A DNA stretch of 36,628 nucleotides, from IMG/VR virus record IMGVR_UViG_3300025483_000034, positions 1 through 36,628 of that record. One strand, 5' to 3'. Below the pieces are notes generated by a model that saw only the letters and a list, made by a program, of their open reading frames with translations, did not search any database and was not told the origin of the DNA. Both the position numbers and the translations under genes were made by a program. Below, one piece after another: positions 1 through 36,628 of this stretch (position 1 is its first letter; every line of letters begins with the position of its first letter). The DNA comes from a virus.

Positions 1-1633
1 GACCAGGAATTACTAACATATTAATATCAAATTCATCAGGATTAGATACAGAGTTAATTGCTTTTCTATATGCTAACGTTCCTGCTGCTGTGTTTGATGA
101 ACAATCCCATCCTTGCGTATTTCCAGAAACAATATCGTTTCCTAAAGATACAACTCTAGAAGGTTTGAATCCATCAAATCCACTTTGAAATGGTACTAAG
201 AACTTACGAGAGTTAATCGTAGTTTTAGCGTTATCTAATGATATTTTATCAGTATTTGGTGATGCTGATGTTGGGTAATTAGCTCCAGCATCTTGATTGT
301 AATCACCTAAATAGAATGCCGTACCTACTACTGCAGTATCACTATCTGGTGTTGGTGATAGGAAGTTTCTATTATCTGTTGTTGCGAAATCAAAATCTAA
401 TCCCCAAAATTTCTTAGGATTATATGATTGATTGATTTTTTGGTCAGCTACCATTGTTGGTGCAGGTAAATCTAATTTACTTCCGAATGGATTTTGTAAT
501 GCTGCAAATCCGAAAGGTACTAAAGTTTCATCAATTGCTTTGTTCATTACTGATGGTGAAGCTTCAACTCTAATATTTGCTGAATTGTTAGCGTAATCAC
601 CATTTGTTGATAATTTACCATCTGCATCTACAGTAATATACTTATCACCAATTACTCTTACGATAAAGTTTGGTGAATCAGGATCTAAGTTAACACCTTG
701 AAAGGTTTCAACTAAGTTTGGTCTGATATCTGAATCAACTATACCTACGAATGGTGAACCAGCAATCTTATCTTGGTCTACTCTTCGTACTACTACAGTA
801 AATGAACCATACTCAGAACCAGGAACTGAACCAGCTACTTTAACATCTTGAATACCGATTTTAAATTCGTAGTTAGTTGCCGTACCATGAGATAGTGTAT
901 GGAATTTAATTAAGTTAGTTGTGTTACCACCTACTTTTTGTGAAGTAATCCACGGAGTAGATGCTTCAGTATAAGCTTTTGTGTAATCTACATCTTTTAA
1001 AACATCCAATGTTACTACAGGAATCTCCCCATCTAATGCAAATACATCTGATTGGAAGTTTTTAAAGTTTGATAAAACATAAGCTTCTTCAGAACCTTTT
1101 GGAGAAAATCCAAATGATTTTGTGAAATAGTTATCGCTTGTTGGGTTTAATGATGCTGAGTAATCTGTTGATACAGCTTCAGAACCATTTACAGTTAATG
1201 TAAACAAAGATGCTGATACTGGTGTACTACCGAAATGGTCAGCAATTGCTGAATCATCAAATACATCTACATCTGATACAATTTCATGTGTTGGGTGTAG
1301 TACTGCTACTACTTTCTCACCAAGTGATGATGATACTTTCAATGCTATTGGGTTTTCCAGAGTGTACCCGTCTTTTCCTAATACTCTAACGATTGTTGCT
1401 GTTCCAGCATCTTCTAAGTAAGTTTGAGCCGTATATGGTAAATATGAATCTAAAGTCAATCCACCGAATACTTGCTGAAACTCTGAAAATGATGATACTG
1501 TTGTTGGAACGAATGCTGGTCCTTTTAATGTTGAACCTACTAATGCTGCTCCAATTTCGCCAATCCCTTGAGGTAGAAATGACAAGTCCTTTTCTCTTGT
1601 AAATACTCCAGGACTTACTATTCTTTCTGCCAT
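1..1633 (-). CDS. 18: Tail sheath protein, gp18-like (3' end beyond window)
   Basis: Contractile tail sheath subunit; the sheath surrounds the tail tube and contracts on infection. The frame runs open from an ATG at 1633 to the window edge, giving 544 whole codons with no stop, so the C-terminus is missing. The N-terminus reads MAERIVSPGVFTREKDLSF and continues QGIGEIGAALVGST, which is the typical opening of T4-like sheath proteins. The last visible residues, NPDEFDINMLVIPG, also match a conserved sheath segment. AGGAG lies 7 bases before the ATG. T4 gp18 is 659 aa, so roughly 100 residues are probably lost. It has its own TATTTATA motif 39 bases upstream. Family assignment is secure; the exact length is unknown. 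Confidence 0.93.
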   Translation of the reverse strand, partial: MAERIVSPGVFTREKDLSFLPQGIGEIGAALVGSTLKGPAFVPTTVSSFSEFQQVFGGLTLDSYLPYTAQTYLEDAGTATIVRVLGKDGYTLENPIALKVSSSLGEKVVAVLHPTHEIVSDVDVFDDSAIADHFGSTPVSASLFTLTVNGSEAVSTDYSASLNPTSDNYFTKSFGFSPKGSEEAYVLSNFKNFQSDVFALDGEIPVVTLDVLKDVDYTKAYTEASTPWITSQKVGGNTTNLIKFHTLSHGTATNYEFKIGIQDVKVAGSVPGSEYGSFTVVVRRVDQDKIAGSPFVGIVDSDIRPNLVETFQGVNLDPDSPNFIVRVIGDKYITVDADGKLSTNGDYANNSANIRVEASPSVMNKAIDETLVPFGFAALQNPFGSKLDLPAPTMVADQKINQSYNPKKFWGLDFDFATTDNRNFLSPTPDSDTAVVGTAFYLGDYNQDAGANYPTSASPNTDKISLDNAKTTINSRKFLVPFQSGFDGFKPSRVVSLGNDIVSGNTQGWDCSSNTAAGTLAYRKAINSVSNPDEFDINMLVIPG

Positions 1634-1672
1634 TTTATTCTCCTATTAATTTCTTTTGGTTTTTATTATATC

Positions 1673-1680
1673 TATAAATA
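1673..1680 (-). promoter_or_regulatory. TATTTATA motif, candidate late promoter for gp18
   Basis: Exact TATTTATA in the sense strand, 39 bases before the sheath start codon and inside the 73-base gap after the 99-aa gene. Confidence 0.6.
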
Positions 1681-1706
1681 CATCAAAAAACTCAAAACGA
1701 TTATAT

Positions 1707-2006
1707 TTATGAGATAGGTGTAAAAGTACCTTCTTCTATGTTAAACTCTCCTTCACCATATTTCTTTTGAAATTCTTCGGTGATTTCACGCTCTCCACTT
1801 CTTAAAGACCTAAACTTGTCAGATAAATTTGATTGTGCAGCTGTAATATTTTCTAATATCATTACTGCATTCAAACGTTCTACCTCTATCTCACCAATTC
1901 TTGCTGTAACCTCAGCAAACTCGGTTCTGAATTCTTTAACTTTAGCAATATCTTTTTCATCGATATTGATAACTTCTTTTTCTTTGATTGTGTTTACTTC
2001 TGCCAT
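1707..2006 (-). CDS. Small coiled-coil protein between gp15 and gp18
   Basis: Hypothetical 99-aa protein; I do not recognise its family. It is charged and almost wholly helical in character. Residues about 15-75 show a heptad-like spacing of hydrophobics (AEVTARIGEIEVERLNAVMI) suggesting a coiled coil, and the tail is acidic and Gly-rich. It sits alone between the tail-completion gene gp15 and the sheath gene, with its own TATTTATA motif, so a tail assembly or chaperone role is possible but unproven. There is no Shine-Dalgarno: the bases before the ATG are A-rich (AAAAACAAAAGTT), unlike most neighbours. Confidence 0.75.
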   Translation of the reverse strand: MAEVNTIKEKEVINIDEKDIAKVKEFRTEFAEVTARIGEIEVERLNAVMILENITAAQSNLSDKFRSLRSGEREITEEFQKKYGEGEFNIEEGTFTPIS

Positions 2007-2046
2007 AACTTTTGTTTTTAAATTTAATTATTATACTTTATGTGTA

Positions 2047-2054
2047 TATAAATA
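2047..2054 (-). promoter_or_regulatory. TATTTATA motif, candidate promoter for 99-aa gene
   Basis: Exact motif 40 bases before the start at 2006, in the short gap after gp15. Confidence 0.6.
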
Positions 2055-2074
2055 TGAAATTATTTTTGTAAAGA

Positions 2075-2878
2075 TTAAATTTTTGGGTTTAATTTCCAAA
2101 CAACCTTTGAAGAACCAAATGCTTTTGAAGTATTTATCTTCAATCCAGTCTGTTCTGGCACTATATATGCTTTGGCTGTAAGAGATACATTAGCTTTTAC
2201 TATTCTCTCTTCACCTACCCCATTAGTTGTATCAAATGAATATGATTCACCTTTTATTTGGAATTTATATCGTTCACCAAATGTACCACCTTGAAAGTAT
2301 ATGATTTGCTCTACTAACTTATTCAAATCTTCCATAAAATCACACCATATTATAACATCGTATGTTAAATTTACATAATCAGGTCTGTCTACTATATAAT
2401 GTTCTGTTACAGGTTGTTGGTCTGTAAGTTGTGAGAATGAATCGTATCTATTTTCTTTTGAATATGTTTTAACAAACGCTTGTGAAGAATCTAAATCAGT
2501 TCTAACTTTTAGTTTAGATATTTCAGTATTCACATCTAATGCGTTTCTTTTAAATGAAATAAGAGGTGTTTGTACTTTACCATTGTTATCTTTTAGAAAC
2601 CCATCTCTCTGTGCTGATGACCAATTTTCTGCATTTGCATACATTACAGGAACAGGAATAAACTTTCCATTCTCTTCTATAATAGGTTTAACATCAGTTT
2701 CTAAAAAACTTTTAAATGCTAAATCTATATCATATATCCCAACAGATACATTTTTTACATCATCGTTTCTACGAGATATCTGTTTAGATTTATCTAACAT
2801 AGGGTCATCTGAAAAAGAATTCTGAGTTCTTTTCAAATCTATCTTATCATCTCTATGTGTTCTGTATCGTTGTGCCAT
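2075..2878 (-). CDS. 15: Tail sheath stabiliser / tail completion protein, gp15-like
   Basis: Homologue of T4 gp15, which caps the finished tail and forms the tail-side half of the head-tail joint. Length is 267 aa against 272 in T4. Two regions can be matched to T4 gp15 by eye: KFIPVPVMYANAENW near residue 50 (T4 has KFIRVPITYASKEHF), and YDVIIWCDFMEDLNKLVEQI near residue 175 (T4 has YELSIFTRYEDDMFQIVEQI). The start is one base from the gp14 stop and has AGGAA 7 bases upstream, so it belongs to a gp13-gp14-gp15 operon. The N-terminal 25 residues are polar and basic. Confidence 0.85.
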   Translation of the reverse strand: MAQRYRTHRDDKIDLKRTQNSFSDDPMLDKSKQISRRNDDVKNVSVGIYDIDLAFKSFLETDVKPIIEENGKFIPVPVMYANAENWSSAQRDGFLKDNNGKVQTPLISFKRNALDVNTEISKLKVRTDLDSSQAFVKTYSKENRYDSFSQLTDQQPVTEHYIVDRPDYVNLTYDVIIWCDFMEDLNKLVEQIIYFQGGTFGERYKFQIKGESYSFDTTNGVGEERIVKANVSLTAKAYIVPEQTGLKINTSKAFGSSKVVWKLNPKI

Positions 2879-2879
2879 T

Positions 2880-3407
2880 TTAGATTCCTATTGGTAAATC
2901 ATTATTATCTTTATTAACACCTACTCTAAAATCATCTTTTAATTTTAGTTGACTTCTTCTAGCTACATGCGTTTCACATATAATAGATACACTATACCCA
3001 TGCTCATCACCACCATCCCAAGTAGTTGGGTTTTTACCAGCAACGAATTGATTTTGGAATGTTACATCTACAATATGTTGTTCATCATTCCATTCTATTA
3101 CATCACCAATTGCAGGAAGTATGTTTTTCTCTTTTAAAATATCTCTTAGGAAGTAAAAGTTTACACTTCTAGTATAAGATGAACCAAATTCATCGAATAC
3201 AGCTTCAGCATTTGTTCTATCAACTAATGTTGGTATTTTTACAGGATTGTAATATACCTTATTTTTACCTTCACCATATAAGTTTTGTTTTGTATCTTCT
3301 ATGATGACCTTATAGTAATACACTTCAGTATCTATGATATCTGTAATTAACTCTTTGTTTATTTTACTAAACAGAGCCATATCTCTTTGTCCACCGAATA
3401 ATGCCAT
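2880..3407 (-). CDS. 14: Neck protein, gp14-like
   Basis: Likely homologue of T4 gp14, a head-completion protein at the neck where the tail docks. At 175 aa it is shorter than T4 gp14 (256 aa). Shared features are an N-terminal LFSKIN segment, a Tyr-rich strand VYYYKV near residue 30, an RSVNFYFLRDIL helix near residue 85, and the segment PAIGDVIEWNDEQHIVDV near residue 100, which resembles T4's GDLIYFPMDNSLFEINWV. It lies between gp13 and gp15, three bases after the gp13 stop, with a modest AGGG ribosome site. The position supports the call as much as the weak sequence likeness does. Confidence 0.75.
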   Translation of the reverse strand: MALFGGQRDMALFSKINKELITDIIDTEVYYYKVIIEDTKQNLYGEGKNKVYYNPVKIPTLVDRTNAEAVFDEFGSSYTRSVNFYFLRDILKEKNILPAIGDVIEWNDEQHIVDVTFQNQFVAGKNPTTWDGGDEHGYSVSIICETHVARRSQLKLKDDFRVGVNKDNNDLPIGI

Positions 3408-3410
3408 AAT

Positions 3411-4571
3411 TTACCCTATATAAATTGCCCTAGGTACTCTATTTAATGTAGATTCCATTGCTTCTGATTCTTCTTGCTGTGCTTGAAGTAATGCTTTTCT
3501 AGAAGTAGCTTCTAAATTCTCTCTTAATTCTGTAATTAAGATTTCTTTTTCAGTAGCAGCTTCGCTTCTTAAATCTGCACCATCTAATGTTATTTCTGAG
3601 TTAGGAATTGGTACTGAACTAAACTTAGCTCTTACTGCACCTAACATTTCTTTAGCTAATGCTAATGTATATTTTTCAATCCATCGTTTTCCAACGTGAT
3701 TAATCTTACTATACTCAATTCTATCGTATCTTACATTAGAATAATCAGATACTACAGAAGTAGCCACTATTGGATTATTTCTTTCTGATAATAATACATA
3801 ATGGAAGTGTACTGTATATGGTGTTTCAGGTATTGGGAATAATCTAACTCTGTTATTCTGAATATCAAATCCATATTGAGATTTACGAACCATATCATTA
3901 AGTTCAATTGCTTGTAACCTTAATAAATCATCATAAAGTGGTTGCATCATAAATGAAACACCTGGTGAGTAATTACCCCATCCAAAAGTATCCATCATTT
4001 GTTGTGAACCTAAACCAGTTCCTACAAATGGGTCAAAGTATCTTACCATCGCAGGTGGTGCGTTATGCATCATCTTTTTGATTTCAAATTCATCAACTCC
4101 TATAGTACCTACTTCTAAAGATGCGCCTGAATTAGATACATCTTTTAAATCGTAAACTTGCTGTCCTTTTTTAGCTTCAAATGAACCAGTATAATATGTT
4201 ACACTACCACCACTACCAGCTTCTGTACCATAATCTTTAGCTAATGTTACTAAACCACCTAAGTTTGCATCAAGTTGAGTTTGAGATACATTAGATGATG
4301 TAGGGTGTCCTTTTAGATTAAGTAAATTTTCTCTAATATTAAATTGATTAACTTGAGATGAGTATTCTGTAGTTGCTTCTTCGAAACAAGCATAGAAGTT
4401 TATATCCTGCAGTTCTATATCAACTATAGGATAACCTAATCGTTTTGCGCACCATTCAGCTGTCTTATCAACTGATGATTGAAATTCTGAATCGGTATCA
4501 TAATGTCCAAATGGTGTATTACCAGCTGAAAATGATGATGAACCCGGCCATATTGGAATGTTTACTGCCAT
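3411..4571 (-). CDS. 13: Neck protein, gp13-like
   Basis: Homologue of T4 gp13, which binds the portal after DNA packaging and begins the neck. At 386 aa it is longer than T4 gp13 (309), in the range of marine T4-like versions. The N-terminal segment AEWCAKRLGYPIVDIELQD (residues about 38-56) is the signature I know from gp13 of marine myoviruses, followed by a helix FEEATTEYSSQVNQF. Pro-rich and Gly-rich loops lie between residues 100 and 230. AGGAG precedes the ATG by 7 bases, and a TATTTATA motif lies 22 bases before it. First gene of the gp13-gp14-gp15 unit. Confidence 0.85.
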   Translation of the reverse strand: MAVNIPIWPGSSSFSAGNTPFGHYDTDSEFQSSVDKTAEWCAKRLGYPIVDIELQDINFYACFEEATTEYSSQVNQFNIRENLLNLKGHPTSSNVSQTQLDANLGGLVTLAKDYGTEAGSGGSVTYYTGSFEAKKGQQVYDLKDVSNSGASLEVGTIGVDEFEIKKMMHNAPPAMVRYFDPFVGTGLGSQQMMDTFGWGNYSPGVSFMMQPLYDDLLRLQAIELNDMVRKSQYGFDIQNNRVRLFPIPETPYTVHFHYVLLSERNNPIVATSVVSDYSNVRYDRIEYSKINHVGKRWIEKYTLALAKEMLGAVRAKFSSVPIPNSEITLDGADLRSEAATEKEILITELRENLEATSRKALLQAQQEESEAMESTLNRVPRAIYIG

Positions 4572-4593
4572 TTATAATCTCCTAATTCTTTTA

Positions 4594-4601
4594 TATAAAT
4601 A
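4594..4601 (-). promoter_or_regulatory. TATTTATA motif, candidate promoter for gp13-gp14-gp15
   Basis: Exact motif 22 bases before the gp13 start. Confidence 0.6.
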
Positions 4602-4672
4602 TGAGAATCTTTAAGAATCACTTAGATTCATAACTTATTGATACTCAGTACTTTTCACTATCACTATCATAG

Positions 4673-4691
4673 CTATCTGATAATCAGATAG
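4673..4691. repeat. Perfect 9-bp inverted repeat after the 147-aa gene
   Basis: CTATCTGAT and ATCAGATAG are separated by one base, 4 bases past the stop of the 147-aa gene. In the gene sense no T-run follows; instead there are tandem GATAG units. On the plus strand a T7 run begins about eight bases after it. It could be a 3'-end stabilising hairpin, a weak terminator against plus-strand transcription, or a protein-binding palindrome. Confidence 0.5.
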
Positions 4692-4695
4692 TTAT

Positions 4696-5139
4696 CTATT
4701 TTTTTCTACATAGGTAAAGTTCTTTCACCTCTGAAGCATATTGTAATCCAGTCGTAGTAGATAAGCCAATCCACCCATCACTAAGTTCCGTTGAACCAGC
4801 TGAATCAGTATATATCAAATCACCTATTGCTGGGGATTCTCCTGAACCATCGTGCCAATATTTAGTCTCAGGCTCATTACCACAAACTTCACCTCTTTCA
4901 GAAAAGGTAGTACCAAGAAAATCTTTTAAAGCTGATAAGGTGTGGTTATATGAATAAAATTCACTCATTGAATGAGGTGCTGTTCTATCTGGTCTATCAG
5001 CGGCTGCATTTGCCGTATTAATAGTACCATTAGTCCCATCACTACATTGTGTTAATGAAGTATTGGCTGTGGTAGATGTTCTACCCAACTCAGTATTGAT
5101 TTGACTAATTGATATCTGACCTGATGCTGCTAATGCCAT
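4696..5139 (-). CDS. Small virion/fibre-associated protein
   Basis: 147-aa protein of unknown role. The N-terminus, SGQISISQINTELGRTST, is a short module that recurs at the start of many phage fibre and virion accessory proteins. The C-terminal part has several Cys residues (C78 and C143 are easy to place) and a Gly/Ser-rich stretch DGSGESPAIGDLIYTD. Its ATG overlaps the stop of the 1428-aa fibre gene (TAATG), with AAAGGGAA upstream, so the two are translated as a pair. By position it may be a fibre-attached, host-range or decoration protein, or an assembly partner of the long fibre. Function is inferred from context only. Confidence 0.7.
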   Translation of the reverse strand: MALAASGQISISQINTELGRTSTTANTSLTQCSDGTNGTINTANAAADRPDRTAPHSMSEFYSYNHTLSALKDFLGTTFSERGEVCGNEPETKYWHDGSGESPAIGDLIYTDSAGSTELSDGWIGLSTTTGLQYASEVKELYLCRKK

Positions 5140-8100
5140 TACAACTTCCCTTTGATTTCAGTTAGTTCCGATTTTAACGAATCTATCTGAGTTTGTTGTT
5201 CTTTCATACCTTCAATTAGAACTGCTACCATTTTTTCATAATCTACAGTCTTATATAGTGTATCTTCCTCACCTTCTACATATGGTAGTGTGTGTTCATG
5301 TACTATATCAGGAATAACCGATTCAACTTCTTGTGCTATAAGCCCTAAATCATGTTTACCTTTTCTATTACCATTATTCCAATCATACTCAACACCTCTA
5401 AGTGCTTTGATTTTATCTAATGGATTTTCAATTGTTTTAATGTTATCTTTAAGTCTTTCATCTGATATTGTTGAAGAATATGCTACAACATCACCATCAA
5501 CGTGTAATGTACCATTATCTAACAATCTCATATCCTCACCACCAGCAGTGTACCATCTAATACCTACATCTGCATCGTACCAAGTGAAATCATGTGTATT
5601 ACCTGAATAAACATCAGTTGCAGTTGAGTTTCTTCTTCTATCATCTTCTAAACGGAACGTAGTTCCACTTAAAGTAATACCATAGTTTCCATCTGCTGTA
5701 TATGTGGTGTTAGTATCTGTTTTTACAAACCCAGCTTTTGTAACTATTTCAGCAACCTGTTCATCGGAAAGTTGAGTATTTGTATCTGTATATGATGTTA
5801 TATATCCTCTTCCGTTAGCAATTTGAGAGTTATTAGTTACATTAGTTGCCCCATCTGCTACATTTAATAATGCTCTAGCTGCAGCGGCTGTATAAGAACG
5901 ACCATAAGTATCAGTTCCATTTGTACCAGTAAATAATCCCATTCCTGAAGTTGCCCCAGAAGTACTAAATGTTCCTGTACCATTGAAATAATTAGCAAAT
6001 ATGTAACCACTACTATTTCGTTGAACTACCGTACTATTACCAGCAGCTGATGAAACTGTGTAAGGGAAACTATAGTTGTTTGCTCCAGTTGCTATTCCAT
6101 CTAACTTAGTTTTTAATGTTGAGGTAAAATTCTTTTGTGTTAACCCACCATCACCAACTGAATAAGTGGTGTTTGTATCCGTTGATGATATTACACCTGC
6201 GGAAGTTATTGATACGTTAGTACCAGCTGAGAAGTTAGCTCTTACTTGAGCTGCTGATAATTGGGTGTTAGTATCTGTTTTTATAAACCCAGCTTTTGTA
6301 ACTATTTCAGCAACCGCTTCATCGGAAAGTTGAGTATTTGTGTTTGTAACTGTATTGGTTATTACACCTGTAGATGAATTGTAACTAATCCCAGTTCCAG
6401 CAGATACCTTACTTCTAACTTGTGCAGTTGTTAATTGAGTATTGGTATTTGTATCAGTTGCCGATATTACACCAGTTGATGAGATTTGTACATTAGTTCC
6501 AGCTGAGAAGTTAGCTCTTACTTGAGCTGCTGATAATTGGGTGTTAGTATCTGTATAGGTTTTGATATAACCCATTTTTTCTATATCCCCATCACTTAGT
6601 TGGGTGTTTGTATCCGTTGATGATATTACACCACCACTGCTTATTGCTACATTAGTACCAGCTGAGAAGTTAGCTCTTACTTGAGCTGCTGATAATTGTG
6701 TGTTTGTATCAGTAAATAATGCGTTAGATGGAACTGCTTTTTTAACATTATCAAATGCCCAATTAGAACTAATTGATGTTGTTGTAGCTCCATCGACAGG
6801 AGTATCGTGAATACCTCTCCAAGTATTATTATCCGTAGTTTTGTACCCAGCAGATGCGTGATTTCCCCACCCATATGCAGTATTCCAATTTGCTGAATTA
6901 CCGCCACTAGCAGTTACTGTACCACTAGTCCAAATATTAGTACCCATAGCAGATTTTCCAGTACCATTGTCACACCATACCATTTGGTGTCCACCTGCCA
7001 TTGTACCACCTGTGGTGTTATTTGTATGTTTATATGCTAGACCGTATAAGTTACCGAAGTTAGTACCGCTAGCATGGTTTTTATAAGCTGTTCCCATTGA
7101 CCATATATGGTCTGTTTTATAAGAATCGTATGTACCAAAGATACCCTCATCTCTAGCAGTAGATACTAATCCACCTGAGAATGTATCATCAGCGTTTGAT
7201 TTTAAGTATGTGGATGAATCAAGTGCATCTAATTTGTTTTTTAATGTGGTTGTAAAGTTTTGTTGAGTCAATCCACCAGCACCAACTGAATAAGTGGTAT
7301 TTGTATCTGTTGAACTGATTACACCTTCAGAACTTATTGCTATATTAGTTCCTGCCGTTAATGCTTTAACTACATTTGTAGTATCTGTTGGGGTCGCTCC
7401 TGCAGTAATTCCATCTAATTTAGATTTTAAAGTAGTGGTAAAGTTCTTTTGTGTTAATCCACCATCACCTACGGAGTAAGTAGTGTTGTTATCAGATGCC
7501 CAAACTGCTGTTCCACTTGAAGAGTACTTTAGGAACTGTCCACTTGAACCACCCGTTGGTATATGGTTATTTCCAGCACCTGTTGGGTGAGAATAATTGT
7601 TTGCTGAAGTTGCTATTCCATCTAACTTAGTTTTTAATGTGGTTGTAAAATTCTTTTGTGTTAAACCGCCATCACCAACTGAATAAGTGGTGTTAGTATC
7701 TGTTGAACTGATTACACCACCACTGCTTATTGCTACATTAGTTCCTGCTGAGAAGTTAGCTCTTACTTGAGCTGCTGATAATTGTGTGTTTGTATCTGTA
7801 TAGGTTTTGATATAACCCATTTTTTCTATATCACCATCACTTAGTTGGGTGTTTGTATTTGTAGATGAAATAACCCCGGTTGATGAGATTTGTACATTAG
7901 TTCCAGCACTTATTATTGAATTTCTAAAATTTGTAGGGGTTAAATATCTAAGATAGTCATCTTGTGAACAATATATACGAGTTAATGTCCCACTAGCAGT
8001 ACCTGATGTTGTGTTTATCCACCCAGTATCTAAATAACCACTACTATTTGTTCTTACTACTCTATTTGCTACGTTATTTCTACCTGTATGTAAATCTAAT

Positions 8101-9425
8101 CCATCTAATAAATTTGAATCTGCTGCTTTGCCTGATGTACTTAATTTTCCAGCCAATGCAGTTGTCATTGAACCTGCGAAATCAGCATCATCACCTAAAG
8201 ATGCGGCTATTTCGTTTAATGTATCTAATGCTGCTGGAGCAGAATCAACTACTGCCTGAATAGCTGCATCTACTTGAGCTGATGTTCGGTATCCTGCTCC
8301 ATTTGTTAATTGATTGTTGTTAGTTACATTAGTTGCAGTTGTTGAAATAACACCTGTGCTATTATTATAAGATATTAGCCCAGTACCCGAAATCTTACCT
8401 CTTACATCTGCTGTTGATAACTGAGTATTATTATCCGTAGTTTTAAACCCAGCATCTGAAATTACTTTCGTAATGTCCTCATCACTTCGCTGAGTATTGG
8501 TATCAGTAAATAATGCGTTTGAAGGTACTGCTTTTTTAACATTATCAAATGCCCAATTAGAACTAATTGATGTTGTTGTAGCTCCATCGACTGGAGTATC
8601 GTGAATACCTCTCCAAGTATTATTATCAGTCCAAGGAACGTTAACGTACATTTTCTCAGAACTAACTTCGACTGGGTAATTCTTTCCACTTTCAGCAAAT
8701 CCAATTTTGAATCCACCTCTTGTCAATGATGAACCAGCTGGAAGTGTGTATGTAAAGTTATTAGCGTCAGTTGCTCCTGTATATCCTAAATCTTTTAAAG
8801 TTAATGTTCTCGTAGCAACTGTTCCGTTTGCATCAGTAACGTGACCCGAAGTATCCGTTGTTATATTAAAATCTAAATCAGAAATTACAGTAGCACCTTC
8901 CAATGCAGTTGTATCGATGTTGATATCATCACCAGGATGTGTTGGGTGAGTGTAAACTGTATTGTTATCAGTCCAAGGTACATTCACATACATTTTTTCT
9001 GAAGAAAGTTCGACTGGGTAATTCTTTCCACTTTCTGTGTAACCAATCTTAAATCCACCTCTTGTCGATGCAGTTCCTAATGGAAGTGAGTAATTGTTAT
9101 ATGTGTTTGAGTTAAATGCATTTGAACCTAATGTGTGGTATTTAACAACCCCATTTGAATCTCTAGTTAAAAACTTTATTGAAGTATCCGATGTACTATC
9201 TAATGTCTCAGGACCTGTTAAAATAACATTACCATCGAAGGTTGAAGTTCCATCTGCATTTACGTTTAGTATTGGTACTCCTGATATATCTGATACTGAG
9301 AATAAATCTCCAGTCAAATCATCAGTTATTGAGAATAATTGTCCTTGTGAGCCTTGTATATCTAATACTACCGAGCCCGAGCCTTCTACGATGAGACCCT
9401 TTTTTACTTTAAATTCATTTGCCAT
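5139..9425 (-). CDS. Long tail fibre with C-terminal S74 chaperone domain
   Basis: 1428-aa receptor-binding fibre candidate and the largest gene here. The N-terminus, FKVKKGLIVEGSGSVVLDIQ, should attach it to the particle. Most of the rest is a repetitive shaft: many copies of a unit around TNTQLSAAQVRANFSAGTNV with ISSTDTNTTYSVGDGGLTQ, plus long duplicated blocks (STRGGFKIG, ESGKNYPVE, DTPVDGATTTSISSNWAFD). The last 110 residues or so are an intramolecular chaperone of the peptidase S74 type (SDERLKDNI, then LGLIAQEVE, YEKMVAVLIEGMKEQ), which in known fibres helps trimer folding and cuts itself off at the Ser of SDxRLK. It ends in a coiled coil. AAAGG lies before the ATG. The shaft repeats are shared with the 406-aa protein. 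Confidence 0.92.
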   Translation of the reverse strand: MANEFKVKKGLIVEGSGSVVLDIQGSQGQLFSITDDLTGDLFSVSDISGVPILNVNADGTSTFDGNVILTGPETLDSTSDTSIKFLTRDSNGVVKYHTLGSNAFNSNTYNNYSLPLGTASTRGGFKIGYTESGKNYPVELSSEKMYVNVPWTDNNTVYTHPTHPGDDINIDTTALEGATVISDLDFNITTDTSGHVTDANGTVATRTLTLKDLGYTGATDANNFTYTLPAGSSLTRGGFKIGFAESGKNYPVEVSSEKMYVNVPWTDNNTWRGIHDTPVDGATTTSISSNWAFDNVKKAVPSNALFTDTNTQRSDEDITKVISDAGFKTTDNNTQLSTADVRGKISGTGLISYNNSTGVISTTATNVTNNNQLTNGAGYRTSAQVDAAIQAVVDSAPAALDTLNEIAASLGDDADFAGSMTTALAGKLSTSGKAADSNLLDGLDLHTGRNNVANRVVRTNSSGYLDTGWINTTSGTASGTLTRIYCSQDDYLRYLTPTNFRNSIISAGTNVQISSTGVISSTNTNTQLSDGDIEKMGYIKTYTDTNTQLSAAQVRANFSAGTNVAISSGGVISSTDTNTTYSVGDGGLTQKNFTTTLKTKLDGIATSANNYSHPTGAGNNHIPTGGSSGQFLKYSSSGTAVWASDNNTTYSVGDGGLTQKNFTTTLKSKLDGITAGATPTDTTNVVKALTAGTNIAISSEGVISSTDTNTTYSVGAGGLTQQNFTTTLKNKLDALDSSTYLKSNADDTFSGGLVSTARDEGIFGTYDSYKTDHIWSMGTAYKNHASGTNFGNLYGLAYKHTNNTTGGTMAGGHQMVWCDNGTGKSAMGTNIWTSGTVTASGGNSANWNTAYGWGNHASAGYKTTDNNTWRGIHDTPVDGATTTSISSNWAFDNVKKAVPSNALFTDTNTQLSAAQVRANFSAGTNVAISSGGVISSTDTNTQLSDGDIEKMGYIKTYTDTNTQLSAAQVRANFSAGTNVQISSTGVISATDTNTNTQLTTAQVRSKVSAGTGISYNSSTGVITNTVTNTNTQLSDEAVAEIVTKAGFIKTDTNTQLSAAQVRANFSAGTNVSITSAGVISSTDTNTTYSVGDGGLTQKNFTSTLKTKLDGIATGANNYSFPYTVSSAAGNSTVVQRNSSGYIFANYFNGTGTFSTSGATSGMGLFTGTNGTDTYGRSYTAAAARALLNVADGATNVTNNSQIANGRGYITSYTDTNTQLSDEQVAEIVTKAGFVKTDTNTTYTADGNYGITLSGTTFRLEDDRRRNSTATDVYSGNTHDFTWYDADVGIRWYTAGGEDMRLLDNGTLHVDGDVVAYSSTISDERLKDNIKTIENPLDKIKALRGVEYDWNNGNRKGKHDLGLIAQEVESVIPDIVHEHTLPYVEGEEDTLYKTVDYEKMVAVLIEGMKEQQTQIDSLKSELTEIKGKL
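6733..6797 (-). repeat. Shared fibre repeat, copy 1 of 3
   Basis: A 65-base stretch in the 1428-aa fibre gene, identical by eye to 8527-8591 in the same gene and to 12424-12488 in the 406-aa gene. It encodes DGATTTSISSNWAFDNVKKA. Weaker identity continues on both sides. Confidence 0.85.
8527..8591 (-). repeat. Shared fibre repeat, copy 2 of 3
   Basis: Second copy of the 65-base block. The following bases encode NVPWTDNNTWRGIHDTPV, in the same order as in the 406-aa gene. Confidence 0.85.
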
Positions 9426-9464
9426 AGTTGTTACCTTTCATTGTCCAGGTTATACATTATTTTA

Positions 9465-9472
9465 TATAAATA
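9465..9472 (-). promoter_or_regulatory. TATTTATA motif, candidate promoter for long fibre
   Basis: Exact motif 39 bases before the start of the 1428-aa gene; it heads the fibre plus 147-aa unit. Confidence 0.6.
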
Positions 9473-9496
9473 TCTACTTTAGATATTAAACGTTTT

Positions 9497-10654
9497 TTAT
9501 ATTCCGAATCTTTTTCTATATGCGTTAAAGTTTTGTTTTACTTCTGAATCAGATAGTATTCTATTATATACTTTAAATATAGGAACATCCACATTACTAT
9601 ATGTTACACTTTGCCATCCACCTGGAACTGTACCTATGTACCAATTCATATTAGATGCGGCTGTAACTCCACCTTGAGAATTTGTGGTAGATGATTCTAA
9701 AACCCCATTGGTGTATATTTTCATAGCTTGAGTTGATTTGTTGTAACTAAAAGTACAAATATACCACTCATCAGCTGAAATTGTTGTTGTACCAGTTGGG
9801 TCATCAGTTCCCCACCCATGCATTTGAAATTTATTATTTTGTAATCCTAACCAAATTCTATTGGTGGCAGATGAACCATTTGCATAAACTGCTAGTGGTG
9901 AAAAATTAGAATAAGAACCATTCATTTTAAATGCAATTTCAATTGTTTTAGCATCTGAAGTAATATCTGTAGAACCTGGTATTGTTAAAGAATCATCAGT
10001 GCCATCAAACTCAGGCTGGCCAGTTGAATCAAAACTTACATTTGATACATCTATATCAGTTGTTTTTTTTAGGTCTATGAGGGAAGTAGTAGATGAGCGG
10101 GTTCCGTCTACGTGTGGACTTACATCACTTCCTAATTCATATTGAGGTGCTGTGAAATAAGCGATTCCGTTGGTTCTGTAGGCGTTAGCAATATTTCCAT
10201 AATTAGTAACAGCATTGGTTACTGTTTGAGACAATCTAACCCATTCACCAATTGGGGGTGTTTGCGAGCTACCGTACGCCCATGGGTGCCAGTGTTGCCC
10301 AACAGTTACCGTACTTCCTGATTCTAAATAGCAATAAACACTATGTACATAATCACCACCTACTCCATTTACAACTTGGGATGTACCCATTATACCTTGA
10401 TTCAATGCACCATCATTAGATTGTAATTTATAAACTTCAAACCCTTGAACCTCAATTGGTGGTGGTACGGGTGGTGTTGCGTTTCTAGTAGCTGTTATGT
10501 CTCCACTGGTATAACTATGTGTGTTTTTATTCCAAGTATTAGCCGTAGGCTTACCTTTATAAAATCTAGTGCTTATAACATTATCAGCTACTCCATACCC
10601 AGTATCATATCCGAATACCAATCCATCTGTTACTATATCTGGTCCTGTTTTCAT
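9497..10654 (-). CDS. LamG-type adhesin / fibre-tip protein
   Basis: 385-aa protein likely to bind glycans on the virion surface. Residues 1-20 (GPDIVTDGLVFGYDTGYG) match the opening of the 201-aa LamG protein nearby. Residues about 50-195 look like a beta-sandwich carbohydrate-binding domain (WVRLSQTV, IAYFTAPQYELG). Residues about 205-385 are a concanavalin/LamG-like fold, with FDGTDDSLTIPGS, TIEIAFKMN, RIWLGLQNNKFQMHGWG, WYICTFSYNKSTQAMKIYTN and FKVYNRILSDSEVKQNFNAY in the expected order. There are no visible catalytic residues, so binding is more likely than cleavage. GGGAAA precedes the ATG; the 109-aa gene lies one base upstream in reading order. Confidence 0.82.
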   Translation of the reverse strand: MKTGPDIVTDGLVFGYDTGYGVADNVISTRFYKGKPTANTWNKNTHSYTSGDITATRNATPPVPPPIEVQGFEVYKLQSNDGALNQGIMGTSQVVNGVGGDYVHSVYCYLESGSTVTVGQHWHPWAYGSSQTPPIGEWVRLSQTVTNAVTNYGNIANAYRTNGIAYFTAPQYELGSDVSPHVDGTRSSTTSLIDLKKTTDIDVSNVSFDSTGQPEFDGTDDSLTIPGSTDITSDAKTIEIAFKMNGSYSNFSPLAVYANGSSATNRIWLGLQNNKFQMHGWGTDDPTGTTTISADEWYICTFSYNKSTQAMKIYTNGVLESSTTNSQGGVTAASNMNWYIGTVPGGWQSVTYSNVDVPIFKVYNRILSDSEVKQNFNAYRKRFGI

Positions 10655-10655
10655 A

Positions 10656-10985
10656 TTATTTCCCGTCTACTTCAGTTACCCAATTACTTCCCGTAAGTAC
10701 ATTTAGTATTTCTGTATGGTTGTATTCACTATAAGATGAACTATAAATGTCAGGTCTCCCATATACACCTGCTTCAGTAGTATATGTAACCTCTTCGTTT
10801 GTTTCAGCATCTGTGTATGTAGTATCAAAGGAAGAAGTTACTATATTTACTTCGTATTTTACAAACGTTAGTGTTCCATCATTAGATACTCTCAACTTAT
10901 CAATTGATGATTGGTGTACTTGATTAAAGTCAATTGATTCTGTTAAGTTTGTTGGTATTACCAACCATCTTCTGTTTTCAAACAT
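10656..10985 (-). CDS. Small virion-associated protein between two LamG genes
   Basis: 109-aa protein of a type often seen beside fibre genes of T4-like marine phages; function unknown. It begins MFENRRWLVIPTNL and contains QVHQSSIDKLRVSNDGT and a Glu/Thr-rich middle. No signal peptide or membrane segment is visible. It sits one base from the following LamG gene and 11 bases after the preceding one, with AAGGGAAAG as ribosome site, so the three are one translation unit. It may be an adaptor or chaperone for the adhesins (inference). Confidence 0.72.
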   Translation of the reverse strand: MFENRRWLVIPTNLTESIDFNQVHQSSIDKLRVSNDGTLTFVKYEVNIVTSSFDTTYTDAETNEEVTYTTEAGVYGRPDIYSSSYSEYNHTEILNVLTGSNWVTEVDGK

Positions 10986-10996
10986 AACTTTCCCTT

Positions 10997-11602
10997 TTAT
11001 ATTTCAAATCTACCTCTAAATGCATTAAAGTTTTGTGTACTTTCGGCTGATGTAAGATTTTTATTATACATTTTAATCATAGCTATTTGATTATTACCAA
11101 AAGTGTAACTACCATATTGATTAAAATGATGATTACTAGCAGCTGACATATTAACATTCTTAAATTCCATCATCATCCATTCATCTGTTCTTATAAAATC
11201 ATATATGTTAGAACGTTGTGTTGTGTTTGTATGAAATGTAGGTGTACCATAAGTACCACTATTGTAAAATTTATTCCCTGAACGATATGCTCCTAAATAA
11301 GAACCACTTTCCCCATTGGTTGCCCAAAATAGAGCTTGGGCATCTGTTGTTCTCATCCAATATACTAAAGTACATTGGGTTGATGTTGTTATTGTTGCGT
11401 TTCTACTCGCCCCACCATCTGCTAAAGTGAAGTATCCATCAGAATTGTGAGTTATACCACTACCATCTAAAGTGAAATCAAAATTATTACCACTTAAATC
11501 ATACCAAGTACTTCCGGCAGCAGGGTATGATTTTGTGTTAGCAGCATCTAATTGAAGAACTAACCCATCTTTAACTATATTTGGTCCTCTAAATATTGCC
11601 AT
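10997..11602 (-). CDS. LamG-type adhesin, short form
   Basis: 201-aa single-domain LamG/concanavalin-like protein. It opens with GPNIVKDGLVLQLDAANT, then STWYDLSGNNFDFTLDGSG, the usual signature of these phage lectin-like proteins, and closes with MIKMYNKNLTSAESTQNFNAF. The final RGRFEI matches the RKRFGI end of the 385-aa protein, suggesting a shared anchor or paralogy. The likely role is carbohydrate binding at the fibre tip. The start codon has AAGGA nine bases upstream and lies just after the stop of the 406-aa fibre gene. Confidence 0.82.
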   Translation of the reverse strand: MAIFRGPNIVKDGLVLQLDAANTKSYPAAGSTWYDLSGNNFDFTLDGSGITHNSDGYFTLADGGASRNATITTSTQCTLVYWMRTTDAQALFWATNGESGSYLGAYRSGNKFYNSGTYGTPTFHTNTTQRSNIYDFIRTDEWMMMEFKNVNMSAASNHHFNQYGSYTFGNNQIAMIKMYNKNLTSAESTQNFNAFRGRFEI

Positions 11603-11603
11603 A

Positions 11604-12824
11604 TTATATCATCCTTGGTAAAACTTTAACTTTCCAATCATTTGATGTAACTGTAGCTCTGAATCTCATACTATCTGTATCAATATCACAAAATAGTTTT
11701 ACATCAGAAGTATCTCCCAAATCAGCCGTTGATGTTTCCATAAATTCTACATTTGTACCATCATTTACAGCCGTTACTGTACCAGCTCTCATATTACCAC
11801 TCTTTATGACTACATAATCAAAAAATACTGCATTCCAAGGGCTAGTATAAACAGACATAATTGTTTCTGTCCCTATATCAATATTATCGTTTTCCTGTAC
11901 AAACGGAATAGCATCTAATTTATCTTTTAATGTACTGGTAAAATTATGTTGTGTTAGTCCACCATTTCCAATTGCGTAAGTTGTATTTACAGAATTGATT
12001 TTAATGGTATTGTTAGTATCATCTTTAACTACAGTAGTGTTTGTACCATTAGTCCATTGAGCTGATGCTACATCTCTAATTTCTTCATCACTTCTTTGAG
12101 TATTTGTATCTGTATTTGTATCTGTTGATGAAAAAACAAATTCACCTGATGCTTTTTCTACTATAGTTACATTATCTCCACCGACTAAGTTGATATTTCC
12201 AGTACGATAAGTACCTGAATTATCTTTTCTGATTGAAGTTACAGTGTTATCATTAGCATCTGATGTTGTTAGTGCAAACGTAGTACCATCTTGTTTAGTA
12301 AAGGTTGTAGTATCATTAGATACTGTAGCACTTACTACGGGGTTTACATTTTTTTCAATTGTATCTACAATTGATTGGTCACTTCGTTGAGTGTTTGTAT
12401 CTGTAAACAATGCGTTAGATGGAACTGCTTTTTTAACATTATCAAATGCCCAATTAGAACTAATTGATGTTGTTGTAGCTCCATCGACTGGAGTATCGTG
12501 AATAGCTCTTTGAGTGTTGTTATCAGTCCAAGGAACGTTAACAAACATCTTCTCCGAAGATATCTCAACAGGATAGTTTTTGCCACTCTCTGTGTATCCA
12601 ATTTTAAATCCACCTCTTGTCGATGATGAACCTAATGGTAATGAATAGTTATTATATGTGTTTGAATTAAATGCGTTTGAACCTAATTCTCTAGTTCCTA
12701 CTACTCCACTACTATTAATCATTAATGAAGTTGCTTCAGAAGATTGGGCTGAAGTTCCTGTTATTTTTAAGGTTGCTAGTTCAGCTGAAGAACCACTGGT
12801 TATTAGTTTTTTCCAATTTGGCAT
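11604..12824 (-). CDS. Short tail fibre, paralogue of the long fibre shaft
   Basis: 406-aa fibre protein. The N-terminus, PNWKKLITSGSSAEL, matches that of the 501-aa protein (ANWKKVIVSGSNAEL), so both probably attach to the same site. Residues about 50-145 repeat the shaft of the 1428-aa fibre (ELGSNAFNSNTYNNYSLPLG, then ESGKNYPVEISSEKM). The C-terminal 150 residues are unrelated to the S74 domain and end SNDWKVKVLPRMI. It may be an alternative fibre or a donor of shaft modules. AAAGGAAAA is the ribosome site. The mRNA leader of about 85 bases is unusually structured. Confidence 0.8.
   Translation of the reverse strand: MPNWKKLITSGSSAELATLKITGTSAQSSEATSLMINSSGVVGTRELGSNAFNSNTYNNYSLPLGSSSTRGGFKIGYTESGKNYPVEISSEKMFVNVPWTDNNTQRAIHDTPVDGATTTSISSNWAFDNVKKAVPSNALFTDTNTQRSDQSIVDTIEKNVNPVVSATVSNDTTTFTKQDGTTFALTTSDANDNTVTSIRKDNSGTYRTGNINLVGGDNVTIVEKASGEFVFSSTDTNTDTNTQRSDEEIRDVASAQWTNGTNTTVVKDDTNNTIKINSVNTTYAIGNGGLTQHNFTSTLKDKLDAIPFVQENDNIDIGTETIMSVYTSPWNAVFFDYVVIKSGNMRAGTVTAVNDGTNVEFMETSTADLGDTSDVKLFCDIDTDSMRFRATVTSNDWKVKVLPRMI
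12424..12488 (-). repeat. Shared fibre repeat, copy 3 of 3
   Basis: Third copy of the 65-base block, in the 406-aa gene 4-6 kb from the other two. Confidence 0.85.
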
Positions 12825-12855
12825 AATTTCTTTTCCTTTTAGTTATGGTTGGTTA

Positions 12856-12905
12856 CTTACAAAATGTAAGCCCACTTCCCTTTCGGGCCAATATCTTTCG
12901 GATAT
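12856..12905 (-). promoter_or_regulatory. Structured mRNA leader with three small hairpins
   Basis: In the gene sense the leader of the 406-aa fibre holds ATATC-CGAAA-GATAT (12905-12891), CCC-GAAA-GGG (12887-12878) and CTTACA-TTT-TGTAAG (12870-12856). A GCCC (12888-12885) can also pair with GGGC (12873-12870), which competes with the middle hairpin. The ribosome site follows about 20 bases later. It could be a regulatory or stabilising leader; no known riboswitch class fits. Confidence 0.45.
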
Positions 12906-12910
12906 TTAGT

Positions 12911-12918
12911 TATAAATA
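12911..12918 (-). promoter_or_regulatory. TATTTATA motif, candidate promoter for 406-aa fibre unit
   Basis: Exact motif 86 bases before the start, directly after the terminator at 12940-12972. This placement supports promoter activity in the gene direction. Confidence 0.65.
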
Positions 12919-12939
12919 TGTAATTATTTATTATTAAAT

Positions 12940-12972
12940 AAAAAAACCCCTACATTTCTGTAGAGGTTTTAA
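12940..12972 (-). terminator. Intrinsic terminator after the 67-aa gene
   Basis: In the gene sense AAAACCTCTACA, loop GAAA, TGTAGGGGTTTT, then more T (T7 in all). The stem is 12 bp with one G-U pair. It starts about 10 bases after the 67-aa stop and closes the 501-aa/67-aa unit. Confidence 0.88.
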
Positions 12973-12982
12973 TAATTACCTA

Positions 12983-13186
12983 TTAAGGTTTTAATAGTTG
13001 TTGTATTTTAACCGCCGTTTCGTAAACAAGTTGAACATCACGCCCTTCAAAATTAGATTTGGCTATCAACTGTAAGAGGAATTCTAATTCTTCTTTGGAT
13101 AACGTAATTTCTTTGTCTGTTTCTCCACTAAGGTTATTTCGTAAACTTTTAATATCTTTCATAATTTTTTCTATAACTTTTTTCAT
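12983..13186 (-). CDS. Small helical protein, unknown
   Basis: 67-aa hypothetical protein, charged and helical (ITLSKEELEFLLQLIAKSNF in the middle). No membrane segment or known motif is visible. It begins 10 bases after the 501-aa stop without a convincing Shine-Dalgarno, and ends just before a strong terminator, so it is the last gene of that transcript. Its placement inside the fibre block suggests a chaperone or assembly factor, but nothing in the sequence proves this. Confidence 0.65.
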   Translation of the reverse strand: MKKVIEKIMKDIKSLRNNLSGETDKEITLSKEELEFLLQLIAKSNFEGRDVQLVYETAVKIQQLLKP

Positions 13187-13196
13187 TAAAATTTAC

Positions 13197-14702
13197 TTAC
13201 TCAGTATAAATCCAGATATCTTCTAATTTATCAACATACATATTACCAGTTTTTGCATATCCTGCTACTTGTGCACCAACATTACCGTAATGTACTGCTA
13301 CTGCGTATGCATCAGATGCTATTGATGTTTGTCCTTCAGTTGCGCCTGATAAATCAAATGCCCATCTTCCCGCTGAGTTATCCCAACCAAAAGATGTACC
13401 AGCACCTTCGATAACTATACCACCATCTACTGCAGTTTCTGTACCATCGGCTAAGTTAATGAATTGGTCTGTTACATTTAAGTTTGCCGTATCTACAGTT
13501 GTAGTTGTTCCACTTACAACTAAATCACCAGTTACAACAAGTTTGTTTCCAATTGTTACTACATCAGTTGAATCACCAATTGATACTGCATTACTTGCAA
13601 ATGGTCCTGCTAATCTAGTCTTTAAGTTTGCTACAGATACATCTACATCTGTATTTGTTACTTTAGCGTTGTTAAGAACATGCTCATCAAATATTGCTTT
13701 GGTCATAATACCAGCATTAGTTGTTGTTGCCGCACCAATTGAAGCGTTAGTACCATCTGAAGAGTTAATTCTTACTGCAGTAGCACTAAGTGTAGTTGAT
13801 AAATCTGTAGTTACGTTTGATACTTTAGCTTTGTTAGCGTTTACGACATCAAATAAACCCGATGTCATTATACCAGCTGCATCAGTTGTGGCTGCAGTTA
13901 TCTCTGCATCCGTTCCATCTGAAGATTTTACTGTTACTGTAGTTGCAGTTACTGCAGTAGATAAATTTGTAGTTACGTTTGATACTTTAGCGTTGTTAAG
14001 AACATGCTCATCAAATATTGCTTTTGACATTACACCTGATACAGATGTTGTAGCGATTGGGATAACTGCATTAGTACCATCAGATGATACGATTGTTCTA
14101 GCCCCAGTTGTTCCAGTAATACTTAAATTTGTAGTTACGTTTGTTGCTTTAGCTTTGTTAGCTTCTACGATATCAAATAAAGCCGATGTCATTATACCAG
14201 CTGCTTCAGTTGTTGCTGAAGTCAATTCTGCATCTGTTCCATCTGAAGATGTTATTGTTATCTTATCAGTAGCTACTTCTGCAGCTAAATCAGTTTTTAC
14301 GTTTGTATTTTTAGCAGTGTTTGCTACAATCTCATCAAATTTTGCTTTTGTTAATACACCCGCAGCTGTTGTTGATGCTGCTCCTATTGCAACATTAGTA
14401 CCATCAGATGAATTTATTGTAACGTCTGATGTAGTTACTGTTTTAGATAAGTTAGTAGAAACGTTTGCCGTTGTAAATGGTAGCTGAGAGATATTGATAA
14501 ATTTCTCTACACCTGCATCCGATAATATTAATTTGTCTGTGGCTGCTACGGTTATTGCCGTACCATCCGTAAATGATTCGATATTTATCGAACCTGCGGG
14601 CACATTTGTTAGTGCCGAACCATCTCCACTAAAGAATGATGCAGTTACTGTATTTAGTTCTGCATTACTTCCGGAGACAATTACTTTTTTCCAATTAGCC
14701 AT
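13197..14702 (-). CDS. Repeat-rich fibre/virion protein
   Basis: 501-aa structural protein. After the WKKVIVSGSNAEL attachment-like N-terminus it carries about five tandem units of 50-60 residues, each built on TNVTTNLS, then SSDGTxAxI, then AATTxAAGIMT and a FDxVxANKAK helix. The region from about residue 375 (KLVVTGDLVVSGTTTTVDTA, then NVTDQFINLADGTETAVDGG) is typical of marine phage fibres and probably folds as a beta-rich trimer tip. GAGGAA precedes the ATG and two TATTTATA motifs lie upstream. The antisense strand of the repeats is also open for 342 codons, an artefact of the repeat composition. Confidence 0.8.
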   Translation of the reverse strand: MANWKKVIVSGSNAELNTVTASFFSGDGSALTNVPAGSINIESFTDGTAITVAATDKLILSDAGVEKFINISQLPFTTANVSTNLSKTVTTSDVTINSSDGTNVAIGAASTTAAGVLTKAKFDEIVANTAKNTNVKTDLAAEVATDKITITSSDGTDAELTSATTEAAGIMTSALFDIVEANKAKATNVTTNLSITGTTGARTIVSSDGTNAVIPIATTSVSGVMSKAIFDEHVLNNAKVSNVTTNLSTAVTATTVTVKSSDGTDAEITAATTDAAGIMTSGLFDVVNANKAKVSNVTTDLSTTLSATAVRINSSDGTNASIGAATTTNAGIMTKAIFDEHVLNNAKVTNTDVDVSVANLKTRLAGPFASNAVSIGDSTDVVTIGNKLVVTGDLVVSGTTTTVDTANLNVTDQFINLADGTETAVDGGIVIEGAGTSFGWDNSAGRWAFDLSGATEGQTSIASDAYAVAVHYGNVGAQVAGYAKTGNMYVDKLEDIWIYTE

Positions 14703-14754
14703 TTTGTTTTTCCTCTTAGTTGTTTGTTAAACTGTTTGTTATGTATATTACCGT

Positions 14755-14762
14755 TATAAATA
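14755..14762 (-). promoter_or_regulatory. TATTTATA motif, proximal copy before 501-aa gene
   Basis: Exact motif 52 bases before the start at 14702; one of a tandem pair 29 bases apart. Confidence 0.6.
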
Positions 14763-14782
14763 TACAGTTATTATTATTACCC

Positions 14783-15223
14783 TTATAAATATATAAAAAA
14801 GTTACTACCACTTACTGCGGTATCACCTTGTACTCCAGCTGATAAGGTTGCTTTTGATGGTACTTTTAAATCCCCACCATCTCTTACCGATATTCTATCT
14901 ACATTAAATACACCATCCTTATCAACATATACCTTATCAGTACCACCAATTTTTATTGTAAATACATTTTCAGTTGGCGATTGATTTGATACTAAAGTTA
15001 ATGATGATGTTACTGCTCCAGTTAATTCAACTGAACCTGTTATCTGTGCGTTAGTAGTTACAATTGATTCTAATGAATCAGAACCATTATTTTTTTTAAA
15101 AAATAACTTACCATCAAATGTATTTACAGCAAGCTCACCTAAAGATAAAGAACCTACATCAGGTACTCTACTTTCAGTATCACTTCGTTTTAATTGTATT
15201 CTATTTGCTATATTTGATGCCAA
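14783..15223 (-). CDS. Fibre adaptor-like virion protein (TTG start)
   Basis: 146-aa protein. Residues 8-45 (NRIQLKRSDTESRVPD, then SLSLGELAVNTFDGKLFFKK) match the small N-terminal domain that many phage fibres use to plug into the particle; it also resembles the N-terminal domain of the Bordetella phage tropism protein Mtd. The rest is beta-rich and ends SGSNFFIYL. The start is TTG at 15223, chosen because AGGAG lies 7 bases before it. It follows the 399-aa gene closely in the same transcript. Confidence 0.75.
   Translation of the reverse strand: MASNIANRIQLKRSDTESRVPDVGSLSLGELAVNTFDGKLFFKKNNGSDSLESIVTTNAQITGSVELTGAVTSSLTLVSNQSPTENVFTIKIGGTDKVYVDKDGVFNVDRISVRDGGDLKVPSKATLSAGVQGDTAVSGSNFFIYL
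14784..14791 (-). promoter_or_regulatory. TATTTATA motif, distal copy before 501-aa gene
   Basis: Exact motif overlapping the stop codon of the 146-aa gene, 81 bases before the 501-aa start. Confidence 0.55.
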
Positions 15224-15246
15224 CTCAATCTCCTAAATAAAATTTA

Positions 15247-16446
15247 TTAAAAGTTTCCACCATCAATTGAACTAAAAGAAAAACTTCCTGTTAATTTCAA
15301 TGAACCTGTTATTGTATGAACATCTGTTATTTCATCTCCAAATTTATTTGAACCAGTTGCGAATGATATGGATTGTGATACTACATTTGTAATTACCTTA
15401 GTTGCGTTTAGTGTTCCGATGTTTAAATTCTGCCCTACTAATCCAGCAACGATTCCCGCTGAACCACTTATTGTTCCAGATGGTACTGAAGTTAGATATG
15501 TTCCTAAATCACTAATCTGAGATTCTGTTATGGTTATTTGTGATGAACCTGAAACAGTTCCAGTAGGTACTGAAGTTAGATATGTTCCTAAATCACTAAT
15601 CTGAGATTCTGTTATGGTTATTTGTGATGAACCACTTATAACACCTTCAGTATTTAACTTATCTTTTACATTTGAATCAAAGTTTGTTATTGAATCTGCG
15701 TTTACTTGAGCTGAACCCGATACCAATCCAGCTGGCTTACCTGATAGTTCAGCGAAAGAACTAGCCCCACCGCCACTACCACCAATTGAACCATCATCGA
15801 TTTGTGAACGAAGTGTTCTACCAATATATTGATAAACTGTTATATAAACAAATTGATTTGATGATGGTTGGTTACTACCAACCCAAGTTAAAACACCTGT
15901 TTTAAAATCAAATACATATGATGCTGGGTCAGATGGTGAAGATGTAATACTTCCTGCTGAACTAGCCGTATCTTTATATACAACAACCTTATAACCTGGA
16001 GTTGAACTCTCAGTATTATTTGGTGAATCACTCGCAATTATATATTTTGGTGATACAAAATTTGTTTGTTGGTCAGTTTCAATTAATTGGTCTGAGGTTA
16101 CTGTATCTGAAACTGATGATGGGTCTGAAGTTGTAAAGTAATAAACTTCTCTTTGCCCATCAGCTGCTTGTTTTAATTTTTTTCTCCAATAATATTTTAG
16201 AACGGAAACATCTGTTTCGATTGATGGATTAACAACACTACCAGATATTACTTCACCATTTTGTGATGAACCACTATATGCTAATTGTGTACTACCCGTT
16301 GGGATAAGACCATCATCGGTAAGTATTTCACCTGCCCCTAAATCAAAAACATCAGTAAATGCTTCTTGTCCTAGTGATAGGTTATCGGTTGTAAACCTTC
16401 TACCCTGTAATAATCTCTCCGACCTATTATCTGAATTATATGCCAT
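15247..16446 (-). CDS. Virion protein with globular N-terminus and 28-aa fibre repeats
   Basis: 399-aa protein. Residues 1-215 form a non-repetitive domain (DNRSERLLQGRRFTTDNLSL, LKYYWRKKLKQAADGQREVY, FVYITVYQYIGRTLRSQI) of unknown fold. A Gly/Ser hinge follows, then shaft repeats of the form SGSSQITITESQISDLGTYL-TSVP, two of them nearly identical in DNA. The C-terminus (ITGSLKLTGSFSFSSIDGGNF) resembles the end of the 407-aa protein (IDGGGFF). A fibre or baseplate-attached spike role is likely. GAGGAA is the ribosome site, and it lies 15 bases after the 830-aa stop. Confidence 0.75.
   Translation of the reverse strand: MAYNSDNRSERLLQGRRFTTDNLSLGQEAFTDVFDLGAGEILTDDGLIPTGSTQLAYSGSSQNGEVISGSVVNPSIETDVSVLKYYWRKKLKQAADGQREVYYFTTSDPSSVSDTVTSDQLIETDQQTNFVSPKYIIASDSPNNTESSTPGYKVVVYKDTASSAGSITSSPSDPASYVFDFKTGVLTWVGSNQPSSNQFVYITVYQYIGRTLRSQIDDGSIGGSGGGASSFAELSGKPAGLVSGSAQVNADSITNFDSNVKDKLNTEGVISGSSQITITESQISDLGTYLTSVPTGTVSGSSQITITESQISDLGTYLTSVPSGTISGSAGIVAGLVGQNLNIGTLNATKVITNVVSQSISFATGSNKFGDEITDVHTITGSLKLTGSFSFSSIDGGNF
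15482..15633 (-). repeat. Direct repeat of 84 bases in the 399-aa gene
   Basis: The 68 bases at 15482-15549 recur at 15566-15633, identical by eye. The period of 84 bases equals 28 codons, one shaft unit. Diverged copies of the unit occur in the 407-aa gene at about 19676-19760. Confidence 0.85.
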
Positions 16447-16461
16447 TTTTATTCCTCTTTA

Positions 16462-18954
16462 TTACGATACTGAAACCGTTATTTGTTCCAATGTTTGTGA
16501 TGGTGTTCCTTTATATCTAATAACTAACCAAACTTTATCATTTGATGCGTTAATTGTTTGCCCACCAGCGTTATTTAAACCTAATGTTAATGTTCCGTTT
16601 GAATTTGATATAGATGAGAAATCTCCTTTAACATCTACACTATCACTAAATGGGTTTGTTGCCCCAGTTGATTGGGAATTCAAACTACCACCATATGATT
16701 GATTACCTTTAACTGCATCGAATATAGTTGATGCGGTTGAACCAAACATAACACCTACTGCTATTTTATTAGCAGATGTGCTATCAAACGTTACAAAATC
16801 AGCTGATGAATTTGGATACATATCAATTGTTAATGTACCTTTGTTGTTTGTAGCGTTTGTATCAAACTCTCTTACATACCATTTGTAATGTGCTGCGTTA
16901 TATGATGAATCATCATACCAATATCCGTTTGCTGATTCGTGGTTAACTAAGTAACCCGGTTTAACCTGTAAATCTTTACCATCTCCATTGGTTAATGTTG
17001 TTGCAGAATTCCACCCGTTTGATAATGCGGTTGATGTGCTGATTATTCTTCTATAAGTTTCATTTGTGAATCTCTCTACTAATGTAGTTGATGCAGTTCC
17101 ACCACCAAAGTAACCCATTGAACCATTTGAAGCAGATTGTCCGAATGTTCCGGCTGTATGTAATAATACTGTCTTACTATCTAATGTACTTTGTGAACCA
17201 GCTCTGTTTTTTGCAGTAGTGGTTAAAGTAAATGAAGTATCACTAAATCCACTTACGTTGATTGTATCGCCTGTTCCACTAATTCCATAAGTTGCATCTA
17301 CTTCTACTAAATCTGTTCTATATGGTACACCACTATTTCTTCTAGTTTGTCCATCAGCTGATGTTACCATTCCAGATGTTTGGATTGTACCACCACTTGT
17401 TGATAGAGTATCTAAACCTGATGTCTTTGTGATTGTATATCCACCTGTACTTCCTATTGATACATTTACTACTGAACTATTAGCTGAATACATTGGTTCG
17501 AATACTCCACTAGCAGTTGCAACCAATCCCCAAGTACCACCACTTATATATGGTGCTCCAGAAAGAGAAGATGAAGTTAATGTAAGTGGAGTTAGCACTT
17601 CACCACTACTTGCCAATGAGTTTGTACCTATATTTGAATCAATTGATGAAATCGGTGCCCAAAATATTGCATCACTTGCTTCTTTAGATACAAATGCTGC
17701 CTGAGAACCAGTTTTGATTCCAATTGTTGTAGTTAATAGATATGTTCCTGATGCTGATACTGATGTATTTGCTTCTGTAGTCCATCCCATCATATCTTGT
17801 GAGAATACATTTGCGAATTTACCATCTTGAAATGCTGCAGGTATAACTGCTGGGTTAGCAGTTGATATTTTAGCGATTGTTACTCCATTTGAAGTAGAAA
17901 ATGATGAATTAGATAAAGTTACTGATGATGCCGATACTTCAGTTTGTGTTCCACTATTATTATTGTTGAATCTAAATGCATGTGTTCCTTTTACTTGAAA
18001 TTCACTTGCCCCACCACTATTTAATGAACCTAATCCGAATAATTGTGAATCAGCTGATGATTGTATTGATGTAGAACCACCTGCTACTGAAGAATATGAT
18101 ATTCCGTATCCAGTATTAGTATATATTGTTTTACTTGGAAATATAGTTCCCCCAACTGATGCGAATCCTTTATCAATAAGATAACCTAAATCATCAATAT
18201 CATTATCATTTGGAATATAACCAGCTGGCGCTGTTGATGTCCCAACATTACTCTTAGTTGCTGATATAGCACTATAAGTTTTTGAATTTGGAGTTGGATT
18301 AGCTGCTGATGAGGATAATAGCCCCGCAACAAATCTTAACACCTCAGATACATCTGTATCTTTTGTGAAATTATTAAAATATGAACCATCTAAGTTACTT
18401 CCCCAATCATTTGATGTTGGTACACCTACATTAATGTTATGTGCCTTAATAGATTGAGATACATCCAATGCAGTATCACCTGAACCTGTAATTTGTAAAT
18501 TTATACCATCTACTTTAGATAATACAGCTGATATTTCTTCAAATATACCACTTCCACCAAAACCTGCGGCTGCTGCTGCTCCAGAAACTTCAGTTGCGAA
18601 GTTATCTATGGAGTTTTTAGTTAAAATTATCTCAGAATGACCTGATGTTCCATCAGAATGTGCATTTAGAATGTACATTTTCTTATTGGTTGAATCATAA
18701 TATGGTAACCCATCTAAGGTTGACCCATAATTAGCAACAGTTATTGTTGGGAGTCCAGCTCCAGTGTATAATTTTGATATTGGTGCGTAATCATTAGCAG
18801 CTGTTGAACCACCTGGTTTACCTATGTAAACTATTGGTCCATCTACCTTACCATCTACTGAACCACTACCGATTACAATTTCTGCTTCACCAAATGATGC
18901 GATATTCCTTACGGATGCTATCGAACCTCTTCTATGTTTTATTGTTTGAGCCAT
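16462..18954 (-). CDS. Large virion/fibre protein
   Basis: 830-aa protein. It opens IKHRRGSIASVRNIASFGEA with ADEIVIG-like spacing, the plug domain common to phage fibres, followed by a conserved block GPIVYIGKPGG and LPYYDSTNKKMYILNAHSDG. The middle is Ser/Thr/Gly-rich and beta-rich (FSTSNGVTIAKIS, SSLSGAPYISGGTWGLV). The C-terminal 250 residues hold a non-repetitive region (NGYWYDDSSYNAAHYKWYVR) that could be the receptor or partner-binding head, ending QTLEQITVSVS. No S74 or LamG domain is visible. It is first in a unit with the 399-aa and 146-aa genes, with TATTTATA 51 bases upstream and a weak TGGGA ribosome site. Confidence 0.78.
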   Translation of the reverse strand: MAQTIKHRRGSIASVRNIASFGEAEIVIGSGSVDGKVDGPIVYIGKPGGSTAANDYAPISKLYTGAGLPTITVANYGSTLDGLPYYDSTNKKMYILNAHSDGTSGHSEIILTKNSIDNFATEVSGAAAAAGFGGSGIFEEISAVLSKVDGINLQITGSGDTALDVSQSIKAHNINVGVPTSNDWGSNLDGSYFNNFTKDTDVSEVLRFVAGLLSSSAANPTPNSKTYSAISATKSNVGTSTAPAGYIPNDNDIDDLGYLIDKGFASVGGTIFPSKTIYTNTGYGISYSSVAGGSTSIQSSADSQLFGLGSLNSGGASEFQVKGTHAFRFNNNNSGTQTEVSASSVTLSNSSFSTSNGVTIAKISTANPAVIPAAFQDGKFANVFSQDMMGWTTEANTSVSASGTYLLTTTIGIKTGSQAAFVSKEASDAIFWAPISSIDSNIGTNSLASSGEVLTPLTLTSSSLSGAPYISGGTWGLVATASGVFEPMYSANSSVVNVSIGSTGGYTITKTSGLDTLSTSGGTIQTSGMVTSADGQTRRNSGVPYRTDLVEVDATYGISGTGDTINVSGFSDTSFTLTTTAKNRAGSQSTLDSKTVLLHTAGTFGQSASNGSMGYFGGGTASTTLVERFTNETYRRIISTSTALSNGWNSATTLTNGDGKDLQVKPGYLVNHESANGYWYDDSSYNAAHYKWYVREFDTNATNNKGTLTIDMYPNSSADFVTFDSTSANKIAVGVMFGSTASTIFDAVKGNQSYGGSLNSQSTGATNPFSDSVDVKGDFSSISNSNGTLTLGLNNAGGQTINASNDKVWLVIRYKGTPSQTLEQITVSVS

Positions 18955-19005
18955 ATTTTTATCCCATTACTTGTATATAGTTTCTACTATTACCTTTAGT
19001 TCTTT

Positions 19006-19013
19006 TATAAATA
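19006..19013 (-). promoter_or_regulatory. TATTTATA motif, candidate promoter for 830-aa unit
   Basis: Exact motif 51 bases before the start at 18954. Confidence 0.6.
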
Positions 19014-19022
19014 TAAATTATT

Positions 19023-20246
19023 TTAGAAAAACCCCCCACCGTCGATAGTATCTTTCGTATTTCCTACCTGAATTGATGCTGAAGCTATATAAGCTCCTAT
19101 TTGTTCTTCTAAAACTTTTAACCTACCTTTCACAACCAATGCGTTCCCTGCATCGGATGCTGATGTCTGTGTAAATACAGATTGCCCGTTCACTGTAAAA
19201 TCACCTTTGATATCCACACTACCAGTTACTCTTAAATTATTCGATGTTAGTAGATGTGTATATGATGCTGGGTCTTGAGAACCAGTATTCCATATTGATG
19301 TACCACCAGAACCACCACCACCACCTAAACCAGCTAATGAAACTGTATTACCATTCGATATGGTTAAATTATTCCCTGCTAATGTTAATTGTTGTGAATC
19401 TGTTTCAGATGTTAGGTATCCTAACGCTGCTATTTGTGCTGAACCACTAATTGTTCCAGCAGGAATTTCAGTTTTAGAACCACTTAATACACCTGTCCCA
19501 TCTAAGGTTCTCAATACCGAACCACTAACTAACCCATCGGGTAAATCAGAACCAGTTGGTATCGTAACACTATTACCATTAGATATTGTTAGAGTATCAC
19601 CTACATAAGTAAGTGTTTGTGAATCAGTTTCGGATGTTAGGTATCCTAACGCTGCTATTTGTGCTGATGAGGATATTGTTCCAACAGGAACTGATGTTAA
19701 GTATGATTGTAAATCACTAATCTGTGATTCTCTGATAGTGACTTGTGATGAACCACTTATAGTTCCAGCTGGTAGTTGAGCTACTAAAGAACCACTAAGT
19801 ACACTTTCTGTATTTAGTTTAGTTTTTACCTTACCATCAGAATATTGATTTATCAATGAGTAGTTAGTTGTTGATGTTACATCTACTTGAGATGAACCAC
19901 TCACTAATCCAACTGGTAGCTGCTCTGAACCACTAATAACACCCGATGGTAGTAAACTTTTTACTTGAGCTGAACCACTTACTAAATCATCTCCAATTTC
20001 ATTACCATATCGTATATCAAACTCAGGTATTAATTGTGCGGATGAACTAATAACATTTTCTGCGTTTAATCTAACTTTTACATTAGACACAAAGTTATCT
20101 CTAACAGAATTGTTAGCTAATATGGAATTTTTTTGAAATGGTGTTACTGTAGTCGGTAGGTTTGCTAAATCATAGTAATCTATATTAGTTAAACCACTGC
20201 CATTACCTATGTATGACCCGCTGAATGAACCTGTGTAATCTGCCAC
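19023..20246 (-). CDS. Fibre/virion protein with SGSxQ repeats (GTG start)
   Basis: 407-aa protein made largely of a shaft repeat: VISGSEQLPVGLVSGSSQV, SGSSQVTIRESQISDLQSYL-TSVPVGT, and two copies of IAALGYLTSETDSQ followed by LTxxGxxLTISNGN. The C-terminus (DIKGDFTVNGQSVFTQTSAS, then an A-L-V-V-K-G-R-L coil) ends DTIDGGGFF. The start is GTG at 20246, supported by AAGGGAAAA just upstream; no better ATG is available. It shares the repeat family with the 399-aa protein, so these are probably paralogous shafts. It is first in the fibre block after PhoH, with its own TATTTATA motif. Confidence 0.78.
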   Translation of the reverse strand: MADYTGSFSGSYIGNGSGLTNIDYYDLANLPTTVTPFQKNSILANNSVRDNFVSNVKVRLNAENVISSSAQLIPEFDIRYGNEIGDDLVSGSAQVKSLLPSGVISGSEQLPVGLVSGSSQVDVTSTTNYSLINQYSDGKVKTKLNTESVLSGSLVAQLPAGTISGSSQVTIRESQISDLQSYLTSVPVGTISSSAQIAALGYLTSETDSQTLTYVGDTLTISNGNSVTIPTGSDLPDGLVSGSVLRTLDGTGVLSGSKTEIPAGTISGSAQIAALGYLTSETDSQQLTLAGNNLTISNGNTVSLAGLGGGGGSGGTSIWNTGSQDPASYTHLLTSNNLRVTGSVDIKGDFTVNGQSVFTQTSASDAGNALVVKGRLKVLEEQIGAYIASASIQVGNTKDTIDGGGFF

Positions 20247-20277
20247 AATTTTCCCTTAATTATTTTTGTTAGTTAAC

Positions 20278-20285
20278 TATAAATA
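20278..20285 (-). promoter_or_regulatory. TATTTATA motif, candidate promoter for 407-aa gene
   Basis: Exact motif 31 bases before the GTG start. Confidence 0.6.
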
Positions 20286-20294
20286 TTGTAATTT

Positions 20295-20954
20295 TTAGTA
20301 ATCAGTTAGTAAAGTTAAAATTTCATCTAAAGATTCATGTCTATGATTATCTTTTAACACAATATCATACACATAATTCGAACCTTTTAACTTTGGAACT
20401 TCATGCACAGCTGAATCATTATTGAATTTTAAATCAATTTGTTGTTTATCACCACAAAGTATCATTGTAGAACCTTTTCCTACTCTACCCAATACCATTA
20501 GTAGTTGTTGTTTAGTTAGATTTTGAAACTCATCGACAATACATATTGCGTTATCAAAAGTTCTTCCTCTAAAATGTGTTAAAGATACTAATTCTATCTT
20601 CTCATCTTGTATCATCTTATCTAATATCGCTGGTTTGTTGTAAACTTTCCTCATATTAGCTTTAATTGGTACTAACCAAGGTTCCATTTTCTCTTCTAAT
20701 GAGCCGGGAAGAAATCCATTATCCTCATTTGATACTGTTGGTCTTGTTATAACAATTTTGTTTACTTGTCTTTTAAAAAACATATCTAATCCTATTTGAC
20801 ATGCTAATAATGTTTTACCACTACCTGCTTTACCTACAATAAAATTAAATGGGTGATTTAATATTTGTGCTTTTGCTAACTTCTGTTCCTCTGATAACGT
20901 AATAGAGAATCTAATCGTTCCTTTTGGTGGAGCTTTGTCTTTGTTTTCAGCCAT
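20295..20954 (-). CDS. phoH: PhoH-like P-loop ATPase
   Basis: 219-aa PhoH-family ATPase, a frequent auxiliary gene of marine and T4-like phages; its cellular role is still unclear, though RNA-related work and phosphate-stress links have been proposed. Visible motifs are Walker A GKAGSGKT at residues 41-48, an ITRPTV sensor-like segment at 69-74, Walker B ICIVDEFQN at 137-145, and GDKQQ at 168-172. The length is that of the ATPase domain alone, with no extra RNA-binding domain. AAAAGG precedes the ATG. It lies just after the gp23 terminator with its own TATTTATA motif, so it is probably expressed late with the virion genes. Confidence 0.92.
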   Translation of the reverse strand: MAENKDKAPPKGTIRFSITLSEEQKLAKAQILNHPFNFIVGKAGSGKTLLACQIGLDMFFKRQVNKIVITRPTVSNEDNGFLPGSLEEKMEPWLVPIKANMRKVYNKPAILDKMIQDEKIELVSLTHFRGRTFDNAICIVDEFQNLTKQQLLMVLGRVGKGSTMILCGDKQQIDLKFNNDSAVHEVPKLKGSNYVYDIVLKDNHRHESLDEILTLLTDY

Positions 20955-20989
20955 ATTTTCCTTTTCAAAATTTATTAATAACTCTTTAG

Positions 20990-20997
20990 TATAAATA
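20990..20997 (-). promoter_or_regulatory. TATTTATA motif, candidate promoter for phoH
   Basis: Exact motif 35 bases before the start, and 13 bases after the T-run of the gp23 terminator. Confidence 0.65.
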
Positions 20998-21008
20998 CAA
21001 TCAAAGGC

Positions 21009-21040
21009 ATAAAAAAAGGGGAAATTTCTTTCCCCTTAAT
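21009..21040 (-). terminator. Intrinsic terminator after the major capsid gene
   Basis: In the gene sense AAGGGGAAA, loop GAAA, TTTCCCCTT, extending into a T7 run. A perfect 9-bp stem closes the gp22-gp23 unit about 30 bases after the gp23 stop. Confidence 0.92.
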
Positions 21041-21066
21041 TTAAAAACTATACAATAATCAAATGA

Positions 21067-22701
21067 TTACTGAATTCTGTTTAATGAATCTACATATACT
21101 TTACCATAGAACTCACCTCTTAACATCTTCTTCGCGTAACGTGTCATAACACCTTTACGTGGAGTGAAGTTTTTAGGGTCATATACTAAAGGAGTCATAA
21201 TTAACGGAATGTATGGTGCGTAAACCGCTCCAGTTTCAAGGAATTGTGTTCCTCTGTAACCCATTAATATTACGTTCTCTTTCATGTAAGGATTCTTATA
21301 AACTTGGAATCTACTATTCAATGAACCAACTTTTGTTACACCAAACGCAAATTGAGCATCACCATTGTCAGCTGAACTAGCATAACCTGGGATAGATTCA
21401 ATTATTGTTGCAACATCTGGAGATACAACTAAGAAATTAGCTCCACCTCTTAATGTTTTTTGGTGAATAGAGTTAGATACACCAGCAATAACTGTTCCAA
21501 GTGTTTGAAACCAATTTTGTTGGTTGTAAGCAGATGCGGCAACTTCAGCAGCACCCATTGGTGCAAATCCGTTTCCGTCCCATACTCTACCAGCTTGCGC
21601 TGACCAGTATCCAGTTGATTTAGCATCTTGCATTAACATATCTAAGATTTCAAAATCGATTTCTTGCGAAATGTATTCTGATAACATAGATGTTAATTCA
21701 GCTTCTGCATCAATTGAATGATAAGCGTTTAAATCCTGTGCGAATTCAGGAGTCCATTGTGCTTTCAACTTACGTGTCTTAGCAACAATTGGTAAACTCT
21801 TCATTTCAACGTTCAATTCAGGAATATCTAAATCAGAACCTTTATCTTCAAAGTCACCTCTAGAGATATCATCTGGTTGTTTGTGGTAAGCTACTTTAAC
21901 GGTATCAGTTAAGATAGTCGCTGCTGTTACTTCAGCTACAAACGTTATATCACCATTATCAGCGATTGTAGTATACTGTGGGTATTGGTTAAGAATAGAT
22001 GTGGTTGAACCAAGTAATCTAAATCCTCTAATTCCCTTATCATCTGCATTTTCAAATTCAGATGCATCGATTGTAATTTTACATACTGTTCCACCTGCTA
22101 CCATTTTAGCTGCGTTAGATGCAGAAAATGCCGTGTCATAGTTGTAATCTATTGGTGATAATGCACCAGTTGCAAAAGTATTTGCAGCAGCATCTGCACC
22201 AATTGAATTGTCGCCTGTAGCTACATCATTCAATGAGTATCCAAATCTACCTGCACCATACAAACCACCTGATGGGTCTGAAGTAGTTTCAGTAATACCG
22301 AATACAGAATCAGCTTGTGAATCTTTTCCAGAACCACTAGCGAATCCAGCTTGGTTAGTACCATATTTAAAATCTAGATAAAATACTAGACCTGATGGTA
22401 AGTTCATTGGTTGTACTGATACGAAATCTTTTGCTACGATTTCACTAAAGATTCTTCTTACTAATGGTAATGCTACACCTGCCCACTCTTCTGAGTTTGC
22501 TGTAGTACCAGTAGAAGAAGCTTCTTTTACTAATTGTCTTGCTTGGTTTTCTAAAAGAGTTGCAACGCCTGCTTTTTCAACATCGTTTGCTATTCCTTCT
22601 AAAAGACCGGTTTTCTCCCACTTACCAGCTAAAGCTCTTGTAGCTTCAGATAGTCTTGCAGTATGAGAAGAACCTTCATTTAAAATGTTTTTTAAATCCA
22701 T
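21067..22701 (-). CDS. 23: Major capsid protein, gp23-like
   Basis: 544-aa precursor of the head shell subunit (T4 gp23 is 521). The region AGVALPLVRRIFSEIVAKDF followed by VSVQPMNLPSGLVFYLDFKY (residues 74-113) is the conserved core seen in T4 (VQPMNSPTGQVF). The N-terminal 60 residues are a helical leader (DLKNILNEG, ATRALAGKWEKTGLLEG). A likely gp21 cut lies after E60 in QLVKE-ASSTGTT, matching T4's cleavage after E65. Two domains follow, with GAVYAPYIPLIMTP and VMTRYAKKMLRGEFYGKVYV near the end. AGGAG precedes the ATG. It has no motif of its own and is co-transcribed with gp22. Confidence 0.96.
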   Translation of the reverse strand: MDLKNILNEGSSHTARLSEATRALAGKWEKTGLLEGIANDVEKAGVATLLENQARQLVKEASSTGTTANSEEWAGVALPLVRRIFSEIVAKDFVSVQPMNLPSGLVFYLDFKYGTNQAGFASGSGKDSQADSVFGITETTSDPSGGLYGAGRFGYSLNDVATGDNSIGADAAANTFATGALSPIDYNYDTAFSASNAAKMVAGGTVCKITIDASEFENADDKGIRGFRLLGSTTSILNQYPQYTTIADNGDITFVAEVTAATILTDTVKVAYHKQPDDISRGDFEDKGSDLDIPELNVEMKSLPIVAKTRKLKAQWTPEFAQDLNAYHSIDAEAELTSMLSEYISQEIDFEILDMLMQDAKSTGYWSAQAGRVWDGNGFAPMGAAEVAASAYNQQNWFQTLGTVIAGVSNSIHQKTLRGGANFLVVSPDVATIIESIPGYASSADNGDAQFAFGVTKVGSLNSRFQVYKNPYMKENVILMGYRGTQFLETGAVYAPYIPLIMTPLVYDPKNFTPRKGVMTRYAKKMLRGEFYGKVYVDSLNRIQ

Positions 22702-22728
22702 TTTTTTTCTCCTATTAAGTTTATTAAT

Positions 22729-23730
22729 TTATTTTAAACCAGCTAGCTTTTTCCATCTAGCGGCCATATCATTGCCCTCAGAAATTATTTTCTTTGGTGC
22801 TGAACTTTGTGTTGCTTTAGAAGCATAACCTTCTTTTACAACAGTTCTTTTCTTTTTCGAAACATTTAAGTTTTCTGCTAATGTTGAGAATACCAATTTC
22901 ACTTCTCTTACTGATGAAGTTCTATCGAAGTTTTCAAGTACTTTTACTTTTTGTCCTTCGTTTAAATCAAAAGTTCTGAATAGTTTGTTAGTATAAAGTA
23001 ACTTAGCGTTCAACAGATTTACTTCATTGATAGTTTTTTGTAAACTTTCAATTGTTAAATAAGCTTCTTCTAATTCATCTTCAACACTTTCTTCTTCAAC
23101 ACTTTCTTCTTCTGATACTTCTTCTTCTGAATCATCTTCCATTTCTTTCAAAGTTCTAATAACTTCGTCTAAATCGATTTCTTCTTCTTCGTCCATATCA
23201 TCTTCTTCAGCAACAGCTTCAGCTTCTTCTGATTCGTAAGTTTCTTCAGCTGATTCTTCATCATCTTCAGATACTTCATCATCAGCCATTTCAGCTTCTA
23301 ATTCAGCGATTACAGATTCTAAATCTAAATCATCTTCATCCATATCTTCTTCAGATACTTCTGAATCTTCTTCAGATTCTTCTTCTTCGGTTACTTCTTC
23401 ATCTTCTGATTCGTAAGCTACTTCAGCAGATTCTTCATCTTCTTCGGTTACTTCTTCTTCAGCAGGTACTTCTTCTTCACCTTCTAAGTTATCTTCAACT
23501 TCTTCTTCAGAACCCATTTCCGAATCCATGTCAGCTTCCATTTCTGGTGCTTCCATTTCATCTTCCATTTCATCTTCATCAGCTTCTTCAGCTAATTTTG
23601 CAGAAATCATTGATTGTAACTTAGGTGTGAATGCTTCTTCTAAGGCTAACTTAGCGTTTGCTAGAGCAGTTTCTTTAACGGCTTTAGCATCAGCGATAGC
23701 TTCAGATAACAAATCTTTTCTATTTGCCAT
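22729..23730 (-). CDS. 22: Prohead scaffold protein, gp22-like
   Basis: 333-aa scaffold core candidate (T4 gp22 is 269). Residues about 55-215 are extraordinarily acidic: runs of Glu and Asp in repeats such as EEVTEEDEESAEVAYESEDE and SEEDMDEDDLDLESVIAELE. The last 110 residues are basic and helical (EEAYLTIESLQKTINEVNLL, FDRTSSVREVKLVFSTLAEN). Likely gp21 sites (LNEG, VVKEG, ISEG) dot the C-terminal part, consistent with scaffold destruction. AGGAG precedes the ATG. It sits between bS21 and gp23, in the T4 order. The call rests on position and composition; the primary sequence of this family is poorly conserved. Confidence 0.88.
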   Translation of the reverse strand: MANRKDLLSEAIADAKAVKETALANAKLALEEAFTPKLQSMISAKLAEEADEDEMEDEMEAPEMEADMDSEMGSEEEVEDNLEGEEEVPAEEEVTEEDEESAEVAYESEDEEVTEEEESEEDSEVSEEDMDEDDLDLESVIAELEAEMADDEVSEDDEESAEETYESEEAEAVAEEDDMDEEEEIDLDEVIRTLKEMEDDSEEEVSEEESVEEESVEDELEEAYLTIESLQKTINEVNLLNAKLLYTNKLFRTFDLNEGQKVKVLENFDRTSSVREVKLVFSTLAENLNVSKKKRTVVKEGYASKATQSSAPKKIISEGNDMAARWKKLAGLK

Positions 23731-23759
23731 AATTATTCTCCTAAATTGTTTTTGGAAAT

Positions 23760-23777
23760 AAGATTATTATAAATCTT
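23760..23777. repeat. Small inverted repeat in the gp22 leader
   Basis: AAGATT, six bases, AATCTT, about 30 bases before the gp22 ATG in a leader of about 107 bases. Possible weak RNA hairpin. The rest of the 23731-23884 gap holds the motif and hairpin listed next; I see no gene in it. Confidence 0.35.
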
Positions 23778-23837
23778 AATAGATATTATTTAACTAATAT
23801 ATTTAATCACCTATTGGAAAGTGATATTTTTATCTTC

Positions 23838-23845
23838 TATAAATA
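23838..23845 (-). promoter_or_regulatory. TATTTATA motif, candidate promoter for gp22-gp23
   Basis: Exact motif 107 bases before the gp22 start, the longest spacing in the window. Confidence 0.6.
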
Positions 23846-23861
23846 GTGATGTAAAATTGAA

Positions 23862-23878
23862 AACACTAAAAAAGTGTT
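23862..23878 (-). terminator. Weak hairpin after bS21
   Basis: In the gene sense AACACT, a 5-base loop of T, AGTGTT, then TTC and an AT-rich tract. It has a 6-bp stem, six bases past the bS21 stop. It may be a weak terminator or 3'-end hairpin. Confidence 0.4.
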
Positions 23879-23884
23879 AACTAT

Positions 23885-24151
23885 TTATTCTTCGTTTTGT
23901 CTACGTTGCCAATCAGCTCGGACTGCTAGTTGCATTTTCCTTCTTTTTATTGCTGATGGTTTTAGATATTCTTTACGTTCTTTTAATTCTTCAAGCTTTC
24001 CACTTTCTTTCATTTTTCTTTTAAATGCTTTTAAAGCTAGTTCGATATTTCCGTTAACTACTCTAACTCCAGTATAACAACCTGGAATCTCCATATCTTC
24101 TCTTCTAACTTTTTTGTAAGGTTTTTTAAATTTGTTTTCGTTATCTTGCAT
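23885..24151 (-). CDS. rpsU: Ribosomal protein bS21 homologue, phage-encoded
   Basis: 88-aa homologue of small-subunit protein bS21, which sits by the 3' end of 16S rRNA and acts in translation initiation. Residues 27-85 carry the family pattern: GNIELALKAFKRKMKESGKL, then RKEYLKPSAIKRRKMQLAVR. The KPSxxKRxxxQxA stretch is closer to Bacteroidota bS21 than to E. coli. Residues 1-25 are an extra basic leader. Aligned with Flavobacterium johnsoniae bS21 (recalled), Tyr54, part of the pocket that hides the anti-Shine-Dalgarno, corresponds to Arg78 here. The start is the ATG at 24151: an upstream in-frame ATG at 24184 lies inside a terminator stem. There is no Shine-Dalgarno. It probably enters host ribosomes late in infection; that part is inference. 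Confidence 0.9.
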   Translation of the reverse strand: MQDNENKFKKPYKKVRREDMEIPGCYTGVRVVNGNIELALKAFKRKMKESGKLEELKERKEYLKPSAIKRRKMQLAVRADWQRRQNEE

Positions 24152-24172
24152 ATTGTTTTGATAAATGTTTAT

Positions 24173-24211
24173 AAAAAAATACACCTACCACATTGTTGTT
24201 GATAGGTGTAT
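24173..24211 (-). terminator. Intrinsic terminator between 131-aa gene and bS21
   Basis: In the gene sense ATACACCTA, a 15-base loop, TAGGTGTAT, then T7 in all. A perfect 9-bp stem (24211-24203 with 24187-24179). Its 5' arm begins at the last base of the TATTTATA motif, so transcripts starting from that motif would lack the 5' arm and escape termination. Confidence 0.75.
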
Positions 24212-24218
24212 ATAAATA
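24211..24218 (-). promoter_or_regulatory. TATTTATA motif, candidate promoter for bS21
   Basis: Exact motif 59 bases before the bS21 ATG, sharing one base with the terminator stem. Confidence 0.6.
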
Positions 24219-24238
24219 TCTAAATAAATTTAGTAAAA

Positions 24239-24634
24239 TTACTTTTCCATTCCTCTGAATGATTTAATTTTATATTTTTTGTAAAGTGCACCTATCTCTT
24301 TATGAAATGGTAACATTTGTTGATTGTAAACTTTAGCTGATTGGTCTTTCAGTTGAACCATTTGAATTATATCGTGGTCATCAGCTTTCTTAGCAAACTT
24401 AGTTCCAACATAACCTGATGCATTCTTTCTGATTACATCTGGATTTGGAACTTCATTAATAGTACCTTCATTAACTCCTTCAGATAAATCATCAATACCC
24501 TGCTTCATATCTCCAAATAGTTTTCCAAATTGTTTTTGTTGTTTGGAATCTAATTTTTTAATATTCTTTAGATGTTTCTTTACCATAAAAGATAAGTCAA
24601 CTGAAATGTCTTGTAGTATATCTGAGTAATCCAT
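24239..24634 (-). CDS. Prohead-associated hypothetical protein
   Basis: 131-aa protein of unknown function. The start at 24634 (MDYSDILQDISVDLSF) is preferred over an ATG 48 bases earlier because AGGA lies 9 bases before it and it then begins 5 bases after the 745-aa stop. The N-terminal half is helical (MVKKHLKNIKKLDSKQQKQF). Residues 48-61, DDLSEGVNEGTINE, hold three likely gp21 cleavage sites. The C-terminal half is basic (YKKYKIKSFRGMEK). It is the last gene before a terminator. Position and sites suggest a core or internal head protein processed during maturation. Confidence 0.7.
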   Translation of the reverse strand: MDYSDILQDISVDLSFMVKKHLKNIKKLDSKQQKQFGKLFGDMKQGIDDLSEGVNEGTINEVPNPDVIRKNASGYVGTKFAKKADDHDIIQMVQLKDQSAKVYNQQMLPFHKEIGALYKKYKIKSFRGMEK

Positions 24635-24639
24635 TGTGG

Positions 24640-26877
24640 TTATCCTATTTTCTTTAGTGAGTGTGTTTGTGTTGCCAACCAATATTTGTCTGGTAATCCA
24701 GCCATCTTAGATGCTTTCTTAATAGCTTCAACTGTATTTCTTGCTTTTACTTTATATACATTCTTCTTAGATAGTTTAACACCACCAAGATTCATATCAG
24801 CAAAACTCATTTCCCAAGTTGCAAATCCACCTTCGTTGATTTCTTCTTCTTCTACTTCTTCGGATTCGTTTACTTTTTTATTACTAACTGAAGCTAACAT
24901 ATCTTTTGCTGATACTTTCATCTTCATTAATTTAGATGATGGTAGTTCACCAAATCCAAATGACTCGTTTAACATAGAAGTAAGTTTCATTGATTTAGAT
25001 TCGTTTGAAAATTCTTTTGCGTTTTCTTTATCATCCTTATCAACTGATTTTACAGGATACGTTTTACCATCTACAGAAAATTCACTATCACCATTTGCGA
25101 TTGCTTTAGCTCTAGCGGCACCGAATTCATTTCCTTCTTCAACCGTTTCTTCTTCATCATGCGATTCATTGATTTCGTAATACTTTCCTAACACTTCACC
25201 TATTTCATCATAAGTAGATTCTAATCTCTGTTGTAGTGTTCCAACTTCTCTCAAAGTTTTCTCAAATATTCTAAATGATTCATTCATTCTCTTTACGTGT
25301 CTACTAACTGTAATACCATCAAATGAACCTTCAGTTTCTTTAACCATATTTTTACCAGCTGATTCTACTAACCCTCTGATTGATTCGTACACATCAGATA
25401 ATCCTTCGTTTCTATATACAGTTTCACCAAACGATTTGTATGCTTTAACTGCTTCTAAAAATGCTTGCTTTTGTTCCGTAGTCATTTCTGAAGATTCTTC
25501 TCTTCTCTCTTCATCGTTTTCTTTAACGAATGGAGTGTGGAATGGGTTTGAATAAACTTTACCGTTTTCAAACGATTCTTTTAATATATCTTTTAGTTTC
25601 ATAGTTCCCTCTTTTGTTATTTCCATCATCTTCTTAGCCTCAGCTTCGATTTGTTTCTTAATGTTAGATGGTACTTTTTTATCGTAATATTTTATTTTTC
25701 CTTTTGAATCAATGTGAGCTACATTTTTGTAATCACCATTTTCTTCTTCGGCTTTATTGTAAACAGTCAATCCGTTTCCTTTACGAGCCATTCCAATATC
25801 GTACTTAGCTTCGTTCATTACTGATTCGCTCATACTTAATATTGCTTTTTTCTTTTTCAACATTAGTTTAAGAAATAACTCTACCAATTTACCATTCTTA
25901 TCATCAGTCATACGGTGTGGTCTACCAACAAAATCTTGTCCGATACCATCCATCTTACCTGAACGTTGAAATTTAATCATACCTGATTGTGATTTAATTG
26001 CAAAGTCACCCATACCTAAATGTACAAGCTCTGAATTTGGTAATACACCTTTACTATAGTTTACAAAGTTACTATCTACTATTGTTTGGTTTCCAACTCT
26101 TTCGTAGTGACCTACATCCTTACCTTCATTTACTACTGATTCATCAACTGCTGGTTTAATAAACATTAATCCAACTTTTGATTTAGGTACTTTTAATTTT
26201 TTGATTGCTAATAGTTTTGCGTTGTAAAGGTCTTTAGCTTCACCTTTTTTAATTTCAATTTTCTTACCATTGTATCCAGCAATCCATCCTGCAAACGTTG
26301 ATTCGTTTACTGATTCGTTCTTTGTATCTGAATACAAATCTTTAACCCACTCCATTGATTCTTTATTTGGCTTAACCTGCTTACCATACTTTTTGAAGAA
26401 TTTTTTAATAAACTCTTCTTCAGTTGATGATGACTTAATTGTAAGGTGTATATCACTCATCACACCCTCTTTAAGTCCCTCAGGAACACAATTAGGAACA
26501 TCTTTACCATTCTTCTTCTTCATACCTACCATTTGGTAGTTCTTCCAACAGGGGTTATCATCTTCATTTACATTATCTCTCATTGCTTTTGATAAATCGC
26601 TGATGTACTTTAGTTCTTCTTTAGCACCTTTGTGTTTAGCGTATCTATCTAAACCAAACGACATCATAATACCTAATGATAAATGTAATCTAGCTTTTGC
26701 TGCTTTTGGATACTTTCTACCATAAGGAGATGAGTTAAACCAATCAATCATAGCTTGTGCCATTTCTTTTGATAGTTTGATTCCCTCTACTCTATCAGTA
26801 TTTCCTTTTACAATCTGTTTTAGTCCACCGATTGCTGAGATTTCGTTAAGTGAGTTTTTTATATCTGTTAATTTCAT
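24640..26877 (-). CDS. Modular internal head protein candidate with many gp21-type sites
   Basis: 745-aa protein between the gp21 protease and gp22. The start at 26877 (MKLTDIKNSLNE) has AAGGG upstream and lies 10 bases after gp21; an ATG 30 bases earlier lacks a ribosome site. It reads as short domains joined by linkers rich in xNE or xxEG: at residues 10-12 (LNE), 190-192 (VNE), 249-251 (VNE), 354-356 (MNE), 531-533 (MNE), 569-571 (INE), 636-638 (LNE), 669-671 (VNE) and 680-682 (INE). T4 gp21 cuts after Glu in [LI]xE, so it should be diced in the prohead. Modules include TFAGWIAGYNGKKIEIKKGE, KYDIGMARKGNGLTVYNKAE, a long helical part (475-570) and NEFGAARAKAIANGDSEF. The fates of the pieces are unknown; packaged internal proteins are the T4 parallel. 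Confidence 0.75.
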   Translation of the reverse strand: MKLTDIKNSLNEISAIGGLKQIVKGNTDRVEGIKLSKEMAQAMIDWFNSSPYGRKYPKAAKARLHLSLGIMMSFGLDRYAKHKGAKEELKYISDLSKAMRDNVNEDDNPCWKNYQMVGMKKKNGKDVPNCVPEGLKEGVMSDIHLTIKSSSTEEEFIKKFFKKYGKQVKPNKESMEWVKDLYSDTKNESVNESTFAGWIAGYNGKKIEIKKGEAKDLYNAKLLAIKKLKVPKSKVGLMFIKPAVDESVVNEGKDVGHYERVGNQTIVDSNFVNYSKGVLPNSELVHLGMGDFAIKSQSGMIKFQRSGKMDGIGQDFVGRPHRMTDDKNGKLVELFLKLMLKKKKAILSMSESVMNEAKYDIGMARKGNGLTVYNKAEEENGDYKNVAHIDSKGKIKYYDKKVPSNIKKQIEAEAKKMMEITKEGTMKLKDILKESFENGKVYSNPFHTPFVKENDEERREESSEMTTEQKQAFLEAVKAYKSFGETVYRNEGLSDVYESIRGLVESAGKNMVKETEGSFDGITVSRHVKRMNESFRIFEKTLREVGTLQQRLESTYDEIGEVLGKYYEINESHDEEETVEEGNEFGAARAKAIANGDSEFSVDGKTYPVKSVDKDDKENAKEFSNESKSMKLTSMLNESFGFGELPSSKLMKMKVSAKDMLASVSNKKVNESEEVEEEEINEGGFATWEMSFADMNLGGVKLSKKNVYKVKARNTVEAIKKASKMAGLPDKYWLATQTHSLKKIG

Positions 26878-26887
26878 ATTATTTCCC

Positions 26888-27505
26888 TTAGATTGAACAA
26901 ACACCATCTATTTCACAGATGATATCTCTTACCAATGTATTAATTTTTTTATATGAAGGTTTTTTACCCTTACTTACTACTGATTCATTTACAGGTCTCA
27001 TAAATGCACCATGTGTTGATGGGTTTGAAACAAAATCCCAACAAATTAAATCAAAATCATCTTCTACAGTTACAGTTTTACCATTACTAGCTTCTTTTAC
27101 AGAACCCATACCTCTTGAAGAGATACCAACAGTACAACCTGCCTCTAAAAGTTCTTTGAGGATGTTGCCTGCTGGAGTTTTAAGTACTTCTACCTTACCC
27201 ATTACATCATCACCCTTCCAATATACTTCTCTGATGATATGTGAAGTATTTTTTAGTTCAACTACAGAAGATTCAGGATGGTCTAACTCACCAAATGCTC
27301 TATTTTCTTTAATTTCTCTACCTTTGTACTTTTCCACTTCTCTTTCTAAGATTGAACGTGGATAAACTCTACCATTTTGGTTTTCAGCTTCAGCTCTTTG
27401 TAGCACACCATTAACAATCAACCTACCATTGTTATCTTCCAATGATTCATTGATTTGCCTCTTAGTTAGAGTAAAAGGAATTGTATCTATAAGTAATCTA
27501 CCCAT
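26888..27505 (-). CDS. 21: Prohead maturation protease, gp21-like
   Basis: 205-aa serine protease that cleaves scaffold, capsid and internal proteins inside the prohead (T4 gp21 is 212 aa). Likely catalytic residues are His76 in FGELDHPESS and Ser129 or Ser130 in CTVGISSRGMGSV, the herpes-type assembly protease pattern; DFVSNPSTHGAFM near 158-169 is also typical. The start is the ATG at 27505 with GGGGAG 7 bases before it, not the ATG 12 bases earlier. That start overlaps the stop of the 44-aa gene by one base (TAATG). QINES (17-21) and PVNES (171-175) are possible self-cleavage sites, as T4 gp21 also processes itself. Confidence 0.93.
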   Translation of the reverse strand: MGRLLIDTIPFTLTKRQINESLEDNNGRLIVNGVLQRAEAENQNGRVYPRSILEREVEKYKGREIKENRAFGELDHPESSVVELKNTSHIIREVYWKGDDVMGKVEVLKTPAGNILKELLEAGCTVGISSRGMGSVKEASNGKTVTVEDDFDLICWDFVSNPSTHGAFMRPVNESVVSKGKKPSYKKINTLVRDIICEIDGVCSI

Positions 27506-27639
27506 TATGCTCCCCACACTTTTCGTTTTCTATATAAATCAAACATGATTTGTGCTACTTCATATCTTATAAGTAGACGAATATTCTCCAAATCCTTATT
27601 TGAAAGTTCTTCTTTTAATATTTTCTTTTTTAAACTCAT
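27505..27639 (-). CDS. 44-aa protein coupled to gp21
   Basis: Short gene too small for usual cut-offs. It encodes MSLKKKILKEELSNKDLENI and continues with RLLIRYEVAQIMFDLYRKRK, ending VWGA. It is amphipathic, basic and probably all helical. Its ATG overlaps the stop of the 162-aa gene (ATGA) and its TAA overlaps the gp21 start (TAATG), so it is embedded in a translationally coupled row, strong evidence that it is real. It has no Shine-Dalgarno of its own. T4 places small core proteins gp67 and gp68 between gp20 and gp21; this may be an analogue. I cannot show homology. Confidence 0.75.
   Translation of the reverse strand: MSLKKKILKEELSNKDLENIRLLIRYEVAQIMFDLYRKRKVWGA
27533..27540 (-). promoter_or_regulatory. 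Near-match to the TATTTATA motif upstream of gp21
   Basis: GATTTATA, one base off the consensus, inside the 44-aa gene and 27 bases before the gp21 start. It could give gp21 an extra promoter; weak evidence. Confidence 0.25.
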
Positions 27640-28124
27640 GATGAAAGTTCTTTTAAGCTTCTAGCCACTTTTAACATACGTTCTGATATCTTAGAGAATC
27701 TTCTTTGAGTCGATTCCCAATACTGACCATTATGAACACCTGCTTCAGTTTTCAATTTAGTGTTTTGATTAACGATTCTCTCTAACTTAAACATCATACT
27801 ATTGATTTCTTTAATAGAATGGTTAATTTTCTGATGTTGTTTTAGGTTCTCATCTTTCTTATACTCTTTATAAGAAATTTCGTTAATTTTATTTTCTAAC
27901 TTACGTTCTAATGATTCTAATTTTTTTGAGTTCATCTTTGATTCCTTTGTTTTCTTATAACCTAACACCTCAATGTGGTCATCATCCAACTCATCCTCTT
28001 CTTTACTCTTAGAAAACGCATGTGGAGTTTTTACAGGGCCTTCACCACCATCTAAATTAGCAGTTACGTTAGCTTCTTCTATTTCTTCAAACTTATTTTC
28101 AATTTCTTTTAGTAAACTTTTCAT
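27636..28124 (-). CDS. Prohead core protein candidate, helical
   Basis: 162-aa protein between portal and protease. Residues 13-38 (EEIEEANVTANLDGGEGPVK and TPHAFSK) form a short conserved-looking segment. An acidic stretch (KEEDELDDDHIEV) follows, and from residue 60 it is a long coiled coil (MNSKKLESLERKLENKINEI). Its ATG overlaps the stop of the preceding gene (ATGA), with AAAGGG upstream. Location and charge match the role of T4 gp67/gp68 in the prohead core. LKE at 5-7, IEE at 15-17 and INE at about 95 could be gp21 sites. Family not recognised with certainty. Confidence 0.72.
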   Translation of the reverse strand: MKSLLKEIENKFEEIEEANVTANLDGGEGPVKTPHAFSKSKEEDELDDDHIEVLGYKKTKESKMNSKKLESLERKLENKINEISYKEYKKDENLKQHQKINHSIKEINSMMFKLERIVNQNTKLKTEAGVHNGQYWESTQRRFSKISERMLKVARSLKELSS

Positions 28125-28969
28125 TTGAATACCCTTTTTAGTTCGTTATGAAGTTCTGTATATCTTAGTAATGATAAAATCTGAGCTTCTGTAATTACTT
28201 TAGCTATCTTTACTTTGGATATTAGTTTTACAACTTCGTTTACTTTAATCTGAGTAACCTTATCTGTAACTTTAACTGCTTTAATGCTTTTTGATAAAGA
28301 ATTACATTCTCTTACTACAAACTTTTTCAGTTTTTCAGAATTATCTACAGAGTTAATATACTCTCTAAGGATATCTTGCTGTTTATCAGTTAATGTAGTA
28401 TATTTGTTGTTGAAATTTTCAACTAACATCTTCCAAGCAAGTAATCTTACTTCTTTTGGTTGTTTTGAATACTCTTCATTAATAGTACTAACTACTACAT
28501 CAGTAGGTTGTGAGTTGCCTGTTAAAGATTCCATTAATGTAGATTTACATTCTACATATTCTTTTGGATTATCTGAATTGCTATGTTCAAACAATTTATA
28601 TATAGATGCATTCTCTTTATAGTTAGATACTCTATAGTTAAAGAAATCTTCTAATACAAAGTTTTTCTTTATTGCTTTAATCAGATTGTATTTTTGTTTA
28701 TTAAGAGCCGATTCACTTAATTTAGCTCGTTCGCTTAAAATAATGTTTACAAATTCAGAAGCTTTGTAGTCTGAACTGAATGATTCTTCTATCAACGCTT
28801 TATACAGTCTAAGCTCTTTAGCTAACTCAGTACTTTTACCAAAATGCTCTCTTATAGTATAAGTAGCTTTAGAATCTCTGTTGTTTAAAGTATCAGTACT
28901 TATCTGTCGCACTAATAATTCAAATAGAATTCCTGTGTTTTTGTACTTACTATGTTTTAATTTTTTCAT
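28121..28969 (-). CDS. Hypothetical protein between portal and protease
   Basis: 282-aa helical, basic protein. The start at 28969 (MKKLKHSKYKNTGILFELLV) has GAGGA 6 to 7 bases upstream, better than the ATG 12 bases earlier. The KYKNTGILFELLVRQIS opening looks like a conserved motif of this position in marine T4-like phages. There is no membrane segment, no enzyme motif and few Gly or Pro, so it is likely an extended helical bundle. It is first in the 282-162-44-gp21-745-131 unit, with TATTTATA 44 bases upstream. A prohead core or initiator role is possible from context. Confidence 0.7.
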   Translation of the reverse strand: MKKLKHSKYKNTGILFELLVRQISTDTLNNRDSKATYTIREHFGKSTELAKELRLYKALIEESFSSDYKASEFVNIILSERAKLSESALNKQKYNLIKAIKKNFVLEDFFNYRVSNYKENASIYKLFEHSNSDNPKEYVECKSTLMESLTGNSQPTDVVVSTINEEYSKQPKEVRLLAWKMLVENFNNKYTTLTDKQQDILREYINSVDNSEKLKKFVVRECNSLSKSIKAVKVTDKVTQIKVNEVVKLISKVKIAKVITEAQILSLLRYTELHNELKRVFK

Positions 28970-29013
28970 TGTGTTCCTCATCGTTTTGGATAAAAGTAAC
29001 TATGTATTTTGTT

Positions 29014-29021
29014 TATAAATA
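29014..29021 (-). promoter_or_regulatory. TATTTATA motif, candidate promoter for the prohead unit
   Basis: Exact motif 44 bases before the start at 28969, in the gap after the portal gene. Confidence 0.6.
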
Positions 29022-29029
29022 TAATAATT

Positions 29030-30907
29030 TTAAGAATCCAATATGTTTTTTTCATCTAATAATGGTGATGGTGTCTCATTTGTATCAGTTTTTAAAGATT
29101 CACGCAACATTTCCTTTGTTTTTACTTTAGATTTCATACGTGATACTATCCCTGTAATTTGTTCTTGATTGATAACTGAAGTAGCATTGTATCGTTCATT
29201 CTTAGATAAAGATTTGTTACCTAATGGGTCTCTACCAAATGGATTTTCATCCGTACCATAGTTACCACCTTCTTTAGGTCTACCTGCTCCATCAAATCCA
29301 CCTTCTGGCGCCCCACCTTTGTTTTCACCAAATGGGTCGTTTCCACTATCACCACCACCTTCATCACCACCTTGTTGTAATGTTGCTAAATCATGTGGAG
29401 TACCAAATGATTCACCAGTCTTAACCGGGTCATTACCTTCTGATTCAATTTGTTCATGTCTGAATCCTAATTTTAAATCATTGATAACTTTGAATTGCTC
29501 TTCTTTCCACTCATCTTCACTCATATTGAATATATTCTTATAAACCCAATCTTGCGATACCATTTTTAAATCTTTTATATCGCTAGCCAATGAAATCTTT
29601 TCAGACCAAAGGTTTGCTTTCTCTTGCTCATATATAATAGATGGATTGGTAAGTTCTAATTCGAAGTTTACTAATTGGTCATCTGTATATCCTTGCGAAT
29701 ATAAATGTACAATTGCAATCTTAGTTAATTCTGAAAGTACAATCTTTTGGATTCTTTCTACAGAACGTGCAAATCTAATATCTTCTTGTGCTAATGTAGC
29801 TTTTCCTTCTACACCTTCTTCATACCCAATAAATGCTTTCGGAACTTTAAGTGCAGCTAACATTCTGTTTCTTAGGTATTCAATATCATCAATACCACCA
29901 AACTCCATTCCACTTAGGGAATCAATCTCAGTACCACTCTGCCCACCTCTTACAGGTAGATAGTAATCTTCCATCATATTCTGCATATTGAATTTAAGAT
30001 TGTAATCACCAGTAGTTTCATCGATATAAGGAACTTTTTTCATCTGGTCTATAATAGATGCCATATATGTATCTACTTCTGCAGGTGGAATGTTTCCAAT
30101 ATCAATTTTAAAGATTCTCTTTTCAGGTGCTCTCATAATTCTATGAATCATCATAGCATCTTCCATAAGAGTTAATTGTTTCCAAGTCTTTCTTGCACCT
30201 TCTAATAGTGAACGGCCATAAGGAAGGAAGTTTGTATCTGTTAATAATCTAAAGTGAGCCACCTGAAACGATTCTAAGAACTTAGTATTGTTTCTTTGTG
30301 AAATGGCGTTTGTATTTTGTTCTTCTACTTCAAATCTTACTGAGTAAGGATTATCTAAATCATATCCTTCTTCTCTACGAGTTTCATAACAAGATAATGG
30401 TTGTGCATTTACAACACCTAACTCATCATCAATATCTAAGTAAAGATAATAATCACCATATTTGTTCATACCTCTAACCCAAGACCAAAGATTGAACTCA
30501 ATGTTCAATACATCGTAGAATAAGTTATGTAATGTTTTCTTTAATTTTTCATCATTAGATTTAATACGGATTACATCACCCATATCATTTTTTAACGTAC
30601 ATTCATCTGAGTATATATCTAAAATAGATGAGATAATAGAATCCTTATCCATTGCCTCATAATCTGTATATAGTTCTAACTTATTTGAATGATAATTAAA
30701 TCTTTCGTTGTATGTTTGCCAATTCTTTCTTGAGTTAGAACCATGCAATCTACCATACCTATCATAATACGCAGAACCTCTACGATTACCATCAGATTGT
30801 AGTCTTGATGAATCTACTACCTTTAACTTATCTTTACCAACTCTTCTTACAACTACTTGAGTTGAGAATAATCTCTTTAATCTACCAAATAATGATGTAT
30901 CTGCCAT
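29030..30907 (-). CDS. 20: Portal vertex protein, gp20-like
   Basis: 625-aa portal subunit; a ring of twelve at one head vertex passes DNA and nucleates prohead assembly. T4 gp20 is 524 aa. Clear family blocks are EDAMMIHRIMRAPEKRIFKI (near 240), PYIDETTGDYNLKFNMQNMM, EDYYLPVRGGQSGTEIDSL and RNRMLAALKVPKAFIGYEEG (near 345). The extra length is a C-terminal tail from about residue 490, Gly/Pro-rich and acidic (GGDEGGGDSGNDPFGENKGG), then a short helical end. The Shine-Dalgarno is weak (AAAGAAAAAG without GG). It has its own TATTTATA motif 31 bases upstream. Confidence 0.95.
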   Translation of the reverse strand: MADTSLFGRLKRLFSTQVVVRRVGKDKLKVVDSSRLQSDGNRRGSAYYDRYGRLHGSNSRKNWQTYNERFNYHSNKLELYTDYEAMDKDSIISSILDIYSDECTLKNDMGDVIRIKSNDEKLKKTLHNLFYDVLNIEFNLWSWVRGMNKYGDYYLYLDIDDELGVVNAQPLSCYETRREEGYDLDNPYSVRFEVEEQNTNAISQRNNTKFLESFQVAHFRLLTDTNFLPYGRSLLEGARKTWKQLTLMEDAMMIHRIMRAPEKRIFKIDIGNIPPAEVDTYMASIIDQMKKVPYIDETTGDYNLKFNMQNMMEDYYLPVRGGQSGTEIDSLSGMEFGGIDDIEYLRNRMLAALKVPKAFIGYEEGVEGKATLAQEDIRFARSVERIQKIVLSELTKIAIVHLYSQGYTDDQLVNFELELTNPSIIYEQEKANLWSEKISLASDIKDLKMVSQDWVYKNIFNMSEDEWKEEQFKVINDLKLGFRHEQIESEGNDPVKTGESFGTPHDLATLQQGGDEGGGDSGNDPFGENKGGAPEGGFDGAGRPKEGGNYGTDENPFGRDPLGNKSLSKNERYNATSVINQEQITGIVSRMKSKVKTKEMLRESLKTDTNETPSPLLDEKNILDS

Positions 30908-30938
30908 AATGCTTTTTCTTTAATTATCACTTATAATA

Positions 30939-30946
30939 TATAAATA
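30939..30946 (-). promoter_or_regulatory. TATTTATA motif, candidate promoter for portal
   Basis: Exact motif 31 bases before the portal start. Confidence 0.6.
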
Positions 30947-30974
30947 TACAAAAAATATTTTTAATAACCTAATT

Positions 30975-32546
30975 TTATAGTAACCAACTTATATCTTCAT
31001 CACCTTTACCAGTTTTAACCTTCCAAGAATCCGTTGCTTTACCTTGGTTTGTTTTAAAAACACCTGAGTGTTTGGTAGTATGGTTTAATGCCCTTCTAGT
31101 TAATTCAATTCCTTGCTGTCTAAGTTTAAGTGCGGTATCTCTTACCCATAACCCTGTACAAAATGATATTGTTAAATCATCATTATATCCAGATTGAGCT
31201 TCTGCTCTACTTCCATTCCATATAAAAGTAAAAAGTTCATCAATTAATCTTTTGGAACGGATGATTGGAACTCTTTCTCTCATATAAGTATCTAATTTTG
31301 ATATAACTAATGGGCGTGTTCTACTAGTCATTGAAAACCCTGGAACCATTTGGGATTTATCTTTTAAATCATATCCCTTTTGTAAATGTATATCTTCATC
31401 TACATATCCAAATTCTTTAAAAGAATAATATAGATTAGAATAATTTCTATCTATTGCTTCTTGAATAACTGCCCAACCAATATTAGCGTTTTCAATCACT
31501 AATAATGCATCGTTCCATTCGGTTGCAACGTTTACTAACATATTACCATAATCTTTAGTACCAATCTTACCTTTGTACTCAGCAACCTGCTCTACACTCT
31601 CTACATCAATGACGTGGAATGCTGAATAATCTGCTCCATCACCTCTAGCGACATCGGCAACTACTACATAATCTTTAGTATAATTTGGTTGTGACCATAA
31701 CCAATAGTTTCCATCGAACCCTCTTTTTTCAACTGGTTCTTGTACATGAGTTTCTTCATACCATTTTAGGAGCTGCCCATCTACAACTGTATAACCAGAA
31801 CTGATAAAATCACAATCACATTCCTGTGCTGCCATCTTCTCACCTAATAGTTGAGTTTGTTCTACTCTCCAAGATTCATTTCTTTCAGGGTGTACAGTCC
31901 AATGAAGTTTGATTGGATTCCAACCATCATTCTGTTCACCTTTTAACCAAGTTTTGTGAAAGAAGTTACCAACACCATTGGGAGTTGATAATACAATTGC
32001 CTTACCACCAGTTGAAAGAGTAGATTGAGCGGATGCCCAAATCTCATCTACACTTTTAATAAATGCAGCTTCATCTATAATCAACATTGATAATGCTTCT
32101 GAACGACCTGCATCACCACTAGCTGATGTTGCTTTGATTGTTGAACCATTTCGTAATCGTAAGGATAGTTTGTTATCTTCTTCAGTTTCACCTCTTAGCC
32201 AACTCGGTAAGTTCTCATGCATATACCTAACCTTAGTAACTAAGTTTTTAGCTACCTCTTGTTTAGTTGCAATTACCAATATGTTTTTATCTTCGTGAAA
32301 TAACATCATCCATAAAGAATAACCTGCGGATAATGTTGAGATACCTAACTGACGTGATTTAAGGATTACATTGTATCGGTGGTCGTTAAACTCACCCATA
32401 ACATCTTCTTGGAAAGGATACAAATCAAAAAGAATCTTACCTCTCTTTGGGTGTTGTATATAACAATACTTCTTAAAGAAGTAAACTGGGTCTGTAGCAC
32501 ATTTAACGTACTCTTCCCTAATAAGTTCTTTTATGTTCTTGCTCAT
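30975..32546 (-). CDS. 17: Terminase large subunit, gp17-like
   Basis: 523-aa DNA-packaging motor: N-terminal ATPase and C-terminal RNase H-like nuclease. Walker A is SRQLGIST at residues 64-71 (T4 has SRQLGKTT), Walker B LIIDEAA at 155-161, and the coupling motif STPNG at 187-191. The nuclease has Asp298 in VVADVARGDGADYS, Glu352 in LLVIENANIG, and Asp456/457 in GYNDDLTISF. The start is the ATG at 32546 with GGGAAAG upstream, overlapping the previous stop (ATGA); a TTG 18 bases earlier is less likely. T4 gp17 is 610 aa; the shorter length is normal for related phages. Confidence 0.96.
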   Translation of the reverse strand: MSKNIKELIREEYVKCATDPVYFFKKYCYIQHPKRGKILFDLYPFQEDVMGEFNDHRYNVILKSRQLGISTLSAGYSLWMMLFHEDKNILVIATKQEVAKNLVTKVRYMHENLPSWLRGETEEDNKLSLRLRNGSTIKATSASGDAGRSEALSMLIIDEAAFIKSVDEIWASAQSTLSTGGKAIVLSTPNGVGNFFHKTWLKGEQNDGWNPIKLHWTVHPERNESWRVEQTQLLGEKMAAQECDCDFISSGYTVVDGQLLKWYEETHVQEPVEKRGFDGNYWLWSQPNYTKDYVVVADVARGDGADYSAFHVIDVESVEQVAEYKGKIGTKDYGNMLVNVATEWNDALLVIENANIGWAVIQEAIDRNYSNLYYSFKEFGYVDEDIHLQKGYDLKDKSQMVPGFSMTSRTRPLVISKLDTYMRERVPIIRSKRLIDELFTFIWNGSRAEAQSGYNDDLTISFCTGLWVRDTALKLRQQGIELTRRALNHTTKHSGVFKTNQGKATDSWKVKTGKGDEDISWLL

Positions 32547-33142
32547 TTCTTTCCCAATTTCCAAAGAAACTGAGTAGATATGATTGGTTGGAATTGGTCA
32601 TTTAATCCAATACCCAATCCAAATGCCTGCTTCTTCTTTGTTCTAAGTAATATAGAACCACCAACATAATTAAATTGCTTAGTTGTTCCATTCAAACCAA
32701 ATCCTACATAGAATTCGTTTTTATTAATATACTTTGTTTCAGTTACAGTAGTTGTTGGGTAGATTAAATCGTAGATTATTTTTCTTGATAAAATTTTGTT
32801 CTGTGAGATAGTATCTTTAATTGTTAAATTCAATGAATCTAATTGTTGAAAGTCCTCATAAACATATTTTGCGAAGTAATCCTCTAAAATAGATAGAGTA
32901 TCAATTTTCTGAGTTAGCCTAATGGTATCAATCTCAGTTTTGATTCTGGTAACTATTTTAGGAACGTATTTTGTAACTTCTTTAGTAATGGTGTCGTATT
33001 TCGTTTCTACCTTTGTGATAATAGTAGGCTCGGATGGAGTATTATCTACTCCACCTGTACCACTGCATTGTCTTAGAAAAATTATTACTATAATTAATAC
33101 TAAGATTATCAGATTCTTAAAATTTCCGATATACTTTTCCAT
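32543..33142 (-). CDS. Membrane-anchored protein with coiled coil and beta-rich end
   Basis: 199-aa protein. Residues 9-25 (FKNLIILVLIIVIIFLR) are a transmembrane or signal-anchor segment, followed by QCSGTGG, which could even be a lipobox-like Cys site. The middle is a Thr/Lys-rich, probably coiled stretch. The C-terminal 60 residues show alternating strands (NEFYVGFGLNGT, FGLGIGLNDQF, STQFLWKLGKK), like the outer-membrane-type ends of small proteins in Bacteroidota phages. A spanin-like or envelope role in lysis is a guess. No Shine-Dalgarno is seen. It is coupled to terminase by ATGA and follows the 110-aa gene by 9 bases. Confidence 0.65.
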   Translation of the reverse strand: MEKYIGNFKNLIILVLIIVIIFLRQCSGTGGVDNTPSEPTIITKVETKYDTITKEVTKYVPKIVTRIKTEIDTIRLTQKIDTLSILEDYFAKYVYEDFQQLDSLNLTIKDTISQNKILSRKIIYDLIYPTTTVTETKYINKNEFYVGFGLNGTTKQFNYVGGSILLRTKKKQAFGLGIGLNDQFQPIISTQFLWKLGKK

Positions 33143-33151
33143 TTGCTACGC

Positions 33152-33484
33152 TTATTTTTTAGTAGCAGGTTTTCTTTTTTTGTTTGCTGGCTTTCTACCT
33201 TTTCGGTTTCCACCCTTTGCAGCTTCTACAACATCTTTAGATTGTTTAGCTAAGTTTTTACCAGCTTCTTTAACGTCTTTAAGTTCTTCTTTAACTCTCT
33301 TAACTCTACGTTTAACTTCTGATTTTACTTCTGCTACTTCTTCTTTGATATCTTCTACTGTATCCTCTACTACATCAGGAATAAAATCTCCATCTCTATC
33401 TTTGATTTTTCCAGTGTATAGTAAAACTGCGTATGTTGCTGCTATAACTGCTACAATTCCTACGATAATTAATAATGTACTCAT
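33152..33484 (-). CDS. Small membrane protein with DxDGDxIPD motif
   Basis: 110-aa protein. Residues 3-23 (TLLIIVGIVAVIAATYAVLL) span the membrane. DRDGDFIPD (29-37) is a calcium-binding-like loop of the thrombospondin type 3 or EF-hand kind. A strongly charged coiled coil follows (EDTVEDIKEEVAEVKSEVKR), and the end is a Lys/Arg-rich tail (GNRKGRKPANKKRKPATKK). Similar TM-DxDGD-coil proteins occur in Bacteroidota phages, to my recollection, without a proven role. AAAAGG precedes the ATG. With the next gene it may form an envelope or lysis pair. Confidence 0.7.
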   Translation of the reverse strand: MSTLLIIVGIVAVIAATYAVLLYTGKIKDRDGDFIPDVVEDTVEDIKEEVAEVKSEVKRRVKRVKEELKDVKEAGKNLAKQSKDVVEAAKGGNRKGRKPANKKRKPATKK

Positions 33485-33515
33485 AATTTGCCTTTTTAGA
33501 TTAAACTTCTTATAC

Positions 33516-33523
33516 TATAAATA
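33516..33523 (-). promoter_or_regulatory. TATTTATA motif, candidate promoter for 110-aa, 199-aa and terminase unit
   Basis: Exact motif 31 bases before the start at 33484. Just before it in the gene sense is a loose ATGGTAA/TTACCAT inverted repeat spanning the end of the 594-aa gene. Confidence 0.6.
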
Positions 33524-33547
33524 TGGTAATATATTTAATAAACCTAT

Positions 33548-35332
33548 TTACCATTTTCTACAAGACCAATAGTTTGCTTTCCATTTTGGTCCAGGGTTAT
33601 CACAATTCATTCTAGCTCTAAATGATTTTCTAGCTTCTGGATTATCTTTTTTGATTACCATTCCTTTTTGCCCAAAGTGAACTACTACAACATTTCCTTT
33701 TTCGTTCTTAACATATACTTTGAATTTTTTAGAATCACCTTGCATTGGTTTGTTAAGTTCTACTTTTCTACCTTGATACTCAGCCTCTTCAATTACTTCA
33801 GAAGTATTTTCTTTTTTCATAAGTTTGTAAGCCGTATGCCCCATCATTACGATACCACTCTTAACAAACTTATCTTTATTAGATTGTTTTTTAAGTGCAT
33901 CATATACTTGAATCATTAGGTTTGCTGAATTCATATCAACTCTTACCTTCTTACCACTCTTAGTATCTTTAATCAAATCGTTTTGTGAATCTTTTACGAT
34001 TTTTCTTAATTGAGTAATTACTTCAGGTTCTTTAGCTTCGTTGATTGATTCGTTTACACCTTTGAATCTTCTTTTAATATCGTTGTAAAATTTCTTATGA
34101 TATTTTTTAGGAATATGGTCTGATTTTAAGTAATCATATAAATCTTGCTCATCACTCCACATTTGCCCTGCAGCTTCATGTTGTGTTGAACTATACCCAG
34201 CAGCGATATCTAACATAGTGTACATATCATTATGATTTAAACTTTCGTTTACCGATTCATTTATATCTTCAATGGTAGCTGCCATATTACCAATTGCCAT
34301 AGTTACGTTTCCGTTTCTCTGATATAAATAATACTTAACACCTTTTGGGTTTGTTACATTCTGAAGGATTATACGTTCTACTTTTTGTTTACCTACTAAA
34401 GTTTTACCCTTAGTTACTTTGAATTTTGCTTCATTACCACTACTCATTGATGAACCATACTTAATTGTAATCTCATCACCTTTTTTGAGTTTATCGTAAA
34501 TCTTAAATCTGGCTTTCATATCCATAGATTTACCTTCGGTTAATCCCTGTTGGTTGTTTATTTCATTTACTTTTTGTTCGATAGTATCAACGTGTGATTG
34601 AATATAAGAATGTTCTTGTTCCAATCCCATTATTTTTGCCATCTTCATAATATTTTTTGCGATATTATTAGCAACCATTGAATAATCTCTCTCAGGGCTG
34701 TATCCTTCTCTCTGAATATGTTCTTCTATAAAGAAAAGTGCATCTTGTAATCTTACACTTCTTTCAGCCATATCCATATCAACACCTTTGGATTCTATAT
34801 CACCATATAGTGATGATGCGCCAGGACACATGTGGAAGTATTTAGTTTGGTATTCACCTATCTTAATTTCTTCTTTATCATTTTCATCTTCACCCATTGT
34901 ACTCATATCTTCATACTCATGTGAGTGGGTTACTTCTTTAATATATTGAGTTACAAAGCTTCTAAAATTTTCATTCATTCCTTCTTTAAGAGAAGTTACT
35001 TTAGCACCTACGGGCCCACCAATAAACATTGAAACAAAGAATGCTATCGCATCAATGATATCATACCCATCCCATTTTGCTGCCTTAGCGATTGGTTCAC
35101 CATGATTCTGTTCGATTGAATCTTCCAAATCTTTTCTACCAGCATATTTGGATTGTTTTGCTTTAGGAAACATTGAATCCACTTTCTTAGCCTCACTATG
35201 AAAGTTTGCATCTCTTAGTGCTCCTATTAGAATGTGTTTTACTCCATGATGTACTTCTGGGTCTGAACCTTTGTACCCTTTGAAGTATGCATCTAAGTCT
35301 TTTTTAACTTTTTTATTTAATCTTGGATTCAT
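33548..35332 (-). CDS. Modular virion/internal protein candidate, 594 aa
   Basis: A second protein built from small domains joined by xNE-type linkers. Residues 1-115: helical domain with a hydrophobic stretch IIDAIAFFVSMFIGGPVGA (92-110). 165-255: FHMCPGASSLYGDIESKG domain. 270-350: small beta domain. 365-425: YDYLKSDHIPKKYHKKF helical module. 435-508: VITQLRKIVKDSQNDLIKD module. 517-594: C-terminal domain ending RARMNCDNPGPKWKANYWSC, a cysteine-containing end I recall from marine T4-like phage proteins. Linker sites are MNE (119-121), VNE (255-257), LTE (264-266), INE (357-359), VNE (361-363), VNE (426-428) and INE (430-432). GGAG precedes the ATG. Likely processed by gp21; function unknown. 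Confidence 0.7.
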   Translation of the reverse strand: MNPRLNKKVKKDLDAYFKGYKGSDPEVHHGVKHILIGALRDANFHSEAKKVDSMFPKAKQSKYAGRKDLEDSIEQNHGEPIAKAAKWDGYDIIDAIAFFVSMFIGGPVGAKVTSLKEGMNENFRSFVTQYIKEVTHSHEYEDMSTMGEDENDKEEIKIGEYQTKYFHMCPGASSLYGDIESKGVDMDMAERSVRLQDALFFIEEHIQREGYSPERDYSMVANNIAKNIMKMAKIMGLEQEHSYIQSHVDTIEQKVNEINNQQGLTEGKSMDMKARFKIYDKLKKGDEITIKYGSSMSSGNEAKFKVTKGKTLVGKQKVERIILQNVTNPKGVKYYLYQRNGNVTMAIGNMAATIEDINESVNESLNHNDMYTMLDIAAGYSSTQHEAAGQMWSDEQDLYDYLKSDHIPKKYHKKFYNDIKRRFKGVNESINEAKEPEVITQLRKIVKDSQNDLIKDTKSGKKVRVDMNSANLMIQVYDALKKQSNKDKFVKSGIVMMGHTAYKLMKKENTSEVIEEAEYQGRKVELNKPMQGDSKKFKVYVKNEKGNVVVVHFGQKGMVIKKDNPEARKSFRARMNCDNPGPKWKANYWSCRKW

Positions 35333-35334
35333 TT

Positions 35335-35919
35335 TTATGCTCCGTTATTTTTTAGCTTATCTATAAAGTTTTCTTTAAAGGTTTTAAATTCGTTATCAAT
35401 TTTTTCTACCACTTCTTCTTCTGTCATTCCTTCATTCCATTTTTCAATAGAACCATCTTCATTTATAAAAGATGCTTGAAGAGTTGATTTAATAACTTCC
35501 TTTTCCATCTCAGCTTGTTTTAACCAAGCTTCGGCGTTTGCTAGTAACTTTTTCTTTTCATACTCTTCGTACTTACCATCTAATTTTAATTGATGTTCCA
35601 TTTCTACAACACAATTTAAACACATACCATGTATAGCTTTCATTTTTAAATCAGCTCTACTTGGTTCTGTAGTAGTACAAGTTTCTTTGTTGCAATTAGG
35701 AAATGAATTTAACTCTTCTCTGAGTTTAGCCATTTTCCCAATCTTAACTTTGTAACCATTTCGTTGTTCCCACTTTTGATTTTTATCATCAATCCAAGTT
35801 TCTCCAACTTCACGTCTTTCAACGACTTTATCAGCAAATGAGATGCTTTTTTTAGTTTGGGTTTTGTGTTGCCCACTTAACATTTCACTTACTGCTTTAA
35901 TATTTTTTAACTTTGCCAT
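35335..35919 (-). CDS. Cys4 putative zinc-binding protein
   Basis: 194-aa hypothetical protein. Four cysteines, C76-x4-C81 and C100-x2-C103, could bind one zinc ion. The N-terminal 75 residues are basic with a conserved-looking WIDDKNQKWEQRNGYKVKIG, and the C-terminal 90 residues are a charged helix (KWNEGMTEEEVVEKIDNEF). It ends two bases before the 594-aa start, so the two form one unit. There is no Shine-Dalgarno; TATTTATA ends only 14 bases before the ATG, giving a very short leader. Nucleic-acid or protein binding is possible; no family call. Confidence 0.7.
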   Translation of the reverse strand: MAKLKNIKAVSEMLSGQHKTQTKKSISFADKVVERREVGETWIDDKNQKWEQRNGYKVKIGKMAKLREELNSFPNCNKETCTTTEPSRADLKMKAIHGMCLNCVVEMEHQLKLDGKYEEYEKKKLLANAEAWLKQAEMEKEVIKSTLQASFINEDGSIEKWNEGMTEEEVVEKIDNEFKTFKENFIDKLKNNGA

Positions 35920-35933
35920 AACTTATTATTTTA

Positions 35934-35941
35934 TATAAATA
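35934..35941 (-). promoter_or_regulatory. TATTTATA motif, candidate promoter for 194-aa/594-aa unit
   Basis: Exact motif with only 14 bases to the start codon, the shortest spacing seen. Confidence 0.55.
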
Positions 35942-35955
35942 TGAAAATAAAATCT

Positions 35956-36628
35956 TTAAGAGTAAAATAACCCTAAAATCTGATTTAGTGATGCGAATGT
36001 ACCTGTTAATTTGTATGTTCCACCTTTATATGTGAATACAATACCCTCATTTGGTACAATCTTATCCTTACCACCTACAGCGGCTAATCTTTCTAATTCC
36101 ATTTTTAATTTTGCAATCTTCTTTGGGTCTCCACTCTTCTGAACATCTTTGATTGTGGAATCCAATCTCTTCTTCATATCTCTAACTGCCTTATCAGGGT
36201 TAACTGTTAATGCTGAACCCATAAATGAAAGTACATCTGCACCTACACCTAAGAATATATCTTCGAACTTACGAAGGTTTGTTTTAGATATTTTTGCTTT
36301 ATCCTGTTTATCAGTTTTGGTTGCCCAATCTAATACTTTAGAATCAGAAATATTCTTTTTGTTTAATCTAAATGAGTTATCATAGAATGCCCATCTTTTA
36401 ACCAACGCCATTTTAGTTTTGTTATCTAATGTAGATGGTGAATTTTTATCAACATATTGTTCCCACCATGCTTGATGGTAATCTGCAACACCATTAGAAT
36501 CTTTTAGTTTAAATTCTTTTTGAACTTTGTTTAATTGTGAGTAGTACTTACCTTGTAACTTAGAAAGTTCTACCGATTGTGGTAGATTTACAACAGGTGG
36601 TCCTTGAATTGTATAATTCTTTTGAACA
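35956..36628 (-). CDS. Unknown protein, N-terminus beyond window
   Basis: The frame is open from the window edge to a stop at 35956, giving 223 visible residues. An ATG at 36411 is internal: the codons before it continue in frame (YYSQLNKVQKEFKLKDSN, then DYHQAWWEQYVDKNSPSTLD) and no ribosome site precedes it. Conserved-looking parts are ALVKRWAFYDNSFRLNKKNI, FEDIFLGVGADVLSFMG and the end EGIVFTYKGGTYKLTGTFAS. The EGxVF...YKLTG segment recalls motif IV of nucleotidyltransferases/ligases and a domain found in cyanophage proteins, but the catalytic part would be upstream and is not visible. Function open. Confidence 0.7.
   Translation of the reverse strand, partial: VQKNYTIQGPPVVNLPQSVELSKLQGKYYSQLNKVQKEFKLKDSNGVADYHQAWWEQYVDKNSPSTLDNKTKMALVKRWAFYDNSFRLNKKNISDSKVLDWATKTDKQDKAKISKTNLRKFEDIFLGVGADVLSFMGSALTVNPDKAVRDMKKRLDSTIKDVQKSGDPKKIAKLKMELERLAAVGGKDKIVPNEGIVFTYKGGTYKLTGTFASLNQILGLFYS

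Follow-up and report, generated by a model that had tools for sequence, protein, structure and literature searches.

An N-terminally extended bS21 in T4-like phages and its association with Shine-Dalgarno motifs on phage genes

The reason for phages to carry a gene for ribosomal protein bS21 is still debated. Both the existence of phage bS21 and the proposal that it reprograms ribosomes are already known; a preference for phage mRNAs has been proposed earlier, and the available portions of the two papers concerned name no signal on the phage messages (PMC9723584, PMC9976891). In the published F. johnsoniae structure, the C terminus of bS21 and its Tyr54 guide the tail of the 16S rRNA into a pocket in which the anti-Shine-Dalgarno sequence (anti-SD) is sequestered. 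According to the accessible text of McNutt 2023, Y54A or a C-terminal deletion of F. johnsoniae bS21 raises translation of Shine-Dalgarno (SD) reporters, Chlorobia are without Tyr54, and exchange of phage bS21 into ribosomes is a matter of speculation (PMC9976891). That of Chen 2022 describes the N-terminal helix of bS21 as lying over the anti-SD and reports an aromatic residue at position 54 in 61/61 phage bS21s, which may block the anti-SD as the host protein does (PMC9723584). Incorporation into E. coli ribosomes was reported for the bS21 of Pelagibacter phage HTVC008M (Mizuno 2019, cited in the available part of PMC9723584); it too is a phage bS21, although from another phage and host group, and we liken it to the present protein by description only.

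Here, we ask what the bS21 encoded in one virus record of 36,628 bases, the whole of which we call the window, may do for its phage. A literature search covering titles and the beginnings of abstracts of open-access journal papers found none that ties phage bS21 to SD motifs of phage genes.

The bS21 protein and its gene neighborhood

The gene and the parts of it discussed below are as follows.

23885–24151, minus strand: phage bS21 gene (rpsU homologue), 88 aa from ATG, with PF01165 and PHROG 21469 (ribosomal protein S21) matches
23918–23920, minus strand: codon of Arg78, opposite F. johnsoniae Tyr54 in ungapped alignments to 7jil_z and 9i5v_9; this column is R in 31/52 phage bS21s
24080–24151, minus strand: N-terminal extension of bS21, about 24 residues more than in host-type proteins, drawn from the residues before the core Ala, the consensus and pLDDT

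The translated product matches PF01165 (Ribosomal_S21) at 47.5 bits, above the Pfam gathering score of 27 that defines membership, and its KPSAIKRRKMQLA stretch is consistent with KPSxxKRxxxQxA, in line with the original prediction of an 88-aa bS21 homologue carrying this pattern. With phmmer, residues 34–77 align gap-free to residues 10–53 of F. johnsoniae 7jil chain z, which places residue 78 opposite residue 54; a gap-free match of 34–79 with 10–55 of chain 9i5v_9 puts Arg78 directly over the Tyr. The predicted arginine at the Tyr54 position thus holds on alignment, with no Tyr or Phe there, and the protein is without the aromatic residue that is a trait of the Bacteroidia-type, anti-SD-sequestering bS21.

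A second trait of that type, a short N terminus with some 14 residues ahead of the core Ala (A15 in F. johnsoniae), is also absent, as the window protein has 38 residues there compared to 14 in host-type bS21. The extension is Lys/Arg-rich, with the consensus KKPYKKVRREDMEIPG, and at about 24 extra residues it agrees well with the basic extension of 25 residues that had been claimed. These lengths take the first Met as the start; a second Met is conserved in the clade of phages with Arg at position 54 (Met20 in the window), and a start there would leave 19 residues. Counted from the start used, members of the phage family have 26–41 residues before the core Ala, save one Arg54 phage, L070, with 21. 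Phages with a host-like bS21 have 13–15 in 79 of 80 loci, the remaining one being truncated, with 3. By eye, the number is about 27 in Microcystis phage Mel-JY01 and about 14 in LR756508. An AlphaFold model of the window protein (mean pLDDT 77, pTM 0.44) has helices at 17–20, 36–50, 52–58 and 65–87, with a pLDDT in the extension of 46 over residues 1–10 and 71 over 11–20; the model gives no view of the ribosome-bound state and was left out of the evidence.

Among 52 distinct bS21s of the phage family, position 54 is R in 31 (one of them a fragment), Y in 12, F in 8 and L in 1; arginine here is recurrent and beyond chance. Position 57, where W (18) and Y (14) are found, is a candidate for a shifted aromatic residue.

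We compared 202 bacterial bS21 loci. Tyr54 is present in 117/118 from class Bacteroidia, a biased sample to which a search with F. johnsoniae-like peptides contributed 80, the highest scores against the phage protein in a set of 198 genomes another 30, and a draw across the phylum 8. The single exception has Leu, in a genome with two bS21 copies. In the class of genome G180, which lies outside Bacteroidia but within the phylum and which we guess to be Rhodothermia/Balneolales, 32/32 have Arg54, and 52 bS21s without a class assignment divide into 28 R and 24 Y. Tyr54 is a mark of Bacteroidia, for which "Bacteroidota" is too broad a name; because Arg54 is normal in another class, Arg54 alone proves nothing. 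Genome G427 of class Bacteroidia has a phage-like second bS21 copy with Leu54 (L333), which may stem from a phage contig binned with the genome or from gene capture.

The window bS21 lies in a T4-like head block of terminase, portal, prohead protease, scaffold-like protein, capsid and PhoH, and the gp20, gp21, gp23 and T4-type terminase genes mark the phage as a T4-like myovirus:

21067–22701, minus strand: major capsid protein gp23 (PF07068, 263 bits)
22729–23730, minus strand: scaffold-like gene, with AGGAG ahead
26888–27505, minus strand: prohead protease gp21 (PF03420, 120.9 bits), scanned as 26888–27502 with the ATG at 27505
29030–30907, minus strand: portal gp20 (PF07230, 245 bits)
30975–32564, minus strand: terminase large subunit (PF03237, PHROG 2)

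A search of the window for tRNA genes and RNA families found none. By eye, the fibre-like proteins at 5139–9425 and 11604–12824 (both minus strand) have a common module, AIHDTPVDGATTTSISSNWAFDNVKKAVPSNALFTDTNTQ or nearly so.

So far as the accessible text of Chen 2022 describes them (PMC9723584), the phages studied there resemble the window in having bS21 beside terminase, portal, prohead protease and capsid genes, and their predicted Bacteroidetes hosts and late expression parallel what we infer for the window. They differ in strand, with bS21 opposite the structural genes there and on the same (minus) strand here, and in the protein itself, which is aromatic at position 54 in all 61 of theirs and has Arg54 together with an N-terminal extension in the window.

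A tblastn search with the window bS21 against 50,697 phage records gave 0 matches, although an RpsU is annotated in the corresponding slot of Mel-JY01, and a first genome scan using phage bS21 also gave no match. For the capsid protein, the closest among the same records were Mel-JY01 (61%) and Flavobacterium phage immuto (55%). We gathered relatives by bS21 and by capsid protein (80 loci, the best 80 of 546). PF01165 was found in 46 of 50 records of these relatives (50 of the loci given). The four misses (G007, G016, G021, G040) have the capsid gene start about 1.4 kb or less from the end of the fetched stretch, which probably stops short of the bS21 slot. Repeating the capsid search with the immuto protein brought in 79 new loci and added relatives without bS21; the capsid start was located in 159/162 loci, after which duplicates were removed.

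Shine-Dalgarno motifs and the type of bS21

Two motifs lie ahead of head genes of the window.

22709–22713, minus strand: SD (AGGAG) ahead of the major capsid gene, where GGAG, GAGG or AGGA is found in 37/42 relatives with bS21
23738–23742, minus strand: SD (AGGAG) ahead of the scaffold-like gene

GGAG, GAGG or AGGA precedes 12/29 genes of the window compared to 4.8 expected; bS21, the portal gene and several further late genes are without one. In ten large contigs of relatives, the motif is found at 14–38% of genes versus 6–12% at internal ATGs, and the same count in immuto gives 6% of genes versus a control of 17%. All of these counts use a simple ATG-only ORF caller with which wrong starts are possible, a limit that the internal-ATG and T4 controls partly address. 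Upstream of starts, the frequency of G peaks at −11 to −8, as it should for an SD, and by the same method T4 has its G peak (0.66) in the same −13 to −6 stretch. T4 RegB does cut GGAG in early leaders, a precedent that gives no direct support here, and given the placement of the G peak we consider it highly improbable that GGAG/AGGA ahead of the late genes is some other element, such as a processing site or a phage-protein binding site.

The motif at the capsid gene goes with the presence of bS21. It precedes the capsid gene in 37/42 distinct relatives with bS21 (of the five without it, three remain under a looser definition) and in 0/39 without bS21. Relatives were scored as lacking bS21 where at least 4.5 kb upstream was seen; 46 truncated loci were kept apart, 10 of them with an SD. 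PF01165 was found in 0/39 of the whole records of the bS21-less relatives, which comprise the complete immuto genome, contigs of 162 and 183 kb, and otherwise mostly fragments. Immuto (NC_055915) shares with the window the head block and a capsid protein that is 55% identical, and differs from it in having no bS21 in its complete record of 160,410 bases and no SDs in its capsid block (1/25 genes, 1.1 expected). On a capsid tree, the 39 relatives without bS21 and SD form one clade and therefore provide one contrast, in which the joint loss of bS21 and SDs is a single evolutionary event.

Phages with a host-like bS21 provide the other comparison. Their 80 loci, which may or may not include the phages of Chen 2022, reduce to 35 distinct ones with Y (30), H (2), W (2) or a gap (1) at position 54, and they differ from the window family in having no SDs: the motif is found at 0.05 of 408 genes, compared to 0.10 in the control.

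The share of genes with an SD is 0.47 in the Arg54 clade (26 loci picked to avoid repeats), 0.60 in L019 (Tyr54), 0.49 in a Tyr54 group, 0.36 in L065, 0.39 in a Tyr/Phe54 group, 0.39 in L076 (Leu54) and 0.48 in Mel-JY01. It is 0.09 in relatives without bS21, 0.05 in L070 (Arg54) and 0.13 in LR756508 (control 0.24). G peaks persist in L070 (0.25) and LR756508 (0.32), so that these two are not wholly clean. On the capsid tree of 66 rows, one clade of 40 contains the Arg54 phages, with L019 as its sole Tyr54 exception; L070 and L076 fall outside this clade on long branches, and the Tyr/Phe54 phages cluster with immuto.

Residue 54 fails as a predictor of SD use in both directions, and the N-terminal extension of bS21 tracks SD use better. 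This bears on the original prediction, which held that a bS21 lacking Tyr54, once swapped in, frees the anti-SD and favors phage mRNAs. That loss of Tyr54 by itself is the switch would accord with the Y54A reporter result in the available part of McNutt 2023 (PMC9976891) and with the lack of SDs in the host-like Tyr/His/Trp54 phages. It is nevertheless very unlikely, since extended Tyr54 and Phe54 relatives use SDs at 36–60% of genes, L070 combines Arg54 and a 21-residue N terminus with SDs at only 5%, and Arg54 is native in 32/32 bS21s elsewhere in the phylum. Arg54 as the sole cause of SD use was rejected on L019, the Tyr/Phe54 groups and L070. The swap itself fares better than the missing tyrosine as its cause, for the SDs mark late rather than early genes (below), the capsid SD accompanies bS21, and the bS21 gene is itself without an SD.

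Two phages are of interest in their own right. L019 (2579–2843) encodes a lone Tyr54 bS21 nested within the Arg54 clade, with SDs retained. Mel-JY01 (L215) is recorded from a cyanobacterium, a host far from those of the rest, and has bS21 in the same slot, with Lys at position 54 by eye; its bS21 and SDs weigh against the reading favored below, as do the five relatives with bS21 whose capsid gene is without an SD.

Early and late genes and the bS21 leader

The segment upstream of bS21 contains two further elements.

24211–24218, minus strand: late-promoter-like TATTTATA upstream of bS21, of a kind that is strand-biased and upstream of genes
24180–24210, minus strand: RNA hairpin with a trailing U-run, conserved in the leader of bS21 (which has no SD) and drawn from 23 leaders with covariation

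TATTTATA, which is the reverse complement of T4's TATAAATA and stands in sense orientation ahead of genes, is present 17 times on the minus strand of the window (for example, at 24218, 23845, 20997 and 14762) and 0 times on the other strand; by our own reading of positions, 16 of the 17 precede an ORF start by no more than about 120 nt. In ten contigs of relatives, 13–20 copies per contig lie upstream of genes, compared to 1.4–4.0 expected. A candidate early promoter, TTGG-N15-19-GTATATT, which resembles the Bacteroidota-type promoter TAnnTTTG, is enriched in 8/8 Arg54 contigs (6–30 observed, 0.6–1.7 expected). The names "late" and "early" follow position and resemblance to T4 late and Bacteroidota promoters, on sequence only. 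Two Tyr54 contigs show no enrichment of the early motif (0 and 4, compared to 1.1 and 1.3 expected), and the comparison of early with late genes is therefore confined to Arg54 contigs.

In the eight Arg54 contigs, an SD precedes 4/77 genes that follow an early promoter and 65/145 that follow a late promoter (Fisher p 1e-10, a value computed as though genes from related phages were independent observations, an assumption that does not hold). The split is also seen with leaders of at least 25 nt only (3/35 early, 44/86 late) and among genes further along those runs (25/179 early, 85/277 late), with internal-ATG controls of 10% and 7%. T4, analyzed with the same caller, is without such a split, having an SD at 40/80 genes in 1–50 kb (mostly early and middle) and 22/39 in 90–125 kb (mostly late). 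Of the 77 early genes, 25 begin within 14 nt of GTATATT and are probably leaderless. One contig, G013 (169 kb), has many near-identical early-promoter-like sites of the form TTGG...TTCGTATATTTG (L231–L239); several are only 4–7 nt before a start codon, and mRNAs from these are probably leaderless. It also carries TTG-N17-23-TAnnTTTG (11 observed, 0.7 expected), a full promoter that is not enriched in the other Arg54 contigs (0–2 versus 0.2–0.9).

The bS21 gene itself has no SD in any of 51 leaders with the start in view, and AAGG is likewise found in 0/51. In 23 leaders (22 from Arg54 phages and that of L019), the hairpin is located between TATTTATA and the bS21 start, with 97% of cells paired and four pairs changed on both sides; no shuffle of 500 scored as high on all five measures, and slid versions reached 22–47%, for a structure that was drawn from the same 23 sequences. 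The hairpin may serve 5′-end protection or transcription termination/attenuation.

A different account of these patterns is that the SDs are a relic of ancestors on SD-using hosts, with no present role, and that the phage bS21 does no more than replenish or protect ribosomes. In its favor, Mel-JY01 has SDs and a recorded cyanobacterial host, the relatives without bS21 and SD amount to one contrast, and by the general view late structural genes form the most ancient portion of genomes of this kind. Set against this, the capsid SD is kept in 37/42 relatives although the flanking bases vary, is wholly absent from those without bS21, and is never matched by one at the bS21 gene. We regard a relic as quite unlikely.

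Hosts and a possible ribosome switch

Promoters and tRNAs most likely point to Bacteroidota hosts, though not conclusively, and the membership of immuto, a Flavobacterium phage, in the capsid family of the window also counts toward this. Within the phylum, the host probably belongs to class Bacteroidia, as suggested by the comparisons that follow.

If the Arg54 phages instead infected Bacteroidota outside Bacteroidia (the G180 class, for example) or some other group that uses SDs, they would have a bS21 that mirrors a host Arg54, and late SDs would work on unmodified ribosomes. Such a host would fit the Arg54 in 32/32 bS21s of that class and in 28/52 without a class assignment. By counts over 3-kb stretches around rpsU, which largely repeat the same genes, SDs are somewhat used in the G180 class (0.23, control 0.15) and avoided in Flavobacteriia (0.02, control 0.19). 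The rpsU promoters of the G180 class also read GTATATTTG. We nevertheless consider this host assignment unlikely, because the early phage genes are SD-less (4/77), unlike those of T4 (40/80), the Tyr54 phage L019 lies within the Arg54 clade, and the phage tRNAs are closer to Bacteroidia or Tyr54 genomes. In addition, TAnnTTTG is enriched near Flavobacteriia genes (77 sense versus 28 antisense) and not near genes of the G180 class (3 versus 17). As proof of class Bacteroidia, TAnnTTTG was rejected, given GTATATTTG before rpsU in the G180 class and a full motif enriched in G013 alone of the eight contigs; the exact early motif TTGG-N15-19-GTATATT is not enriched in Flavobacteriia loci (2 versus 1.0).

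The tRNA comparison carries the limit that phage tRNAs can derive from elsewhere. The tRNA-Leu of G013 has matches of up to 90% over its length, and none of its 47 best places listed (E 7.1e-20 or better) lies in a genome known to have Arg54; the G180 class begins at 1.4e-19. The tRNA-Ala of G003 matches at 87–91% in genomes that are Bacteroidia or Tyr54 where known; one genome of the G180 class reaches 1.2e-18, and others listed are at about 1e-13 or worse. We also searched 395 Bacteroidia genomes for CRISPR spacers matching one stretch of 19.9 kb from the window, scoring two candidate places in each, and found none among the matches listed; 143 genomes had weak matches, and the longest near-exact ones listed, 29 bases at 97% to the same query place in three genomes, are taken as chance or low complexity.

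On balance, we favor the reading that the window encodes a late-expressed bS21 of a T4-like Bacteroidota phage that would give SD-using ribosomes for late mRNAs. Late expression is suggested here by promoter-like sequence. Host ribosomes of Bacteroidia would keep the anti-SD tucked away, and early phage genes would therefore be leaderless or SD-less, like host genes. At the onset of late transcription, phage bS21 would be produced from its SD-less message and take the place of host bS21 on 30S subunits; holding the 16S tail differently, it would leave the anti-SD free to pair, and the late structural mRNAs, many of them SD-bearing, would then be favored. The SD-less bS21 message suits such a switch, which would have to be translated by unswitched ribosomes. 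As the active feature of the protein, its N-terminal extension or its overall divergence is a likelier candidate than Arg54 alone, which may act as a helper within the Arg54 clade. An extension of 12–27 residues could exclude the 16S tail or guide the SD helix.

The genomes thus suggest a signal (SDs on late genes), a moment (the late-promoter-like element) and a switch (the SD-less bS21 gene), with built-in controls in the relatives without bS21 and the phages with a host-like bS21, neither of which has SDs; they suggest a virus that re-tunes the ribosome midway through infection. The wider proposal is more tentative, and we give it somewhat less than an even chance: an extended bS21 would convert SD-blind Bacteroidia ribosomes to SD-reading ones in mid-infection, the phage would use two initiation dialects (leaderless or SD-less early, SD-led late), and the SD-less bS21 message would be the switch between them. 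In this form, the general proposal becomes a reporter assay feasible in a Flavobacterium laboratory.

The proposed switch has a counterpart in the autoregulation of F. johnsoniae rpsU, which, as set out in the available part of McNutt 2023, shares with it that the state of bS21 sets SD use by the ribosome (PMC9976891). Host rpsU, which is switched on when bS21 is short, has an SD in 42/47 Flavobacteriia leaders, 9/29 from other Bacteroidia and 11/20 from the G180 class. The phage bS21 gene has none and would therefore escape SD-dependent autoregulation of the host type.
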